Shown here: positions 1 to 64,000 of the stretch, piece after piece
Layout: each line of letters begins with the position of its first letter
Numbering within the stretch: the stretch's first letter is position 1
From: an uncultured Roseobacter sp.
GTDB taxonomy: Bacteria; Pseudomonadota; Alphaproteobacteria; Rhodobacterales; Rhodobacteraceae
Direction: 5' to 3'
DNA: 64,000 nucleotides
Assembly: GCA_947488305.1 (NCBI GenBank)
Contig: CANKZM010000005.1
Span: 434,001-498,000 of the forward strand
Notes under the pieces: model-generated
Seen by the model: the letters and a program-made list of their open reading frames with translations, nothing else
The model's database searches: none
Told to the model about the DNA's origin: nothing
Program-made: the position numbers and the translations under genes

Positions 1-94
1 ATTGGCCGGGCTCTAGCTCAAATGAGATGTCGTTCAGGGCGACCTTCGGGCCGTAAGAGAAACTCAGCCCAGAGACTGTCAGCCCGTCCGTCAT
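1..94 (-). CDS. ABC transporter ATP-binding protein, N-terminal fragment (PQQ-alcohol dehydrogenase/lanthanide-uptake type)
   Basis: Only the first 31 codons lie in the window; the gene continues leftward past base 1. Reading the minus strand from the ATG at 94, the peptide has the pattern L-x-V-x-G-L-S-F-S-Y-G followed by A-L-N-D-I-S-F and E-P-G, which is the usual beta-strand start of an ABC ATPase just before Walker A. The S-F-S-Y-G-x-x-x-A-L form resembles the ATPase of the PQQ-dependent alcohol dehydrogenase ABC system, whose binding protein is at 12600-13787 on the same strand. The family is clear from this short piece; the subfamily is an inference. Confidence 0.6.
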   Translation of the reverse strand, partial: MTDGLTVSGLSFSYGPKVALNDISFELEPGQ

Positions 95-235
95 TGCAGC
101 TCCCCCGTCGCGTTCCGTCTGTCAGGCAGAGTGCCTGCAAAATGACTTTGTCACAAGCGCTTGCGGGAGATCTATCGGGTCTGAAAGAATTCACACGATC
201 TTGACAAACTTTGCCAAAGTACCCAAGTTCACCCT

Positions 236-469
236 ATGGCAACAATGAACGTATCCCTTCCTGACCCGATGAAATCCTGGGTCGAAGCGCAGGCCAGAGA
301 TGGGCGTTACAGCAATGTCAGTGATTATATGCGGGACCTGATCCGCAGGGAACAGTCGCGCCAGCAAGCCATCGATGAAGTGCAGGCGCTGGTTGATGAA
401 GGTTTGAACAGCGGTGCACCGCAGCCTTTCGATATGGCCGGTTTTGTTCGGAAAAAGACCGGGGCGTGA
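236..469 (+). CDS. parD: ParD-like antitoxin (type II toxin-antitoxin)
   Basis: A 77-residue protein with the N-terminal ribbon-helix-helix pattern of ParD/CopG antitoxins (N-V-S-L-P-D strand, then Y-x-N-V-S-D-Y-M-R-D-L-I-R helix) and a charged tail ending in F-V-R-K-K that would wrap the toxin. It should bind and neutralise the ParE toxin encoded next and repress its own promoter. A TTGACA hexamer at 201-206 may be the -35 element. The next gene overlaps by four bases, the usual coupling for such pairs. A second ATG at 245 is a possible alternative start. Confidence 0.88.
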   Translation: MATMNVSLPDPMKSWVEAQARDGRYSNVSDYMRDLIRREQSRQQAIDEVQALVDEGLNSGAPQPFDMAGFVRKKTGA

Positions 470-768
470 CCCGACAGATCCTGTTTCGACCCCGGGCCGT
501 CACAGATCTTGACGACATCTGGGATTACACAACCGAGACGTGGTCGCAGGCGCAAGCCGTATCTTATTTTTCCGGACTTGATGCGGCCCTTGGGTTATTG
601 GCCGAATTTCCGGAAATGGCCCGCGAGCGGTCGGAATTTACACCCGCAGTACGCATTCACCGATACCGGCAACATCTTATCATCTACATGGCCGATGAAG
701 AGAAGCTTGATGTTCTGCGCATTGTCCATGGGCGGGCCAATTGGGCAGTCCTTTTTTCAGACGGCTGA
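466..768 (+). CDS. parE: ParE/RelE-superfamily toxin
   Basis: A 100-residue basic protein starting at GTG 466 inside the parD stop region (GTGA overlap). It has the ParE signature: L-F-R-P-R-A-V-T-D-L near the start, a D-I-W-D-Y helix, and a C-terminal R-I-H-R-Y-R-Q-H-L-I-I-Y strand followed by L-D-V-L-R-I-V-H-G-R. Known ParE toxins poison DNA gyrase, while RelE relatives cleave mRNA; the sequence alone does not decide between these. The pair sits at the left border of a plus-strand block inserted among minus-strand genes, so it may act as a stabiliser of that block. Confidence 0.88.
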   Translation: MTRQILFRPRAVTDLDDIWDYTTETWSQAQAVSYFSGLDAALGLLAEFPEMARERSEFTPAVRIHRYRQHLIIYMADEEKLDVLRIVHGRANWAVLFSDG

Positions 769-992
769 AGGTCTTCACCCGACTTAGACATAAGGGAATC
801 ATCCAGACTTCACCTGCTGGTTGAAGGCGGGTTGGACGACTTTGCGTTCCGATCGGGCGGAAAGCTTCGGCAAGGAATTGCCCAATTGGCATCGTGGCTT
901 GCCTCTTTCACAGGGCCCTGACTTCGCAGAAACCCCAATTTCTGCTATGTTAGGTGCACTCTCTCTGCCCGACCTCAATTAAGGAGACTGCC

Positions 993-1436
993 ATGGGCGT
1001 AGATATCCCTGACGAATTTGACATTGATCTGAACCTCAGTGGCGGCACCACTTTAGACGGAGATATGTCTCTGGATACCGAGCTGCGCATACGCGAATTG
1101 CCAACCATTGAGCTGCGTGTCCTCGAACTCCCTGAAATCAAGATTGGCGTCACCGAGCTGCCCAAAGTGCAGCTGGGGGTTGATCCGATCGACTTTTCGC
1201 TCAGGGTCAAGGAAATCCCGGCGATCCGGGCGCATCTACCCGCGAACTTCAAGGTCGGGCTGTCCCTGCTGGGCAATGAACTGCTTTGCATCAACCTGTG
1301 TGGCGAGGCGCAGGTGATCACCGAAGATTACAAGCCTAATCCCTGCGAGATTTGCGGCCCCGTTGGGAACGTGAAGAACGCCCGTGAGATCCCAGGTAAT
1401 GTGAACCGGATCGAACTCGTCGAAGACGATGGCTGA
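993..1436 (+). CDS. Decapeptide-repeat protein, first gene of the isoprenoid cluster
   Basis: 147 residues, not recognised as a known family. I chose ATG 993 because AAGGAG lies just upstream; a longer frame opens at 954. Residues 31-79 consist of five near-tandem units of nine or ten residues with consensus [L/I]-x-V-x-E-L-P-x-[I/V]-x (units at 31-40, 41-50, 51-60, 61-69, 70-79), suggesting a beta-rich fibre or solenoid. The C-terminal third has two cysteine pairs (C-I-N-L-C and C-E-I-C), possibly a metal or disulfide site. There is no signal peptide or membrane segment. The next gene starts inside its last codons (8-base overlap), so it is co-translated with the cluster. Confidence 0.8.
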   Translation: MGVDIPDEFDIDLNLSGGTTLDGDMSLDTELRIRELPTIELRVLELPEIKIGVTELPKVQLGVDPIDFSLRVKEIPAIRAHLPANFKVGLSLLGNELLCINLCGEAQVITEDYKPNPCEICGPVGNVKNAREIPGNVNRIELVEDDG

Positions 1437-2139
1437 TCTCGAGGAAGGCATAAAGCTGAGCAAGGGGCAGGGCATTGCCCCCTTCCAGGTCGCGCGGTCC
1501 CAATCGGGGGTGCTGAAGTTGGGCGGGGCACTGAAAAAGCACTTTGGCGGCGAGATCAAAGCAAGGCTCGTCCCCCGCAAAGGCCAGACACGAATTGCAA
1601 CGCGGATCAGTAAGCTGGCCCCACCGGGCACGCATAAGGCCGTGTTAGTCACTGATGAGGGCGAATACCCCGTTGTGGTAGATATCCCGGTCAAAGAAAA
1701 ACTGCGGCTGGCGCCCTCTTCCATAAGTCTCACCGGGCGACCGGGAGAGCGGGTAAGCGTGCCATTGACGGTCAGGAACCTTGGGAACGTGGCCTTGCCG
1801 GTGCCTTCTGGAGGCATAGGGGGGTTGTTTGCTTCTGACGGATTGGCGGGCGCGTTTTCGGCGGCCTATGGATCGGATGCGGAGGCCCCGCTGGACGTAT
1901 TCGGAGAGTTCATTCTGGGGCTGCGCCGATCCTACCTTGGGCTGATGCGGCTGCGGCTAATCTCCAAGGTCAAAACCGATCTTGGGGTCGCGGAATCCCG
2001 TGAGGTGGTTGGGGAGTTTACCGTGCCGGAGCCCATGAACAAAGACACGCAACTTGGGCTGGGTCGTCGGTTTCATACGACGATCACCATGCCGCATCTG
2101 CGCTGCGTCACCCGTCTCACCCTGAGCGGGCCGACATAG
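1429..2139 (+). CDS. Hypothetical protein with Ig-like beta domain
   Basis: 236 residues, no recognised family and no export signal. Residues about 40-125 look like a beta-sandwich: alternating hydrophobic strands, then G-R-P-G-E-R-V-S-V-P-L-T-V-R-N-L-G-N, the kind of strand seen in NEW3/Ig-like domains. A glycine-rich linker (about 125-145) leads to a predicted helix around 155-175 and a C-terminal beta region. The start overlaps the preceding gene by 8 bases and a downstream gene follows after 15 bases. Related in style to the products of 2155, 2800 and 5224, so these may be diverged members of one structural family. Function unknown. Confidence 0.78.
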   Translation: MADLEEGIKLSKGQGIAPFQVARSQSGVLKLGGALKKHFGGEIKARLVPRKGQTRIATRISKLAPPGTHKAVLVTDEGEYPVVVDIPVKEKLRLAPSSISLTGRPGERVSVPLTVRNLGNVALPVPSGGIGGLFASDGLAGAFSAAYGSDAEAPLDVFGEFILGLRRSYLGLMRLRLISKVKTDLGVAESREVVGEFTVPEPMNKDTQLGLGRRFHTTITMPHLRCVTRLTLSGPT

Positions 2140-2154
2140 AAAAGGGGACAGCTG

Positions 2155-2796
2155 ATGAAGAAAAGCAAAAGCAGCACGCAGGAAATGCGCGATAATCTGG
2201 ACAGCATGTCGGAGATGCTGTCCCGGCAGATGGATTTGACGGGAGAGATCGTGGACAGTCTGGCGGGAACGGCCCAGCGGTTTCTGTCTTCCCTGACGGC
2301 CGGTCAGTCCTCCAACTGTTGTGATATTCCCGAACCTTGTTGGATGCCCAAGGACCTTGGCGAATACCACTGTAAACTTTGTGCGGGCAGTACGGGGATC
2401 ATGGAAATTACCGTTACCAATACCGACTTCCGCCCCCGCAATTTCACGGTTGCTGCCGCCGGGCCCGATGCGGCGCGGGTCAAGCTGACGCCGAATAGTT
2501 TCACGCTTGGAGCCAAGGAACGTCTGACCGTGCCCGCCGAGTTCGATACGCGGCTGGATGACAAGGTAAATTGTGCCTCCTTCGAAGCACTGATCTGGGT
2601 GGTGGGTTGCAACAGCCATTTTCTGCGCTGGACGCTGGACGTGGGCAAATCCGAGCGCGCCTGTTGCCACCATGTGGAGGTCTTTGACCAGCCCGACTAT
2701 CAGCATCACTGGTACGATCACTTCTATTGCGTTCGTCCCTGTTATGGCCGCTCTGGGCGCGGTGGAAATGTTGCAGCCGGTAAGGACACAGGCTGA
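2155..2796 (+). CDS. Cysteine-rich protein: phasin-like helix plus Ig-like domain
   Basis: 213 residues with a good ribosome binding site (AGGGGACAG). The first 45 residues form a polar amphipathic helix (M-R-D-N-L-D-S-M-S-E-M-L pattern), reminiscent of phasins and other granule-surface proteins. Residues about 80-170 look like an Ig-like sandwich (M-E-I-T-V-T-N-T-D). Eleven cysteines are spread through the protein (N-C-C, H-C-K-L-C, A-C-C-H-H, F-Y-C-V-R-P-C), and the last 50 residues mix Cys and His densely, which suggests a metal site. No signal peptide. Function unknown; the context points to a structural or metal-binding partner of the isoprenoid enzymes. Confidence 0.78.
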   Translation: MKKSKSSTQEMRDNLDSMSEMLSRQMDLTGEIVDSLAGTAQRFLSSLTAGQSSNCCDIPEPCWMPKDLGEYHCKLCAGSTGIMEITVTNTDFRPRNFTVAAAGPDAARVKLTPNSFTLGAKERLTVPAEFDTRLDDKVNCASFEALIWVVGCNSHFLRWTLDVGKSERACCHHVEVFDQPDYQHHWYDHFYCVRPCYGRSGRGGNVAAGKDTG

Positions 2797-2799
2797 CTC

Positions 2800-3312
2800 A
2801 TGTCGAATTCACCAATGAAGGAAATGTTCAATCAGGCCATGCGCCTGAACATCAAATATTACAGCGGCCTGTTTGAGGTAACCAAGGATTACCTTGGCGC
2901 TCTGCGTGATCTGGCGGGGCAGGGCTTGCAGGTCGACACGAAGGCCGCCGCCGCCACGCCGAAGTCCCAGGCGACTGTCCCGGCCATTCAGCCCTTGATC
3001 CTTGCAGCACCTGCTGGTCGCGTTGCGACTGCGCAATTTGCAGTGACCAACAACACTGGCGAAGAGGTCGCGGCGGACCCTGAACTCTCCGAGTCGCTGC
3101 AAAAGGCAGGCATCAAGGCAGAACCGTCCGGACGGATGGTGGCCAAAGGAGAGAATGTGATCTTTACGCTCACAGGGAAACCGACCGGCAAAATGGACTT
3201 TGAACGGGACATTATTGGGTCGGTCAGCGTGCGCCCTTTCGGTGACCGTGAGATCCCGGTTGTGCTGCGGCGTCTGCCGCCCGCCTCCAAGCAGAAGGCG
3301 AAAACCTCATGA
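2800..3312 (+). CDS. Phasin-like helix plus Ig-like domain protein
   Basis: 170 residues. Residues 1-45 form an amphipathic helix (M-F-N-Q-A-M-R-L-N-I-K-Y-Y, then Y-L-G-A-L-R-D-L) similar in character to phasin N-termini. An alanine/proline linker is followed by a beta-sandwich (A-Q-F-A-V-T-N-N-T-G) and a basic tail. It starts three bases after the previous stop and overlaps the methyltransferase start by four bases, so expression is tightly coupled. I know no precise family. Inference: a surface or scaffold protein for a particle or lipid body made by this cluster. Confidence 0.78.
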   Translation: MSNSPMKEMFNQAMRLNIKYYSGLFEVTKDYLGALRDLAGQGLQVDTKAAAATPKSQATVPAIQPLILAAPAGRVATAQFAVTNNTGEEVAADPELSESLQKAGIKAEPSGRMVAKGENVIFTLTGKPTGKMDFERDIIGSVSVRPFGDREIPVVLRRLPPASKQKAKTS

Positions 3313-4148
3313 GCGCGCCAGGTGGGATCATGGCCGAAGGCGTGCTGGTGCAGGCCATGCATCTATATTCCGCGCTGGTGATGAAACCCTATGAGCAAGG
3401 CCGTAACGCGGGACTGATTGAGCGCACGACGCTGGGCACATTGCCGAAACCGCTCGACCGAAGTGGCCTCGGCCCTCATTTCTCAAGAGAATATCCACGA
3501 CCTGTCCTGCTGGGTCGGGCGACGGAAAATGATGCCTTGGTCTCTGAGTTTGACCGGATGGGAGAGATATACGACGCTTATGTGCGTCCGTTCTCGACAC
3601 CGATCATGAATGCAGCCGTCGAAGAGCTTTCTGCCTGGATCAAACCTGATTTCCGCCTGCTGGATGCGGGATGCGGGGCCGGGCGTGAGCTTTGCCGCCT
3701 GTCGCAATTGGTACCCGATGGCGAGGCCGTCGGCATTGATCTGGCGGCGGGAATGGTCAATGCGGCCTATGCGGCGGCGCGCGCCAAAGCTTTTGATAAC
3801 ACGGCGTTTTTCCAATCGGATGTGGGTGATTTACCGGAGGTTTTCACCGATGGTTTCGATCTGGTCTACTCCTGCCTTGCCCATCACCATTACCCTGATC
3901 CGCCTGCCGCCACGCGTGAAATTTATCGGTCTTTGCGTCCCGGGGGCTATTACACCGTGATTGACGCGGGGCCAGAATGGTTCGTGAAACGCTCCTCGGG
4001 GCTGGCGCTTTGGGCTGATCCGGGCTGGATCGGATTTCATACTCCTGAGCAGTTTATGGCGCTGTTTGAAGCCGCCGGTTTTGAAAACACCGGCTGGATT
4101 GATCTGGTGCCTGGCTTTGGGATCGCGTGCGCGCAGAAACCGATGTGA
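3309..4148 (+). CDS. Class I SAM-dependent methyltransferase
   Basis: 279 residues. The Rossmann methyltransferase core occupies about residues 105-240: motif I is L-L-D-A-G-C-G-A-G-R-E-L, the acidic end of strand 2 is V-G-I-D-L, motif II region reads F-D-L-V-Y-S-C-L-A-H-H-H, and motif III is L-R-P-G-G-Y-Y-T-V. This is the UbiE/Coq5-like or methyltransferase-11/25 group. About 100 residues precede the core and are not conserved in the family as far as I can tell. Between two structural genes and directly overlapping the polyprenyl synthase gene, it most likely methylates an isoprenoid product or precursor; the substrate is not visible from sequence. Confidence 0.88.
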   Translation: MSAPGGIMAEGVLVQAMHLYSALVMKPYEQGRNAGLIERTTLGTLPKPLDRSGLGPHFSREYPRPVLLGRATENDALVSEFDRMGEIYDAYVRPFSTPIMNAAVEELSAWIKPDFRLLDAGCGAGRELCRLSQLVPDGEAVGIDLAAGMVNAAYAAARAKAFDNTAFFQSDVGDLPEVFTDGFDLVYSCLAHHHYPDPPAATREIYRSLRPGGYYTVIDAGPEWFVKRSSGLALWADPGWIGFHTPEQFMALFEAAGFENTGWIDLVPGFGIACAQKPM

Positions 4149-5212
4149 ATGAACTGGGGTATGACCGGGCGCTCATAGAGCAAGCCCTCAACACCGCACG
4201 GACCCGGACCGAAAAGGCGATGACACGGTTCTTCGATGCGCGACGCGAAACGGGGATGGATGTGCTTTACGACCAGATCAGCGATTACCCGTTTCGGGTA
4301 GGCAAGGGGTTGCGCCCCGCGCTGGTCTATGCGGCCTGTCAGGGGATGGGCGGTACCGAAGCACAGGCGGAAAACACCGCCACCGCCATCGAGCTTTTTC
4401 ACAACGGCGCGCTGGTGCATGACGATATCGAGGATATCTCGGATTTCCGCCGTGGGGACGAGACGCTGTTCCGTCGCCACGGGGTGCCGATTGCGATCAA
4501 CACCGGGGATGCAACCTTTGTCTTTTGCCTCTCGCTGCTGCTGGACAATGTGGACCAACTGGGTGTCCGCAAGGCGATGCGCATCCTCAAGGATTTCGAA
4601 CGGCTCAGCCGCGAATCCGTTGAGGGGCAGGCGATTGAGCTCGATTGGATTCACAATGCGCGATTTGATCTGGAGAGCGAAGACTACCTGCGCATGGCCT
4701 ACAAAAAAACCTGCTGGTACACGATGATCGCGCCTTTGCGGCTAGGGGTTGTGGCGGGGTCGGGGCCATCGATGGTGGCCGATCTGGAAGAGGCGCTGAT
4801 TGATGTTATGGAGCTGGGATATCTCGCCGGCATCGGCTTTCAGGTTCAGGACGATCTGCTGAATCTCACGGCGGATGAGGTGCTTTACGGCAAGGAAATC
4901 AGCGGGGATCTTTATGAGGGCAAACGAACGGTCATGCTGTTGCATTTTTTGCGCACCGCGCCGAAACGGCAAAGGGCGCGGGCCATCAAATTGCTCACAT
5001 TGCCGCGCGCAGAGAAAGAACCGGACGAGGTGCGCTGGCTGCTGCAGGCCATGCATGAAGCAGGCTCCATCGACCACGGGCGGGAGCTGGCTCAGGATTT
5101 CATCAAGCGCGCGTTGAAATTCGAAGCAGAGGGGCTCGCCTTCATGCCCGAAACGCGACACCGGCAATTTCTGCGCGAAGTGCTCAAATACGTCATTGCA
5201 AGACTGAAGTAA
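4145..5212 (+). CDS. Polyprenyl (probably geranylgeranyl or longer) diphosphate synthase
   Basis: A trans-isoprenyl diphosphate synthase of about 355 residues. The first aspartate-rich motif is H-D-D-I-E-D (Asp 93, 94, 97) followed by R-R-G; the second is Q-D-D-L-L-N (Asp 236, 237, Asn 240), with Asn in place of the usual last Asp. The residues before the first motif are small (G-A-L-V), not the bulky aromatics of farnesyl synthases, so a C20 or longer product is likely. I chose GTG 4145, which overlaps the methyltransferase stop as GTGA; GTG 4127 is also possible. It is the central biosynthetic enzyme of the cluster and is separate from any photosynthesis gene cluster. Confidence 0.88.
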   Translation: MNELGYDRALIEQALNTARTRTEKAMTRFFDARRETGMDVLYDQISDYPFRVGKGLRPALVYAACQGMGGTEAQAENTATAIELFHNGALVHDDIEDISDFRRGDETLFRRHGVPIAINTGDATFVFCLSLLLDNVDQLGVRKAMRILKDFERLSRESVEGQAIELDWIHNARFDLESEDYLRMAYKKTCWYTMIAPLRLGVVAGSGPSMVADLEEALIDVMELGYLAGIGFQVQDDLLNLTADEVLYGKEISGDLYEGKRTVMLLHFLRTAPKRQRARAIKLLTLPRAEKEPDEVRWLLQAMHEAGSIDHGRELAQDFIKRALKFEAEGLAFMPETRHRQFLREVLKYVIARLK

Positions 5213-5223
5213 GAGGGACCGAC

Positions 5224-5832
5224 ATGCCACATGACCACGATCACGGGAACACGCCGTCCAGCCCGTTCGAAGAGCTGATGAAACTGCAAAGTGCGTTTCA
5301 GCAGAGCCTTAGCCAGGCGACGATGCAATATCTCCGTCAGCTGCAAGGCATCGTCGGGCCAGTCACGCCCGGCACCGTCGTGCAGCAGGTCGAGGGCAGT
5401 ACCATTGATCTGAAGCTGAAACCTGGGGGGCAGGCCAAAGCGACGGTCAATGTGGAAAACCGCCAGCGGGTGCACTCGATGGTGACGCCAATGATCACGC
5501 CTTTGGTGTCCGACACCGGCGCCACATGGTTCGCGCAGGCGGGCTTCACGCCACCGACCGCTCTCTTGGCCACCGATGAGGTCTTGGAGTTCGCACTGGT
5601 GCTGGAGGGGCCAAAGGATATGCCGTTGGGTGTCTATCGCGGTGCCGTGCTGATTTATGGGTGCAGCGAAGGTGTCGTGCCGCTGGAGGTTACGGTGGCG
5701 AAATCCAGCCGCGCGGCTCCGGCGACCAAGGCAAAACAGGCGGCGGCGCGTGCCAGCACCAAGACCAAAGCAGCCCCCAAGAAAGCGCCTGCCAAGAAGG
5801 CGGCCACCCGAAAACCCAGCAAAGCAACCTGA
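5224..5832 (+). CDS. Phasin-like/Ig-like protein with histone-like Lys-Ala tail
   Basis: 202 residues in three parts: an N-terminal amphipathic helix (about 15-45, F-E-E-L-M-K-L-Q-S-A-F-Q-Q-S), a central Ig-like beta domain (about 55-155, K-A-T-V-N-V-E-N), and a C-terminal tail of about 45 residues made almost only of Lys, Ala, Pro, Thr and Arg, with K-K-A-P-A-K-K-A-like repeats. That tail resembles histone H1-like bacterial proteins and the DNA-binding tail of PhaF-type phasins, which tether storage granules to the nucleoid. No signal peptide. Starts 11 bases after the polyprenyl synthase. Inference: tethers a particle or lipid body to DNA. Confidence 0.8.
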   Translation: MPHDHDHGNTPSSPFEELMKLQSAFQQSLSQATMQYLRQLQGIVGPVTPGTVVQQVEGSTIDLKLKPGGQAKATVNVENRQRVHSMVTPMITPLVSDTGATWFAQAGFTPPTALLATDEVLEFALVLEGPKDMPLGVYRGAVLIYGCSEGVVPLEVTVAKSSRAAPATKAKQAAARASTKTKAAPKKAPAKKAATRKPSKAT

Positions 5833-5843
5833 GGAGACGGCCC

Positions 5844-6407
5844 ATGCCAAATAGCGCAAACATTCGCCTCATTGATCCGCCCGAAGATGCGGGCCGCACG
5901 ACTGCCAGTCTCTTTTCCTCCCTGGCCAGCAGGTTGATCACCTTGCATTACACATCCGGCGTCAGCGTCATCGGCTCTACTCTCGCGGGGCTGGCCGAAG
6001 CAGGCAGGGAAATCTCAAAAACGGCTGAAGGCGCGCGGATCCGCCGGGCATTAGAGGCCAGTGCAGTCAAGGACAACGGAGAGCTTCTGTGGAGTGCGTT
6101 ACGCGTAACAGGCTGGACGGAAGGGATGCCCGCCGCGCCGGTTCTGGATCATATTCGGAACGATCTGGCGCTCTTACTGGCGGAGGATCTGGCAGAGACC
6201 ATCGACAACGTCCCGGCGCCGCTGGAAAACAAGGTGCATCGTAGCAAAACCGTGCCTGCAGCGATCACCTTCATCGACACGCTGATGGGCTTGTGGATTC
6301 ACTCGCGCGAAATCGTGCAATCGGTTGAGGCTCTGGCCCGAAGCGCCCCGGAGCGGGACACTGTTGAACCCGGGGATGCGGTCCATCGCGGTCCGATCCT
6401 GCGGTGA
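5844..6407 (+). CDS. Alpha-helical hypothetical protein of the isoprenoid cluster
   Basis: 187 residues. The ATG at 5844 is preceded by GAGGAG; a longer open frame exists upstream but overlaps the previous gene extensively. The protein is predicted almost wholly helical, with an amphipathic region at about 22-75 (S-L-A-S-R-L-I-T-L-H-Y, then A-G-R-E-I-S-K-T-A-E) and a second helical region at about 140-170. It has no beta domain, unlike its neighbours, and no signal peptide. No family recognised. The stop is overlapped by the GTG start of the CrtC-like gene (GTGA), so translation is coupled. Confidence 0.75.
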   Translation: MPNSANIRLIDPPEDAGRTTASLFSSLASRLITLHYTSGVSVIGSTLAGLAEAGREISKTAEGARIRRALEASAVKDNGELLWSALRVTGWTEGMPAAPVLDHIRNDLALLLAEDLAETIDNVPAPLENKVHRSKTVPAAITFIDTLMGLWIHSREIVQSVEALARSAPERDTVEPGDAVHRGPILR

Positions 6408-7402
6408 CAGCTTTTGATACGCTCCGGCCGCCGGTTTTGAGCGATCCAACGGCGGCAGCGTACAAGGACTGGCTTCACCTCAACGTGTTCCTGCCGGATC
6501 ACGGACGCGTTGTTCTGATCAACACCTCCTTGCACGGCCCCCCGTGGGACAATCGTGCGCGCGCGGTTGGCGTGGCATTGGCGAGTGCGCGCGATGGCGA
6601 TTGGACCGGTGGGATAGAGATCGCGTCATTTGCAAATAGCAAGGTCGACACACAGGCAATATTCCTCAGCACGATTTCCTTATCGGTGGCGCGCGATGGC
6701 AAGACGTTGCATGCAAAAGTCTCACGGCCGGACGATGGATTTGAGGCGGATCTCGTGGCGCGTCCTGTTCTGTCAACGGCCAGTCTGGATCTGACAGCAC
6801 AGTTTGGCAGCGGCTGGATCGGGTGGAGCGCCATCCCGGTCTTGTCGGTGTCGGGTACTTTGAAACTGGACGGCGAAGAGATTTCGCTGAAATCAGCGCG
6901 AGGTTACCACGACCATAATTGGGGCCGGTGGTTCTGGGGTGAGGATGTGGCTTGGGAATGGGGTGCATGGGTGCTGGATCAGGACATCACCGTCGTTGCC
7001 GCACGCGGTACGGACAAGACGCATTTCACCCGCCAGCCGCCGCATGTTTTTCTGGTGCAGGGGAGCCGCGTTTACAGTTTTTTGTCTGACCAGATCAGCT
7101 TGACATATGATGCAGCGCCAACCCGCGCTGCGCGGCGTATACCGGGCGCCTTGGCGGCGATACATCCCGACCGGCGCGCACCGGATTTGCCGCGCAACAT
7201 TATACTGCGGGCCTCTAGCCAGCACGCGCAATTTGAACTGCAGTTCAAGGCTGACACCGCCGCACAGCTATTGCTGTCCGATCCCATGCGCCCGGGCTCG
7301 GGTTTCATAAATGAGCTGAGCGGGCGTTGTGCCTTGGTGGCGCAATTGGATCACTCAATGATCAAGGCCGAGGGAACGGGGGTGTTCGAATATGTCGAGT
7401 GA
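6404..7402 (+). CDS. CrtC/AttH-like lipocalin-fold protein (possible carotenoid 1,2-hydratase relative)
   Basis: 332 residues, GTG start overlapping the previous stop. The hallmark is a central G-Y-H-D-H-N-W-G stretch (about 165-172) followed by W-x-W-G-A-W, which is typical of the hydroxyneurosporene synthase (CrtC)/AttH family. Family members add water to the terminal double bond of acyclic carotenoids or terpenoids, and others have unknown roles. With a polyprenyl synthase and a methyltransferase in the same operon, a terpenoid hydratase is a reasonable guess. No signal peptide. Similarity is at superfamily level, so an authentic CrtC function is not proven. Confidence 0.72.
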   Translation: MTAFDTLRPPVLSDPTAAAYKDWLHLNVFLPDHGRVVLINTSLHGPPWDNRARAVGVALASARDGDWTGGIEIASFANSKVDTQAIFLSTISLSVARDGKTLHAKVSRPDDGFEADLVARPVLSTASLDLTAQFGSGWIGWSAIPVLSVSGTLKLDGEEISLKSARGYHDHNWGRWFWGEDVAWEWGAWVLDQDITVVAARGTDKTHFTRQPPHVFLVQGSRVYSFLSDQISLTYDAAPTRAARRIPGALAAIHPDRRAPDLPRNIILRASSQHAQFELQFKADTAAQLLLSDPMRPGSGFINELSGRCALVAQLDHSMIKAEGTGVFEYVE

Positions 7403-7910
7403 TCCGCGCCACCTGCGTGACTGGATTGTTGCGCTCTTTGCTGCGTTGGAGGAAGGCGAGCCCCATCGGGCGGACGCTATCCGGAAACTGGCCGGTGCTC
7501 AGTTGTCCCGTATGGTTCTGGACGCTGATCGTGTGACGGTCCGGTTCGAAGCGGGTGATTTGCGGGTCAGACGGCTGCCGGAAAATGCTGCGCTGAAAAC
7601 CCCCAACGGGACCACTGACAGGCAGACCGTGCGGGATTTGCTGCAAGGCTACATGGAGATTTCTGAAGCGATTTCACAGGACAAAATCCGGCTGAGGGGC
7701 ACCGCGGATGAGGTCATGGCAATCTGCGCGATCATTGAAATCCTCGTGGACGCGAGCACCCGCATTCCGGAACTGCAAAGGCTGGCGGCGGCTTTTCTGG
7801 AAACCGCTGGAAAGAGCACGGGGCGGTTTGCGCGGCGTGAAAGACGTGCGCAGGAACGCAAGTTGGTATTGAAGGAGCGGGACTTTCTCAGGCGAGAAAA
7901 CCTGCTGTAA
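7392..7910 (+). CDS. SCP2-like (sterol carrier-type) lipid-binding protein, last gene of the isoprenoid cluster
   Basis: 172 residues, ATG overlapping the end of the CrtC-like gene by 11 bases. Residues about 30-130 have the layout of an SCP2 domain: alternating strands (M-V-L-D-A-D-R-V-T-V-R-F-E, then L-R-V-R-R-L), a helix, and the I-R-L-R-G-T-A-D-E-V strand-turn-helix near the end. The last 35 residues are very basic (R-R-E-R-R-A-Q-E-R-K). SCP2 domains bind sterols, quinone precursors or other hydrophobic ligands, which would suit handling a polyprenyl product. The assignment is by pattern and moderately sure. Confidence 0.6.
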   Translation: MSSDPRHLRDWIVALFAALEEGEPHRADAIRKLAGAQLSRMVLDADRVTVRFEAGDLRVRRLPENAALKTPNGTTDRQTVRDLLQGYMEISEAISQDKIRLRGTADEVMAICAIIEILVDASTRIPELQRLAAAFLETAGKSTGRFARRERRAQERKLVLKERDFLRRENLL

Positions 7911-7931
7911 AGTCTCGCACCCGGAAAGCGG

Positions 7932-7949
7932 ACATAATGAGAATTATGT
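7932..7949. terminator. AT-rich hairpin between convergent operons
   Basis: ACATAAT and ATTATGT form a 7-base stem with a 4-base loop between the end of the ten-gene cluster and the end of the minus-strand SoxY-like gene. It is weak, and only short T-runs flank it, so a bidirectional terminator is a tentative reading. Confidence 0.3.
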
Positions 7950-7987
7950 TAATAAAACACCTTTGAAGTTGGTTGGCTGGTCAGACT

Positions 7988-8410
7988 TCAGGCACCGCAT
8001 CCGCCGACAACAACCTCGATATGCCTAGTGACGATGCGCAAGGTGCCGTCCTCCATTTCGGCCAGCGCCGTCACGTTTTGCGTTCTGGCAAGCCGGATGC
8101 GCGTTGAGACCTTGCGTGCGCCGCTGAACGGTCCAAAGCAGAAATGCGCAACGGTTGGTGCGGGGTTGTCATCCGCGAGCAATTTGATGGATCTGGCACC
8201 GGGTGCGCTGATTTCCACAAACACGCGGTGGCCGTCATCTGCCACATCCGGCAAGGAGAGAATGATGCCACCCTCACGCGGCTCAGCGCCAGCGGTCAGG
8301 GCAGCGATTGCCTCACCATAAGGTGATGCAAAGGCAGGCAAGCTGACACATCCTGCAGCCACGATGGTGCCTGAGCCCAAAGCGAGTGTTTTGCGTCGTG
8401 TCAGCTTCAT
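7988..8410 (-). CDS. SoxY-like sulfur-carrier protein (solo)
   Basis: About 140 residues from ATG 8410, which follows a GGAGAA ribosome binding site; the longer frame from 8467 lacks one. A twin-arginine-like leader (T-R-R-K-T-L-A-L-G) and hydrophobic stretch end near A-F-A. The mature domain has the SoxY fold pattern and ends with V-G-G-C-G-A, close to the G-G-C-G-G tail whose cysteine carries sulfur intermediates in the Sox system. No soxZ, soxA, soxX or soxB is adjacent; the fused SoxYZ at 15884 is a second carrier-like protein in this region. Its role in methanol/PQQ loci is not established. Confidence 0.75.
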   Translation of the reverse strand: MKLTRRKTLALGSGTIVAAGCVSLPAFASPYGEAIAALTAGAEPREGGIILSLPDVADDGHRVFVEISAPGARSIKLLADDNPAPTVAHFCFGPFSGARKVSTRIRLARTQNVTALAEMEDGTLRIVTRHIEVVVGGCGA

Positions 8411-8536
8411 GGGTTCTCCGACGTTCGGGAAACGAGTGACCGGGCGTTGCCTGATCTTGCCCCGCACCTCCCCTGAAGCTGACCATATTTCCCCGGCTTT
8501 TCACAGAAAATCCGTGGTCGCATGACGGGAAGTTGA

Positions 8537-9136
8537 TTACCCGTCGAGGACCGCACCCTCTGCCGTCGCTCGCAGTGTCAGAACTCGTTGTGCCAGACGT
8601 TGCGCTTCCGAATGGGAGTGCGTCACAAACAGGGTCGCCGGATTCTGCTCTGCTATCAATGCCTCAGTCAGGGCGATCATGGTCTCTGCCGTTTCTGCGT
8701 CGAGAGAGACAAAGGGCTCGTCCATGATCAGCAGATCAGGTTTCCCCGCAAAGGCGCGCGCAAGAGAAAGTCTGCGTTGCTGTCCAAGAGACAGCTGGCC
8801 AGGAAAGGCGGAACCCTTGTCGGACAGACCAACTTTTTGCAATGCGGCTTGGGCCGCCTCTGATTCCAGACCCGGATGCAACAGCATCAGATTCTGAAGC
8901 GTACTGCGCCACGGCAGCAGGGTTGGTTCCTGAAACACCATCGCGATGGCGTCTGGCCGGTCAATCTGCCCGATGAAATCACTGTCAATTCCGGCCACCA
9001 GACGCAGTAGCGTGCTTTTGCCGATGCCAGAGGGACCAACAAGCGCCACACATTCGCCGGGGGCAATGTCAAAACGGATTTCCCCCAGAACAGGGACTGT
9101 ATCGAAGTGTTTTGATTGGATCGCGATGCGGATCAT
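8537..9136 (-). CDS. ABC transporter ATP-binding protein (nitrate/sulfonate/taurine type)
   Basis: 199 residues from ATG 9136, which overlaps the permease stop (ATGA). Walker A is G-P-S-G-I-G-K-S-T, the Q-loop is F-Q-E-P, the signature is L-S-L-G-Q-Q-R-R, Walker B is L-L-I-M-D-E-P, and the switch histidine is in V-T-H-S. It is short for the SsuB/TauB family because there is little C-terminal extension. Together with the permease and binding protein it forms a complete importer. The substrate is unknown; the location within a XoxF/PQQ region suggests a solute linked to methanol oxidation rather than a sulfonate. Confidence 0.88.
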   Translation of the reverse strand: MIRIAIQSKHFDTVPVLGEIRFDIAPGECVALVGPSGIGKSTLLRLVAGIDSDFIGQIDRPDAIAMVFQEPTLLPWRSTLQNLMLLHPGLESEAAQAALQKVGLSDKGSAFPGQLSLGQQRRLSLARAFAGKPDLLIMDEPFVSLDAETAETMIALTEALIAEQNPATLFVTHSHSEAQRLAQRVLTLRATAEGAVLDG

Positions 9137-9882
9137 ACGCGACGCCAGCGCGAAACGCGCCGCTCCCATGGTTGCAGAAGCGCCCATTCGACAACCAGCA
9201 TGACACAGATGAAGGACAGGGCGTAGACCAGCACCATCGCGACGTCAAAAAGCTGGAAGTACAGGTGTATCTGGAAGCCGATGCCCGAGGAACGTCCGAG
9301 GAATTCAACCACGAGCACGATTTTCCAGATGACGGCTACACCCCCGCGCGCCGCCGCCGCGATGAAGGGGGCAAGTTGTGGCAGCAGGACATGGCGCAGC
9401 CGCGACCATCCGCTCATCCTGTAAATGCGGGCCAAGGCATCGAGGTTCGGGTCCAGTGCGCGCGCGCCCTCACGGACGACAAGGGCCACGTTCGGGATCT
9501 TGTTGAGGGTGACGGCGATGATCGCGGCTGTTTCGCTTAACCCGATCCACAAATAACACAGGACGATCAGAACAAGCGCAGGCAGGTTGAGGAAGATGAC
9601 GAGCCAGGGGTCCAGCCAACGATTGACGTTTTCTGATCGACCCATGACAAACCCGATTACAGTGCCGAGCGTCATCGCCAGCGCAAAGGCCCAGAGCACG
9701 CGAAGCAGCGTCGCGCCCAGGTGGTGTAATAGCTCGCCAGACGCAAGTTCAGTGCCAAACAAGGGCAAAAGGTCAAAGGGCGTGGGCAGGATTTGGGGAT
9801 CATCGGTCAGAAATGCCGCCGCCAGCCACAGCAGCAGCAGACCACAAATGGACAGAAATGGCGTGAGACGTTCGACCGTCAT
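9133..9882 (-). CDS. ABC transporter permease (SsuC/TauC type)
   Basis: 249 residues with about six membrane segments, starting with a hydrophobic segment at residues 7-25. The cytoplasmic coupling region (A-L-D-P-N-L-D-A-L-A-R-I-Y-R-M-S-G-W-S-R followed by H-V-L-L-P-Q-L-A-P) is the EAA-type loop of binding-protein-dependent permeases. It pairs with the ATPase gene that overlaps its stop and with the binding protein 12 bases upstream. Confidence 0.88.
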   Translation of the reverse strand: MTVERLTPFLSICGLLLLWLAAAFLTDDPQILPTPFDLLPLFGTELASGELLHHLGATLLRVLWAFALAMTLGTVIGFVMGRSENVNRWLDPWLVIFLNLPALVLIVLCYLWIGLSETAAIIAVTLNKIPNVALVVREGARALDPNLDALARIYRMSGWSRLRHVLLPQLAPFIAAAARGGVAVIWKIVLVVEFLGRSSGIGFQIHLYFQLFDVAMVLVYALSFICVMLVVEWALLQPWERRVSRWRRV

Positions 9883-9894
9883 CGCCTTTGCACG

Positions 9895-10857
9895 CTATTC
9901 CACTTGGACGAACAGGCCGGCCGGCACCGTTGTGGCATCGCCCACCAATTCAGCGCCCCCGAGCTCTGCCATCAGACCCAGCATTTTTCCCGCACTTTCT
10001 GCGCTCACGGGCCCGCGTTCGGGAATGCCCGTAATCCAGTCTTTCTTGAGCTGCTCAAACTGCGCATCCGTTTTTGCGTTCATGCGGGGCCTAATGGCGT
10101 CCCATGCTGCATCTGAGCTTGCCAGCAAGTCCTTTGCGTCGCGGCTGGCATTGTAAAAAGCCTGCGCCAGACCGGGCGTTGCGTCGAAAAAGCTCTCTTT
10201 GCCGAAATACCCCAATAGTGGCGTGTCGGGATCAAGACCCAAAGCCGTTGCCGCCTCGTCTACAGAAATCAGTTCTTTCATGCCGGAGGCTTTCATCTTG
10301 GCCAGGAAGTGCCAGAAGTTGATCGCTCCCGCATAGTCGCCGCCCAAGGCGGATTTGAAAATTAGCGGGGGTGCACCATAGACCTGTTCCGTTCCGGCTT
10401 TGAGGTCCATGCCGTGTTTCTGTTTTGCATAGGCCCGCAGGATCAGCCAGGATTTGTCGAGCGGTCCTCCCGCGATGCCGATTTTGCCGCCTTCGATGTC
10501 CTTCACTGATTTGGCTGCGCTGTCACCTGGTATCACCAGGCCGCCAACGGCTTTGGAATAGGGGAAAAAGACGTATCCCTTGCCCGCCGCGCGTTGGCGA
10601 GCGACCCAGATCCAGTCTGCAACGGCCATGTCTGCAGCGTCGCCTTCCACGGCAACACGTGAGCCGTTGTTATCCGCAAAGGGCTGCACCTCAAGCTTGA
10701 AGCCGTGTTTCTCGTCGAGGCCGTTTTCAACGATCGTGGCCAGTTCCCAATTCACCGTTCCGATCTTCAGCACGGCAAGACGTACCACGGGCAGGTCGCT
10801 TGCAGAGGCCGATACGCTCATCAGTGACCAGATGATCAGTCCCAGCAAATATCTCAT
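9895..10857 (-). CDS. ABC transporter substrate-binding protein (NMT1/SsuA-like)
   Basis: 320 residues from ATG 10857 (GGAAGGGAAG upstream). A Sec signal peptide (residues 1-20, ending A-S-A-S-A) precedes a type 2 periplasmic-binding fold: V-V-R-L-A-V-L-K-I-G-T-V-N-W-E-L at the start, a ligand-loop region around G-S-R-V-A-V-E-G, and G-K-I-G-I-A-G-G in the second lobe. This fold serves nitrate, taurine, sulfonate and thiamine-precursor transporters. The ligand cannot be read from sequence; position between a PepSY protein and a SoxY-like gene in a methanol locus is its main clue. Confidence 0.85.
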   Translation of the reverse strand: MRYLLGLIIWSLMSVSASASDLPVVRLAVLKIGTVNWELATIVENGLDEKHGFKLEVQPFADNNGSRVAVEGDAADMAVADWIWVARQRAAGKGYVFFPYSKAVGGLVIPGDSAAKSVKDIEGGKIGIAGGPLDKSWLILRAYAKQKHGMDLKAGTEQVYGAPPLIFKSALGGDYAGAINFWHFLAKMKASGMKELISVDEAATALGLDPDTPLLGYFGKESFFDATPGLAQAFYNASRDAKDLLASSDAAWDAIRPRMNAKTDAQFEQLKKDWITGIPERGPVSAESAGKMLGLMAELGGAELVGDATTVPAGLFVQVE

Positions 10858-10889
10858 ATTCTTCCCTTCCTGTGGCACATGACCTGTTG

Positions 10890-11141
10890 TTATTCAGCGC
10901 GGCGGCTGACTTCGTTCAGGTCTTTGTCCAGCTTGATGTCGAATTGATCGCCACCTTTGCAGATCACATCATCCAGATCATAGCCGTCGTCTTCAACTTC
11001 GATGTCATCCGGGTCCATTTGGCATTCGATAGAGGCCAGAAACGCCTCGATCTTGGCGACGGTGTCTGCGTCCAGGTGGCCATCCGCGTGGACTGGCGCA
11101 GCGAATAAAGCGAATGCTGCACAATAAATGAGTTTACGCAT
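10890..11141 (-). CDS. Acidic periplasmic PepSY-type protein (lanpepsy-like candidate)
   Basis: 83 residues from ATG 11141, with a GAAAGG ribosome binding site; ATG 11159 overlaps the upstream stop and is an alternative. A signal peptide (M-R-K-L-I-Y to P-V-H-A) is followed by a short mature domain that is extremely rich in Asp and Glu (D-P-D-D-I-E-V-E-D-D-G-Y-D-L-D-D) and has the PepSY strand pattern ending I-K-L-D-K-D-L-N-E-V. Two cysteines could form a disulfide. Lanpepsy of Methylobacillus is a known lanthanide-binding PepSY protein; an acidic PepSY protein next to xoxF genes suggests a similar role. The metal-binding claim is inference. Confidence 0.72.
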   Translation of the reverse strand: MRKLIYCAAFALFAAPVHADGHLDADTVAKIEAFLASIECQMDPDDIEVEDDGYDLDDVICKGGDQFDIKLDKDLNEVSRRAE

Positions 11142-11155
11142 GATGAAACCTTTCT

Positions 11156-11596
11156 TCATTGGATTGAAAAAGTGACGGATTGCGCATCGCCGGTGGAGCC
11201 TGGAATGCGCAGGGTATGACGGCCCGGCTTGATCGCAATAAACGAAAGCTCCACGGTGCCCGCCTTGTCGAACTCGATGGAGTCGATGGCCATGGGGCGG
11301 ATTTCAATTTCATTGATGACGATTTCATTCATCCAGATCGCCCGAAAGAAGCTCGCGCCTTCCAGCGCCAGTTCCGCCGATCCGTCCGCAGTGATTTCCA
11401 GTTTGTAATAGGCACCCGATTGCAGGGTTACATCATCACCTACGGGCTGACCGGATGCCAGCGTCAGCTTGATCGTCTCTCCCCGGTTGCATTTGGCCAG
11501 CAATCCGGCAAAGCCCAGATCGTCGCACAAGGGTGCGGCCACCACGGGCGTGGTAAGCGTCAAAGCCACTATGGCTGCCAATAATCTCTTCATCAT
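11156..11596 (-). CDS. Exported hypothetical protein of the XoxF region (possible LutB-like)
   Basis: 146 residues with a signal peptide (M-M-K-R-L-L-A-A-I-V to V-V-A-A-P). The mature part is predicted all-beta, cupredoxin-like in size, with L-K-L-E-I-T-A-D-G and a C-terminal P-G-R-H-T-L-R-I-P-G strand, but I see no Cys-His-Met copper set. It sits between the beta-propeller gene (19 bases upstream) and the acidic PepSY protein (overlapping or nearly so). In methylotrophs small exported proteins of this kind accompany the lanthanide uptake (lut) transporter; whether this is one of them is an inference from position. Confidence 0.7.
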   Translation of the reverse strand: MMKRLLAAIVALTLTTPVVAAPLCDDLGFAGLLAKCNRGETIKLTLASGQPVGDDVTLQSGAYYKLEITADGSAELALEGASFFRAIWMNEIVINEIEIRPMAIDSIEFDKAGTVELSFIAIKPGRHTLRIPGSTGDAQSVTFSIQ

Positions 11597-11615
11597 CGTC
11601 TCCCCTTGTCTCTCA

Positions 11616-12587
11616 TCAGTCGATTGTCACCACGCCCCAAGGCTGTTGCCCGACCTGCACCGAGCGGATCGCCTTTTCCTTGGCCACGTCGATGACGGTG
11701 ATGTCGTTGGAATTGCCGTTGGTGGTGAGCAGGTACTTTTCGTCCGGCGTAAAATCGAGCTGCCAGACCCGCTGACCGACCAGAATATAATCAAGCACTT
11801 CAAGGCTTTGCGCATCCACCACCGCAACGCGGTTCGCCGGGCCAAGCGCTACAAACAGCCGTTTGCCATCCTGCGTGACCCTTGCCCCAACCGGCTGCAA
11901 CCACTCAGGCTGTACGCCAGCGACCTCGAAGGAAATCTTGCCGACGACCGTGGGCGTGCCATCCTCGGCGATGTCCATGACGCTGACCGTGCCACCGATT
12001 TCAGAGGTGACGAACAGCCGCTTGCCATCAGCGGTGTAGTGGGCATAGCGCGGGCGCTGGTCCACCAGAATGTTGTGCTTGATCTTGTAGTCTTCGGTGG
12101 AGATGAAATGCGCCATGTTCGTGGTCTCGGAGGTGTTCACGACGAATTTCGCATCCGGGCTCATCCCCATGCCTTCGGGTTCCACGCCCACCGGAACTTC
12201 GGCAAGGATGGTGCGGGTTTCAGTATCCGTGACTGTCACCAGATTATCGTCCTCATTGGCGATGTAGAGCCGCTTGCCCGACGGTTCGAGGATGAATAAT
12301 TCGGGATCAGGGCCGGAGGGCAGGCTTGGTAGTTCTTCGTAGGTCGTGGAGTCGAAAACCCGCACCAGATTGTCATCGGATGCGCAGACATAAATCTTGC
12401 TGCCATCGGGGCTCGCCGTGATCCCGCGCGGGCGGTTGCCGGCAAAGAACTCGGTTTCCACCTCCCAAGTCTCGGTATTGACCACTGTGATGGTGTTGCC
12501 GCGCTCGTTGGAGACAAAGGCTTTCCCGGCAAGGGCGGGACCTGCGAGCAAAAGGCCCAAGGCGGTGGTCAGGAACAGGGATTTCAT
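11616..12587 (-). CDS. PQQ-dependent catabolism-associated beta-propeller (YVTN) protein
   Basis: 323 residues with a signal peptide (ending G-P-A-L-A) and about seven YVTN-type beta-propeller blades, visible as recurring V-x-V-x-D-x-x-x-x-x-V and P-x-G-I-x-x-S-P-D-G patterns. This matches the beta-propeller family regularly found with PQQ-dependent alcohol dehydrogenases. It is periplasmic and probably a protein-interaction or metal-handling factor; no catalytic role is known. It follows the ABC binding-protein gene by 12 bases and should be in the same transcript. Confidence 0.88.
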   Translation of the reverse strand: MKSLFLTTALGLLLAGPALAGKAFVSNERGNTITVVNTETWEVETEFFAGNRPRGITASPDGSKIYVCASDDNLVRVFDSTTYEELPSLPSGPDPELFILEPSGKRLYIANEDDNLVTVTDTETRTILAEVPVGVEPEGMGMSPDAKFVVNTSETTNMAHFISTEDYKIKHNILVDQRPRYAHYTADGKRLFVTSEIGGTVSVMDIAEDGTPTVVGKISFEVAGVQPEWLQPVGARVTQDGKRLFVALGPANRVAVVDAQSLEVLDYILVGQRVWQLDFTPDEKYLLTTNGNSNDITVIDVAKEKAIRSVQVGQQPWGVVTID

Positions 12588-12599
12588 ACAAATGGCTCC

Positions 12600-13787
12600 T
12601 CAGTCAAATGCGGTGCAGTTGGATTCAGGGCGATCCAGCCCGATAGTATCGAGCGGTGAGGTCTGGTGCAGAAACCCGTCCTGCGGCGAGACACTGACCG
12701 TGATGCTTCCGTCGTAAAGCAGGATCGGCTGGCGCAATTGGCCGTTCCAGTTCCGGAAGGTCACACGGGTTCCTTTGAACGCGGCCAACTCGAACGCGTC
12801 AGAGATGGCATAATCCCGGACGCCCATCGGATCGGCGGTATTGGCGCGGGTGACGGCTTCCCCCACCACCCGCAGCGCAAGCCAGACGTTATAGTCTTCG
12901 GGTTTGGAATAGCGCCCGGTCAGGCCTTCAAAGCGGGTTTGAAACTGTGTCGCACCATAGGCTTCATGCGCTCCGTGGAAGGTGGTTGGCACAAGCCCGC
13001 CGGAGCCCATGACAGGGCGCGGCGTCCAAAGGTGATAGCTCAAGTAGCGCGCGAAATAGTCGGTCCCGTCCGCTGCGATCACAACATCATGGTCATCCGC
13101 GCCCTGCGTGAAAGTCGGCAGCTGACGTTGCACAAGGACATGCCCAGAATCCGTGCGGCGCGAGCCGCCAGTGTCCTCAAAAACCCGATCCTCATTGATG
13201 CGCGCGCCAAACTTGCGCGCAGACTTCCGGTAAGCTTCTGCAAGGGCAATATCCTCGGGATTTGATCCCGAGATAAGGAACCATTCGTCCCATTTCTTCC
13301 AGACCGCAAATTGCGCCACAGCATCGGACAACATGGAATGACTGGGGGCCACGTGCAGCAGGTTGGCGCGGCATTGATCGTCGCGCAACGCGTTATCCCC
13401 GGCCGTGGCGTTGAAAATCAGCGCACCTGCTTCCGCCGCCCGATCGGTCAGGCGCAACAGATCATCACCACGCGCCTGGACGACGATCAGACGGACCCCG
13501 TCGCTCAGGAGAGCATCAAGCGCGGCATCGGCCTGATCTGGTGCGACCGCCACGGTGCGGGTTTCATACGTGTGGCCCAGAAACCCGCCCGTTGTCCCGT
13601 TGTCTTCGTCGGCGAGTGCGGCACCGGCAAAGCCCAGATCGTCAGGTCGTAGATCGTAGCGGCTGATGGGCAGCAACATGGGATAATCCACGCGCAACAC
13701 ACCGGCCTTTACATCGATCGCCTGTGCAGGAACGGCGAGCACGATGCATGAAAAAGCTGCCAGCAAAGCGGCTGCAATACGTCCCAA
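12600..13787 (-). CDS. Branched-chain-type ABC substrate-binding protein, PQQ-alcohol dehydrogenase system (LutA-like)
   Basis: About 395 residues. I chose TTG 13787 because GGGGAGGAC lies five bases upstream and a signal peptide follows at once (L-G-R-I-A-A-A-L-L to V-P-A-Q-A); the longer frame to 13898 has no such leader. The mature protein has the type 1 periplasmic-binding fold and belongs to the binding-protein family named for the PQQ-dependent alcohol dehydrogenase ABC system, which as I recall includes LutA of the Methylobacterium lanthanide-uptake cluster. Its ATPase is probably the fragment at 1-94. Ligand, if lanthanide-related, is an inference. Confidence 0.82.
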   Translation of the reverse strand: MGRIAAALLAAFSCIVLAVPAQAIDVKAGVLRVDYPMLLPISRYDLRPDDLGFAGAALADEDNGTTGGFLGHTYETRTVAVAPDQADAALDALLSDGVRLIVVQARGDDLLRLTDRAAEAGALIFNATAGDNALRDDQCRANLLHVAPSHSMLSDAVAQFAVWKKWDEWFLISGSNPEDIALAEAYRKSARKFGARINEDRVFEDTGGSRRTDSGHVLVQRQLPTFTQGADDHDVVIAADGTDYFARYLSYHLWTPRPVMGSGGLVPTTFHGAHEAYGATQFQTRFEGLTGRYSKPEDYNVWLALRVVGEAVTRANTADPMGVRDYAISDAFELAAFKGTRVTFRNWNGQLRQPILLYDGSITVSVSPQDGFLHQTSPLDTIGLDRPESNCTAFD

Positions 13788-13934
13788 GATGTCCTCCCCA
13801 AAAGAGCGTTTCTCACTCCGGATTTTTATCAGCGCCCGGCAGGTTGATGTGAACCTATACTTTTGGCCGGGTTGCTTTTGAAAGCGTATCACCCGCACGA
13901 TTAACTGCGAATCTTATTTTTTAAGAATACCCAT

Positions 13935-14423
13935 ATGCGGCTGATTTTGCTTATAGTTCTGCTGACTTCGGCTGCTGCGCAGGCCGGGGAGAAAGTCGCG
14001 TTCTTCGGCATGTCTTTGCTCGATAGTTCACTTCAGACAAGCGAACTTGGTCGCGATCCATCTGAGGTGGTGCGGCTGCAGATGCTCAACGTGATGGTAT
14101 CGGAACGTTTTCGCGATGAAGGCTACGAACTTGTCGGTCTCGACGCGGCGCAAACTGACATCGACCGACATGTCAATCTGGCCAAATGCTATGGCTGCGA
14201 TATCCGCATTGCAAAGAAGCTCGGGGCGGATTTTTCACTGGTGGGCGAGGTTCAGAAAACGTCGAACATGATCATCGCAATGAACCTGCAATTGCGTGAC
14301 GTAGAAACCGGCGAGCTGGTCAAAGGCGGCGTTGTCGACATCAGAGGCAACACCGACGACACCTGGAGACGCGGAATGCGATACATCCTGAACAACCGGA
14401 TTTTCACGAAGGAGGATCAATGA
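13935..14423 (+). CDS. DUF3280/DUF2380-type periplasmic protein
   Basis: 162 residues with a short signal peptide (ending A-A-A-Q-A-G). The mature part has a G-x-D-x-x-V-x-G-x-V-x-K-x-S strand pair and D-V-E-T-G-E-L-V, typical of small periplasmic proteins of unknown function found next to PQQ dehydrogenase genes. Two cysteines form C-Y-G-C. It begins 147 bases from the divergent LutA-like gene, so the region between holds two promoters, and its stop overlaps the following MxaD-like gene. Confidence 0.75.
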   Translation: MRLILLIVLLTSAAAQAGEKVAFFGMSLLDSSLQTSELGRDPSEVVRLQMLNVMVSERFRDEGYELVGLDAAQTDIDRHVNLAKCYGCDIRIAKKLGADFSLVGEVQKTSNMIIAMNLQLRDVETGELVKGGVVDIRGNTDDTWRRGMRYILNNRIFTKEDQ

Positions 14424-14965
14424 AACGCAGAACAATCCTTGGCGCGGTATGCGTCGCCCTGGCCATGCCGGGTCTGGCGCTTGCGCACGGACCCACACGA
14501 CAGAAGGTCACCGTCACGGCTGAGGTCGCGGCCTCTCCGGATGAGGTCTGGAGTGTCATCGGCAATTTTCAGGACATGTCCTGGCACCCGGCGGTTTTCT
14601 CCTCGACCGGCGAAAACGGCGATGAAATCGATGCCACCCGTGTGCTGACACTGCTGGAAGAAGGCGGTCCGACGATCTCGGAGATCCTTTACAAGTACAG
14701 CGACGAGAAGATGAGTTACTCCTACCGGATTACTGAGGTTCTTGTCGAAGTGCTTCCGGTCACGAATTATTCGTCGCATCTCACCGTCAAACCACGTGAC
14801 GATGGTGGGGCACAGATCGAATGGCGCGGTGCGTTCTATCGTGGCTACCCGAACAACGATCCGCCCCCCGAACTGAACGATGAGGCGGCCATCGCGGCGG
14901 TAACTGGTGTCTACCAAGCCGGACTGGACGCATTGGTCGAACGCTTTGGTGCGCCTGGGTCTTGA
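14420..14965 (+). CDS. MxaD-like SRPBCC-family periplasmic protein
   Basis: 181 residues with a signal peptide (ending L-A-L-A-H-G). The rest is a START/Bet v1-type SRPBCC domain: V-T-V-T-A-E-V-A-A-S-P-D-E-V-W-S-V-I-G-N-F and M-S-W-H-P-A near the start are diagnostic. MxaD of methylotrophs has this fold and assists electron transfer from methanol dehydrogenase to its cytochrome. The start codon overlaps the preceding stop (ATGA) behind a GGAGG site. Given xoxF nearby, a role in the XoxF electron chain is likely. Confidence 0.82.
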   Translation: MKRRTILGAVCVALAMPGLALAHGPTRQKVTVTAEVAASPDEVWSVIGNFQDMSWHPAVFSSTGENGDEIDATRVLTLLEEGGPTISEILYKYSDEKMSYSYRITEVLVEVLPVTNYSSHLTVKPRDDGGAQIEWRGAFYRGYPNNDPPPELNDEAAIAAVTGVYQAGLDALVERFGAPGS

Positions 14966-15887
14966 ATGGGTCGGCGTGGCAGTTTTTGCCGCCACGCCGG
15001 GTCTCGCTGATATAGCATATGTGACATGTCAGACAGGTGATGAAGTCAGTGTCATTGATCTGAAAAGCCGGGCGGAGACAGCGCGCTGGATGTTGCCGGG
15101 TAAACCTGCTGGCGTTGCTGTTTCGTCTGATGCGGTTTTCACCGTCTCGGCCGACAGCAAGACGGTCCGGCGCACCCATCCGCAAACCGGAGCCATCGAA
15201 GCAGAACAAACACTCGAAGGTGGACCGGTTGGAATTGCTCTCGACCCGATGCGCGATCGCCTTTTTATCTCAGATTGGTATTCGGCCCGCATTTGGGTTC
15301 TCGCCGCGCCGGATTTGTCGCTGATAGGCAGCCTCTCCGTGGGCGCCGCCCCTGCCGGGCTGGCTTTATCGCCGGATGGGAGATTTCTGGCCTCGGCGGA
15401 AAAAGAGGCCGATCAGGCCACGGTCTTTGACGCGGAGACACTGGAACCGCTGCATAGCGTACAGGTTGGGACGAGACCGTTCGGGCTTACGTTCGCGCCG
15501 GATGGGCGGCTCTTTGTGGCGAACGTTGGCACCAATGATGTAACCATTGTGGATCCACAGACTGGCAAGGTTCTCGCAACGGTTCCTGTCGGGGACAGAC
15601 CCTACGGCGTGGCCTTTGCTCAAGGGCGCGCATTTGTCACAAATCAGTATGACGGGACAGTAAGTGTCATTGATCTGGACAGCCTGGATGTCCTTAAGAC
15701 ACTGACAGTTGGCGAATACCCAGAGGGGATCGATGCCACAAAGGATCAATCGCGCATTGTTTTGGCGAATTGGTTCGACAACACGGTCACAATTGTCGAC
15801 GCAGCGACGCTGTCTGTGATAGAAGATATCGACACCTGTGACGGCCCGCGCGCCTTTGGCGCTTTCATTTTGGGAGAACAGAAATGA
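14949..15887 (+). CDS. YVTN beta-propeller protein
   Basis: About 312 residues. The frame extends back to 14907, deep into the previous gene; GTG 14949 gives a short hydrophobic leader ending G-L-A before A-D-I-A-Y-V, so I prefer it, though the start is uncertain. The mature protein is built of repeating YVTN blades (V-I-D-L-x-S-x, P-x-G-V-A-x-S-x-D, and F-V-T-N-Q-Y-D-G-T-V-S-V-I-D). It is a second, distinct beta-propeller in this locus. The next gene overlaps the stop by four bases. Confidence 0.82.
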   Translation: MRLGLEWVGVAVFAATPGLADIAYVTCQTGDEVSVIDLKSRAETARWMLPGKPAGVAVSSDAVFTVSADSKTVRRTHPQTGAIEAEQTLEGGPVGIALDPMRDRLFISDWYSARIWVLAAPDLSLIGSLSVGAAPAGLALSPDGRFLASAEKEADQATVFDAETLEPLHSVQVGTRPFGLTFAPDGRLFVANVGTNDVTIVDPQTGKVLATVPVGDRPYGVAFAQGRAFVTNQYDGTVSVIDLDSLDVLKTLTVGEYPEGIDATKDQSRIVLANWFDNTVTIVDAATLSVIEDIDTCDGPRAFGAFILGEQK

Positions 15888-16696
15888 TACGACTGACGAC
15901 GGCCGCTGCATTGTTATGCGCAACCGCCCTGCCCGCATTCGCCGCAGGTGAAGCCTGGGAGTCCGTGAAAGAGCAACTTTACGGTGAGCGCGCATTGCTG
16001 GATGGCCGAAACGTCATTGCAATAGATGCCCCCTATCGCACTTATGAAGATGCCCGCACGGACCTTGCAGCGCAGGTTGTTGCACCAAAAGGTACCGAAG
16101 TGGCCAAGGTGACGCTTGTTCTGGATGAAAACCCGATGCCCGTCTCTGCCGTATTTGCACTGGAGGAGCCGCAGAGCAGTTTCTATTTCGACATCACCAT
16201 GCGCATCAATGGCCCAACACCTATCCATGTCATTGCCGAGACAACAGATGGTCGGGTGTTTGTCTCTGAACAAATGGTCAAGACATCCGGCCAAGGGGCA
16301 TGTTCAGCCCCTCCCGGGACAGATCCCGACGCAGCATTGGCGACACTGGGTCAGATGCAGATTGAAGTCGCGGATGCCGTTCCCGGCGTAGCAGAGGGTA
16401 AGATCACGAGCCTGACGTCACGCCTGAACCGGATGGATCTGGATATCTCCCACCCGTCTCATTCCGGGATGCAGATGGATCAGATATCGCTGTTGTTCAT
16501 TCCGATGCGCTATGTGGAATCGGTCGACGTCGATCTGGACGGCTCAGGGTTTGTCGAGATGACGGGCTCGATTTCGCTGTCCGAGAATCCACGGGTCGGG
16601 TTGTCAGTCCCGCGGCGCACGCAGTCGGTTGATGTCACCATGACTGACACGGATGGTACGGTGGCAACCGCCCATAAGACGCTGCCGGGTTTCTAA
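15884..16696 (+). CDS. Quinoprotein dehydrogenase-associated SoxYZ-like fused carrier
   Basis: 270 residues with a signal peptide (ending A-F-A-A-G). Residues about 25-140 resemble SoxY and residues about 165-265 resemble SoxZ, fused in one chain. The family is known as the SoxYZ-like carrier associated with quinoprotein dehydrogenases. The cysteine here is in G-A-C-S-A-P (about 145), in the linker, and the classic G-G-C-G-G tail is absent, so sulfur carriage as in the Sox pathway is doubtful. The gene ends the plus-strand group 13935-16696 and converges on the minus-strand genes that follow. Confidence 0.85.
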   Translation: MIRLTTAAALLCATALPAFAAGEAWESVKEQLYGERALLDGRNVIAIDAPYRTYEDARTDLAAQVVAPKGTEVAKVTLVLDENPMPVSAVFALEEPQSSFYFDITMRINGPTPIHVIAETTDGRVFVSEQMVKTSGQGACSAPPGTDPDAALATLGQMQIEVADAVPGVAEGKITSLTSRLNRMDLDISHPSHSGMQMDQISLLFIPMRYVESVDVDLDGSGFVEMTGSISLSENPRVGLSVPRRTQSVDVTMTDTDGTVATAHKTLPGF

Positions 16697-16720
16697 GGAC
16701 CTGCTTCTCTCCGAACAGGG

Positions 16721-17275
16721 TCAGTTGCCCGTTTGCGGCTGGCCCTCTTCGGGCATCACCTTTTCCAAAGGGTAATCCCAAAGCTGCCAGCCGTCTGTGC
16801 CCTCCGGCAGCCAGTAGACGTCGGTGTATCCCCATTCGATTGCGCGCTTCGCAGCGTTCCAGCTCATCCAGCAGTCTTCGAGACAAAAGAAAACGACAGG
16901 GTGATCGAAGTTGCCCTTGCTGGCTTTTTCCAATCCTTTGCGAAAATACTCTGCGGTTACATCCGCAATGGCACCGTAACCGACATTTGGTAACCAGAGT
17001 GCGCCGGGAATGGAGAATCTTGGCTTATCCCGCCAGATCGTGCCTTTCGGCAAATTGGCGGGCTTCGGCGGTTGCGGCATTACATCGATGAAGCCCGCGC
17101 GGCCTTCTTGCCAGATCTCGAATGCTTGTTCAGGGCCAACAACCGTGCCGCCGGTAATCTCGGAGGGCACCGGACCGCGATAATGGTCCATGCGGTAGTC
17201 ATCCGGTTCAGGGACCGTTTGGGACAGGACCGGCAGCGGCAGCAACAAAAGCGCTGCCACCCATGCCCGTATCAC
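16721..17275 (-). CDS. PQQ-dependent catabolism-associated CXXXCW rhodanese-like protein
   Basis: 184 residues from GTG 17275, which overlaps the xoxJ stop (GTGA); the longer frame to 17395 runs into xoxJ and lacks a leader. A signal peptide (ending P-V-L-S-Q) precedes a rhodanese-like fold, with the active-site-like loop F-F-C-L-E-D-C-W-M-S-W-N. This C-x-x-x-C-W motif defines a family found with PQQ-dependent catabolism. A thiol-disulfide or sulfur-transfer function is plausible but not proven. Confidence 0.87.
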   Translation of the reverse strand: MIRAWVAALLLLPLPVLSQTVPEPDDYRMDHYRGPVPSEITGGTVVGPEQAFEIWQEGRAGFIDVMPQPPKPANLPKGTIWRDKPRFSIPGALWLPNVGYGAIADVTAEYFRKGLEKASKGNFDHPVVFFCLEDCWMSWNAAKRAIEWGYTDVYWLPEGTDGWQLWDYPLEKVMPEEGQPQTGN

Positions 17276-18126
17276 TTCGAAATCTCCATCACCTCTGTCC
17301 CGAGGTCTGACGTCAATGGAACGCCCGCATCCGCCAGTATCGTATTGATCTCGTCCTGGTTGCGACGGATCAGTGAATTCAGCTGGCGCTGCCAAACCTT
17401 TTCACCCTGCCGCACGCCCATCGTGATCCGGAAGAAGAGCCGTGGCGGGCGTTCTTCTTTGATCAGCGGAATGACCTTGAGGTCAGGATAGCTGGATTTC
17501 ACCAATGGGCCGCCTATCGGCCCCCATAGAATCGCCGCCTGGATTTCCCCCGCCACCAAATCATCCAGCATATCGTTCGCCGGGGATTCGTGGCGGCGAT
17601 CGACCACAAGGTTGTAAACCTTTGACTTTGCGATCAGCCCATTGCGCGCCAGATGCGCGGAAGGCGGTGTGCCTGCGATGATGCCAATCCGTTGCCCTTT
17701 GAGCGCCGGATCAGTCAGTGTCGTGACGTCTGCCAAGGCGCTGCCCTTTGGCACGATCAACGTATAGACCGATGTTAAGTAGTGGTTGGTATTCAGAACC
17801 AGTTCATGCCCCTGCGCGTATCCCATGACCACATCGCATTTCTTGGCCGTCAGGGTATTTCTGACAAACCCGGTAGCCATGGGGTACCAGGTGTATTGCA
17901 CCGGCAGGTCCAGTTTTTCCGCAACCAGATCCGCAAGTTGGTTCTCGAACCCGGTCTCCTCTTTCGTGGACATCGGATAATTTGCAGGGTCCGCACACAC
18001 CCGCAAGGCAGACGTTGACACAAGGTCGGACGTCTGAGCGGTTGCGGCGGACCCTGTCAGGGAGAAACCCAGCAAACACAGGAAGAGGGTATGCCTGAAG
18101 GTTTCAGCCCATGCAGGCATTTTCAT
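17272..18126 (-). CDS. xoxJ: XoxJ: periplasmic solute-binding-type protein for the XoxF system
   Basis: 284 residues, signal peptide (ending A-A-T-A-Q), then an amino-acid-binding-protein-type fold: L-R-V-C-A-D-P-A-N-Y-P-M-S at the start and P-V-Q-Y-T-W-Y-P soon after. It belongs to the quinoprotein dehydrogenase-associated binding-protein family (MxaJ/XoxJ), which interacts with the dehydrogenase and is thought to help its activation rather than carry a solute. Order xoxF-xoxG-xoxJ on the minus strand is the classic arrangement. It overlaps the cytochrome gene by 23 bases. Confidence 0.88.
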   Translation of the reverse strand: MKMPAWAETFRHTLFLCLLGFSLTGSAATAQTSDLVSTSALRVCADPANYPMSTKEETGFENQLADLVAEKLDLPVQYTWYPMATGFVRNTLTAKKCDVVMGYAQGHELVLNTNHYLTSVYTLIVPKGSALADVTTLTDPALKGQRIGIIAGTPPSAHLARNGLIAKSKVYNLVVDRRHESPANDMLDDLVAGEIQAAILWGPIGGPLVKSSYPDLKVIPLIKEERPPRLFFRITMGVRQGEKVWQRQLNSLIRRNQDEINTILADAGVPLTSDLGTEVMEISK

Positions 18127-18610
18127 CCTCTCGGATCACGTCTGATTTCGCTTCTTTCTTCGCGGGACGTCCTCGGGGCAGAGCATCAAGGCCCCGCGCC
18201 TTCAAATAGACGTAGATATCATCAAGGTAGCACATCACGTTCCGGTTTTCGCCGAAATGAGGCATGACAGAGTTGCCGTTCTGGCGACCGTTGACCACGA
18301 CATCGAAGAAGCCGTCATAGCCCAGGCTAATCGAAGAATTCTTGACCGCAGGTGCATAGGTTGAGCCTTCGCCATCCGGGCCGTGGCAGACATGGCATTC
18401 CGCGTGATAGCGGCGAAAACCGGAAAACGTCAGCCAGTCCACTGTGCCATCTTCCTGAATGTTGAAGGTTGGCACATCGTCGTCCGTGAAGTACCGCCCA
18501 TCTTCATTGTAAGCCGCCTCATACAGCTTCGGGTCGACAGGGTCCTCCGCCAGCGCCGCCAGAGGCAGGGCTGCGATCAGGCTTGTCGCAATCAGATTTA
18601 CCGTTTTCAT
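18104..18610 (-). CDS. xoxG: XoxG: methanol-metabolism c-type cytochrome
   Basis: 168 residues with a signal peptide (ending A-A-L-A). It has one haem motif, C-H-V-C-H, and a likely axial methionine in N-S-V-M-P-H-F. Extra cysteines (M-C-Y and N-A-C-M-G near the end) fit the four-cysteine methanol-related cytochrome family. It accepts electrons from XoxF in the periplasm. It lies downstream of xoxF with a hairpin in the 71-base gap. Confidence 0.9.
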   Translation of the reverse strand: MKTVNLIATSLIAALPLAALAEDPVDPKLYEAAYNEDGRYFTDDDVPTFNIQEDGTVDWLTFSGFRRYHAECHVCHGPDGEGSTYAPAVKNSSISLGYDGFFDVVVNGRQNGNSVMPHFGENRNVMCYLDDIYVYLKARGLDALPRGRPAKKEAKSDVIREDENACMG

Positions 18611-18635
18611 TCTCTAACCTCTGTTTGTTGGGAAA

Positions 18636-18657
18636 GCGCGACCCCGAAAGGCCGCGC
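18636..18657 (-). terminator. Hairpin between xoxF and xoxG
   Basis: GCGCGACC (18636-18643) and GGCCGCGC (18650-18657) pair over eight positions with one mismatch and a 6-base loop; on the minus strand it is followed by TTTCCC. It may be a partial terminator or an mRNA-stabilising structure that sets xoxF expression above xoxG and xoxJ. Confidence 0.45.
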
Positions 18658-18681
18658 CAACCTGCAATTTAGTCAAGCGTA

Positions 18682-20481
18682 TCAGTCTGGCAGTGCAAAG
18701 ACTGTCAGCTGTCCACCCAATGCGGTATAGTCGCTCAGGGCTGCATAGCCGCCCACAGCACCCAGACCGTCATTCGGGTTGGTCAGACCAGCCGCAAGAC
18801 CGATACCGGCCCAGCCACCAACACCTGACAGGATGCCAATGTACTGCTTGCCCGCGGACTCATAGGTCATCACGTTACCGATGATGCCGGATGGTGTTTT
18901 GAAGCGGTAAAGCTCTTCACCAGTATCGGCACTCACGGCCTTCAGATGGCCTTCAAGTGTGCCGTAGAAGACCACGTCGCCGGCGGTCGCAAGGGCACCG
19001 GACCAGACAGAGAACTTCTCTGGGATGGACCACTTGATTTCGCCATTGATGTTGTCCCAGGCGATGAAGTTACCCATGCCGCCATGGCTGTCAGGCGCAG
19101 GATACATCGACAGGGTCGCACCAACGTAAGGCTGGCCAGCGGTGTAGGACACCCGGAACGGTTCGTAGTCCATGCAGACGTGGTTGGTCGGCACGTAGAA
19201 CATTTCCGTTTTCGGGCTGTAAGCCGCAGGCTGTTGGTCTTTGGTGCCAAGCGCCGCAGGGCAGACGCCCGTGGTGTTGACGTCTTCGCCGTTTTGCGCC
19301 GTGGAGTATTGTGCCACAACCGCCGGACGACCGTAGGTTTCAGACGCCGGGTCCATATCGACACCCGTTGTCCAGTTCACAACCGGGTCGAACTTTTCGG
19401 CAACAAGCAGTTCACCTGATACGCGGTCCAATGTGTAACCCAGACCGTTACGGTCGAAGTGAGTGAGCAACTTACGCTCTTCACCGTCGATCATCTGTTC
19501 GGTCAGGATGTTTTCATTGATCCCATCATAATCCCACTCGTCGTGTGGGGTCATCTGGTAGAACCACTTGGCCACACCGGTGTCGATGTCGCGCGCCATC
19601 AGTGTCATGGACCAACGGTTGTCGCCAGGACGCTGTGCCGGGTTCCATGTGGAGGGGTTGCCTGTGCCGTAGTAGAACAGGTTTTCATCCAGATCCGCCG
19701 AGAACCAGCCCCATGTCGTGCCGCCCCCGATCATCCACTGATCGCCTTCCCAGGTATTGGTGCCTGAGTCTGCGCCCACTGGCTTGCCAAGGTGTGTGGT
19801 GTTTTCCGGATCGGCAAGGATATCGCTGTCAGGGCCCATGGAATAGGCACGCCAGACCAGCTCACCGCTGCTCATGTCATAGGCCGTTGTATGGCCACGG
19901 ACACCGAATTCACCGCCCGAGATACCGACAATGATCTTGTCTTTGACGGGCAGTACGGTCGCTGTGTTTGTCTCGCCAATCGACGGATCACCGTTGACTG
20001 CTGTCCAGACCACGTCACCCGACTTGGCGTCAAGTGCAACGACTGTCGTGTCCGCCTGATGCAGGAAGATCTTGCCGTCCGCATATGCCACACCACGGTT
20101 GACCGTGTCACAGCACATCACCGGAATGACATCCGGGTCCTGCTTTGGCTCGTACTTCCAGATGATCTTGCCTTCATTCTTCAGGTCAAGCGCGTAGACG
20201 ATGTTTGGAAACGGCGTGTGCACATACATCACGTCATCAATGACCAATGGCGAACCTTCGTGGCCACGCAGAACGCCCGTCGAGAACGTCCAGGCAACCT
20301 GCAGATCGCCCACGTTTTCCGCGTTGATCTGGTCAAGCGCAGAATACCGTTGGTTTTTGTAATCACCCGTCTGGATCGCCCACTGTGTGGAATCACCCAT
20401 CTGGGATACGAGATCGTCGTTTGCGGTAGCCATGCCGGCGCAAAGCGCGATCCCGGAGGTCAAAAGCATCAGCTTTTTCAT
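18682..20481 (-). CDS. xoxF: XoxF: lanthanide-dependent PQQ methanol dehydrogenase
   Basis: 599 residues from ATG 20481 (GGGAGG upstream; the frame runs on to 20592 without support). The signal peptide ends about residue 20. It is an eight-bladed quinoprotein: adjacent cysteines Cys123-Cys124 (PQQ disulfide), metal ligands Glu191 and Asn275, and W-D-Y-D at 316-319, where Asp317 is the catalytic base and Asp319 is the extra aspartate that marks lanthanide-dependent enzymes (MxaF has alanine there). It oxidises methanol to formaldehyde or formate in the periplasm and passes electrons to XoxG. No mxaF or mxaI is in the window. Confidence 0.97.
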
Positions 20482-20527
20482 AGTAGTGCCTCCCATAATG
20501 CGGCGGAATTGCCGCGAAAACGGCCTC

Positions 20528-20590
20528 TGGCCCCGCACTGGGCCAAACGCCAGGTCTTTTCCATGCAGGCCGGTTCCTCCACCAGCCTGC
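20528..20590 (-). other. Two hairpins in the gap before xoxF
   Basis: Between the cytochrome c gene and xoxF there are two inverted repeats: TGGCCC/GGGCCA at 20528-20545 with a 6-base loop, and GCAGGC/GCCTGC at 20565-20590. Neither has a T-run, so they look like transcript-processing or leader structures rather than terminators; xoxF may also have its own promoter here. Confidence 0.4.
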
Positions 20591-20604
20591 AAGGAAACCT
20601 CAGA

Positions 20605-21006
20605 TCACGACCCCCCAGCCGGGAAAGTCGCCAAATATGCAATTACGTTCATGCGGTCGTCTTCCTTGCGCAGGCCCGCAAAGCTCATCTTTGTGCCCTT
20701 TGCGTAGTTGCGCGGTTTTTCAAGGAAAGCCGCCAGTTCTTCAGGGCTCCAGGTCTTGCCCTCTTCAGCAAGGCCGACCAGCACATCGGAATACCCGAAC
20801 CCCTCTACCGAAGCGACGGGGCGGTCGATGATGCCGTTCAGCACCGGGCCGATCTTGTTTTCAGCGCCCTCACCTACGGCGTGGCATGCCTTGCATTTGC
20901 GAAAGACCTTCTCGCCTGCGGCAGCATCACCCGGGATGTGACCATCTGCAAATGCAACCGCTGGCAGAAGCAGCAGGCAGGACGTGGCAAAAATGCGTTT
21001 AAGCAT
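20605..21006 (-). CDS. Class I cytochrome c (c2/c550 type)
   Basis: 133 residues, signal peptide ending A-F-A-D-G. The haem motif is C-K-A-C-H near residue 40 of the precursor, and the axial methionine is in K-G-T-K-M-S-F. The overall pattern (G-P-x-L-N-G-I-I-D-R-P, W-S-P-E-E-L-A-A-F-L) is that of cytochrome c2/c550. It probably takes electrons from XoxG or from formaldehyde oxidation on to the terminal oxidase. It sits between fghA and xoxF on the same strand. Confidence 0.9.
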   Translation of the reverse strand: MLKRIFATSCLLLLPAVAFADGHIPGDAAAGEKVFRKCKACHAVGEGAENKIGPVLNGIIDRPVASVEGFGYSDVLVGLAEEGKTWSPEELAAFLEKPRNYAKGTKMSFAGLRKEDDRMNVIAYLATFPAGGS

Positions 21007-21028
21007 GGCTATAGTTCCTTATGTCTTA

Positions 21029-21859
21029 TCAGTTCAGTCGCTCGGCGTGCCATTCGACATGGTCGCGCGCGAAGGTGTTCACGAAAAAATAGGAGTGGTC
21101 ATAGCCCTCCTGCATGCGCACCTGTCCGGGTTGACGACGACGCGCCATCATGTCGGCGAGCGCTTCGGGCTTGAGCAGGTCGAGGAATTGATCCTCAGCC
21201 CCCTGGTCAACCAACAGATCGCTTTTCCACCCAAATTCTTCCAGCAACAGTGTTGCATCATGTTCAGTCCAGGTGGACTCGTCATCCCCAAGATAGGCGC
21301 TAAGCTGCTTACGGCCCCAGTCGGATTGTGTGGGGTGTGCAATCGGAGCAAAGGCGGACAACGATTCGAACAAATCTGCGTTTCGCAGAGCCAGCGTGAT
21401 CGCGCCATGGCCGCCCATCGAATGTCCGGTGATTCCATGACGATCCTGCAGCGGCAGATTCTCCATGACGATACTGCGCAGCTCATTCACGATGTAATCA
21501 TACATGCGGAAATGTTGCTTCCAGGGGTTGCGCGTCGCGTTCACATAGAAACCTGCTCCCTGCCCCAGATCATAAGCTTCGTCATCACTGACACCAGCGC
21601 CACGCGGCGAGGTATCCGGGAAGATGATTGCCAGCCCCTGACGTGCCGCATGTTCCTGAAAGCCGCCCTTGAACATGGCGTTCTCATGGGTGCAGGTCAG
21701 ACCCGACAGGTACCAAAGCAACGGAACCGGCCCATCTGCGGCCTGCGGCGGCAGGTAGATCGCAAAGGTCATTTCGCATCCGCAGGTGTTCGACGGATGT
21801 TTGAACACCTTCTGGCGTCCTCCGAAACTCCGGTTTTCCGATACCAGCTCCAAGGTCAC
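21029..21859 (-). CDS. fghA: S-formylglutathione hydrolase
   Basis: 276 residues from GTG 21859, with GGAG seven bases upstream overlapping the adhI stop; the frame to 21916 intrudes into adhI. It is an alpha/beta hydrolase of the esterase D family: nucleophile in G-H-S-M-G-G-H-G-A, early Y-L-S-G-L-T-C-T-H-E-N, and the histidine in G-Y-D-H-S-Y-F-F. It hydrolyses S-formylglutathione to formate and glutathione, the step after the dehydrogenase encoded immediately upstream. Length is normal for the family. Confidence 0.95.
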   Translation of the reverse strand: MTLELVSENRSFGGRQKVFKHPSNTCGCEMTFAIYLPPQAADGPVPLLWYLSGLTCTHENAMFKGGFQEHAARQGLAIIFPDTSPRGAGVSDDEAYDLGQGAGFYVNATRNPWKQHFRMYDYIVNELRSIVMENLPLQDRHGITGHSMGGHGAITLALRNADLFESLSAFAPIAHPTQSDWGRKQLSAYLGDDESTWTEHDATLLLEEFGWKSDLLVDQGAEDQFLDLLKPEALADMMARRRQPGQVRMQEGYDHSYFFVNTFARDHVEWHAERLN

Positions 21860-21860
21860 A

Positions 21861-22976
<1,116 letters not shown>

Positions 22977-23034
22977 TAGGTAAATCCTCTCCGTTTTATT
23001 TCTTTCCCCCAGTGAAATCGCAGGTGCGCAGATG

Positions 23035-24057
23035 TCAAGCCTTGGGCGCCGCTATGAGGGATCCACGATGAATGAATTCCGTGTCAAATGTGGTGGAGGA
23101 TAGCCCCGATTGTCCACCAAGTTTCGCGAGAAGGAGCCGCGCTGCAGCCTGCCCCATTTCAATTTGGGGAACACGGACCGTCGCCAGTGGCGGTGTCAGA
23201 ACCCTGGCGATACCAACGTCGTCGAAACCAACAAAAGACATGTCGTCAGGAAGCGCCATACCCCGCGACCGCGCTTCCATCATGGCCCCTGCTGCCAGCG
23301 CGTCGTTGGCGCAAAGCACCGCCGTGGGATGCTCTGGTCGCTTAAGGATTTCAGAAAACGCGGCAGCGCCATCATCAATAAGGTAGGGCGCTTCTACTTC
23401 ATGGGTGAGCCGTGCGCCCTGCCCGAATGCTTTTACAGCAGCCCTCACACCGTCCCGTCGCGCTTTGGCCCGGTCATTCTCATTGGTGAGTCCGTAAATC
23501 AGCGCCAGTCGACGATGACCAAGGTGCATAACCCGATTTGCCGCATCGCCAGCCGCCGCCGCGTTGTCAAACCCGACATAATGGTGATCTGGTCGCGTAT
23601 TGTTGCACCAGGCAACCACATGGGCCACGCGGCGCTTATCAATAAAGTCCCATGTCGTATCTGGCCGGGCATTACCAATCAGCAAAAGCCCGTCGGCACC
23701 CTGCCCAACCAATGATTTGATTTGGCGCATTTCCTGATCCGGGTCGAACCCCGTGGTTGCAACCAGCAGCGTCACGCCTTCTTTGTCCAACTCCTCCTGG
23801 AATGCCTGCAACCCGCTCGCAAACATTGCGTTGGCCATCGACGGAATGATAGCGCCTACCGTGTTGGTACGACTGGATGCCAAGGCTCTGCCACCAAAAT
23901 TGGGCGTATATCCAAGTTGATCGATTGCCGCTTCGATCTTCTTCCGGGTGGATTTAGCCACTTTTCCCGGATCATTCAGAGCACGCGAAATGCTTGCCGT
24001 CGACACCCCGGCCAGCTTTGCAACGTCTTCCAATGTCGGAGCATTAGGTTTGGTCAT
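23035..24057 (-). CDS. LacI-family transcriptional repressor of the DHPS operon
   Basis: 340 residues. The LacI helix-turn-helix is at residues 8-30 (L-E-D-V-A-K-L-A-G-V-S-T-A-S-I-S-R-A-L), followed by the hinge and a periplasmic-binding-type effector domain with G-A-I-I-P-S-M-A-N near its start. It is transcribed away from hpsN and shares the 179-base region that holds two copies of a LacI-type operator. It most likely represses the operon until DHPS or a pathway intermediate binds. Confidence 0.93.
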   Translation of the reverse strand: MTKPNAPTLEDVAKLAGVSTASISRALNDPGKVAKSTRKKIEAAIDQLGYTPNFGGRALASSRTNTVGAIIPSMANAMFASGLQAFQEELDKEGVTLLVATTGFDPDQEMRQIKSLVGQGADGLLLIGNARPDTTWDFIDKRRVAHVVAWCNNTRPDHHYVGFDNAAAAGDAANRVMHLGHRRLALIYGLTNENDRAKARRDGVRAAVKAFGQGARLTHEVEAPYLIDDGAAAFSEILKRPEHPTAVLCANDALAAGAMMEARSRGMALPDDMSFVGFDDVGIARVLTPPLATVRVPQIEMGQAAARLLLAKLGGQSGLSSTTFDTEFIHRGSLIAAPKA

Positions 24058-24110
24058 GAACGGTCTCGTCTACCAATTGTACGCAGGGTTAACTTTTTTT
24101 GACAATACGA

Positions 24111-24148
24111 ATGTAAGCGCTTGCATTGAATCATGCAAGCGCTTACAT
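24111..24148. promoter_or_regulatory. Paired LacI-type operators in the hpsN promoter region
   Basis: ATGTAAGCGCTTGCAT (24111-24126) and ATGCAAGCGCTTACAT (24133-24148) are exact reverse complements separated by six bases, so the whole 38-base element is a large inverted repeat. Each half contains the AAGCGCTT core typical of LacI/GalR operators. Centres are 22 bases apart, about two helical turns. A TTGACA hexamer at 24099-24104 may be the hpsN -35 element, which would put the operators over the -10 region. Confidence 0.88.
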
Positions 24149-24236
24149 ATCACCTCAACGAAGAGAATCTGCACGGTTTTGGAGCGGTCTTATTCCGCAC
24201 TTTGACGTGCTGACCTGCGACATGTGGAGGCGCGCA

Positions 24237-25544
24237 ATGGCTCGTGAATACCTGAAAAAAGCTGAAAAGACCGCAATGACGGATGCCAGTGATGTGCGTG
24301 AAACCGTACAGAACATCCTGAATGACATCGAAGCTGGCGGCGATGCTGCCGCCCTGCGATATGCCGAGAAATTCGACAACTACAAAGGCAACGTGATCCT
24401 GACCGAAGAAGAAATTGCGGCAGCTGGCGACAAGGTCAGCCAGAAACTGAAGGATGATATCGCGTTTGCGCATGACAACGTTCGTCGCTTTGCAGAGATT
24501 CAGAAATCCACAATGTCAGATGTCGAACTTGAGATTGTGCCCGGCCTGATCGCAGGTCAGAAAGCGATCCCGGTTCGGGCAGCGGGGTGCTATGTGCCCG
24601 GCGGCCGCTATAGTCACATCGCAAGTGCGATTATGACGGTTACGACGGCAAGAGTGGCCGGATGCCAGCACATCACCGCCTGTTCGCCGCCGCGCCCGGA
24701 CGTGGGGATCAACCCCGCGATCATCTATGCTGCAAATCTGTGTGGCGCCGACAAAATTCTGTCGATGGGTGGCGTACAGGGCGTAGCCTCAATGACCTTT
24801 GGCCTCTTTGGCCTGCCCCAGGCAGATATTCTGGTGGGTCCCGGCAACCAGTTCGTTGCAGAAGCCAAGCGCATTCTTTTCGGCCGGGTTGGTATCGACA
24901 TGATTGCTGGCCCCACGGACAGCTTGATCCTTGCAGATCGTTCCGCGGATCCTTTCATGGTTGCAACCGATCTGGTCAGCCAGGCGGAGCATGGGTACAA
25001 CTCTCCGGTCTGGCTCGTCACTGACACCCGCGAACTTGCAGAAAAAGTGATGGAGATGGTGCCGGGGCTTATCGCAGACCTGCCGGAACTGAACCGCACA
25101 AACGCCGAAGCCGCGTGGCGCGACTATGCGGAGGTAATTGTCTGCTCAGATCGCGAAGAGATGGCCTCCTGTTCGGATGACTATGCCCCGGAACACCTCA
25201 CGGTTCAGGCAGAGGATCTGGATTGGTGGCTGGAGCGACTTCAGTGTTACGGATCGCTTTTCCTTGGGGAAGAAACTACCGTTTCGTTCGGGGACAAAGC
25301 GTCAGGTACGAACCACGTCCTCCCAACATCGCGATCCGCTAAATACACCGGTGGTCTTTCGGTACACAAATACATGAAGATCGTCACATGGCAACGCTCT
25401 ACCCGGGAGGGTGCCAAGCCAGTCGCAGAAGCCACCGCGCGCATCTCGCGTCTGGAAGGGATGGAAGGCCACGCACGCGCAGCAGACGCACGGTTGCACA
25501 AGTATTTCCCAAAGGAAAACTTCGACCTTACTGCGGTAGACTGA
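24237..25544 (+). CDS. hpsN: Sulfopropanediol 3-dehydrogenase (DHPS dehydrogenase)
   Basis: 435 residues from ATG 24237, six bases after GGAGG; the open frame begins at 24126 inside the operator. It has the histidinol dehydrogenase fold with zinc ligands and catalytic residues kept: S-Q-A-E-H-G, A-P-E-H-L, G-D-K-A-S-G-T-N-H-V-L-P-T and E-G-H-A-R-A. HpsN oxidises (R)-2,3-dihydroxypropane-1-sulfonate to (R)-sulfolactate using two NAD+. Histidine genes are absent nearby and the following genes are DHPS genes, which separates it from HisD. Confidence 0.93.
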   Translation: MAREYLKKAEKTAMTDASDVRETVQNILNDIEAGGDAAALRYAEKFDNYKGNVILTEEEIAAAGDKVSQKLKDDIAFAHDNVRRFAEIQKSTMSDVELEIVPGLIAGQKAIPVRAAGCYVPGGRYSHIASAIMTVTTARVAGCQHITACSPPRPDVGINPAIIYAANLCGADKILSMGGVQGVASMTFGLFGLPQADILVGPGNQFVAEAKRILFGRVGIDMIAGPTDSLILADRSADPFMVATDLVSQAEHGYNSPVWLVTDTRELAEKVMEMVPGLIADLPELNRTNAEAAWRDYAEVIVCSDREEMASCSDDYAPEHLTVQAEDLDWWLERLQCYGSLFLGEETTVSFGDKASGTNHVLPTSRSAKYTGGLSVHKYMKIVTWQRSTREGAKPVAEATARISRLEGMEGHARAADARLHKYFPKENFDLTAVD

Positions 25545-25545
25545 A

Positions 25546-26301
25546 ATGATACCTGCGCTCTTTGACGTCTCCGGAAAAACCGCCTGCGTGACCGGCGCGA
25601 GCAGCGGGTTGGGCCGCCAGGCCGCCACGCTGTTGGCCGAGGCCGGGGCGCAGGTGATCGGTGTGGCCCGCAGGACCGAAGAGCTGAACGCATGGCGCGC
25701 GAACACAAGGGGAGACACGGAAAGCGTTGTAGCCGATCTCGGCGACCGAAAGGCGTTGAGGCAACTCGCAGAAGCGATCAAAGCGCCATTTGGACCAATT
25801 GATATTCTCGTGAATGCAGCCGGCATCAACACGCGCCAGCACGCAGACGATGTGACCGATGACGGATGGGACATTACGATGAACCTGAATCTGGCGGCAC
25901 CGTTTTTCCTCGCACAAGCTCTGGTGCCGGAAATGAAAGCTAAAGGCTGGGGTCGCATCGTAAATTTCGCATCTCTGCAGTCCCGCCGTGCATTTCCGGC
26001 GGGCATCAGCTACGGTGCTTCAAAGGGTGGAGTGGAACAGATGACCCGCGCCATGGCAGAAGCATGGTCAGAGACTGGCATCACGGCAAATGCGCTGGCA
26101 CCGGGGTTTTTTCGGACTGAATTGACCGGCCCGGTATTCGCGGATCCGGTTCTGGCTCAGCGCAATGCAGACCAAACCTGTTTGAAACGCAACGGTGAAC
26201 CCAGTGACCTTGACGGCCCGCTGATGTTCTTTTGCTCGCCTGCGTCTGATTACGTCACGGGGCAAACCCTGTTCGTCGATGGAGGTTTCACCGCGAAATG
26301 A
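25546..26301 (+). CDS. hpsO: Short-chain dehydrogenase, probable DHPS 2-dehydrogenase/racemising enzyme
   Basis: 251 residues of the classical SDR fold: T-G-A-S-S-G-L-G cofactor motif, N-A-A-G-I, catalytic serine in A-S-L-Q-S, and Y-G-A-S-K with the catalytic Tyr and Lys. It starts one base after the hpsN stop and overlaps the next gene by four bases. In hps clusters, two dehydrogenases named HpsO and HpsP interconvert the two DHPS enantiomers through a keto intermediate so that both reach HpsN. The symbol is assigned by context. Confidence 0.82.
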   Translation: MIPALFDVSGKTACVTGASSGLGRQAATLLAEAGAQVIGVARRTEELNAWRANTRGDTESVVADLGDRKALRQLAEAIKAPFGPIDILVNAAGINTRQHADDVTDDGWDITMNLNLAAPFFLAQALVPEMKAKGWGRIVNFASLQSRRAFPAGISYGASKGGVEQMTRAMAEAWSETGITANALAPGFFRTELTGPVFADPVLAQRNADQTCLKRNGEPSDLDGPLMFFCSPASDYVTGQTLFVDGGFTAK

Positions 26302-27305
26302 AGGCACTCGTTTATACTGGCGTTGAAGAACTCACCTACGAAAACCGCCCATTGCCAAAGCCCGTTGAGGGCGAACATCTGATCCGCATCATGGCATCGG
26401 GCATTTGCGGATCCGATATGCATGCATTTCTCGGACATGATCCGCGGCGCCCTGCCCCGCTGACACTTGGCCATGAAGCCGCCGGGATAATCGTTGGTGG
26501 ATCGGAAGACGGGCGCCGGGTTACGATCAATCCCTTAGTAGCTTGTCAGACCTGTCGCGATTGCAGGCAGGGTCGCGAGAACATCTGCGCCAATCGCCAG
26601 ATCATTTCGATGCCGCCCCGTGAAGGCGCCTTTGCTGACTTCGTATCTATGCCGGACCGCAATCTGGTGACAGTGCCGGATCACGTAGACCTCAAGAAAG
26701 CGGCACTCGCCGAGCCCATTGCCTGCGGTTGGCACGGTGTTCGGCTGGCCCGGTCGGTCCTGGGAGGCTCTCTCGCCGGCAAGAAGTGTGCTGTCATCGG
26801 TGGCGGCGCGATCGGCGTTGGCGCAGCACTCTCTCTTCGCGCGCAGGGCGCCTCGGACATTACATTGATAGAGCCCAACGAAATTCGCCGTGATGCGCTT
26901 TCGCGCGAAAGCGGGTTTGAGGTCTGCGGCCCAGCTGACGACAATTTCCCTGCCGATGGCAGCGTGGATTGTGTGGTCGATGGCGTTGGATACTCTGCGA
27001 CCCGCGCCACTGCGAGCAAGCTCGCTCGGTCTGGTGGCGTCATCACTCATATCGGTTTGGGCGAAGCCACCGGCGGGCTGGATATTCGTCGCATGACCTT
27101 GCAGGAGATCACGTTTATCGGAACTTACACCTATACGGCACAGGATTTCATAGAGACCGCAAACGCAATTTTTGATGGCAGTCTCGGTGCATTGGACTGG
27201 ATCGAAACCCGTGCTCTCGCGGATGGCCAGTCTGCGTTTTCCGACATCCGTGCCGGTCGTGTCGCCGCTCCGAAAATCGTTCTGCTTCCCGAACACGCGC
27301 ACTAA
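26298..27305 (+). CDS. hpsP: Zinc-dependent alcohol dehydrogenase, probable DHPS 2-dehydrogenase
   Basis: 335 residues of the medium-chain dehydrogenase family. The catalytic zinc site has G-I-C-G-S-D-M-H and G-H-E-A-A-G; the structural zinc lobe has C-Q-T-C-R-D-C and a fourth Cys in E-N-I-C; the cofactor motif is G-G-G-A-I-G. It overlaps the SDR gene by four bases. As partner of the SDR it would oxidise or reduce carbon 2 of DHPS. The exact division of labour between the two is not visible. Confidence 0.82.
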   Translation: MKALVYTGVEELTYENRPLPKPVEGEHLIRIMASGICGSDMHAFLGHDPRRPAPLTLGHEAAGIIVGGSEDGRRVTINPLVACQTCRDCRQGRENICANRQIISMPPREGAFADFVSMPDRNLVTVPDHVDLKKAALAEPIACGWHGVRLARSVLGGSLAGKKCAVIGGGAIGVGAALSLRAQGASDITLIEPNEIRRDALSRESGFEVCGPADDNFPADGSVDCVVDGVGYSATRATASKLARSGGVITHIGLGEATGGLDIRRMTLQEITFIGTYTYTAQDFIETANAIFDGSLGALDWIETRALADGQSAFSDIRAGRVAAPKIVLLPEHAH

Positions 27306-27336
27306 TCCCGAATTTCCGCAATCGAAAGGATCATCC

Positions 27337-27741
27337 ATGTATAAGAAGATCATCGTAGCCCTCGCCCTGGATCACGGTATCAGTGAAACAGCCCTGGCAA
27401 AGGCGAAACTCCTGCTTGATCCTGGTGGCGAGGTAATCGCCCTGCACGTCTACGAAGCACCTGCGGGGATGGCAGGCGCCTATATCTCAGAAGATGATCT
27501 GCAACGCGCACGCCGGACAGCACAACAAAGACTGGAAGAGCGCATCAGAGACGTCCCTGGCGCTCGCGCAGAGTTGGTCAATGGGCATTCTGGTCGGGAA
27601 ATCGCCGAGTTTGCTCGAAATATAAATGCCGACTGCATCATCATGGGATCGCATAAACCCGGGTTGAGCGACTACTTCCTGGGCTCGACTGCTGCCCGCG
27701 TCGTGCGCCATGCACCTTGCTCGGTCGTCGTCTTACGATAA
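27337..27741 (+). CDS. Universal stress protein (UspA family)
   Basis: 134 residues from ATG 27337 (GAAAGGA upstream). UspA fold with the ATP-binding pattern G-S-H-K-P-G then S-T-A-A-R-V-V-R-H-A-P-C-S-V-V-V at the end. It lies inside the DHPS operon between the dehydrogenases and comDE; UspA genes are often found among roseobacter organosulfonate and transporter genes, but a specific role is unknown. Confidence 0.9.
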   Translation: MYKKIIVALALDHGISETALAKAKLLLDPGGEVIALHVYEAPAGMAGAYISEDDLQRARRTAQQRLEERIRDVPGARAELVNGHSGREIAEFARNINADCIIMGSHKPGLSDYFLGSTAARVVRHAPCSVVVLR

Positions 27742-27786
27742 ATATTACAAAACAACTACTTAACCCTATTCGAGGAGAATACACTG

Positions 27787-28293
27787 GTGTCCATCAGTTC
27801 TAAAATCGTGGACGATTTTGTCGCACAGGGCGTCAATTTCATCACCACAGTGCCCTGCAAACAGCTCGCAGGTGTCATCGACGAAGTCGAGGAAAGGCCG
27901 GAAATCCATCACATTCCGTCCAACAAAGAAGATGAAGGCATGGGCCTATGTGCCGGTGCATTCATGGGCGGCAAAAAACCCGCCATCATCATGCAGAATA
28001 CAGCGATCGGCGTTACCATAAATACGCTGGCCACTCTGACGCAATACTACCGCATGCCGCTACCGATGTTGATCTCCTATCGTGGGGAGCTGCGCGAACC
28101 GGTGGCGTGTCAGGTTGAGATGGCAGTGCACACCAAGGCGCTGCTCAACCAGATGCTGATCCCGACATTCCACTTTCACAAGGAAGCGGATGCAGCTGAA
28201 CTGCCCGAGATCCTGAAATACACCTTCATGTGCAACAAACCTGTGGCCATCCTGACCGATGCGTCCTTCTGGGGAGGCTATGGCGACCAATGA
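27787..28293 (+). CDS. comD: Sulfopyruvate decarboxylase, alpha subunit
   Basis: 168 residues from GTG 27787 behind a GAGGAG site. It is the pyrimidine-binding half of a thiamine diphosphate enzyme, with F-I-T-T-V-P-C-K-Q-L at the start, the conserved glutamate in N-K-E-D-E-G, and Q-N-T-A-I-G. With ComE it decarboxylates 3-sulfopyruvate to sulfoacetaldehyde. The stop overlaps the comE start. Phosphonopyruvate decarboxylase is the closest alternative, but the neighbours favour sulfopyruvate. Confidence 0.9.
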   Translation: MSISSKIVDDFVAQGVNFITTVPCKQLAGVIDEVEERPEIHHIPSNKEDEGMGLCAGAFMGGKKPAIIMQNTAIGVTINTLATLTQYYRMPLPMLISYRGELREPVACQVEMAVHTKALLNQMLIPTFHFHKEADAAELPEILKYTFMCNKPVAILTDASFWGGYGDQ

Positions 28294-28844
28294 TCCGTTC
28301 CGAAATCCTGCGTGAAATTGCGCCGATCCTCCGGGATCACCTCGTTGTCTGCAACATTGGCCTCCCAAGCCAGGAATTGCATATGATCGACGACCAACCC
28401 ACCAACTTTTACATGTTGGGCACGATGGGTTTGTCTTCGTCAATCGGTCTTGGAATGGCCCTGGCTCAGGACAAAACCGTGATTTCCATTGATGGCGACG
28501 GTTCCGTGCTGACCAACTTGGGCACCCTTCCCACCATCGCCAACAACGTCACGGACAACTATATCCTGATGATCATCGACAACGGATCTTATGGTTCCAC
28601 AGGCGATCAGCCGACCTATGCCGGCAAAAAAACCAAGCTTGAAGCGGTGGCAGCGGCGTGCGGTTGCGAGAACGTCGTGACCTGCAAGGACGTGGATACC
28701 GGCAAAGTGCTGCAAGCGGCAATCGACAGCAAGAAGATGACTGTGATCGTTGTGAAATGCGACAGCGGCAACATTAAACTGCCGGTAATCACCATGGATC
28801 CTGTTGTTATTCGGGATCGATTCATGAAAGCAGTTCAGGCCTGA
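28290..28844 (+). CDS. comE: Sulfopyruvate decarboxylase, beta subunit
   Basis: 184 residues from ATG 28290 (ATGA overlap with comD). It is the cofactor-binding half: the thiamine diphosphate motif begins D-G-D-G-S and ends with N-N-V-x-x-N-Y, and M-G-L-S-S-S-I-G-L-G-M-A precedes it. Forms the ComDE complex in the cytoplasm. Its product sulfoacetaldehyde is normally split by sulfoacetaldehyde acetyltransferase (Xsc), which is not in the window. Confidence 0.92.
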   Translation: MIRSEILREIAPILRDHLVVCNIGLPSQELHMIDDQPTNFYMLGTMGLSSSIGLGMALAQDKTVISIDGDGSVLTNLGTLPTIANNVTDNYILMIIDNGSYGSTGDQPTYAGKKTKLEAVAAACGCENVVTCKDVDTGKVLQAAIDSKKMTVIVVKCDSGNIKLPVITMDPVVIRDRFMKAVQA

Positions 28845-28848
28845 TCCG

Positions 28849-29961
28849 ATGGGAGGAGCGAGCGCCATCCATAGCTATGACGACGCAAGGCGGATTGCCC
28901 GACGTCGTCTGCCCTGGATGGTGTTCGATTACATCGATGGGGCGGCAGGAAACGGCGTGGCCGAGGCCCGCAATCTTGCCGCCCTGCGCGACATAGAATT
29001 GCAACCGCGCGTTCTGGTGAACGTGTCCGACCGTGACCTTTGTGTCGAGGTTTTTGAGCATTCCGGCAAGGTACCTTTTGGCATCAGCCCGATGGGGATG
29101 TGCAACCTGTCCGGCCCCGGTGCTGACGTGATGCTGGCCCGCATCGCAGCAAAACATCAGGTACCCATTGGCGTCTCGACCGTTGCCTCCACGTCTTTGG
29201 AGACCATGATCGAAGAAGCCGAAGGTCATGCATGGTTCCAGCTTTACTTCAGTGGCGATGGCAGTGGCACGTCCAAACTGGTCGAGCGGGCAAAAGCGGC
29301 GGGATACAAGACATTGATCATGACGCTGGATGTCCCGGAAGTGGGTCGACGCCCCCGGGAACTCCGGCGTGGGTTCAAAATGCCGTTTCGGGTTGGTCCC
29401 ATGCAGTTTATCGATTTTGCGCTTCACCCCCGCTGGTCTCTCTCCAGCCTCGTGGCGGGCGCGCCAGATTTGGCAAATTTTCAGACGCCTGGGTTCACAT
29501 TCGATCGCACAGAAAGCCGCGCCGCTGCAGACTGGGACTTCCTTAAACGCCTGCGCGACGATTGGGACGGTAACCTGGTTGCGAAAGGGGTCACCGATGT
29601 GGGTGACGCTCTAAAACTCCGTGAAGCCGGGGTGGATGCAATTCAGGTCTCGACGCACGGCGGCAGACAGTTGGATTGTGCTCCGGCCCCAATTCTGGCG
29701 CTCAAGCGTATCCGTGATGCCATCGGACCCGATTACCCTCTGTTCTACGATACCGGACTAAGGTCAGGCGAAGACGTTGTAAAAGCTTATCAAATGGGGG
29801 CGAGTTTCGTCTTTTTCGGCCGGGCCATGCAATTCGCGATTGCCGCTGGCGGGCGTGACGGGCTCGCGCAACTCTGGTCTCTTTTGGCAGAAGAGACCAG
29901 CTTGACGCTGGCCCAACTGGGTCTCACCGCGATGCCGAGGCATTTCCGTCTCAGCGAATGA
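28849..29961 (+). CDS. FMN-dependent 2-hydroxyacid oxidase/dehydrogenase, candidate sulfolactate oxidase
   Basis: 370 residues of the glycolate oxidase/L-lactate dehydrogenase family. All expected catalytic residues are kept: Tyr28 (F-D-Y), Tyr133 (F-Q-L-Y), Asp161, Lys246 (A-K-G-V), His270 and Arg273 (S-T-H-G-G-R-Q). It starts four bases after comE. HpsN makes (R)-sulfolactate, and sulfur raises the CIP priority so that (R)-sulfolactate has the L arrangement this family uses; oxidation would give sulfopyruvate, the ComDE substrate. The substrate is therefore inferred from the operon. No SlcC/ComC-type dehydrogenase is present. Confidence 0.9.
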   Translation: MGGASAIHSYDDARRIARRRLPWMVFDYIDGAAGNGVAEARNLAALRDIELQPRVLVNVSDRDLCVEVFEHSGKVPFGISPMGMCNLSGPGADVMLARIAAKHQVPIGVSTVASTSLETMIEEAEGHAWFQLYFSGDGSGTSKLVERAKAAGYKTLIMTLDVPEVGRRPRELRRGFKMPFRVGPMQFIDFALHPRWSLSSLVAGAPDLANFQTPGFTFDRTESRAAADWDFLKRLRDDWDGNLVAKGVTDVGDALKLREAGVDAIQVSTHGGRQLDCAPAPILALKRIRDAIGPDYPLFYDTGLRSGEDVVKAYQMGASFVFFGRAMQFAIAAGGRDGLAQLWSLLAEETSLTLAQLGLTAMPRHFRLSE

Positions 29962-30631
29962 TTCCCGCGATCCGCTTGGCAATCTCGCGCGTGGCCTTTG
30001 GCGACGGATGGATCATGTCAAACCCATGGTATGATCTGTCGCCATAGGGCACCATATCCGCCAGAGAAACAAAATAGACGCCCGAGTCCTTCTGAGCCAT
30101 TGCTGTCAATCTGCGCTCAAACTCGTCCCCTTCGTTCCTGCAATGCTCGATCAATGACCCGACTCCGGGACTGCGCAGGTAGCCCAGGTAGATAACCTTT
30201 GCGCCCGAGTCTCGAATTTTCCTCACCAAAGCGGGCACGCTGCCCTGCTTACCATCCGGGCTGACCATACGGGTCATTTTGCGGTCACAAGCGCTACACC
30301 CACATCCAAACCACAGGTCATTCCCGCCACCATTCATGATGACCCAGTCCCAGGCACCAGGTCGGTACTGTTGCGAGATGTTCATCCCCAACGCCCCGCT
30401 TACGGGTAGGTGATAAAAAATGCGGGCACCGACAACCGAACGGTCGATCACAGGTTCTCCCAAGATGGATTCGACATTGTCGGAAACTGTTGCGCGGGAA
30501 CCTGCGTTCCACGCCATCATACTATCCCCCATCGCCAGAATTCTGGCGCTATTGTCACGGGGCACGGCCTCCGTACATCCTGAAATGAGAGTAAGTCCAA
30601 GGAAAATAAGCACAAACACCCTGCGCACCAT
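29951..30631 (-). CDS. SGNH/GDSL-family lipoprotein hydrolase
   Basis: 226 residues with a lipoprotein signal (L-I-S-G-C lipobox near residue 19). Block I is M-G-D-S-M, block III is G-G-G-N-D, and the catalytic Asp-His are in D-M-I-H-P-S, so an esterase or carbohydrate esterase of the SGNH class is well supported. An unusual insert G-C-G-C-S-A-C-D with three cysteines follows block III. The 3' end overlaps the convergent oxidase gene by 11 bases. Likely anchored in a membrane facing the periplasm. Confidence 0.85.
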   Translation of the reverse strand: MVRRVFVLIFLGLTLISGCTEAVPRDNSARILAMGDSMMAWNAGSRATVSDNVESILGEPVIDRSVVGARIFYHLPVSGALGMNISQQYRPGAWDWVIMNGGGNDLWFGCGCSACDRKMTRMVSPDGKQGSVPALVRKIRDSGAKVIYLGYLRSPGVGSLIEHCRNEGDEFERRLTAMAQKDSGVYFVSLADMVPYGDRSYHGFDMIHPSPKATREIAKRIAGIIR

Positions 30632-30860
30632 TTACCATACCTCCAGAAAGTCATCTTTAAAAACCGGGCGATGCAAAATAACTACGGAAAGACCGCTAAA
30701 TAGACGTTAACGAATTGCCAGAAAGGCCAGTGTGGTGCGGGTCCTCTTCTGAACAGACGATTCATTGATCTCGCCAGTAACGTCGACGTCTGCATGCCTT
30801 GCAATGCGCTACGCCATCTACAACTTCGACGTGTATGACAAGTTCTGAGACCCATTCCAA

Positions 30861-30874
30861 TTGATCTATGTCAA
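30861..30874 (+). promoter_or_regulatory. FNR/FnrL-type box upstream of bchE
   Basis: TTGATCTATGTCAA fits the alphaproteobacterial Crp/Fnr consensus TTGAY-N4-RTCAA on both halves. It ends 56 bases before the bchE start and overlaps the first PpsR-type site, so activation by FnrL at low oxygen and repression by PpsR could compete. Confidence 0.75.
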
Positions 30875-30911
30875 TTAAACTTGACACATTTTATGTCAGA
30901 TTAAATTGACA
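30869..30911 (+). promoter_or_regulatory. Two PpsR/CrtJ-type sites upstream of bchE
   Basis: TGTCAATTAAACTTGACA (30869-30886) and TGTCAGATTAAATTGACA (30894-30911) both match TGT-N12-ACA, the recognition motif of the photosynthesis repressor PpsR/CrtJ, spaced 25 bases apart. Two sites in tandem are usual for PpsR-controlled promoters. The second ends 20 bases before the bchE start codon. Confidence 0.8.
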
Positions 30912-30930
30912 TAACGTGCTGGAGGTCACC

Positions 30931-32595
30931 ATGCGGATTCTATTTGTTCACCCAAATTATCGTTCAGGTGGCGCAGAAATCGCAGGAACCTGGCCGCCTG
31001 CCTGGGTCGCATATCTGACCGGACACCTCCGTCAAACCGGATTTGAGGATGTCCACTTTATAGATGCCATGACCGATAATCTCTCGGATGCAGATCTTGC
31101 GCAGCACATGGAAAGCCTGAAACCAGATGTCGTGGGTGTTACGGCGATCACGCCATCCATCTATCGTGCCGAAGACGTGCTCAAAATTGCGCGGGATGTA
31201 GTTCCAGACGCGGTACGTGTCATGGGCGGCGTTCATGCGACATTCATGTATAAACAGGTACTTACAGAAGCCCCTTGGATCGATGTGATTGTGCGCGGAG
31301 AGGGCGAAGAAATCTGCTCGGAACTTATGCTGGCGATAAATGACCGCCGCTTTCCGGCGGAACGGCACAGTATAAACGGCCTCGCTTTTATCGATGGCGA
31401 AAAGATCGTTGCGACGCAGGCTGCCTCCACCGTCAAAGACCTCAGCAAGATCAAACCGGACTGGTCCGTTCTGGAATGGTCGAAGTATATCTACATCCCG
31501 CTGGGCACACGTGTCGCCATCCCGAACCTTGCGCGGGGTTGCCCATTCACCTGCTCATTCTGCAGCCAATGGAAGTTCTGGCGTGACTACCGCGTGCGCG
31601 ACCCCAAAGACGTGGTCGACGAAATAGAGGATCTGGTGGACAACCACGGCGTTGGATTTTTCATCCTCGCTGACGAAGAGCCCACCATCAACAAGAAGAA
31701 ATTCGTGGCCTTCTGCAAGGAGCTTATCGATCGTGGCCTGCCCAAACGGGTTAAATGGGGCATCAATACCCGCGTCACCGACATCTATCGCGACAAGGAT
31801 TTGTTGAAGTTCTATCGCGAGGCCGGGCTGGTGCACGTATCCTTGGGCACGGAAGCTGCGGCTCAGATGAAGCTGGACACCTTCAACAAGGAAACCAAAG
31901 TCGAAGAAAACAAGGAAGCCATAAGGCTCCTCCGGCAAGCCGATATTCTGGTCGAAGCACAATTCATAGTAGGGCTCGATAATGAAACGCCCGAGACCCT
32001 CGAAGAGACTTACCGCATGGCCTGGGATTGGCAGCCCGATCTGGCGAACTGGTCGATGTATACGCCCTGGCCTTTCACGCCGTTGTTTCAGGAACTCAAG
32101 GATCAGGTCGAGGTTTTCGACTTCAGCCGGTACAACTTTGTGACGCCGATCATGAAGCCCGCAAAAATGGAGCGGGGCGAGTTGCTAGATGGTGTGATGA
32201 ACAATTACCGGCGCTTTTATATGAAAAAAGCTCTGTTCCACTACCCATGGCGCGGCACCGGGTTCCGGCGGCGCTATCTGCTGGGTTGTCTCTTTGCCTT
32301 CCTCAAGGCGGGAGTGGGGCGGACGTTCTATGATCTTGGCAAGGTTGGCTACACCGGCCCGCAATCGAAAAACAAACTGGATTTCCACTTCGACGAGACA
32401 CGCACGATCGCCGAAGCGCAGATGGAGGATTGGGAGGCTTCAGCAGATAAGGCCGCACGGGCCGCTGAAAGACGCGAAGCATTGCGCGCTCAGGGCAAGG
32501 AACGCGCCCAAGCTCGCAGCCAGACCTTCAAGATGCCCAATGGTGCCGAGGTGAAGGCCTGTGGGGGCGGCAACCAACAGATGGAAGATGTCTAG
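30931..32595 (+). CDS. bchE: Anaerobic Mg-protoporphyrin IX monomethyl ester cyclase
   Basis: 554 residues from ATG 30931, five bases after GGAGG (a GTG at 30916 is less likely). N-terminal B12-binding domain (about 1-140) starting [10 protein letters not shown]; radical SAM domain with Cys204, Cys208 and Cys211 in C-P-F-T-C-S-F-C. It closes the fifth (E) ring of bacteriochlorophyll without oxygen, taking oxygen from water. The promoter carries FNR- and PpsR-type sites. No other photosynthesis genes except bchJ are nearby, so this is a separate locus from any main gene cluster. The last 70 residues are charged and variable. Confidence 0.96.
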
Positions 32596-33211
32596 GGTTC
32601 CGTCAAAGACGGATGGCCTGATCGGGCCAAACGCGATCTTGCAGCTTTTGCCCATTCTGGACCGGTTAGGAGGTTCTGAAAGGCGGAAGCAAATACTAGC
32701 GCGGGCGGGAATATTCGATGTCCCGGACGGCACCAGCATGATCCCGGAAACCCAAGCCGCGCGGCTACATCGCCAAATGCGGATCGAAGAGCCCGAGATG
32801 GCGCCTGTCTTCGCCAGAGAGGCGGGCACAAGAACTGCGGATTATATTTTGCAAAATCGCATCCCTGCGCCCGCGCAATGGATGCTTAAAACATTGCCTG
32901 CCACGCCGGCGGCAATGCTGCTGGCTCGTGCGATTGCTAAAAATGCCTGGACATTTGTCGGTTCCGGCAAGCTCACGGTGGTAAATGCATGGGCTTTCTC
33001 GATCGAGAAGAACCCGCTCGTCACTGGCGAAACCAGCCATGTCTGCCTGTGCGACTGGCACACCGGTGTATTCTCCCGCCTGTATCAGGTCTTGGTGTGC
33101 CCTTCGGCAACATGTCACGAAGTACGGTGCTGCGCGCAATCCACCGATGGCTCATGTCATTTTGAAATTACCCGGCGGTCTTCATTTGAGACACAAGCAA
33201 ATCTGAGTTGA
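32588..33211 (+). CDS. bchJ: BchJ: bacteriochlorophyll-associated 4-vinyl reductase-domain protein
   Basis: 207 residues from ATG 32588, overlapping the bchE stop by eight bases. It carries the V4R domain (C-terminal half, with V-C-L-C-D-W-H and the cysteine set [12 protein letters not shown]). BchJ was first called the 4-vinyl reductase but is now regarded as an auxiliary factor, the reductase being BciA/BciB, and may handle Mg-protoporphyrin intermediates. Pairing with bchE is typical of Rhodobacter relatives. Confidence 0.9.
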
Positions 33212-33244
33212 GGACCGCAGCGCTGCCAAAAAGATCTGTGCAGC

Positions 33245-33811
33245 TCAGGTTAGTGGTCTCCAAGCGTGACGTGGGACCAAATCGGACAAGTCCGCGGTCC
33301 AATAATGGCCCTGTCCCGGCTGATCATGATCCCGGCTGATCGGAACCGCTTTTAGCGCGCAGTAAAGTAAGGTTCCAACCGCGCCGTGTGAGACGATTGC
33401 GAGATCACCTCCCTGATGCGAATCCACAATTTCATTCACAACCTGAGAGATTCTGTCCTGCGCATCGGCCGCGCGCTCCCATCCTCGAAACAATTCAGTC
33501 GGCCGAGCAAAAAACTGATCTGCTGCCGCTTCAAACTCGACAGGGTCAAGAAACCCTGTTGCGGAGCGGTCGTTTTCCCCAAGTCGCGCATCCGTTTGGA
33601 CAGGCAGACGCAGGTTTGCTGCCAGGCAATCCGCCGTTTCGGCTGCTTTTACCTCATGACTGGACCAAATCGCCGTTACTCCTGCGACAGTGGGGCTTTT
33701 CGCGAACTGCAGGGCTCTTTCGCGACCTTTTTCACTAAGCCCCCAGCGCGTAATCTCAACATGTGGATCGACGATGACCTCTGGATGGCTGATAAAAAGA
33801 AGGGACGCCAT
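33245..33811 (-). CDS. Histidine phosphatase-superfamily protein with altered RHG motif
   Basis: 188 residues. The superfamily fold is recognisable: W-G-L-S-E-K-G-R-E-R-A then W-S-S-H-E-V-K-A-A-E-T-A, and a late V-S-H-G-A-V-G with the second catalytic histidine. The N-terminal motif, normally R-H-G, reads I-S-H-P, so the leading arginine is missing while the histidine is kept. Activity may be weak or changed. It starts immediately after the ABC ATPase stop and is probably the last gene of that operon, perhaps acting on a phosphorylated substrate that is imported. Confidence 0.82.
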   Translation of the reverse strand: MASLLFISHPEVIVDPHVEITRWGLSEKGRERALQFAKSPTVAGVTAIWSSHEVKAAETADCLAANLRLPVQTDARLGENDRSATGFLDPVEFEAAADQFFARPTELFRGWERAADAQDRISQVVNEIVDSHQGGDLAIVSHGAVGTLLYCALKAVPISRDHDQPGQGHYWTADLSDLVPRHAWRPLT

Positions 33812-34888
33812 TCAACTATCGCGAGGCAACAAGACAGGTCCCTTTTCGGCAAATGACATCGTCACTTTCGTACCCACGTCCAACGGTTCATCTACGTTCT
33901 CATGCACAGCAAACACCTGCCCAAACTCACCTGTCAACGTATACTCCATCCGCACGCCAACGTAAGTTGCTTTCGCCACAGTTGCAGGTATGCCGGTCTG
34001 CCCGCCAATCAAAATACGTGACGGCCGTACTGCGAGGATCGCTGGGCCAATGGAAAGACCTCTGGCTGGAAGGGCGTGTTGGAAACCACCGATGTTGATC
34101 GTTGCAACCTCGCCATCAACGCTCTGAATATCACATTTGATCAGGTTCGCTTCACCGATGAAATCTGCGACGAACCGATCGTTTGGTGCGTCATAGAGCT
34201 GCCTCGGCGTCCCGATCTGCGCGATGGCAGCGTTGCGCATGACAACGATTTCGTCCGACACAGCAAGCGCTTCTTCCTGATCGTGTGTGACGTAGACTAC
34301 GGTCAGACCGAGGTCCTGCTGAATGGCCCGGATATCCTCGCGCACCTGCCGGCGCAGTTTGGCATCCAGGTTGGACAATGGTTCGTCAAAGAGCAGAACT
34401 TGCGGCTCCAGCACCAGCGCCCGAGCGACCGCGACCCGTTGCTGCTGCCCGCCTGAGAGTTCGGATGGCAGACGACTATCAAAACCCTTGAGCCCCACCA
34501 GTTCCAGCCCCTTCAGCGCCCGGGAACGCGCTTCGTCCTTCCCAAACCCCGAAAACGTCAAACCATACATGACATTTTCCAGCACGCTCATGTGCGGAAA
34601 GAGCGCGTATGATTGGAACACCATGGATACATCGCGGTCTGTCGCGGGCAATTTCGTGACATCACGTTCACCGATGAGAATTCGCCCTGAGCTCGCCATC
34701 TCAAGACCCGCAATCATGCGCAATGTCGTGGTCTTCCCGCATCCGGACGGGCCCAAAAGCGTTACGAGCTTTCCAGCCTCAACATGAAGATCGATGTTGT
34801 CGACGGCCACGACGTCTTTGCCAAACACTTTGGAAACCGCTTCGAAACGGACCGGCGCGGCCTTACCCGTTATTGTGACGTCGTTCAT
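33812..34888 (-). CDS. ABC transporter ATP-binding protein (PotA/FbpC/AfuC type)
   Basis: 358 residues. Walker A G-P-S-G-C-G-K-T-T, Q-loop V-F-Q-S-Y-A-L-F-P-H, signature L-S-G-G-Q-Q-Q-R, Walker B L-L-F-D-E-P, H-loop V-T-H-D-Q; the C-terminal 120 residues form the TOBE regulatory domain. It overlaps the permease stop by four bases. It powers the two-domain permease encoded next. Confidence 0.93.
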   Translation of the reverse strand: MNDVTITGKAAPVRFEAVSKVFGKDVVAVDNIDLHVEAGKLVTLLGPSGCGKTTTLRMIAGLEMASSGRILIGERDVTKLPATDRDVSMVFQSYALFPHMSVLENVMYGLTFSGFGKDEARSRALKGLELVGLKGFDSRLPSELSGGQQQRVAVARALVLEPQVLLFDEPLSNLDAKLRRQVREDIRAIQQDLGLTVVYVTHDQEEALAVSDEIVVMRNAAIAQIGTPRQLYDAPNDRFVADFIGEANLIKCDIQSVDGEVATINIGGFQHALPARGLSIGPAILAVRPSRILIGGQTGIPATVAKATYVGVRMEYTLTGEFGQVFAVHENVDEPLDVGTKVTMSFAEKGPVLLPRDS

Positions 34889-37104
34889 GACGATCTCCCT
34901 GCTCCGAAGTTGGTTCTACGACCGATCTGAACCCGGCCGACGAGGAATTGCAGCAGCCCCACTGCGCCCAGCATCACGAAGATCAGCGTGGTCGAATAGG
35001 CGATTGCCAACCCATAGTCGTTGTTCTCGACACGCCCGATGATGTAGCTTGTCGCCATGTCGTACTCCGCCGAAACCAGAAAAATAACGGCAGAAATAGC
35101 CGTCATCGCACGGACAAAACTATAGACGAGAGCGGCAAGAATGGCGGGTCTGAGCAGCGGCAGGATCACGCGGCGAAACGTCTGCCACGAATTCGCTCCC
35201 AGGGTCAGCGAGGATTCATCGAGTGACTTATCGAGCTGGCTCATGCTGGCGATGCCCGCGCGCACGCCCACAGGCATGTTTCGGAAAATAAAACTCACAA
35301 CCAGGATCACACCCGTCCCGGTGATCTCGATCGGGGGAACGTTGAAAGCGAGAATGTAGCTGACACCAATCACTGTGCCGGGGATCGCAAAGCTGAGCAT
35401 GGTGCCGAACTCAAAGGCGTTCTTGCCGGCAAAGCTCTGTCGGGTGAGCAAGTACGCCGTGACGAGTCCGACGGCTGCCGTCAGAGGCGCCGCGATCGCA
35501 GCGATGGTGATGGTTGTCCAGAAACTGTCCCAGGCAGCCCCTGTCCAGCGGATGCCCTCTTCTTCGAACCGCACTGAAAACGCCGTCACGTAGTGCTTGA
35601 ACGTCAGGGAATTGTTCACGCCCCAAAGCTCAACGATGCTGCCGTAGATGATCATTCCATAGACCACCGCGGTGAATAGCGCCCAACCCAGGGCAATGAC
35701 CATCACGGGGACAGCCAGCCCGCTTGGCATCAGGGGATGCACACCTGAATCCCCTTTGCCCGAAACGGTCGTGTAACTCTTTTTGCCAAGCCAGGCGCGC
35801 TGCGCGTAAAAGGCCGAAAGCGTGAAGAACAAGAGCACCATGGCCAGTACGGCGGCGCGGCCCTGATCATATTGCGCACCAACAATGGCAAAGAAAATCT
35901 CGGTCGAAAGCACATCAAAATTGCCGCCCAGCACGAGAGGATTGCCAAAGTCTGCCATGCTTTCGATGAAGCCCAACAAGAACGCATTGGCCAATCCGGG
36001 GCGCATCAATGGCAAAGATACTGTGCGAAAGGTCTGCCAGCGATTGGCCCGCAACGTCTGTGCGGCCTCTTCCATGGAGGGGCTGACCCCTTCGACAACG
36101 CCAATGAGGACCAGAAAGGCGATCGGCGTGAAAGCCAGCGTCTGTGCAATCAGCACACCGGGCATCCCGTAAAGCCAGCGCGTCGGTTGCGTGCCAAATA
36201 GCTCAGCGAAAAAGACCGTGATTGTTCCCGACAGTCCAAACAGCAGGATCAAGGCCAGCCCGATCACAAAGGGTGGCGTGATAATCGGCAGAACGGTCAA
36301 TGCTCGGATGGCGCGTTTGTACCGAAAACCCGAGCGGGTGACGACAAGCGCAAAACACAGACCCAAGCCGGTTGTGATCAGACCAACCAGAATTGCCAGG
36401 AACAGCGAATTCCACGCCGCACCACATCGCGCACCTGCAAGGCAACCCAAGCCCCACAACCTGTCGTCAAAAAACTTGGAGGCAAAGACCCCGAGCGAGT
36501 AGGCGCCATCTTCGGTGACAAAGGCGGCAAATAGCATCTTTGCAATCGGGAAAAAGACAAACGTTGTGACAATGGCAATCACACCGCCTATTGCGCTTAC
36601 GACAAAAACATCTCCGTTGATCGCGCCGCGCGCGGCTATCCCTTGGGTCAGAATGAAGAGGAAGGCCGAGGCGGTGATCATCCCGCCGTACCCCATGCCG
36701 AACTGGCGATCATCAAAATCACCAAACAGCGCTTCAAGCCATTCGAAATTCAACCCTCGAATGCCGATGCTGAAGCCCTGTGCAATCAACCAAGCGAAAC
36801 CAAGTGCTCCGGAAAGAACAAGCAGCCGGGCATAGTTAGGGTCTGATTTCGGTCGGCGAATAGCCATCAGAGGCAAAACGAGAGCGACCAACAACGGCGC
36901 GAGCCAGAGTTTTTCACCCTGCCCGATCAGAAACAGCGCAGGAGCATAATCCTCATCAAACGGGTAGCCATCCACCAGCCATGCAAAGGACAGCAAGCCG
37001 TCTTCCAGCATGTACCATGGCAGCAGACAAAAGCCGACCCATCCGGCAATGATCCAAAAGATCAGAACCGAATGGGACGCCTTGGATTTTCCGACTTCAG
37101 TCAA
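34885..37104 (-). CDS. ABC transporter permease, fused two-domain (FbpB/AfuB type)
   Basis: 739 residues with two copies of the permease domain, each of about six membrane segments, preceded by extra N-terminal membrane segments (about 12-14 in all). Two EAA-type coupling loops are visible: E-A-A-Q-T-L-R-A-N-R-W-Q-T-F and E-S-S-L-T-L-G-A-N-S-W-Q-T-F. This fused form is typical of iron(III) and hexose-phosphate importers. It starts three bases after the binding-protein stop. Confidence 0.93.
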   Translation of the reverse strand: MTEVGKSKASHSVLIFWIIAGWVGFCLLPWYMLEDGLLSFAWLVDGYPFDEDYAPALFLIGQGEKLWLAPLLVALVLPLMAIRRPKSDPNYARLLVLSGALGFAWLIAQGFSIGIRGLNFEWLEALFGDFDDRQFGMGYGGMITASAFLFILTQGIAARGAINGDVFVVSAIGGVIAIVTTFVFFPIAKMLFAAFVTEDGAYSLGVFASKFFDDRLWGLGCLAGARCGAAWNSLFLAILVGLITTGLGLCFALVVTRSGFRYKRAIRALTVLPIITPPFVIGLALILLFGLSGTITVFFAELFGTQPTRWLYGMPGVLIAQTLAFTPIAFLVLIGVVEGVSPSMEEAAQTLRANRWQTFRTVSLPLMRPGLANAFLLGFIESMADFGNPLVLGGNFDVLSTEIFFAIVGAQYDQGRAAVLAMVLLFFTLSAFYAQRAWLGKKSYTTVSGKGDSGVHPLMPSGLAVPVMVIALGWALFTAVVYGMIIYGSIVELWGVNNSLTFKHYVTAFSVRFEEEGIRWTGAAWDSFWTTITIAAIAAPLTAAVGLVTAYLLTRQSFAGKNAFEFGTMLSFAIPGTVIGVSYILAFNVPPIEITGTGVILVVSFIFRNMPVGVRAGIASMSQLDKSLDESSLTLGANSWQTFRRVILPLLRPAILAALVYSFVRAMTAISAVIFLVSAEYDMATSYIIGRVENNDYGLAIAYSTTLIFVMLGAVGLLQFLVGRVQIGRRTNFGAGRSS

Positions 37105-37107
37105 GTT

Positions 37108-38133
37108 TTATTGCGGTAAAACAGAGACTTCTTCATCCCATTTCTGAAGCAGACGTTTGCGCTCATCGGATGAGCCATACTTTTTGAAGTCATAATCAAT
37201 CAGTTTGATTGTGCTCATATCAGGTGCAGAAGGGGACGTTTCAGCGCCCTTGTTGGAAGGCACCTGGAACGCATTCACTTCGAGCGCAAGGTTTTGCGCC
37301 TCAGCGCTCAATGCCCAGTCATAAAACTTTTTGGCCTCGTCCTCGTTGCGCGCGCCATCAATGATCGACATGGAGCCAATCTCATATCCGGTACCCTCGC
37401 ATGGGGCTACCACCTTCACCGGAAATCCGGATACCGCCTGTTTTACCGCGTCATGCATGAAAACGATGCCGATGGTATTCTCGCCGCGCCCCGCAGCCTT
37501 GATCGGCGCAGAGCCCGATTTGGTGTATTGGTTGATGTTGGCGTGCAGGCCTTTCATGAATTCAAAGCCTTCATCCTCGCCAAAAATCTGCACCATCGAA
37601 GCAAGTGTCGTATATGCGGTACCCGAGGAATTCGGGTTCGCCATTTGAACGTGACCCTTGTATTCCGGCTTCAGCAGATCCTTCCAGCAAGACGGTTCGG
37701 GCAAGTTGTTGGCGGCCAGAAGATCAGTGTTGTAGCCGTACCCCAACGCACCCGAATAGATGCCGATGGTCTTATTACCCGCGCTTTCAGCCTGGCTGAT
37801 GGCCCATTCGTGCAACTGATCCCGCATGGGCGAGACATATTCCATTGTCAGCCCCTCTTCAGCAGCTTGAAGGTGCGGGTCACCGGTGCCACCCCACCAG
37901 ACATCTCCCTTAGGATTCGACGATTCAGCGCGGATCTGGGCAAAGGTTTCACCAGACGATTTGCGCGTCATATTCACGTCAATGCCGGTCGCATCCTCGA
38001 AACTGCGCGCCATGAGCTGGCACCAGTCTTCCTGCGCACTGCAGTAGAAAGTCAGCTTGTCCGCTTGCGCGGCCGATAGCGAAGCGGAAAGCGCGAGCAC
38101 CGATCCAGCGACTGTTGTTGCAATTCTCTTCAT
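37108..38133 (-). CDS. ABC transporter substrate-binding protein (FbpA/AfuA type)
   Basis: 341 residues with a signal peptide (ending S-A-A-Q-A). Type 2 periplasmic-binding fold: K-L-T-F-Y-C-S-A-Q-E-D-W-C at the start, D-V-W-W-G-G-T-G-D next, then Y-S-G-A-L-G-Y-G-Y-N-T. The W-W-G-G-T form resembles the AfuA group, which binds phosphorylated sugars, rather than ferric-ion FbpA with its tyrosine pair. Substrate unresolved. A phosphatase-like gene ends the operon, which fits a phosphorylated ligand. Confidence 0.9.
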   Translation of the reverse strand: MKRIATTVAGSVLALSASLSAAQADKLTFYCSAQEDWCQLMARSFEDATGIDVNMTRKSSGETFAQIRAESSNPKGDVWWGGTGDPHLQAAEEGLTMEYVSPMRDQLHEWAISQAESAGNKTIGIYSGALGYGYNTDLLAANNLPEPSCWKDLLKPEYKGHVQMANPNSSGTAYTTLASMVQIFGEDEGFEFMKGLHANINQYTKSGSAPIKAAGRGENTIGIVFMHDAVKQAVSGFPVKVVAPCEGTGYEIGSMSIIDGARNEDEAKKFYDWALSAEAQNLALEVNAFQVPSNKGAETSPSAPDMSTIKLIDYDFKKYGSSDERKRLLQKWDEEVSVLPQ

Positions 38134-38190
38134 TGTTTTTCCTCCCAGGTTAATTCAGACCGGTTCCCGCCGGTTCTCAAGCACATAGCC

Positions 38191-38658
38191 TCAAGAGGCT
38201 TTGCGCATGTTTTCAATTGTGTCGAGTCTTTCTGACCGAATGGAAAGGGTTCTCAGAATTTCGACAAGTTCCGGTTCGGCAACCAGTTCCGCAGCTTTTT
38301 TGGGCGAAAACCAATGCCGCTTGCGCTGTTTGCGTTCTTTCCAGCGCGACTTCAGCTTTTCTACAACCAGCGGGTAAACCGTAACCACGCAGTTTACCGT
38401 TTTCCGCTCGTTCAAGCGTTTGGTGTAGCGATATTTTCCGATGGGCTGATGGGAAATGAACCCAGCGGCGCCAGCTTCCTCCAAGGCTTCGATCTCAGCT
38501 GCACGCCAAGGTTTCTTGCCATCCATCAGCCACCCCTTTGGCATGACCCAGCGGCCCGTATCGCGCGACGTAACCATCAAAACGCGGATATTGCCGTTTT
38601 TATCCCAACGCACCGGAAGCGCGGCGATTTGCTTGGCATCGTCAGCTTTCTTACTCAC
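38191..38658 (-). CDS. Nudix hydrolase (diphosphoinositol/ApnA-type)
   Basis: 155 residues, GTG start. The Nudix region reads P-K-G-W then G-K-K-P-W-R-A-A-E-I-E-A-L-E-E-A-G-A: the E-x-x-E-E core is kept, but the first glutamate is replaced by lysine and the R of the R-E-x-x-E-E helix by Ile. This resembles the DIPP-like small Nudix group. It probably hydrolyses a nucleoside or inositol diphosphate. It is separated from the transporter genes by 57 bases and diverges from the DeoR gene over a 277-base gap. Confidence 0.85.
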   Translation of the reverse strand: MSKKADDAKQIAALPVRWDKNGNIRVLMVTSRDTGRWVMPKGWLMDGKKPWRAAEIEALEEAGAAGFISHQPIGKYRYTKRLNERKTVNCVVTVYPLVVEKLKSRWKERKQRKRHWFSPKKAAELVAEPELVEILRTLSIRSERLDTIENMRKAS

Positions 38659-38935
38659 GGTGCCTATCCGACAATGCCGATGAGGTGGTGTCGGACCAAA
38701 ACAGCACCTCTGTCTCCGCGAAACTCAGACGCTCGCGGTTTTTCTGCGGGCTTAGCCTGGAAACGACTATCTCGCTGAAAACGCCGGTTATACCCAACAG
38801 TGGTCGTGTCACTCTTATCAATCCTGACAATTTTCCAATTCTGAACATTGCTTTGTGGTTTAAGCAACAAAATAATTGCAAAAAAGACCGTAACACCTCA
38901 ATCATGCACATGACACGCGTGGGGCCGGCTGCTTG

Positions 38936-39772
38936 ATGACAATCAAAACACACTCATCGAAGGCTGGTAAACGCCCGGGCAAGTTCAAGAAAGCCGAGCG
39001 ACGCGCCCAGATCCTGCTTGAGTTAAAACTTCGGCCACATGTGCGGATCAGTGAACTGGCGAGGCGCTTCCACGCGTCCCCTGAAACATTGCGCCGTGAT
39101 CTTGACGCACTTGCCAAGGATGGATTGATCGAACGTGCACATGGCGGCGCTTCGGCACCAGCGCAGGGACATTATCCAAGCCTGCATGAGCGCACATCTG
39201 AACGCCTTGACGAAAGAGAGCGCATCGCAGCACTTGCCGCAGCACAGGTGAATGACGGGGAAACCGTCATGATCGATTCCGGGTCAACGACAATTGAGTT
39301 GGCCAAGGCGCTTTCCTACCGTGGTGTGTGCTGTACGATCATCACCAACTCATTGCCGGTCGCAATGACACTTGGGCATGGCGCGGCTGACGTTTTGCTC
39401 TGCCCCGGCGAGTATCAACCCTCAGAAAGCGCCGTAACAGGCACGGAGACGCTTGAGTTTTTGCGCGGCTACACCGTGGATCGCTGCATGATCGGGGCCT
39501 CAGGTTTTTCAGCCAACGGGGTCTCGGAAACGGTTCATGGGTTTGCTGCAATAAAAAGAGAGATGTTGCGGCGTGCCGGATTGCGTCAGCTTTTGATCGG
39601 ATCAGAGAAGTTCGGGCAAGATGGTCTGGCCCGGGTCGCCGATATCAGCGCGTTGAGCACCGTTTTTACCGATGCACAGCCAGACGAGGATTTGCGCGGC
39701 GCTCTGAAACAAGCCGGCGTCTCAATTCATGTTGCAGATCAGACGGCTGCAGCACAGTATCTATCGAAATGA
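38936..39772 (+). CDS. DeoR-family transcriptional regulator
   Basis: 278 residues from ATG 38936 (a TTG lies three bases before). N-terminal DeoR winged helix (R-I-S-E-L-A-R-R-F-H-A-S-P-E-T-L-R-R-D-L), then a sugar-isomerase-like effector domain with I-D-S-G-S-T-T-I-E-L and G-A-S-G-F. DeoR regulators of this type usually sense phosphorylated sugars or polyols. It precedes the PhnD-like gene by 19 bases and presumably controls that operon. Confidence 0.92.
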   Translation: MTIKTHSSKAGKRPGKFKKAERRAQILLELKLRPHVRISELARRFHASPETLRRDLDALAKDGLIERAHGGASAPAQGHYPSLHERTSERLDERERIAALAAAQVNDGETVMIDSGSTTIELAKALSYRGVCCTIITNSLPVAMTLGHGAADVLLCPGEYQPSESAVTGTETLEFLRGYTVDRCMIGASGFSANGVSETVHGFAAIKREMLRRAGLRQLLIGSEKFGQDGLARVADISALSTVFTDAQPDEDLRGALKQAGVSIHVADQTAAAQYLSK

Positions 39773-39791
39773 AAACCAGGGAGGAACCAAA

Positions 39792-40766
39792 ATGAAACTC
39801 AATTGGAAACTGATGCTGAGTGCATCCGCAATCGCATTCCTGTCGATCGGATCGGCGGCATCGGCGCAAGACTGCCCGCGTGGCGATCTGGACGACAGAT
39901 TTTGCGATGCCGATGGCGACCTGATTGCCGACATTCCGACGGACCCGACACAACTGATTGACCCCGACACGTTAATCTTTGCTTTCACACCGGTTGAGGA
40001 TCCCGCTGTTTATAAAAGTGCGTGGGCTGACTTTCTGGATCACCTCGAAGCAGAAACGGGCAAAGATGTCGTCTTCTTTCCAGTCCAGAATAACGCCGCC
40101 CAGATCGAAGCCATGCGGTCAGGGCGCTTGCACATCGCGGGCTTCAACACCGGATCAAACCCGCTGGCCGTGAATTGTGCGGGCTTCCGGCCCTTTACAA
40201 TCATGGCGGCAACAGACGGTAGCTTCGGGTATGAGATGGAGATCATCACCTACCCTGGATCCGGGATCGAAAAAGTTGAAGATATCAAAGGCAAGCAGAT
40301 GGCCTTTACGTCCCCAACATCGAACTCCGGCTTCAAAGCGCCTTCAGCAATTCTGAAAAGCGATTTCGACATGTTGCCTGAGCGTGACTTCGAGCCGGTA
40401 TATTCAGGAAAACATGACAATTCGATTCTTGGTGTAGCGAACAAGGATTACATGGCTGCTTCCATCGCAAACTCGGTAAAGTTTCGGATGATCAGCCGCG
40501 ATGTGATCAAAGAAGAAGACGTCAAAACAATCTATACGTCGCAAACGTTTCCAACGACTGGCTACGGAACGGTTTACAACCTGAAACCGGAATTGCAGGA
40601 GAAAATCCGCAACGCCTTCTTCAGCTTCGAATGGGAAGGTACCTCGCTCGAAGAAGAGTTCTCCAAATCGAATGAGGGTCAGTTCCTTGAAATGACCTAT
40701 CAGGAATTCTGGGATGTTATTCGCAAAATCGACACGGCAAATGGTGTGTCCTACGCCTGCGAATAA
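39792..40766 (+). CDS. phnD: Phosphonate/phosphate-ester ABC binding protein (PhnD type)
   Basis: 324 residues from ATG 39792 (GGGAGG site). A signal peptide (ending A-S-A-Q-D) is followed by a Cys-bounded acidic segment (C-P-R-G-D-L-D-D-R-F-C-D-A-D-G-D) and the PhnD fold: F-A-F-T-P-V-E-D, F-F-P-V-Q-N-N-A-A-Q-I-E-A-M, and F-T-S-P-T-S-N-S-G phosphate-binding loop. The acidic segment could bind calcium. No C-P lyase genes follow, and a DeoR regulator and a HAD phosphatase flank it, so a phosphate ester may be the real ligand. Confidence 0.9.
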   Translation: MKLNWKLMLSASAIAFLSIGSAASAQDCPRGDLDDRFCDADGDLIADIPTDPTQLIDPDTLIFAFTPVEDPAVYKSAWADFLDHLEAETGKDVVFFPVQNNAAQIEAMRSGRLHIAGFNTGSNPLAVNCAGFRPFTIMAATDGSFGYEMEIITYPGSGIEKVEDIKGKQMAFTSPTSNSGFKAPSAILKSDFDMLPERDFEPVYSGKHDNSILGVANKDYMAASIANSVKFRMISRDVIKEEDVKTIYTSQTFPTTGYGTVYNLKPELQEKIRNAFFSFEWEGTSLEEEFSKSNEGQFLEMTYQEFWDVIRKIDTANGVSYACE

Positions 40767-40784
40767 CAGGTAAAACAAAAATGG

Positions 40785-40816
40785 GCAGGCCCGCTTTCGT
40801 GGGCCTGCATTCTTTT
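40785..40816 (+). terminator. Hairpin with T-run after phnD
   Basis: GCAGGCCC (40785-40792) and GGGCCTGC (40801-40808) form a perfect 8-base stem with an 8-base loop, followed by ATTCTTTT. It looks like a partial terminator that would make the binding protein more abundant than the transporter subunits encoded downstream. Confidence 0.75.
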
Positions 40817-40830
40817 GTCAGGGACAAGGC

Positions 40831-41628
40831 ATGCTTCAGCTAAAAAAACTCACCAAGAACTATAAGACCGGCGATCAGGCGCTCAAGAGCATTGATCTGG
40901 AGGTCCCGAAAGGTCAGGTCCTTGCCTTGATAGGTCCTTCCGGCGCTGGCAAATCCACCTTGATCCGCTGCGTCAATCGCCTCGTGGAACCGACGAGCGG
41001 AGAAGCGATGCTGGACGACGTCGACCTTGCTAAACTTGGGTCGGGTGCCTTGCGCAAAGCGCGGCGCGAGATGGGTATGATCTTTCAGGAATACGCGCTG
41101 GTTGAACGCCTGACAGTGATGGAAAACGTGCTGTCCGGCAGGTTGGGCTATGTCGGTTTCTGGCGGTCGTTCCTGCGTAGATATCCGCAGTCAGACGTCG
41201 ATGAGGCGTTTCGACTTCTGGATCGTGTCGGCCTTCTCCATATGGCAGACAAGCGAGCCGATGAATTGTCGGGCGGGCAACGCCAGCGGGTAGGGATTTG
41301 TCGAGCCTTGATCCAGAACCCGAAACTTCTGTTGGTAGATGAACCCACTGCCTCACTTGATCCCAAGACAAGCCGTCAGATCATGCGCCTGATCACCGAG
41401 CTTTGTCGTGAACGGGGTTTGGCAGCCATCATCAACATTCACGATGTCGCATTGGCGCAGATGTTCGTACCCCGCGTCGTTGGGTTGCGGTTCGGCGAGA
41501 TTGTTTTTGATGGCCCCCCCGACGGCCTGACGCCTGAGAAACTCACCGAAATCTACGGTGAGGAGGATTGGGAAGCGACCATTGAAAAGATCGAAGACGA
41601 TGATGCTGACATTGAGGCCGCAGAATGA
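40831..41628 (+). CDS. phnC: Phosphonate-type ABC transporter ATP-binding protein
   Basis: 265 residues. Walker [11 protein letters not shown]-loop I-F-Q-E-Y-A-L, signature L-S-G-G-Q-R-Q-R, Walker B L-L-V-D-E-P, and H-loop N-I-H-D-V as in PhnC proteins. It starts after the hairpin and overlaps the first permease gene by four bases. Confidence 0.93.
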
Positions 41629-42440
41629 GTGACATCCGGCTGGACGACAAGTTGGGAACGGCGTGGCGTAAGCCTCATTTCGTCAAGAATCCAACGCTGA
41701 GATGGACGCTTATTGCCGGGTTTGTCGCCTATATGATCGCAGCGTTCATGACGATCGAGGTTGATTGGGGCCGCGTCTACGAAGGGCTGGACCGGGGTTG
41801 GGCGTTTGTTCTTGCGTTTACCAGCCCGGATTTCACCTCTAGGGCAAGTGACATCTGGGAAGGCTTGCTGGAAAGCATTGTGATGACCGTCGCTGCATCG
41901 GTCGTGGGCATCCTCATTTCCATTCCGATTGGGCTCGGGGCCGCGCGGAACATCGCGCCGCTCCCGGTCTATGTGCTGTGCCGCGGGATCGTGGCGATCA
42001 GCCGGGCATTGCAGGAAATTATCGTTGCCATATTGCTGGTGGCGATCTTCGGCTTCGGGCCATTGGCTGGATTTCTCACGTTGTCCTTTGCAACCATCGG
42101 GTTCTTGTCAAAACTGCTCGCCGAAGACATTGAAGCCATGGACCGGGTGCAGGCCGAAGCAATCAAGGCTTCCGGCGCGCGTTGGACGCAGTGGATCAAT
42201 TACGGTGTCCAGCCTCAAGTAATGCCACGGCTGGTCGGATTATCCATGTACCGGATCGATATCAATTTTCGTGAAAGTGCAATCCTCGGCCTTGTCGGCG
42301 CAGGCGGGATCGGTGCCACGCTCAACACAGCCTTTGACCGCTATGAGTATGACACCGCCGCGGCAATTCTGATCCTGATCATCGGCATCGTGATGGCCTT
42401 GGAGTATCTCTCCGGCATCATCAGAGCGAAGGTGCAGTAA
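41625..42440 (+). CDS. phnE: Phosphonate-type ABC transporter permease 1
   Basis: 271 residues with about six membrane segments and the PhnE coupling loop [13 protein letters not shown] followed by Q-P-Q-V-M-P. It pairs with the second permease to form the membrane channel. The downstream gene starts at its final base (TAATG). Confidence 0.93.
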
Positions 42441-43255
42441 TGCCGGTTCGGGAACAGAACGGAACGCAGATTTGGCACCGACGCACTGGGCGCGAAAGCC
42501 TTGTGCGCTGGTTCGGCTGGCTGCTCGGCGTCGCGGTTTTTGTCTACTGCTGGCAGATCATCTCCGCGTCCACCACATGGTTCTTTGTCTGGGATGCGCC
42601 TCGCATCGCAAACGACATCTGGACAAGGGCAACGCCACCAAAATGGGAATATGTCACCCAACTGGGGCGACCGATCTGGGACACGTTGAATATTGCGACA
42701 CTCGGCACGCTGATTGCATTGTGCCTTGCGGTGCCCGTGGCCTTCCTGGCAGCCCGCAACACCACGCCATCGGGGCTGTTCATACGTCCGATTGCGCTGT
42801 TGATCATCGTCTCGACCCGGTCGATCAATTCCCTGATCTGGGCCTTGCTGCTGATCGCGATCATCGGGCCCGGTGTATTTGCAGGCGTTGTTGCGATCGC
42901 GATCCGCTCCATCGGTTTCTGTGCCAAGCTGCTATACGAAGCCATTGAAGAGATCGACCAATCTCAAGTCGAAGCGATCGCCGCCACGGGTGCGTCGCGC
43001 TGGCAAGTTATGGCCTATGGTATCGTGCCGCAGATCATGCCGGCCTTCGCTGGCATCGCGGTCTTCCGATGGGACATCAACATTCGTGAATCCACTGTAT
43101 TGGGGTTAGTTGGAGCAGGTGGCATTGGCTTGCAACTCTCTGCCTCGTTGAACGTGCTGGCCTGGCCACAAGTGAGCCTGATCCTTCTGGTCATCCTGCT
43201 TGCGGTCGTCATCAGCGAATGGGTTTCGGCGAAAATACGCGGCGCGATCATATGA
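42440..43255 (+). CDS. phnE: Phosphonate-type ABC transporter permease 2
   Basis: 271 residues, again about six membrane segments, with coupling loop E-A-I-A-A-T-G-A-S-R-W-Q-V and P-Q-I-M-P. It shares the C-terminal R-E-S[12 protein letters not shown] pattern with permease 1, so the two are diverged copies. Two permease genes per operon are common in roseobacter PhnCDEE systems. Confidence 0.93.
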   Translation: MPVREQNGTQIWHRRTGRESLVRWFGWLLGVAVFVYCWQIISASTTWFFVWDAPRIANDIWTRATPPKWEYVTQLGRPIWDTLNIATLGTLIALCLAVPVAFLAARNTTPSGLFIRPIALLIIVSTRSINSLIWALLLIAIIGPGVFAGVVAIAIRSIGFCAKLLYEAIEEIDQSQVEAIAATGASRWQVMAYGIVPQIMPAFAGIAVFRWDINIRESTVLGLVGAGGIGLQLSASLNVLAWPQVSLILLVILLAVVISEWVSAKIRGAII

Positions 43256-44157
43256 TCAGCCTCACTATGGCCGAGGCCTTTGCAGCCTATGAGGCCTCGC
43301 GCGCACGGATGCCGAAAGCCGCAACTGATAAGCCCCCTCCTCAACACATCGGTTCACTAAAGGACATTGCAGATCAGTTTGACGTTTTCTTTCTTGACGC
43401 CTTTGGTGTGCTGAACATCGGGGAAACACCAATAGCAGGTGTTCCTGAACGGGTGCGGGATCTCAAGAACGCCGGCAAACGCATCTTTGTCCTGTCAAAC
43501 GCGGCCAGCGTGCCACGTGCGGCATTACTGACAAAATACAATCAACTCGGGTACGACTTCAAAGCAAGTGACATTGTTACAAGCCGCATGGCGGCAATCG
43601 CCGGCATGAAAACCGCGCCTGATTTGCATTGGGGTGTCATGGGGCTCGCCGAAGTACCAATGACCGATTTTGGCCCTCTGAACTGGCAGCTTCTGGGGGA
43701 CGACCCCGAACAATATGACCGTTCTGAGGGGTTCTTGCTTGTAGGCAGTGGTGATTGGACCGAACGGAGACAAGCATTACTCGAACGTTCATTGGAAAAC
43801 GCCCCTCGCCCGGTTCGAATTGCAAATCCTGACATTATCGCCCCACGAGAGAACGGGTTCACGACTGAGCCCGGCTATTACGCGCACAGGGTCGCACAGC
43901 AAACGGAAGCCAAGCTGGAGTTTTTCGGTAAGCCCTTCCCTTCCATCTATGAGCTCGCCTTTGATCTATTGGAGGCACCGGATCGCTCTCGCATCGTCAT
44001 GGTTGGTGACAGCTTGCATACGGATGTTTTGGGCGCGCAGAATGCTGGCATTTCATCGGTACTGATCTCGGATTTCGGGTTTCTTGCGGGTCAGGACGCT
44101 AGCAAAGCGATCCGGCGTTCAGGGATCGTTCCTGATTTCATCGCGCCTAGACCCTGA
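43252..44157 (+). CDS. HAD-superfamily hydrolase (NagD-like, class IIA)
   Basis: 301 residues from ATG 43252 (ATGA overlap). Motif I is F-F-L-D-A-F-G-V-L, motif II F-V-L-S-N-A, motif III lysine in F-F-G-K-P-F-P, and motif IV V-G-D-S-L-H-T-D-V-L-G-A. The cap is of the large C2 type as in NagD and phosphoglycolate phosphatases. As last gene of the importer operon it would dephosphorylate the imported compound. Substrate unknown. Confidence 0.9.
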   Translation: MISLTMAEAFAAYEASRARMPKAATDKPPPQHIGSLKDIADQFDVFFLDAFGVLNIGETPIAGVPERVRDLKNAGKRIFVLSNAASVPRAALLTKYNQLGYDFKASDIVTSRMAAIAGMKTAPDLHWGVMGLAEVPMTDFGPLNWQLLGDDPEQYDRSEGFLLVGSGDWTERRQALLERSLENAPRPVRIANPDIIAPRENGFTTEPGYYAHRVAQQTEAKLEFFGKPFPSIYELAFDLLEAPDRSRIVMVGDSLHTDVLGAQNAGISSVLISDFGFLAGQDASKAIRRSGIVPDFIAPRP

Positions 44158-44479
44158 AGTCGCGGTAAAACGTTCGAACCGACAAGTATCCGGGCAGAGG
44201 ATCATCGCAATAACAAGAAATCAGATTTTGGCTCGGGTGTTTGATCTTGGTCAAGGACGCAGTTTTTAAAGTGACTATTTTCTGTGCACGCAGTCAGGAG
44301 GGTAAGCGTGCAGAATTGTGGTCAAGTCTCCGTCTATTCCAGGTCGAATGGGACTTCTCTCGGGGCCAACCGATCCAAGACTATTGTCCTGCATGACGCG
44401 ATATCGACGCTGGCAATTTTCCCGGTTTTTTCAAATCCTGAAACGTCGCCTCATGCCTGACAAACTTGAGGCAGGTCAG
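44158..44479 (+). other. Region upstream of the nap operon, no firm gene
   Basis: About 320 bases without a confident gene. It contains the FNR-type box listed separately. A 50-codon frame from GTG 44308 to 44460 has a good ribosome binding site (CAGGAGGGTAAGC) but no recognisable product and no membrane segment, so it is not NapE; it may be chance. The napF frame also stays open back to 44318. Confidence 0.5.
44241..44254 (+). promoter_or_regulatory. FNR/DNR-type box upstream of nap
   Basis: TTGATCTTGGTCAA matches TTGAT-N4-GTCAA, the same form as the box before bchE. It lies about 225 bases before the napF start, so the transcript would have a long leader or start closer than expected. It suggests oxygen- or nitrogen-oxide-responsive control by a Crp/Fnr-family protein. 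Confidence 0.7.
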
Positions 44480-44968
44480 ATGGTTTCCAGAAGACGGCTG
44501 ATGTCGTCATCGCAGGAAATGTGCCGCCCGCCGTGGTCATCTGAGCGGTCCATTCGAGCAGGCTGCACATCCTGCGGGGATTGCATCTCGGCATGTCCCG
44601 AAGGGATTTTGGTCCCTGGGCCGGCAAAAACACCGGTAGTCAACTTCTTGCATGGTGAGTGCACGTTTTGCGCTGCCTGCGTCAACGTTTGTGAAGAAGA
44701 CGTATTCGCCTCGACAAGCACTACCCCCTGGTCACTGACCGCAAGACTTGAGGCATCATGCCTTTTGAACTCCGGCGTGGCCTGCCGCCTCTGCACGGAT
44801 GTGTGCGAGCCCGAGGCGTTAAAATTTGACCTTCGCGCGGGAACGGTCGGGGCCGTACACGTCAAGCAAGACGCCTGTACCGGGTGTGGGGCCTGCGTCG
44901 GCACCTGCCCGGTATCCGCGATCACCCTTTCCTCTTTCAACGCACACAGCTTGGAGCCAACCGAATGA
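44480..44968 (+). CDS. napF: NapF ferredoxin-type protein
   Basis: 162 residues from ATG 44480, where S-R-R-R-L begins, with GAGG upstream; the frame extends to 44318 without support. Four cysteine clusters bind [4Fe-4S] centres: C-T-S-C-G-D-C, C-T-F-C-A-A-C, C-R-L-C-T-D-V-C and C-T-G-C-G-A-C. NapF is cytoplasmic and helps maturation of NapA, probably its iron-sulfur centre. Overlaps napD by four bases. Confidence 0.9.
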   Translation: MVSRRRLMSSSQEMCRPPWSSERSIRAGCTSCGDCISACPEGILVPGPAKTPVVNFLHGECTFCAACVNVCEEDVFASTSTTPWSLTARLEASCLLNSGVACRLCTDVCEPEALKFDLRAGTVGAVHVKQDACTGCGACVGTCPVSAITLSSFNAHSLEPTE

Positions 44969-45258
44969 ACATTTGCGGATGTCTGATCCACATAGCACCC
45001 GGTCAAGAAATCACCGCTCGAGCCGCCATCGAGGCATTCGATGGGGCCGAAGTCCATGCTGCAAGCGAAGACGGCCGCTTTGTGGTTGTTGTCGAAGACA
45101 CGCCAGAGGCTCTGGCCTCCGAAACCATCATGTCTTTGCACCAGATACCCGGTGTCCTGTCACTCACATTGAATTTTCACCACTTTGAGGAGTTGTCGGA
45201 AAGCCGTCCGCATCTTTCCTCCGAACTCCAGCAAACCAGCCAGAGGGCCATCCTATGA
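44965..45258 (+). CDS. napD: NapD chaperone for NapA
   Basis: 97 residues from ATG 44965 (ATGA overlap). M-N-I-C-G-C-L-I-H near the start and the ferredoxin-like alpha/beta fold are those of NapD, the cytoplasmic chaperone that binds the NapA twin-arginine signal before export. Overlaps napA by four bases. Confidence 0.92.
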
Positions 45259-47750
45259 CCAAGTCTGAATCGCGCCGTACGTTTCTCAAGGCCACCGCAG
45301 CCGCTGCAACAGCGTCTGCCGCTGGCATTCCCTTAGCCAGCGGGGCCGCTACTTCCTCCCCTGCCCAAATGGCCGGCATCCGGTGGGACAAGGCCGCCTG
45401 TCGGTTCTGCGGTACCGGATGCTCGGTACTCGTGGGCACCAAGGAAGGCCGCGTTGTGGCAACCCAAGGCGACCCGGATGCCCCCGTCAATCGAGGTTTG
45501 AATTGTATCAAGGGCTACTTCCTCTCCAAGATCATGTACGGGCAGGACCGCCTGACTACTCCGCTCTTGCGCAAGACCAATGGCGAATATGACAAGAACG
45601 GAGAGTTCGAACCGGTCTCCTGGGACGAAGCATTCGATGTCATGGCCGCCAAATGGAAAGAGGCTCTGGCCAAGAAAGGGCCAACCAGTGTGGGCATGTT
45701 CGGTTCCGGCCAGTGGACAGTCTGGGAAGGTTATGCCGCCGCAAAACTGATGAAGGCGGGCCTGCGCACCAATAACATCGACCCGAATGCGCGTCACTGC
45801 ATGGCCTCTGCCGTGGTCGGTTTCATGCGGACCTTCGGGATCGACGAACCGATGGGCTGCTATGACGATCTGGAGCACGCTGATACCTTCGTGCTTTGGG
45901 GCTCAAACATGGCCGAAATGCACCCGATCCTCTGGTCGCGTCTGACCGATACACGCCTGACCAAACCCGGTACCGAGGTGCACGTCCTGTCAACATACAC
46001 GCACCGGTCCTTTGAGCTTGCGGATAACGGGATGATATTCACGCCGCAGACTGATCTGGCGATCTTGAACTACATCGCGAATTACATCATCCAGAACGGC
46101 GCGGTGAACGAAGATTTCGTCAGCAAACACGTGAATATCACCAAGACCGCGACAGATATTGGTTATGGTTTGCGCGACAACAACCCCTTGCAGGAAGCGG
46201 CCGCAAATCCGAACTCTGGAAAGCTCGAACCGATCAGCTTCGACGAATACGCGGCGGCGGTCTCGGAATACACGGTGGAGAAAGTTTCGGAACTCTCCGG
46301 CGTTCCCGCCGAGCAATTGGAACGGCTGGCTCAACAATACGCCGATCCGAACCGCAAGGTTATGAGTCTCTGGACCATGGGCTTCAACCAGCACACCCGT
46401 GGCTCATGGGTGAACTCGCTGATGTACAATGTGCACCTGCTGGTCGGCAAAATCTCGGAACCCGGCAATTCGCCCTTCTCACTGACTGGCCAGCCCTCCG
46501 CCTGCGGCACCGCGCGCGAGGTGGGCACCTTCGCCCACCGTCTGCCTGCGGACATGGTGGTGATGAACGACGAGCACCGCGAGATTTGCGAAACTGCCTG
46601 GAACATCCCGGCGGGGACAATCCCGCCGAAACCCGGCTTCCACGCGGTCCTGCAGCACCGCAAGCTGAAGGACGGCGATCTCAACGCCTACTGGGTTCAG
46701 TGCAACAACAACATGCAAGCCGCCCCCAACATGAACGAGGAAGGCTACCCGGGATACCGCAACCCCGAGAACTTCATCACCGTTTCAGATCCCTACCCGA
46801 CCGTGACCACCATGTCGGCAGACCTGATCCTGCCCACAGCGATGTGGGTCGAAAAAGAGGGTGCTTACGGCAATGCGGAACGGCGTACGCAGTTCTGGCG
46901 GCAGCAGGTGAAAGCACCGGGCGAAGCAAAATCAGACCTCTGGCAACTGATGGAATTCTCCAAACGGTTCACCGTCGAAGAGGCCTGGGGCGATGAACTG
47001 ATTGCCAAAAAACCGGAATTGGCAGGTAAAACACTCTACGAGGTGCTCTTTTCTGAAAGTGAGGTAGGCAAGTACCCGCTGTCCGAAACCGCCGAAGGTT
47101 TTGACAACGACGAGTCTGAGCACTTTGGGTTTTATGTCCAGAAGGGACTTTTCGAGGAATATGCCTCTTTTGGACGTGGCCACGCGCACGATCTGGCGGA
47201 CTTTGATGTCTATCACAATGCCCGTGGGCTGCGCTGGCCGGTCGTGGATGGCAAGGAAACGCTCTACCGCTTCCGCGAGGGCTATGATCCCTACGTACCC
47301 GAAGGCGCAGGCGTCAAATTCTACGGCAAACCGGACGGCAAGGCGAACATCATTTTTGCGCCTTTTGAGCCTGCCGCCGAAGAGCCGGACGAGGAATATG
47401 ATCTCTGGCTCTGCACCGGTCGGGTACTGGAACACTGGCATTCAGGTTCCATGACCCGCCGGGTACCAGAGTTGCACCGCGCCTACCCTTCTGCCGTCGT
47501 CTATATGCACCCGGAGGACGCCCGCGCACGTGGATTGCGTCGCGGTCAGGAAATCAGCATCGCGACACGTCGTGGCTATATGCTCAGCCGGGTCGAAACG
47601 AGAGGGCGCAACAAGGTGCCACAAGGGCTCGTGTTTGTGCCGTGGTTCGACGAAGGCCAGCTCATCAACAAGCTGACGCTCGACGCGACCTGCCCGCTCT
47701 CCAAGGAGACGGACTTCAAGAAATGTGCTTGTAAAGTCGAGCGCGCCTGA
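45255..47750 (+). CDS. napA: Periplasmic nitrate reductase, catalytic subunit
   Basis: 831 residues. Twin-arginine leader S-R-R-T-F-L-K; [4Fe-4S] cysteines Cys49, Cys52, Cys56 and Cys84; and the molybdenum-ligand cysteine in R-H-C-M-A-S. The length and the bis-MGD regions are normal for NapA. It reduces nitrate to nitrite in the periplasm with electrons from NapB/NapC or NapGH. The presence of NapF, G and H makes this the NapFDAGHBC form. Confidence 0.97.
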
Positions 47751-47773
47751 GCCCATAGGTCAGCCACGAGGTC

Positions 47774-48595
47774 ATGATGCCCGCAGCCGGATCCCCCCTA
47801 TCGACTGAGCGTCGCCGTTTCCTGACGGAGACGGCGCGCGCTGCGGGGGCCTGCGCCATTGCGGGATCTGCGCTCGCCTACCTGGCGCGGGATGCGCGGG
47901 CGCTTCCAGCAGAAGCCTTGCGCCCCCCGGGAGCGCTGCCCGAGGACCAGTTTACATCTGCCTGTATTCGCTGCGGCCTTTGTGTGCGCGATTGCCCCTA
48001 TGACACGTTGGAGCTGGCCGATTTGGGGGCGGATGGCCCTGCGACGGGCACGCCGTTCTTCACTGCCCGCAACGTTCCATGCGAGATGTGCGACGACATT
48101 CCATGTGTCGCTGCATGCCCCACGGGTGCGCTGGACCCCGGTCTGACCAACATCGACGACGCAAAAATGGGCGTGGCGGTTTTGGTCGATCAGGAAAATT
48201 GCCTCAACTTTCAAGGGTTGCGTTGCGATGTCTGTTACCGGGTTTGCCCTGTCATCGACGAAGCAATTTCCCTTGAGCCGCTGCACAACACCCGTTCCGG
48301 CCACCATGCGCTGTTTATTCCTACGGTTCATGCCGACCGATGCACTGGATGCGGCATGTGCGAAAAAAGCTGCGTCCTCCCGGAAGCCGCGATCAAGGTC
48401 CTTCCCGCGCGGCTCGCTCGGGCGGAGGCGGCGGATCACTACCGGAAAGGCTGGGAAGAAAAAGACGCGAACGGCGCACCACTGGTCGATGGCCTGATTG
48501 ACCTGCCAGACCGGCTGCCCGGTCCGGGCACGGATAACCTCGCTGCACCGGGCGGGTTTGAACCTGTCTTTCAGCTGCCGGAGGTCGCGCAATGA
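47774..48595 (+). CDS. napG: NapG ferredoxin-type protein
   Basis: 273 residues with a twin-arginine leader (S-T-E-R-R-R-F-L-T). Four [4Fe-4S] motifs follow: [24 protein letters not shown] and C-T-G-C-G-M-C. NapG is periplasmic and works with NapH to pass electrons from quinol toward NapC. A stop-to-start gap of 23 bases separates it from napA; its own stop overlaps napH. Confidence 0.95.
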
Positions 48596-49497
48596 GCAAG
48601 CAGCATGCTCTCGTTGGGCAGGAGGCGATCGAAGTGAAAGGCTGGGTGGGTGCTCACCGCTTTTTGCTCTTGCGTCGCGCCAGTCAGTTTGGGTTCCTGT
48701 TGCTCTTTCTGCTGGGCCCATGGTTTGGCATCTGGATCGTCAAAGGCACACTGGCTGGATCCATGACGCTCGACGTCTTGCCGCTGACCGACCCGCTTGT
48801 GCTGCTCCAAAGCCTCGTCGCCGGCTACTGGCCTTCGCTTACAGCACTGCTGGGCGGTGGTATCGTTCTTGCGACCTATGCGTTGATCGGAGGCCGCATG
48901 TATTGCTCCTGGGTCTGTCCCATCAACCCGGTCACCGATGCCGCAAACTGGCTGCACCGTAAACTGGGTCTGCCAAAAGGGTGGCAACCCAAACGCAACA
49001 CGCGGCTTTGGATGCTGGCTGGCATTTTGATCGTTTCGGGCATCACGGGCACCATTGCGTGGGAAGTTGTTAACCCTGTGACAATGCTGCATCGCGGCTT
49101 GCTCTTTGGCATGGGCTTTACCTGGGCCCTGGTGATCGCAATCTTCCTGCTGGATACTTTTGTGTCGCGACACGGCTGGTGCGGTCACCTCTGCCCGGTT
49201 GGCGCCTTCTACGGAGCAATCGGTTCGAAAAGCCTGATGCGGGTCAGCGCGTCGGCACGATCAGCCTGCGACGACTGTATGGATTGCTATGCCGTTTGCC
49301 CCGAAAACCAGGTGATCTCGCCTGCTTTGAAGGGCAAACCGGGATCCTCCCAGCTTATCCTCGCACCGGACTGCACGAACTGCGGCCGCTGCATCGACGT
49401 CTGTGCTCAAGACGTCTTCCATTTTACCCATAGGTTCGACGAGAGAGTAGCCGAACCGTCCGACAAGACGCTTGCACCGGAGTCACAAACCGCCTGA
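48592..49497 (+). CDS. napH: NapH membrane ferredoxin-type quinol dehydrogenase
   Basis: 301 residues with about four membrane segments and the polyferredoxin NapH signature: C-S-W-V-C-P and C-G-H-L-C-P loops in the membrane part, then two [4Fe-4S] clusters (C-D-D-C-M-D-C and C-T-N-C-G-R-C). Takes electrons from menaquinol or ubiquinol and passes them to NapG. Starts inside the napG stop (ATGA). Confidence 0.95.
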
Positions 49498-49518
49498 GCG
49501 CGCATAAGGAGTTACGCG

Positions 49519-49956
49519 ATGAACAAGATGCTGAAACTGGGATTGGCGACAGTCATACCGGCAATTGCCGTAGGTGGGATTGTTCTGGCACAATCATTGT
49601 CTGTCACAACGCTCCGCGGGGCGGAGGTCGACGAACCGGTCGCGGTCGATCAGATCCATGGGCAGGTGCAGGGGCGGATGCAGCGGAACTACCGCCAACA
49701 ACCACCCTTGATCCCCCATTCTATCGAACAATACCAGATTGATTTGCGGACAAACCAATGCCTGTCCTGCCACGACTGGACCAAAGCTGGGGAGCGCAAT
49801 GCGCCTACGTTGTCGATGACGCACTATCTGGACCGCGATGGCAATGAGCTCGACCAGATCGCGGGTACTCGGTACTTCTGTAACCAGTGCCATGTTCCGC
49901 AAGCGGATGCGCCCGCACTGGTGAACAACCTTTTCCAACCATCCACCGGCAACTGA
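49519..49956 (+). CDS. napB: NapB diheme cytochrome c subunit
   Basis: 145 residues with a hydrophobic leader. Two haem motifs, C-L-S-C-H and C-N-Q-C-H, fit NapB, the small electron-transfer partner of NapA in the periplasm. AAGGAG precedes the start. Confidence 0.95.
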   Translation: MNKMLKLGLATVIPAIAVGGIVLAQSLSVTTLRGAEVDEPVAVDQIHGQVQGRMQRNYRQQPPLIPHSIEQYQIDLRTNQCLSCHDWTKAGERNAPTLSMTHYLDRDGNELDQIAGTRYFCNQCHVPQADAPALVNNLFQPSTGN

Positions 49957-49980
49957 TCCGGACAGCAGGGAGCATTTGAT

Positions 49981-50679
49981 ATGGCAAAATCGCCTGATGA
50001 TCGCGGAAGATTGCGTCGCCTGTGGGATTGGTTCTGGGGGCCGACGGCAGTTTTGAGCGTGGGGTTCACGTTACTCGCCGGATTTCTTGCCGGTATCATG
50101 TTCTGGGGTGGGTTCCACTGGACACTCGAAGCGACAAACTCCGAAGAGTTCTGCGTCGGGTGCCACACGATGGAAACCAATCTGGGCGAGTACCGCGAAA
50201 CCATCCACTACAACAACCACTCCGGCGTTCGCGCAATCTGTTCAGATTGCCATGTGCCGAAAGAATGGAACTTCAAGGTGAAGGCCAAGATCATGGCAGT
50301 CAAAGACGTCTACCATGAAGCTGTCGGTTCCATTTCAACCCCGGAGAAGTACGAAGACAGGCGCTTGCACATGGCGGAGGCCGTCTGGGCAAAGATGAAA
50401 AAGTCTGACAGCCGGGAGTGCAGAAACTGCCACGAGTTCGAATACATGGACTTCACCATTCAGGAGACGCGCGCAGCATCAGAACACCAACGCGCGATTG
50501 ACACAGGAATGACTTGTATCGACTGCCACCAGGGAATTGCCCACAAGCTGCCGGGCGGCTGGCAGGAAGCTTATGAAAAGATGCTCGATGATATTGACGC
50601 CCCACGCTTCGCGCCGGACGAGAACGTCATGCTCGACACGACTGAAACGAAACAATACCTCGACGGGGTTCGCAATTAA
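49981..50679 (+). CDS. napC: NapC tetraheme quinol dehydrogenase
   Basis: 232 residues with one N-terminal membrane anchor (about 20-45) and four haem motifs, C-V-G-C-H, C-S-D-C-H, C-R-N-C-H and C-I-D-C-H. It belongs to the NapC/NirT family and moves electrons from the quinol pool to NapB. It starts 24 bases after napB. Confidence 0.95.
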   Translation: MAKSPDDRGRLRRLWDWFWGPTAVLSVGFTLLAGFLAGIMFWGGFHWTLEATNSEEFCVGCHTMETNLGEYRETIHYNNHSGVRAICSDCHVPKEWNFKVKAKIMAVKDVYHEAVGSISTPEKYEDRRLHMAEAVWAKMKKSDSRECRNCHEFEYMDFTIQETRAASEHQRAIDTGMTCIDCHQGIAHKLPGGWQEAYEKMLDDIDAPRFAPDENVMLDTTETKQYLDGVRN

Positions 50680-50693
50680 CGGCGGGAAACCAA

Positions 50694-50951
50694 ATGCTTG
50701 AATTTCTAGGAACAATCGGTGGAAATATCCTGAGCCTGCCGGGCATCCTCGGCCTCGCTTTGGGCATGATGACCCGCAACGTCCTGCTTGCAGGTATCAT
50801 GGGTGGTTTGGTCGGCATTGCAGAAACACTCATCTTTGCAAAAATGTCGTTTGCAAACGTCGAACCCATCGAACTCATCGTGGCAATTGTCGTAGGCATT
50901 GCCGCTGGCTGCGTCGGATGCGCGATACGTCGAAAAGGCACAACGGTTTAA
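50694..50951 (+). CDS. Small glycine-rich membrane protein after napC
   Basis: 85 residues with two or three hydrophobic segments (L-G-T-I-G-G-N-I-L, M-M-T-R-N-V-L-L-A-G-I-M-G-G, L-I-V-A-I-V-V-G-I-A-A-G-C-V-G-C). The glycine-rich packing recalls small YeaQ/GlsB-like membrane proteins, but I do not recognise the family. It begins 14 bases after napC behind GGCGGGAAA, so it is probably the last gene of the nap transcript. Its role in nitrate reduction is unknown. Confidence 0.75.
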   Translation: MLEFLGTIGGNILSLPGILGLALGMMTRNVLLAGIMGGLVGIAETLIFAKMSFANVEPIELIVAIVVGIAAGCVGCAIRRKGTTV

Positions 50952-51008
50952 GAAGGTTGCACTATCAGGCCAACGCTGCCCCGGGCCAATGATCGAGAGT
51001 TAAGTACG

Positions 51009-51031
51009 GGCGCGCCACAAGAAGGCGCGCC
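51009..51031. terminator. GC-rich hairpin after the nap operon
   Basis: GGCGCGCC at 51009-51016 and again at 51024-51031 are self-complementary and can form an 8-base stem with a 7-base loop between convergent operons. No T-run follows, so a rho-independent terminator is only a tentative reading. Confidence 0.4.
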
Positions 51032-51069
51032 GGCAGGAGCAACTTACCAAATCGTCATGGGATCCAGCC

Positions 51070-51663
51070 TTAGATCGACTTGGTAAGCAGCAAGACATCT
51101 CCCGTGTAATAGGGCTGACAAGGGTGCGATCGAACTGGCGCGCGCTCCACGATTTCGAAACCGGTACGCAGGTAGAGCCTGACAGCGCCGGTGTTCTGCT
51201 CATAAACCTGAATGCTGAGTACCGAATACCCCGCGGTCCGCGCAAGTTCTTCGACTTCGGCCAAAAGTGTTGCGCCGATGCCTGCGCCTCGCGCGCCGGT
51301 ACGCACCGCAAGTGCATTCACGTACCACGTTCCAACCGAATGGGCCTCCAGCGCGACAAAAGGCGCAACAGGGGATGGGAGATCATCCAAGTCGTCGTCC
51401 GGCGCTGCATCGATTGGGTAGGTTAATGCCATACCCACCACGGCGTCGGAACGTTCCGCAACGATTGCGTTTCGATAGGAGAAGCCGCCACTGTCGCGCA
51501 ATGCGCGGCTAACCCCAACATCCAAGGGCGATTGATTGTCGCCCGCAGATTTAGCCCAGAGCCATGAAGGGATGCCCTCGCCAGCAATGTCTATCAGACG
51601 GGCTAGGTCCAATGCATCGTCACTGTTTGCGGGACGGATCATGTAGTCCATTGTGTCTTTCAT
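51070..51663 (-). CDS. GNAT-family N-acetyltransferase
   Basis: 197 residues. The acetyl-CoA motif A region reads V-N-A-L-A-V-R-T-G-A-R-G-A-G-I-G, the R-x-x-G-x-G/A signature of GNAT enzymes, and motif B includes Q-V-Y-E-Q-N-T-G-A-V-R-L-Y. The acceptor substrate is not visible. It converges on the nap operon from the right. Confidence 0.9.
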   Translation of the reverse strand: MKDTMDYMIRPANSDDALDLARLIDIAGEGIPSWLWAKSAGDNQSPLDVGVSRALRDSGGFSYRNAIVAERSDAVVGMALTYPIDAAPDDDLDDLPSPVAPFVALEAHSVGTWYVNALAVRTGARGAGIGATLLAEVEELARTAGYSVLSIQVYEQNTGAVRLYLRTGFEIVERAPVRSHPCQPYYTGDVLLLTKSI

Positions 51664-51757
51664 CGTTCATTCTTTCAGGTCGTCTTTGGAAATAATGAGT
51701 GCGGCAGTTGCTCGTAGCCGAGCGTGACAACAAACAACGGTGCCAACGTGCAGTGCG

Positions 51758-52159
51758 TCATAATGGCGGCGGGCTCGCATATTCTGTCGGCCCAACTGGG
51801 ACACCGGAGTCCCATTCGACGTCGTTTTGTTCGTCGCCAAGCCTTTCACCCAAAGCAGCGTCTTCAAACGCCACGGCTTGCGCCGGTTCGCTCGAGCGCA
51901 AGAAATTTGAATTGTTTGACGCCTTTTGCATGAGGCCGACCACCAACGTGCCATCGCAAACACAGCTTCCCAACGCGAGGTCAGGCACCGCAGAACGGCG
52001 ATCTTTGGGCTCAGGCGCGGGCATCGCTTTGTCACACAAACACGCTATGGTTGCAGTTTTGCGGGACTGTTCCTCAGTTACTGCGGTAGCCGTCGAAGTC
52101 TCAGCCATAGCATTGACCGCACAGCTGAGCGCAGTTGAGAGAATAAATATCCTAAACAA
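51758..52159 (-). CDS. Small exported hypothetical protein
   Basis: 133 residues if started at TTG 52159, which has AAAGGA six bases upstream and gives a clean signal peptide (L-F-R-I-F-I-L to A-M-A-E). The frame itself extends to 52237, into the end of the neighbouring methyltransferase gene. The mature part has three cysteines (C-L-C and C-V-C) and no recognisable domain. It could be a secreted or periplasmic protein, or chance coding; the leader and ribosome binding site are the main support. Confidence 0.5.
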   Translation of the reverse strand: MFRIFILSTALSCAVNAMAETSTATAVTEEQSRKTATIACLCDKAMPAPEPKDRRSAVPDLALGSCVCDGTLVVGLMQKASNNSNFLRSSEPAQAVAFEDAALGERLGDEQNDVEWDSGVPVGPTEYASPPPL

Positions 52160-52197
52160 TTGTTTTCCTTTCAAAAAAGTATGCGACTTAACTGGCG

Positions 52198-53142
52198 CTA
52201 AGCGACCGAACGGTGCCAGTCGTGCCCGGCGATGCAACCGACGTGGCGATGGTCAGTGCCGCAGCAGCCACCCAGCACTTTGATATTGGGAAGACGAGTG
52301 AGAAGCTCCGCGCTAAGCTGACCAAGCTCCGCCGGATCGCCGTCATCCAGAACGTCCGCCTCATCCAATTCTGCGTGACTCATCCGCGATGCATTGGAGC
52401 GGATACCCCCAATTCGCAGAGTCCAAGCGGCAGTCGTATCAAGCGCATCGCGGAAATGATCGGGGTGCGCACAATTGATCATGTAGTAGATTGGACCATT
52501 GTTTGTCTCTGCATCGACTTGGACAATTGCGTCACCGAGCGATTGGCCAGATGGCAAACGCCCATCCGTCTCCAACGTGAACGCGATCACGACAGGCACG
52601 TCGATTTCCTTGGCAGCCTGCACGATTCCAATGGCTTCATCCACATGTGTCAGGGTCATTGCGCTGATCATGTCTACGCCGGCTTTGCCCAAGGCATGAA
52701 TTTGCGGTGCATGGACCCGCAATGCCTCCTGCTTCGAGAGTACCGTATCAGGCGCATAAGCATCACCTGCGGGCCCAACCAAACCGTTGATCAGGATCGG
52801 ACAGTCTTCGGTTTCATGAAGTGCGCGCAGACCTGACACAAATGAAACCGCGCGCTCATTGGTCTCAATCACCTCGTTCTGTGTTTGCCCCAATGGGCCA
52901 GCCCAAGCGGTGCCGGCCCGCCATGTGGGGGCATCCAGAATGAATCCACGGCCACTGGACTTTGCAATCGCTATGAACCGCTCGAAATAGGTGGCCAAAT
53001 CCGAACGACCTTGGTCTGTATCCAACAACACCGCTGCCGAGAAACAGGGCAGATCATACCCCATGTCGAAAATCAGAAATGTCTCCATTCCCCCATCAGA
53101 AAGAAAAAAACGGGGCGTCTCAATAAGTCTTTGAATGCGCAT
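52198..53142 (-). CDS. Homocysteine S-methyltransferase-family protein
   Basis: 314 residues of the betaine-homocysteine/homocysteine methyltransferase fold: S-D-G-G-M-E-T near the start and zinc-binding cysteines in N-C-A-H and G-G-C-C-G-T. It probably transfers a methyl group from S-methylmethionine, betaine or dimethylsulfoniopropionate to homocysteine; marine relatives do so, but the donor is not visible. A divergent TetR regulator lies 188 bases away. Confidence 0.88.
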   Translation of the reverse strand: MRIQRLIETPRFFLSDGGMETFLIFDMGYDLPCFSAAVLLDTDQGRSDLATYFERFIAIAKSSGRGFILDAPTWRAGTAWAGPLGQTQNEVIETNERAVSFVSGLRALHETEDCPILINGLVGPAGDAYAPDTVLSKQEALRVHAPQIHALGKAGVDMISAMTLTHVDEAIGIVQAAKEIDVPVVIAFTLETDGRLPSGQSLGDAIVQVDAETNNGPIYYMINCAHPDHFRDALDTTAAWTLRIGGIRSNASRMSHAELDEADVLDDGDPAELGQLSAELLTRLPNIKVLGGCCGTDHRHVGCIAGHDWHRSVA

Positions 53143-53330
53143 AAAAGCTATCCTTGTGAGTTAATGCGAAAGGAGTAACCTTGATGCAGTACCAACCGAT
53201 AGTTGTCGCGTGGTCCGGTTGTGTAATTTGTCTTTTTGCTGTAATTTCATAGGCTAAGGGAATTATCGACGCCGGGTTCAGCAAATAATACAGCGTCAAC
53301 TGGACTCACAGTACAGTGGGGAATCTACCA

Positions 53331-53942
53331 ATGGATCAGAAAGTCGATACACGTACGCGAATCCTCGATATCGCCGAGGCCGCCGTTCTCGAAAAAGGAT
53401 TTGAGGCTACATCAATCGACGAAATCGTGGCAGGTGCTGAAATTTCACGTGGCGGTTTTTTCTATCATTTCAAAGACAAGAACGCCCTCGCCCGCGCGAT
53501 GCTGGAACGTTACATCGAGGTAGAGAACGCCCTCTATGACGATCTGTTTGCGCGTGCCCGCGAACTTAACGACGACCCGCTTCATTGTATGCTTATCGGC
53601 CTGAAGTTGCTGGCCGAGATGCTGGAGGAGATGCCAACCGGCCATCCTGGCTGCGTGATCGCGTCTACTGCCTATCAGGACAGGCTTTTTGATGAAGGGG
53701 TGCGCGAATTGAACAGACAAGCCATTCTGGGCTGGCGAAAACGGTTCCGGGGCATGTTTGAGGAGATCGCAAAGGTTTATGAACCCCGTGAGCCCGTCAA
53801 TATGGATGCGCTGGGTGATATGGTCTCGGGCGTCGTGGAAGGCGGCTTGGTTCTGCAGCGCGCCTTAAGGGAACACAACTCTGCTTCTGAGCAAATCATG
53901 CTGTTCCGGACCTTTTTGAAGCTACTCTTTGCTCCTAAGTAG
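53331..53942 (+). CDS. TetR-family transcriptional regulator
   Basis: 203 residues from ATG 53331; the frame extends to a GTG at 53316. N-terminal helix-turn-helix T-S-I-D-E-I-V-A-G-A-E-I-S-R-G-G-F-F-Y-H-F follows the TetR plan, with a variable helical effector domain. Divergent from the homocysteine methyltransferase gene, which it may regulate. Effector unknown. Confidence 0.92.
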   Translation: MDQKVDTRTRILDIAEAAVLEKGFEATSIDEIVAGAEISRGGFFYHFKDKNALARAMLERYIEVENALYDDLFARARELNDDPLHCMLIGLKLLAEMLEEMPTGHPGCVIASTAYQDRLFDEGVRELNRQAILGWRKRFRGMFEEIAKVYEPREPVNMDALGDMVSGVVEGGLVLQRALREHNSASEQIMLFRTFLKLLFAPK

Positions 53943-54091
53943 ACATCCAATTTAGGTCTGGTGACGCATTCGATCTTTCGCGATGACCTTGAGAATGGCG
54001 ATTGCGGGTTCAGCGGTAACACTTGGAAGGCTCTTGTTTGAAAAGAGGGTCATGTGAACTGGATCTGCACACAAGATCTGCATTTCAACAC

Positions 54092-56974
54092 CTATCCAGC
54101 TCGACCCTCGGCGTCGTCCGATGTGCTTCCGACACGCTCTGACAGAAAAACTCCGGTATTCTTCGCGTTCATTGGGCGCGCCAACCCGTAGCCCTGAAGG
54201 TAGCAGCACCCCATCTGTTGAAGGATCTCAATATGGGCTGCTGTTTCGACACCTTCAGCCACCACTTTGATCCCGAGCATCCGTCCGATACCGATAATCG
54301 TTTTCACGAGCTCTCGTTGGCGCGTCGACTCGACGATTGGTTGCACCAGAAAACGGTCGACCTTTAGACGCGTCGGCTTGATCTCAAGAAGGCTCGCGAT
54401 CGATGCATGACCGCTACCGAAATCGTCAATTTCAATATCAATCCCCATGGCGCTGATCAGTCGCAAATTGCGGTCGATCACATCGTTTCTGGCATCAAGG
54501 AATGCGGATTCAAGCAATTCGAACGACACCATGTCCCGTGGCAAGTCCAGAACACGCAGTTGATCACCCAAGGTAGGATCGTTGAGGCGATGTGCCGACA
54601 CGTTGACCGAAATTGGCGGAACGGCAAGCCCCCGCTTTCGCCATTTCTTCATGTCATATAGCGCGCGACGCAAGACCAGTTCATCGAATTGTGGCAGTAA
54701 CCCCATGTCCTCGGCCGTCTGTAGGAACTCTTGCGGCATCAACAATCCGAATTTTTCACTTTCCCATCGCACCAATGCCTCCAGTCCGGTCACCGCCAGC
54801 GTTTGGGCGTCAAACTGGGGCTGGTAATGGCAAGTGATCTCTCCGTTATCGAAACCGGCGGACAATGCGTCGAACGAGTTTTTGCGCTTGCGCGCTTCGT
54901 CCTTCATCGACGCTGTGAAGAAGCGGAAGCGCCCCCGCCCCGCCTTCTTGGCTTCGTATAACGCGAGGTCAGCATCGATAAATAGTGCGCTGCCATGATC
55001 GCGAACGCTCGACGTTGTCGCGACACCAATGCTTGTCCCGATATTGCATTCCTGGGCATCATAATAAAAGGGTCGCGACATTTCCCGAATGAGCGTCTCA
55101 GCAAGATGTTCCAGTTCCGGATCGTCCGGTGCATCAAACAAAAGAACGACGAACTCGTCACCCCCAACGCGCGACACCATCGACGCGTCCGGCGTGTGTT
55201 TCAGCAGAATGTCCGCGGCATGCTTCAGTGTTGCATCGCCGGCATCATGCCCAAGCGTGTCATTGATCTGCTTGAAGTAGTCGATGTCGCAATGAAGTAC
55301 TGCGACCCGCCCGGTACAATTCTTCACGCAATCGGAAAGAACCTCGTCAAGTTTTCTGCGATTAGGCAGGCCCGTCAAAGCATCATGCCGGCTTTCATGT
55401 TCAAGCAGTGCGCGGGCTTTTTCCAGTTCCTCAGTCTGTAACTTGTCCTTTGTAATGTCGAAATTCACGCCGTAGTATCGCGCGTCATTGCCCGGATGCA
55501 CCACGTATTTCCCACGTGTTCTGATATGCTTGATCTGACCATCTTTGGTGACCATGCGGTAGTCATGCGCAACATCCGCTTTCTGTTCCAGACAGCGTTC
55601 GGTGTAAGCCAGTGCTGCGGCCTGATCATCAGGGTGGATATAGCGCAGCCAATCGTCGTGCGGTCTGACATTTTTGCCGTCAGTGATACCCGCCATTTTG
55701 AGAAGCCGGTCATCCCAGTACGCTTCTTCCTTATTTACATTAAACTCCCATCGCGCCATTCCCGCAGCCTCCATAGCAACATCGAGCCGCTCGGCCATCC
55801 GTTGGCTTTCCAGTTCCGCGGTTTTGATTTCCGTTATGTCGGTATCCGTCCCAATGATGCGCAACGGAGCGCCCCCCGTGTCCCGCCGAACAACGCGCCC
55901 TCTGCTCAAGAACCAAACCCAATGGCCCTCTTTATGTCGCTGGCGGAATTTGTAGTTGATAATGTCTGTTGCACCGGAGTCGATTTTCCGCAGTTCTTCC
56001 TTGATGTGGTCGACGTCTTGAGGGTGAATGGTTTTCAACCACTCATCCGTGGAGTGCGGCATTTGTTCTTCGTTCCCTAAACCCCGTAAGTCACGCCAGG
56101 TTTCGGACACGTAGTGATGATCGCGTTCAAAATCATGATCCCAGACGGCTTGGTTGGCGCTGAGAACAGCCGTTTTCCAGCGATCTTCATCGTCAGAAAA
56201 GCTTACGAGCTGATCGAGCCTTTTTCTTGTTTCCCCCACGTAATATTCGTGAACCACTATGGTTTGAGGGCGTCCAGACTCGCCCCAACTTTCGACACGT
56301 GCAGTGCCGTAAAGTTCCCGGTTTTCGTCTCCACAAAATGCTACCCGATATGATCCAGAAAACTCGGCATTGGCAGCTGACGCCAAGGCAGCCAGACCAT
56401 ACTGCAATCTCAAAATATCTTCGGGATGAATGGACTGAAAGTACTCTGACAGCGGCTGAGCAGATAATTCCGGGATGGACGGTTCCATCGATACCTTTGG
56501 AGATATGGCGCCGGAGGTAAGGTCAAACACCCACGTCCTTCTGGGCAATCCTTCAAGGATTTCACTTGGTATCTGACAGTCAGCTGGGTTGCGATCCTGC
56601 TCGTAACCTTGGCACAAAAAGCCAATTATCCGCCGATCAATTTCAATGAGTGGCCGTACAGAAAACGTTTGATAACTTGCTCCATGCTTCAGTTTTGCAA
56701 TTGCAAAGCTAAGCGGTGACGAACCTTTTTCGATTTCCGTCAAATGCGCCCAAAAGCTTACACCTTGCTGTGAGCACAAGATCGATTGGAACTTTTGCCC
56801 CAAGGCACAGTTAGACGTTTCGATCCCAAGCACAGAAAGCGCGAGTTGATTGACGGCGACAATCTCTCTTTCCACAGAAATAAGAATCGCGGGTACTGCC
56901 AGCGCATCCACAAGCAGATCGCCCGAGACCTTTTGAGGCTCGGTCCTTCCGTTTATCGCATCCCGATCAACCAT
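54092..56974 (-). CDS. PAS-GGDEF-EAL cyclic-di-GMP turnover protein
   Basis: 960 residues. The first 520 residues hold several PAS/PAC domains (a W-V-W-F-L-S-R-G-R pattern marks one). The GGDEF motif is intact (R-V-G-G-D-E-F), preceded by the usual D-x-L-T-G-L-P-N-R-R. The EAL part is intact: E-A-L-V-R, F-E-L-L-E-S, D-D-F-G-S-G, K-V-D-R-F and A-E-G-V-E-T. No membrane segments are visible, so it is cytosolic. Both synthesis and hydrolysis of cyclic-di-GMP are possible; the direction is not decided by sequence. Confidence 0.95.
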   Translation of the reverse strand: MVDRDAINGRTEPQKVSGDLLVDALAVPAILISVEREIVAVNQLALSVLGIETSNCALGQKFQSILCSQQGVSFWAHLTEIEKGSSPLSFAIAKLKHGASYQTFSVRPLIEIDRRIIGFLCQGYEQDRNPADCQIPSEILEGLPRRTWVFDLTSGAISPKVSMEPSIPELSAQPLSEYFQSIHPEDILRLQYGLAALASAANAEFSGSYRVAFCGDENRELYGTARVESWGESGRPQTIVVHEYYVGETRKRLDQLVSFSDDEDRWKTAVLSANQAVWDHDFERDHHYVSETWRDLRGLGNEEQMPHSTDEWLKTIHPQDVDHIKEELRKIDSGATDIINYKFRQRHKEGHWVWFLSRGRVVRRDTGGAPLRIIGTDTDITEIKTAELESQRMAERLDVAMEAAGMARWEFNVNKEEAYWDDRLLKMAGITDGKNVRPHDDWLRYIHPDDQAAALAYTERCLEQKADVAHDYRMVTKDGQIKHIRTRGKYVVHPGNDARYYGVNFDITKDKLQTEELEKARALLEHESRHDALTGLPNRRKLDEVLSDCVKNCTGRVAVLHCDIDYFKQINDTLGHDAGDATLKHAADILLKHTPDASMVSRVGGDEFVVLLFDAPDDPELEHLAETLIREMSRPFYYDAQECNIGTSIGVATTSSVRDHGSALFIDADLALYEAKKAGRGRFRFFTASMKDEARKRKNSFDALSAGFDNGEITCHYQPQFDAQTLAVTGLEALVRWESEKFGLLMPQEFLQTAEDMGLLPQFDELVLRRALYDMKKWRKRGLAVPPISVNVSAHRLNDPTLGDQLRVLDLPRDMVSFELLESAFLDARNDVIDRNLRLISAMGIDIEIDDFGSGHASIASLLEIKPTRLKVDRFLVQPIVESTRQRELVKTIIGIGRMLGIKVVAEGVETAAHIEILQQMGCCYLQGYGLARPMNAKNTGVFLSERVGSTSDDAEGRAG

Positions 56975-57197
56975 CGGAACCGAGGTACGCTGGGCCGTTT
57001 AAATTGCAGTTATCAAATAAAAATCGAACCAAAATGTCGAAACAATTTTGTATTGGCACAGATTGGATTTCATCGAGTTGACAGCGTTCAAATACATCCG
57101 CTAGAGCAATTTTTGTCGACAAAAATATTGTGTTTGCACCTAAAGTGCTGTTCACAGATACCCTAGTGAGAAAGATGAAAATGCAAGAGCATACGGT

Positions 57198-58316
57198 TCA
57201 TTCGCATTTTGCTACGCCGGTTAGCCCACAAAAGAATTTTGAATGAAGGCTGCGGGGTTCCAGCGCGATAGCCCGTGCCAGCAAAGTGTCCGCCTCGTCA
57301 AATGCGTCCGGTAAGCCTGATGACATGAGATCATTGGCCCGCGCACTGAGTTCAACAGCATTCAATTGCTCTGGAGGACGCATCTCGGCTTGCATTTTTT
57401 CGTATGCGTCGATTTCTGCGCTGATCCGCAGCGCAAGCGCCACACTTAGCCCATCCACGAGCTCGAATTCATCTATGACAACCCGGTCAAATCGTTCGCT
57501 CCAAAGCCGCCGCCCGTCGTGTCGTGCCGAAAGGTCAACCGTGACCCGTACCCGATCACCGGAGCGGCGAAGTGAACCGCAAAGAATATACTTCGAAGTT
57601 TCACCGTCATCTTCTGTTCGCAGGACATTCAGCCAGCGGTACTTTTCAAGCTCCATCGCAACTGCATCCAGTATATCGGGGGCGAGCGCGCTGGATGATG
57701 ATGATCTTTCAACAAAATTCTCTAGCAGTACGGAAACTGGTTCGGATGCAACGTCGGTCGGAGGAATTCCTCCGAACGCCCAGACCTTTATGGGCTCTGC
57801 AATGTTCTTCAGCAACCGTGCTCCTGCATTCTCAAACGAGGCTTGCAGATCCTCCGACAAGTTCGCAAACACAACGTCGGAGATTGCGATGCCACCTGAT
57901 TTTGCGAGCGCCTCCAACCGCGACGCGATATTGACGCCACTCCCGAAGATATCGTCATCGACAAAGCTGACCGCCCCCTCGTGAACGCCGATGCGCAATG
58001 CCGGGGCTCCATCAATGGCCAACATTTCTTGTATCTTGAGGGCCGAGGTGCACGCGTCCGAGCCAGCTTCGAAGGCTGCCAACCACCCATCCCCGAGGCG
58101 TTTGACAACGACGCCGCCGCCAGCCGCAATACAGGGCTCGATAACTCTGTCTCGGACGTCTCCAAGAGCTTCTAATGCAACCTCGTGGTTCTCATCCATC
58201 ATCTGCGAATATCCAACGACATCCGCAACCAGAATGACGGATTTCTGCTCTGAAGACTTCAATTGAGACCTTCCAAAATTACAGCCGCAACCCGCTGTTT
58301 GTTTCGATCCAAGCAT
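57198..58316 (-). CDS. Class III adenylate/guanylate cyclase, probably C-terminally shortened
   Basis: 372 residues (a TTG at 58262 behind GGAAGG is an alternative start). The cyclase domain (about 25-180) starts S-V-I-L-V-A-D-V-V-G-Y-S and includes F-G-S-G-V-N-I-A-S-R-L-E-A-L-A. A beta-rich domain at about 200-300 (G-D-R-V-R-V-T-V-D-L-S) matches the TolB/FlgO-like segment also found in the regulator at 59015. The chain then stops soon after a TPR-like start (L-L-A-R-A-I-A-L-E-P), whereas relatives carry a long TPR region, so it seems truncated. Confidence 0.82.
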   Translation of the reverse strand: MLGSKQTAGCGCNFGRSQLKSSEQKSVILVADVVGYSQMMDENHEVALEALGDVRDRVIEPCIAAGGGVVVKRLGDGWLAAFEAGSDACTSALKIQEMLAIDGAPALRIGVHEGAVSFVDDDIFGSGVNIASRLEALAKSGGIAISDVVFANLSEDLQASFENAGARLLKNIAEPIKVWAFGGIPPTDVASEPVSVLLENFVERSSSSSALAPDILDAVAMELEKYRWLNVLRTEDDGETSKYILCGSLRRSGDRVRVTVDLSARHDGRRLWSERFDRVVIDEFELVDGLSVALALRISAEIDAYEKMQAEMRPPEQLNAVELSARANDLMSSGLPDAFDEADTLLARAIALEPRSLHSKFFCGLTGVAKCE

Positions 58317-58586
58317 AACATATCATCTTAAGCATCTGTCCACAGTACTGACATTCAAGCTCAGCTCAGCATTTTGTGGGTTTTGGCTAGCGCCGACGAA
58401 TGGTCGTGCAGCAATTGGTTGTTCATTTGCCTCCTGAGATGGTACTTCCATTTTTGGTGATACAATCGGCCTGTCAGCGCGGTGCTGACGCCTGGGCTCG
58501 GAGGGAGGATCGGAGGGCATATCGTGCCAAGCGTCCTACTTCCTGCAACCACCCCGAAACGCTGAGCCTGGAACAAGGGGCGGATC
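58317..58586. other. Spacer with no supported gene
   Basis: Between the cyclase and the integrase remnant. Short frames exist on both strands (for example minus strand 58361-58588) but none has a recognisable product or a good ribosome binding site. It may be debris from an integrated element. Confidence 0.5.
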
Positions 58587-58973
58587 ATGCGTCAAAAGCG
58601 CCCTTTGTTACCAAAACAGATCTGGGCGATCCGGTCACGGCTGGAACTTGCGGGCATTCAGCGAGACTTGGCTTTGTTCAATTTCGCCATCGACAGTAAG
58701 TTGCGTGGCTGCGACCTCGTCAAACTCGCGGTTCCAGATTTTGTTAAAGATAAGCGTGCGCGGGAGCGGGTTGCCGCACAGACTGAAATGCCTATGCGAC
58801 GAAATCCATACTGCGTGCACGCCCAGCAGCAAAAATCTAAGGTACAGCTTGGGCTCGAACCGGACCATGGCCGCAGTGCATATATTGGTCGCAACGTGGA
58901 CATATTCGACGTTAGCTGCAAATGCACCAAAGGTCGCTTCATGCCTGACAAGTATGCAACTGCTGCTCACTAA
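58587..58973 (+). pseudogene. Integrase remnant (tyrosine recombinase, N-terminal part)
   Basis: A 128-codon frame. Its first 55 residues match the conserved start of a family of tyrosine recombinases (I-W-A-I-R-S-R-L-E-L-A, R-D-L-A-L-F-N-F-A-I-D-S-K-L-R-G-C-D-L-V). After about residue 60 the similarity is lost: the expected R-x-x-R-H and catalytic Tyr region is absent and the sequence becomes Cys/Lys-rich. I read it as a truncated or frame-shifted integrase left behind by a mobile element. Confidence 0.7.
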
Positions 58974-59014
58974 CAGGCGGCCAAAGCGGTTAAGAATCTG
59001 GTTAGCGTGGCGCT

Positions 59015-60661
59015 TCAATCTCGGCTTAACCGTTGCAGAGCATCATCGAGCCGCTGACGACGATCTTCGGTTGCAAAAGGTGCCGAAGCTACGAATTTGT
59101 GAACCTGAAAGCCCGGGCGTTGCGCGCGCAAGGCTGCCAGCACTGATTTTGCTCGTTCATATTCTCCCAGTTCGGCATAGGTGGCTGCGAGCAAGACGAA
59201 AGCTGCGGCAAAACCGGGGGCTTCCTCAACTGTCATCTCCAGCAAAGCGCGCGCTGTTTCTGCGTCACCAAGCTGAAAATGCACGTGTGCCTCGATCCAG
59301 TCAAACCGCGCCGAATGATGGGGGTGCAATCGTTTGGCGTGCTGGATCGCTTCACGTGCCTCTTCAAGATCACCGCCGTAAACAGCCGCCTCGGCCAGGA
59401 TGGCGTAGCCCTCTGCAAAATTTCGATTGAGTTGGATCGAATGTCGCGCTGCCGCAAGTGCTTTGTCATTTTCTCCGATGGCAAGGTTCAGGATGGCCAG
59501 CGCGAAATAGGCATTCGGGATATCGGGATCGAGTTGTATTGCCGCGATGGCAGCCTGAAGTCCCTGTTGGACAGACTGACGTGGGGACGGGGCGGCATAG
59601 TCGAACATCATGTCACGCCCATAGGCGACGGCAATGTAGGCATGTGCGCGTGCATAATTTGGTTCAAGCGCGAGCGCTTTTTCAAAGTATTCGCGTGCCC
59701 GTTGATTGCCTTCGATTGTGCCTTCCCGCAATGGCTCCAAACCGCGCAGCAACATGAAATAGGCGTCCGTCGCCACGCGCAAGGGCACCACATTGGCTTT
59801 GAGCGACAGTGACAATGCGTCGACAATGGCCCGCGTCACATCTTCCTGGACATCGAAGGGGTCCTGCCGAACCCGATCAAATCGCTCTGCCCAGACATTC
59901 ACGCCCTCGAAGGGGTCGATGAGGGAAACATTGATGCGCACCCGGTCGTTGGAGTGCCGCACGGTTCCGCGCACCAGATACCGCACGCCAAGATTATCCG
60001 CGATCTCCCTGAAACCTGCCTCGGCTTGCGGAAAGTCGCCGCTGGACGCGAAGGCGATCACTGTCAGATCGGGTATCTTGGCGAGGTCCGTGGTCAAATC
60101 CTCGCTGAGGCCGTCTCCAAAAAATTGCAACTCGTCGCCACCGCCAAGATTGACAAAGGGCAGAACCGCAAGCGTCTTGTCGGGCACGATGCGCGGCGGA
60201 ACAATAACCGCGCTGTCAGCATCAAATCCGCCGAAACTGGAATTGAGCCAAAGGCCCAGACCCGAGGCAAACAGCACGAAAGCCCCGACTGCCGCGATCA
60301 GGCGAAAGCTGATGTGAGGCAGCCCTGTTAGGCGATCCGCCGAGGCCGCAACAGCGACCAGCCGGTAGCCGATTTTTGGATAGGTTTCGATCACGTCTTT
60401 TCCGAGCGCGCGACGAATGTCACTGATGCACTGGATCAACGAGTCGTCGGTCGTTGCGATGTCCTTCCAGACCGCTTGAACCAACGCTTCGCGATCAACC
60501 ACCTCTCCTGCCCGAGAGGAAAGCACCGCAAGGACTTCGGCGGACTGTTTCCGCAGGTGTATTGGTCTGCCGTCCGCTGCGGCAAGTGCACCGGTTTCAA
60601 GGTCGTAACGACCCTGACCAATCTGCAAAACGCGTGATTTCGGAGCGATTTCGGAAGTCAT
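59015..60661 (-). CDS. CadC-like winged-helix regulator with TolB-like and TPR domains
   Basis: 548 residues. An OmpR/CadC-type winged helix (about 10-105, I-H-L-R-K-Q-S-A-E-V-L, Y-P-K-I-G-Y-R-L) is followed by one membrane segment (about 117-139), a beta domain (A-V-L-P-F-V-N-L, F-G-D-G-L-S-E-D-L-T) and a TPR region (Y-F-E-K-A-L-A-L-E-P-N-Y-A-R-A-H). The membrane segment sets DNA binding inside and sensing outside, as in CadC. The beta domain is shared with the cyclase at 57198. Signal and targets unknown. Confidence 0.9.
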   Translation of the reverse strand: MTSEIAPKSRVLQIGQGRYDLETGALAAADGRPIHLRKQSAEVLAVLSSRAGEVVDREALVQAVWKDIATTDDSLIQCISDIRRALGKDVIETYPKIGYRLVAVAASADRLTGLPHISFRLIAAVGAFVLFASGLGLWLNSSFGGFDADSAVIVPPRIVPDKTLAVLPFVNLGGGDELQFFGDGLSEDLTTDLAKIPDLTVIAFASSGDFPQAEAGFREIADNLGVRYLVRGTVRHSNDRVRINVSLIDPFEGVNVWAERFDRVRQDPFDVQEDVTRAIVDALSLSLKANVVPLRVATDAYFMLLRGLEPLREGTIEGNQRAREYFEKALALEPNYARAHAYIAVAYGRDMMFDYAAPSPRQSVQQGLQAAIAAIQLDPDIPNAYFALAILNLAIGENDKALAAARHSIQLNRNFAEGYAILAEAAVYGGDLEEAREAIQHAKRLHPHHSARFDWIEAHVHFQLGDAETARALLEMTVEEAPGFAAAFVLLAATYAELGEYERAKSVLAALRAQRPGFQVHKFVASAPFATEDRRQRLDDALQRLSRD

Positions 60662-60761
60662 TCAGGACATTTCAGCTCGGATTTCGCCACCAATGTAGTC
60701 GGTTTCGGGCGGTATAGCCACGAAAGCCACAAAGTTCTAAATTTAAACCATGGAGGATCAT

Positions 60762-61346
60762 ATGTTCACATTCCCTTCTTTCCGCGCCGCACTGGTTGCG
60801 GCTCTCTTCGCTCCCGTCGCCGGAATTGCCGGCCAGTTTGTTGTCGAACTGGAAGCCCCCTTCGAGACCCCCTCTGAAACGCTCATGCAACAGGCAGGTG
60901 TGAGCGTCGACGAAACGCTGTCCGCTGGCTCTGACAGCTATGTCGTATTGACGGCCAATGACGAGGACGCAGTGCGTCAGATGTTTCAAGCCGCCGCCAT
61001 CACGCCAGAGAAAATCTCGGAAGTGCTCTTCATCAACTCGCCCACCGTTGGCGGTGGTCAGGCCGCGGGTGCAAAGCCGCGTGACGGGCATCAGGTTTTT
61101 GTCATAGAGCGCCCAATTCCTGGTGTCGGGTTCTTCGGGCTGGACAAGAAGGAGAAGATTTCGAAAGGCTCGAATGCGGCTGTCGCCAAACTTGGCGATG
61201 TGATCGAATGGGACCATTCCTATCTGACCGGTGAAGGGACGTATTGCATCTACCGGGCCGACAATCCTGATACCCTGCGCGAGCATGGCGCATTGGCTGG
61301 AGCGCCGATCGGAAAGATCACGCCCGTGAGCCAAGTCGCGAACTGA
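60762..61346 (+). CDS. Exported DUF4242-type protein
   Basis: 194 residues from ATG 60762 (GGAGG five bases upstream). A signal peptide (ending G-I-A-G-Q) precedes two similar halves, each with an F-V-V-E or V-F-V-I-E strand. The second half ends W-D-H-S-Y-L then C-I-Y-R-A-D-N-P-D-T-L-R-E-H, the pattern of DUF4242 (SCO4226-like) proteins, which can bind nickel. Divergent from the winged-helix regulator, which may control it. Confidence 0.75.
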   Translation: MFTFPSFRAALVAALFAPVAGIAGQFVVELEAPFETPSETLMQQAGVSVDETLSAGSDSYVVLTANDEDAVRQMFQAAAITPEKISEVLFINSPTVGGGQAAGAKPRDGHQVFVIERPIPGVGFFGLDKKEKISKGSNAAVAKLGDVIEWDHSYLTGEGTYCIYRADNPDTLREHGALAGAPIGKITPVSQVAN

Positions 61347-61374
61347 ATAACCAGTCTTGGACTTCAGATCGGAG

Positions 61375-61404
61375 ATTGCTCCGGACGTGTTTCGGAGCAA
61401 TTTT
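61375..61404 (+). terminator. Rho-independent terminator after the DUF4242 gene
   Basis: ATTGCTCCG (61375-61383) and CGGAGCAAT (61393-61401) form a perfect 9-base stem with a 9-base loop, ending in a TTTT run, 29 bases after the stop codon. Confidence 0.85.
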
Positions 61405-61737
61405 GGTTGGGGTCACAGCACGCGTTCGGCCCGATATCAAAAGCGAACCTGAACCGAAAGCCATTATCGGTTCGAAGCGCTTCATTCGTCATTTTGGGCT
61501 AAGAGTCGCCTTTAGATCCGTTACAGTAGATTTGCTTCAGGGCGGGACGATCCCCGGCGAGGACGGCCCAAAGCTGCCCTTGAGCTGAGTTCGCAGATGC
61601 TGCATGTGCAGCCCGCTGTCCTGACATTCGCCGCTTCCACATAGTTTCAGGTTGGCTAAACTGAACAATGCGGACAGAGAGGCCATTCGCCGTTGGTGAG
61701 CGAATGGCCGATTTTGCGCGAAGGTATCTCTACTGCG
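61405..61737. other. Intergenic region with a long perfect hairpin
   Basis: No supported gene in about 330 bases. Near its right end GGCCATTCGC (61681-61690) and GCGAATGGCC (61700-61709) make a perfect 10-base stem with a 9-base loop, followed on the plus strand by GATTTT. It may be a terminator for one of the convergent genes or a dispersed repeat. Confidence 0.6.
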
Positions 61738-62685
61738 TCAAAGACCGGTATCGTATCCGGTCAGGCGAAAGCTGCTTGGTTTGACCAGCTCGCCCATGGT
61801 CGCAAATTCATTTGCCCAGCTTTGTGCTTGCGCATTCAAAGTCTCCATGTCGGGTCGGCTGGTCCAATAGTTGACGCAAAGCCAGGTTCCGTCTTCGCCC
61901 TGCCCAACGGTACGGTAAAGAAGCGTATCGTTCTGGTTCATCTTTTGTGTGATTGTCTCGAAGAAAGCGCGCACTTCGGCAGGGTCGGCTCCGTCGGCTT
62001 GTTCAAACAATACGATCTCGACATGTTTCGGCACTCGTAGATCATCTGCGCCGACTTTCTGGGTCAATCCCCCCTCCAGCCGTTTGAGCGGCATCTGCAA
62101 GGCTGTCGGGCGATCGACCGGTTGGGCCAGCGGCAAGCCGTCGACAGGCCGCGCACCAAAGTAGAGATGCCCAGCAGAGACATGGAGCACCTCATACTCT
62201 ATCGCGGGGGCATTCGCTGCGACGCCCATGACCGTGCACCCGGTCTCGAACACGTCCTGTTCGATGCCGACCGACCACTCTGTGGTTCCACAAGCGCCTG
62301 CCTCTGCTGAATTCAGAAATCCCGCAAAGCCTTCCATCTGCGGTGTGATGGTCAGATAATCGTTGACGATCAGATCGACGTTGCGCGCGCCTTCGGCGAC
62401 ACCAGATGCCCCAAGGACGTTGACGTCACCGCCAAACTTCAACTCAAGCAGCGGCGCGGAACAGGTGGCGTCAGCATAGGTCGAGAAATGCGCATCGATG
62501 CGACCGGGCGTGAACGTGATCGACCGCTTCAGGTACCAGGGCGCGACGCCATCCTGTCCTGCCTGAGGACGCAACTCGCAGGCGATACTTTCCCAGGTTC
62601 CGTCAAGATCAAGTATTCTTTCCAGTGCCAACGCTGGTGTCGCCAGCACAGCAAGGAGGCAGAGTGTTTTCGGGGCCAGTTTCAT
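61738..62685 (-). CDS. Exported protein with APCDD1-like N-terminal domain
   Basis: 315 residues with a signal peptide (ending A-L-A-L-E). Residues about 25-190 have the APCDD1-type layout: L-D-G-T-W-E-S-I-A-C-E-L-R-P, then S-I-T-F-T-P, with paired cysteines (A-T-C, E-A-G-A-C-G, E-T-G-C). The C-terminal 100 residues look like a small ferredoxin-like (ABM-type) domain (K-H-V-E-I-V-L-F-E-Q). Such a fusion is unusual to me. Function unknown; likely periplasmic. It diverges from the LysR gene at 62768. Confidence 0.75.
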   Translation of the reverse strand: MKLAPKTLCLLAVLATPALALERILDLDGTWESIACELRPQAGQDGVAPWYLKRSITFTPGRIDAHFSTYADATCSAPLLELKFGGDVNVLGASGVAEGARNVDLIVNDYLTITPQMEGFAGFLNSAEAGACGTTEWSVGIEQDVFETGCTVMGVAANAPAIEYEVLHVSAGHLYFGARPVDGLPLAQPVDRPTALQMPLKRLEGGLTQKVGADDLRVPKHVEIVLFEQADGADPAEVRAFFETITQKMNQNDTLLYRTVGQGEDGTWLCVNYWTSRPDMETLNAQAQSWANEFATMGELVKPSSFRLTGYDTGL

Positions 62686-62750
62686 GGTCTTGTCCTCTCG
62701 GGTGTCGTGATGCTCGAAAACTGATCGAAAGGATGACGTGAGGCAAATTG

Positions 62751-62761
62751 ATGATTATCAT
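62751..62761. promoter_or_regulatory. Palindrome before the LysR gene
   Basis: ATGATTATCAT is a perfect 11-base palindrome six bases before the LysR start codon, between divergent genes. It could be an autoregulatory LysR site, but it is short and untested. Confidence 0.35.
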
Positions 62762-62767
62762 AGTTGT

Positions 62768-63718
62768 ATGAATGCAGATAATATAAGACTTGCCGCGCTC
62801 GACCTGAACCTGATCACTGCCTTGGATGCGCTTCTGGACCGAAGATCTGTTTCGGAAGCTGCCGACGGGGTCGGTCGAACACAGTCCGCTATGTCCCACA
62901 GCCTCGCAAGATTGCGCGAACATTTCCGCGACCCGATACTTGTTCGAGACGGATGGGCCATGCAGCTCACGCCGTTCGCCGAGGAATTGCACCCCCGTGT
63001 CAAAGCGGCCGCCGAAGCAGCCAAACTGATGTTCACAACCAATCTGGAGTTTGATGCGTCGACGACGACGCGCCGCATCCGTATTGCGACGCCGGACCTC
63101 TGCACCTCACTATTTTCAGATTTCATCGGCGCGCTCGCCAAAGCCGCGCCGCTCGCGTCCGTCGAGTTCATCGAGGGTAACATGGCACGACATGCCGTCT
63201 TGAGTTCCAACGCGGACATTGGTTTGGGTTTTGGTGTTCCCAAATCAGACACGAGTCTTGTGTTGCATAAGATCGCTCCACTCGACTGGTGTACCTTTGC
63301 GCCCAAAGCGCATGAGTACCGCCGGAACCCGACCGCGGAGGTATGGAGCGCGTCCCGACACATTCTTGTCGGACAAGGTGGGCAAGAGGGGCCAGTGGAA
63401 AAGATGCTCCGACAGCACGGCATCGAGCGTCACTTCATCTGCTACGCCTCGAACTTCTCTGCGGCCCTCATCCTTGCTTACGAGATTGGGGCATTGATGA
63501 CCACGTTGCGCTTGCCTTTCGAGATGACGGCAAAGCGGCTCGGGATGACGGCCCAGCCAACGCCATTCGGAATGCCGAACGCGCCCGCGACTCTGATGTT
63601 CCGTGCTGACCATGGAAACCCATTTCAAGTCTGGCTGAAAAAGCTGTGCCTCTGTTCTTTTGCTGACCTTCAGGGGCAACGCAGCAATCGGTCAAACTTG
63701 GCACTAACCCGACCTTAG
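62768..63718 (+). CDS. LysR-family transcriptional regulator
   Basis: 316 residues from ATG 62768; a GTG at 62738 is in frame but upstream of the palindrome. N-terminal helix-turn-helix S-V-S-E-A-A-D-G-V-G-R-T-Q-S-A-M-S-H-S-L-A-R-L, then the LysR effector domain (I-R-I-A-T-P-D-L). It may control the divergent APCDD1-like gene. Effector unknown. Confidence 0.93.
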   Translation: MNADNIRLAALDLNLITALDALLDRRSVSEAADGVGRTQSAMSHSLARLREHFRDPILVRDGWAMQLTPFAEELHPRVKAAAEAAKLMFTTNLEFDASTTTRRIRIATPDLCTSLFSDFIGALAKAAPLASVEFIEGNMARHAVLSSNADIGLGFGVPKSDTSLVLHKIAPLDWCTFAPKAHEYRRNPTAEVWSASRHILVGQGGQEGPVEKMLRQHGIERHFICYASNFSAALILAYEIGALMTTLRLPFEMTAKRLGMTAQPTPFGMPNAPATLMFRADHGNPFQVWLKKLCLCSFADLQGQRSNRSNLALTRP

Positions 63719-63798
63719 TTACAAGCCGTTCGGATGACGGCAGGGCGAGACATAGCTGTCGTTTGTTTCAAGAATTGAATAGAGGCTTATTTCGAAGC

Positions 63799-64000
63799 TT
63801 AACCGTATCGCTGGGCTATTGTCGTATAAAGCATGTCGCGCAGCCACCTGCTGACTGCGTCGTTGTCATATCGTTCCGACCAGAACATGTGCACGCTAAA
63901 GGGCGGTACGTCTGCCGGTACCTGCCGTGTGATTAGCTCCGCGTCTGCAACTGCAATAGCCGCTTGGCGGCTTGGCAGCGTGGCGATCAGCCCGGTTTGT
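63799..64000 (-). CDS. LysR-family regulator, C-terminal fragment
   Basis: Only the end of the gene is in the window; it begins beyond base 64000. The last 66 codons read on the minus strand end at TAA 63799. The pattern G-L-I-A-T-L-P-S-R-Q-A followed by F-S-V-H-M-F-W-S-E-R-Y-D-N-D-A-V-S-R-W-L-R is typical of the LysR effector-domain end, especially the NodD/NahR-like group. It is distinct from the LysR at 62768. Confidence 0.78.
   Translation of the reverse strand, partial: QTGLIATLPSRQAAIAVADAELITRQVPADVPPFSVHMFWSERYDNDAVSRWLRDMLYTTIAQRYG

Follow-up and report, generated by a model that had tools for sequence, protein, structure and literature searches.

A ten-gene polyprenyl synthase cassette shared by Roseobacter and distant bacteria, with a possible role in isoprenoid storage

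What might ten closely packed genes do together when one encodes a polyprenyl diphosphate synthase and six encode proteins of no curated family? The question arises from a 64,000-nt stretch of an uncultured Roseobacter sp. genome, here called the window, in which a sequence-only reading had proposed that such genes make a methylated, perhaps hydrated, polyprenyl compound and package it in a protein-coated cytoplasmic body.

The cassette and its carriers

The ten plus-strand genes described in that reading are real, as their open reading frames were confirmed across positions 993 to 7910 (Table 1). Their description as mostly overlapping by 4 to 11 bases was slightly overstated: five of the nine junctions overlap (by 4, 4, 8, 11, and 22 bases), but the other four are gaps of 3 to 15 bases, and the 22-base overlap of g5 and g6 hinges on the GTG start picked for g6. 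When the window was compared with three of the six available Roseobacter-type loci (L005, L008, and L010), dN/dS was 0.018 to 0.210 in 26 of 30 gene comparisons, and among these purifying selection was strongest on g5, g6, and g8. Silent sites were saturated, giving no ratio, in the remaining four (g3 in all three loci and g9 in L010), with pN of 0.11 to 0.24 versus pS of 0.74 to 0.80. All ten genes look coding, and the ten-gene synteny together with purifying selection excludes chance or an annotation artefact.

Table 1. Genes of the cassette and the preceding leader (positions in the window)
Feature	Position	Strand	Description
Leader before g1	920-992	+	partly conserved in seven Roseobacter-type loci
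g1	993-1436	+	147 aa
g2	1429-2139	+	236 aa
g3	2155-2796	+	213 aa
g4	2800-3312	+	170 aa
g5	3309-4148	+	279 aa
g6	4127-5212	+	361 aa; GTG start chosen
g7	5224-5832	+	202 aa
g8	5844-6407	+	187 aa
g9	6404-7402	+	332 aa
g10	7392-7910	+	172 aa

The genes, in the same order and with 58 to 96% protein identity, are found in six further Roseobacter/Ruegeria genomes (L005 to L010), and among the carriers is a named strain, Roseobacter cerasinus AI77. The seven Roseobacter-type loci have no flanking gene in common; synteny of the ten genes in such differing surroundings argues for a self-contained cassette. A toxin-antitoxin-like pair occurs in the flanks of both L006 and L007. All ten genes are also present in a Lysobacterales MAG (L011) and an actinobacterial genome (L023), where they fall in two movable blocks, g1-g5 and g6-g10. 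Two actinobacterial MAGs (L012 and L014) have nine genes each, with g6 of L014 cut by the contig end, and a MAG labelled Bacteroidetes (L013, genome G850) has the g6-g10 block. It had been set in advance that the proposal should be given up if the unassigned genes did not accompany the synthase in other genomes; they do accompany it, as the 12 loci (the window, L005 to L014, and L023) hold all ten genes in nine cases, nine genes in two, and g6-g10 in one. The remaining sampled genomes were without the cassette. As L011 to L014 are MAGs, binning errors are possible, above all for the Bacteroidetes label, but co-linearity on a single contig is independent of binning. Judged from these genomes, the cassette recurs across Alphaproteobacteria, Gammaproteobacteria, and Actinomycetota. 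A viral or plasmid home was dropped from consideration, since IMG/VR yielded no relative of g3 or g8 and a tblastn search of plasmids yielded none of g1, g3, or g9, and none when g1, g3, and g4 were taken from L012.

The leader carries CTTCGC at 922-927, followed by a 'AATTTCTG' region and a ribosome-site-like AGGAG at 982-986. In the alignment of the region (A8), 29 of 143 columns are invariant and cluster within the leader, and blastn between the flanks of these loci gave pieces of 37 to 86 bases; the leader is likely a shared promoter/operator. A promoter scan gave no sigma-70-like match there, and promoter and terminator matches were at chance level. Further, there was no Rfam match at 700-8100 and no tRNA in the window.

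Enzymes and candidate lipid-handling proteins

Two enzyme assignments are firm. The g6 product is a polyprenyl diphosphate synthase (Pfam polyprenyl_synt, 172.5 bits versus a cut-off of 27) with the Asp-rich motifs DDIED and DDLLN, a combination that identifies it as a trans-polyprenyl diphosphate synthase, and its best PDB match is the GGPP synthase 1wmw. The first motif reads DD(I/V)ED in 10 of the 12 full-length g6 rows, the exceptions being L011 (DDVQD) and Kitasatospora L004 (DDIQD), and the second reads DD(L/V)LN in all 13 g6 rows. In the tree, a branch with support 95/99 sets the cassette members apart from the other sequences as a single clade across phyla, and g6, the fourth polyprenyl diphosphate synthase of its host, stands apart from the other three. 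This placement argues for a self-contained system, with g6 as its dedicated synthase. The g5 product is a SAM methyltransferase (Methyltransf_31, 75.8 bits, residues 112-221) with a long region preceding the domain; its identity is 90 to 95% in Roseobacter-type loci and 64% in L011. However, g5 was not found within the locus stretches of L012, L013, and L014 (3 of 12), which counts against methylation as a fixed part of the system.

The CrtC/AttH-like assignment of g9 holds as remote homology only. Its profile (A3) matched AttH (2ich) in PDB at E 0.014 and the CrtC domain of 7a0q at E 0.32, but the window protein falls below Pfam cut-offs. Among the 11 family members, DUF2804 was matched in seven and Tocopherol_cycl in four, and none matched PF07143 (CrtC) at E≤1. 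Alignment with the AttH family of the host by hhalign gave E 3e-4 and a probability of 39%, from a profile of seven rows, one of them a stray fragment of 18 aa. All members share the invariant motif YHD-NWGRW-WG-D--W-WG. Its Y-x-D (Y168/D170; 11 of 11) has the spacing of the catalytic Y266/D268 of CrtC, whereas the catalytic His-x-Trp pair of CrtC could not be placed in g9 (PMC4717167). We consider g9 a possible remote member, below Pfam cut-offs, of the lipocalin-like AttH/CrtC/tocopherol-cyclase superfamily, too remote from CrtC for its reaction, such as hydration, to be read from homology. A carotenoid pathway gene set with PF07143 as a phototrophy marker was dropped, as PF07143 genes occur in 99 of 198 family genomes (host included) and the six read elsewhere in carriers (L028 left out) look AttH-like, mostly with signal-like N termini by eye.

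The g10 protein is present in all 12 loci and is possibly SCP2-like. The window protein itself gave no such match, and the resemblance comes from sub-threshold matches in others of the 11 members: two matched SCP2, the better at E 0.075, and one matched SCP2_2 at E 0.02. That g9 and g10 both weakly indicate lipid-handling folds favors a lipid store; that both assignments are sub-threshold, and that a PDB search with g10 returned no SCP2 entry, counts against it.

The six unassigned proteins

The products of g1, g2, g3, g4, g7, and g8, which the sequence-only reading could not assign, indeed reach no curated cut-off. The g1 protein, with no Pfam or NCBIfam match at E≤1, is beta-rich and repeat-like, with a conserved core of HLPANF--G-SLLG-EL--I-LCG-A and NPCE; homologues occur in L005 to L011 and L023 and, remotely, in L012 (E 1.4e-5) and L014 (E 2e-7). 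The g2 protein, with homologues in L005 to L012, L014, and L023, has beta-sandwich-like regions, sub-threshold Pfam matches, no NCBIfam match, and a distant resemblance to g4 and g7 in profile comparison (hhalign probabilities of 30 and 37%). The g3 protein combines an N-terminal helix, an Ig-like core with weak FixG_C/fn3 matches in Pfam, and Cys/His-rich ends, with 14 Cys/His invariant in eight homologues. Its HHWYDHFYC-RPC motif is retained in L023, reads LHWYDHFYF-RPC in L011, and is not evident in the more distant versions of L012 and L014, which are 45% identical to one another. Profile comparison (hhalign probability of 96.9%, E 1.7e-10) identifies g4 and g7 as paralogues with an N-terminal helix and an Ig-like domain. 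In g7, part of the g6-g10 core, the helix is amphipathic and a Lys/Ala-rich tail follows. The g8 protein is probably helical and among the most conserved (88 to 96% identity in Roseobacters and 36 to 53% across phyla; alignment A1), with no match in PDB, Pfam, or NCBIfam (the latter two with a query lacking only the first Met).

Of the phasin-like helices that had been proposed for g3, g4, and g7, that of g7 fared best. In a hydrophobic-moment shuffle test of all ten proteins (p values uncorrected), g7 reached 0.020, but g3 gave 0.055 and g4 gave 0.20, and g8 reached 0.023 although it is no coat candidate. Phasin_2 scored 15.9 bits in the window g7, below its cut-off of 24.9, and Pfam gave no phasin match in the window g3 or g4. 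In the 11-member g7 alignment (A2), Phasin_2 was matched in seven at E≤1 (best E 0.0068), and these matches are not independent, as the six nearest members are 76 to 86% identical to the window g7. A resemblance below cut-off, with p≤0.05 for g7 alone among the three candidates, argues against a coat.

The absence of signal peptides agreed with simple hydropathy: the highest 19-residue Kyte-Doolittle means were 1.57 (g10) and 1.54 (the enzyme g6), and the usual mark is 1.6. By this measure all ten proteins are apparently cytosolic, with no clear transmembrane or signal segments, and this, with the paralogy of g4 and g7, argues for a cytosolic store.

A possible isoprenoid store and its alternatives

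What survives of the original interpretation is an isoprenoid cluster whose make-up was matched by none in the libraries and open-licence PMC papers searched; methylation, hydration, and a coat or particle are proposals that go beyond it. Our best explanation, offered tentatively and at somewhat below even confidence, is that the ten genes make an isoprenoid lipid and hold it at a cytoplasmic site of its own, lined by protein, as a self-contained and horizontally spread cassette. In this scheme g6 would make a short-to-medium prenyl diphosphate, which g5, where present, would methylate. Members of the g9 superfamily protonate, hydrate, or cyclize prenyl chains or carry lipids, and g9 may modify or hold the chain, while g10, if SCP2-like, and g8 may move or stabilize the product. 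The helix and Ig-like proteins g3, g4, and g7, with g1 and g2, would cover the neutral lipid as it accumulates, in the way phasins cover polyhydroxyalkanoate (PHA) granules (carbonosomes). The protein-coated lipid body is what we infer from this arrangement. Like carbonosome loci, the cassette would encode cytosolic amphipathic-helix proteins beside enzymes making a hydrophobic store; unlike them, it has a prenyl synthase instead of a PHA synthase, a sub-threshold Phasin_2 resemblance, and attached Ig-like domains.

In two of the five non-Roseobacter loci, both actinobacterial, the cassette adjoins wax-ester/DGAT synthase (WS/DGAT) genes. This suggests that the isoprenoid lipid is a neutral one and recalls the wax-ester/TAG lipid bodies of actinobacteria. 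L012 has two such genes, one on each side, of three in the genome; L014 has one adjoining g1, of two in the genome. The chance of such placement was 7e-5 and 0.013, respectively, under a simple model chosen after the result was seen. In actinobacteria, the adjacent WS/DGAT would esterify the prenyl alcohol. However, WS/DGAT was present in only 3 of 11 carrier genomes searched (L011, L012, and L014), too few to cast the carriers in general as wax-ester/TAG lipid-body formers. All seven Roseobacter-type genomes and G850 had none, so esterification would not be general, and no lipid-body protein was recognized among the ten.

A doubtful but serious alternative is a metabolon, a soluble scaffold joining several enzymes of a terpenoid pathway, in which the Ig-like and helical proteins would dock g6, g5, and g9 and g10 would pass on an intermediate, with nothing stored and no particle. 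The cytosolic look of all the proteins, the strong constraint on g5, g6, and g8, and the L013 block, which reduces the core to an enzyme, carriers, and one Ig-like protein, are all consistent with it. Against it, five beta-rich or helical non-enzyme proteins would exceed the usual needs of a scaffold, and the presence of WS/DGAT next to the cassette in L012 and L014 points towards storage of a lipid.

An encapsulin-like compartment, with g1-g4 and g7 forming a shell around g6, is improbable. Family 2B encapsulin systems have a polyprenyl transferase or terpene cyclase as cargo, and the cassette resembles them in linking a dedicated polyprenyl synthase, sometimes with a C-methyltransferase, to putative compartment proteins (PMC8346489). 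The nearest synthases in the g6 tree include one beside an encapsulin gene on a Ruegeria megaplasmid: THAF33 has an encapsulin (PF04454, 90.7 bits), a DUF3237 protein, an FAD enzyme, and the g6 relative, and AD91A is annotated likewise. Also in favor of a compartment, g6 scored 151.5 bits on the family-2 cargo polyprenyl transferase model (NF041169). However, that score is far from the cut-off of 450 and below the 170.7 bits of the non-cargo IdsA model, and a search for family-1 encapsulins only (PF04454) found none among the 12 carriers, of which several are MAGs, while it detected the THAF33 record (W01) and was positive in 3 of 14 control genomes; on these grounds g6 as encapsulin cargo was rejected. 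None of the ten proteins matches a capsid family in Pfam or NCBIfam, and to our knowledge Ig-like domains are not among known shell folds. An Ig protein common to the cassette and the Ruegeria locus was likewise rejected: the Ig-like hypothetical protein beside the Ruegeria synthase shows generic Ig similarity (HMM E 2.4e-4, small ORF set) and no detectable pairwise similarity to g7 (E 0.35).

Equally hard to credit is an ordinary terpenoid cluster that makes a small molecule for secretion and holds its hypothetical genes by accident: a prenyl synthase, a methyltransferase, and a tailoring-type protein recall one, but none of the ten proteins matches a terpene cyclase, P450, or transporter above cut-off in Pfam or NCBIfam, and the genes taken as accidental are under purifying selection and have been kept together with the enzymes across phyla.

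Returning to the isoprenoid store, its fullest form would be a new bacterial inclusion, an isoprenoid body with a coat of its own, in which helix and Ig-like proteins are joined by one Cys/His-rich and one beta-repeat protein, encoded by a complete ten-gene module moving between phyla. We hold this to be rather unlikely as a whole; it would be to isoprenoids what the carbonosome is to PHA, and its proteins would come from families that have no recognized relation to encapsulins. In any case, conservation of the cassette across phyla ties six protein families with no curated name or known fold to isoprenoid synthesis. With only ten genes, apparently cytosolic products, and a named carrier strain (AI77), the product and its localization are directly testable. 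Should the cassette specify a body for storage or sequestration, the few known classes of bacterial organelle would gain one more, and a small module for retaining terpenoids inside cells would become available.

A Conserved Ten-Gene Unit and Its Carriers

The cassette (genes g1 to g10) is a conserved unit in which a dedicated prenyl synthase and a methyltransferase are combined with non-enzyme proteins. ORF reading of the window placed all ten genes on the plus strand, with overlaps of 4 to 22 bases at five of the nine junctions and gaps of 3 to 15 bases at the other four; its GC content (0.575 to 0.611 in 1-kb steps) compares with 0.544 to 0.591 in neighboring stretches. Genome contigs were scanned with g9, and 10 of the 29 pattern matches code for a relative (L005 to L014); as exact short matches were required, distant carriers will have been missed. 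By tblastn with the window proteins, all ten genes occur in the same order, at 58 to 96% identity, in each of six other Roseobacter and Ruegeria loci (L005 to L010), and in a Lysobacterales MAG (L011) all ten are split into g6-g10 and a convergent g1-g5. The same method recovered g6 to g9 in MAGs assigned to Geodermatophilaceae (L012) and Egibacteraceae (L014, whose contig begins within g6, leaving that gene incomplete) and in one labelled Bacteroidetes (L013); g10 was seen in L012 and L014 by tblastn and in L013 by HMM. Family-profile HMM searches added g1, g2, and g4 in L012 and g1 to g4 in L014, and g3 of L012 was placed by position and by 45% identity with the L014 protein. The g8 profile picked up a further carrier, an actinobacterial genome (G1087) of the same order as the L014 genome, with all ten genes on one strand, arranged g6-g10 and then g1-g5 (L023).

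Altogether, 9 of the 12 loci, including the window, have all ten genes, two have nine (g5 being absent from the sequenced stretch examined, and g6 truncated in one of them), and one has g6-g10 only. Carriers are sparse among the genomes sampled. No g3 was found in 189 other genomes of the class or 294 others of the family, samples that comprise mostly one genome per genus (the single same-genus genome was negative), so that within-genus clusters of carriers are understated. The g8 profile matched none of 397 other genomes of the phylum; it matched 3 of 396 in the phylum to which the L012 MAG belongs (that MAG, G1087, and one weak partial match of 21 bits), and 2 of 30 in the order of G1087, both carriers already known.

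Selection was assessed against L005, L008, and L010, half of the six Roseobacter-type loci available for comparison, which gives 30 gene-by-gene comparisons. Of these, 26 had unsaturated silent sites and a dN/dS of 0.018 to 0.210; the remaining four, three for g3 and one for g9, were saturated and gave no ratio. Constraint was strongest in g5, g6, and g8. Entries of 0.000 denote saturated silent sites, as in 6 of the 10 L011 comparisons.

Genomic Setting and Mobility

Not one flanking gene occurs in all seven Roseobacter-type loci. A coarser comparison (ORFs of at least 90 aa) found little besides generic transporter genes in common; a finer one found ABC-transporter genes in four loci, at differing distances, and a single weak 29% pair (L005/L008). 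The short leader 5' of g1 is conserved among these loci as pieces of 37 to 86 bases. Given this leader and the lack of a common flanking gene, the unit is the ten genes plus the conserved leader, located at different places. Toxin-antitoxin genes lie at the cassette edge in three of the seven loci, recognized by Pfam in the window and by eye in L006 and L007, where a 510-base stretch directly 3' of g10, 77% identical between the two, reads as a CcdA/CcdB-like pair.

Elsewhere in the window, a PQQ-dehydrogenase-like gene with c-type cytochrome, substrate-binding protein, and beta-propeller genes adjoins formaldehyde-oxidation-type genes; judged by eye from ORF translations, this group looks like a methanol/alcohol oxidation island.

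Features of the window and related loci
Locus	Coordinates	Feature	Remark
Window	236-768	ParD/ParE toxin-antitoxin pair	upstream of g1
Window	922-951	invariant leader bases	leader alignment
Window	982-986	AGGAG	ribosome-site-like
Window	993-7910 (+)	g1-g10	
Window	7988-8467	SoxY-domain gene	downstream of g10, convergent
Window	18682-20592	PQQ-dehydrogenase-like group	plus neighbors
Window	21029-22976	formaldehyde-oxidation-type genes	
L006	11526-12037	putative CcdA/CcdB-like pair	after g10
L007	7199-7710	putative CcdA/CcdB-like pair	after g10
L012	829-2301	WS/DGAT	PF03007, 160 bits
L012	9662-11005	WS/DGAT	PF03007, 151 bits
L014	5980-6750	WS/DGAT	strand opposite to g1; domain match starts ~110 bases from likely g1 start
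L003	8109-13481	encapsulin gene row	Ruegeria THAF33 megaplasmid
L063	4106-9481	encapsulin gene row	Ruegeria AD91A
L013	2131-7721	fusion and radical SAM genes	adjoins g6-g10

Enzymes of the Cassette

The g6 product matches Pfam polyprenyl_synt (172.5 bits), and its top PDB match is a GGPP synthase (1wmw); in NCBIfam, IdsA is best (170.7 bits) and a family-2 encapsulin cargo model next (151.5 bits), both far under cut-off. The host genome has three other polyprenyl synthases. In a 33-row tree (11 cluster members, 20 paralogues from nine searched genomes, and two plasmid sequences, with the truncated L014 copy and the wider synthase family left outside and a long-branch warning elsewhere), a branch (95/99) separates the cluster members from all other rows, of which the Ruegeria THAF33 and Kitasatospora synthases are nearest. 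Roseobacter g6 proteins have small residues, G-A, directly ahead of the first Asp-rich motif, which may point to a product at least C20 in length.

In the THAF33 and AD91A loci, a family-1 encapsulin gene shares a row with genes for a DUF3237 protein, an FAD amine-oxidase-like enzyme, and a g6-related polyprenyl synthase, beside a convergent hypothetical gene (Ig-like in THAF33); this row is possibly an isoprenoid-linked encapsulin. In L013, a 1080-aa ferritin-like/FAD amine-oxidase/Rieske fusion and a radical SAM protein are encoded next to the cassette.

The g5 product is a methyltransferase, similar to PDB entries mainly over the SAM domain. In g9, D170 aligns with an AttH-family Asp, and a Y-x-D has the same spacing as the catalytic Tyr266/Asp268 of CrtC (PMC4717167); however, the CrtC His-x-Trp pair could not be located. 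Separate PF07143 genes (L025 to L031) are present in all seven Roseobacter-type carriers and in 99 of 198 family genomes; the six proteins read look AttH-like, mostly with signal-like N termini, rather than like classic carotenoid hydratases.

Non-Enzyme Proteins, a Possible Neutral-Lipid Link, and Candidate Functions

g4 and g7 are paralogues, each with an N-terminal helix and an Ig-like domain, and g2 is remotely similar to both. The Cys/His-rich g3 retains HHWYDHFYC-RPC in L023, with LHWYDHFYF-RPC in its place in L011; the motif is not evident in L012 or L014. g10 is weakly SCP2-like, and neither g1 nor g8 has a relative in Pfam or NCBIfam, nor g8 in PDB.

WS/DGAT (wax-ester/DGAT synthase) genes flank the cassette on both sides in L012, whose genome has three, and one of the two in the L014 genome adjoins g1. 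A placement model, post hoc and devised after the result was seen, gives 7e-5 (L012) and 0.013 (L014) for this proximity. Two occur in the L011 genome; of these, one shares the contig of the cluster but lies ~33 kb from g6. None was found in the seven Roseobacter-type genomes or the L013 genome, nor was any noticed among the reading frames of L023, where three flanking frames were scanned.

Our preferred, if tentative, reading is a coated body: the cassette would synthesize a prenyl lipid that g5 and g9 may modify, g10 and g8 may carry, and g1-g4 and g7 may line. By hydropathy, the non-enzyme proteins look neither membrane-like nor export-like. A soluble scaffold, somewhat less likely, is the next candidate. 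A protein-walled compartment seems improbable. An ordinary terpenoid cluster is equally improbable. Neither the conserved leader nor the gene pair shared by L006 and L007 alters this weighting.

Our search of the open-access literature found no description of a cluster of such make-up; encapsulin-linked terpenoid systems (PMC8346489) are nearest to the cassette in idea. In the libraries used, the conserved non-enzyme proteins as a set have no match, and the role of the cassette, our candidate coated body, is putative.
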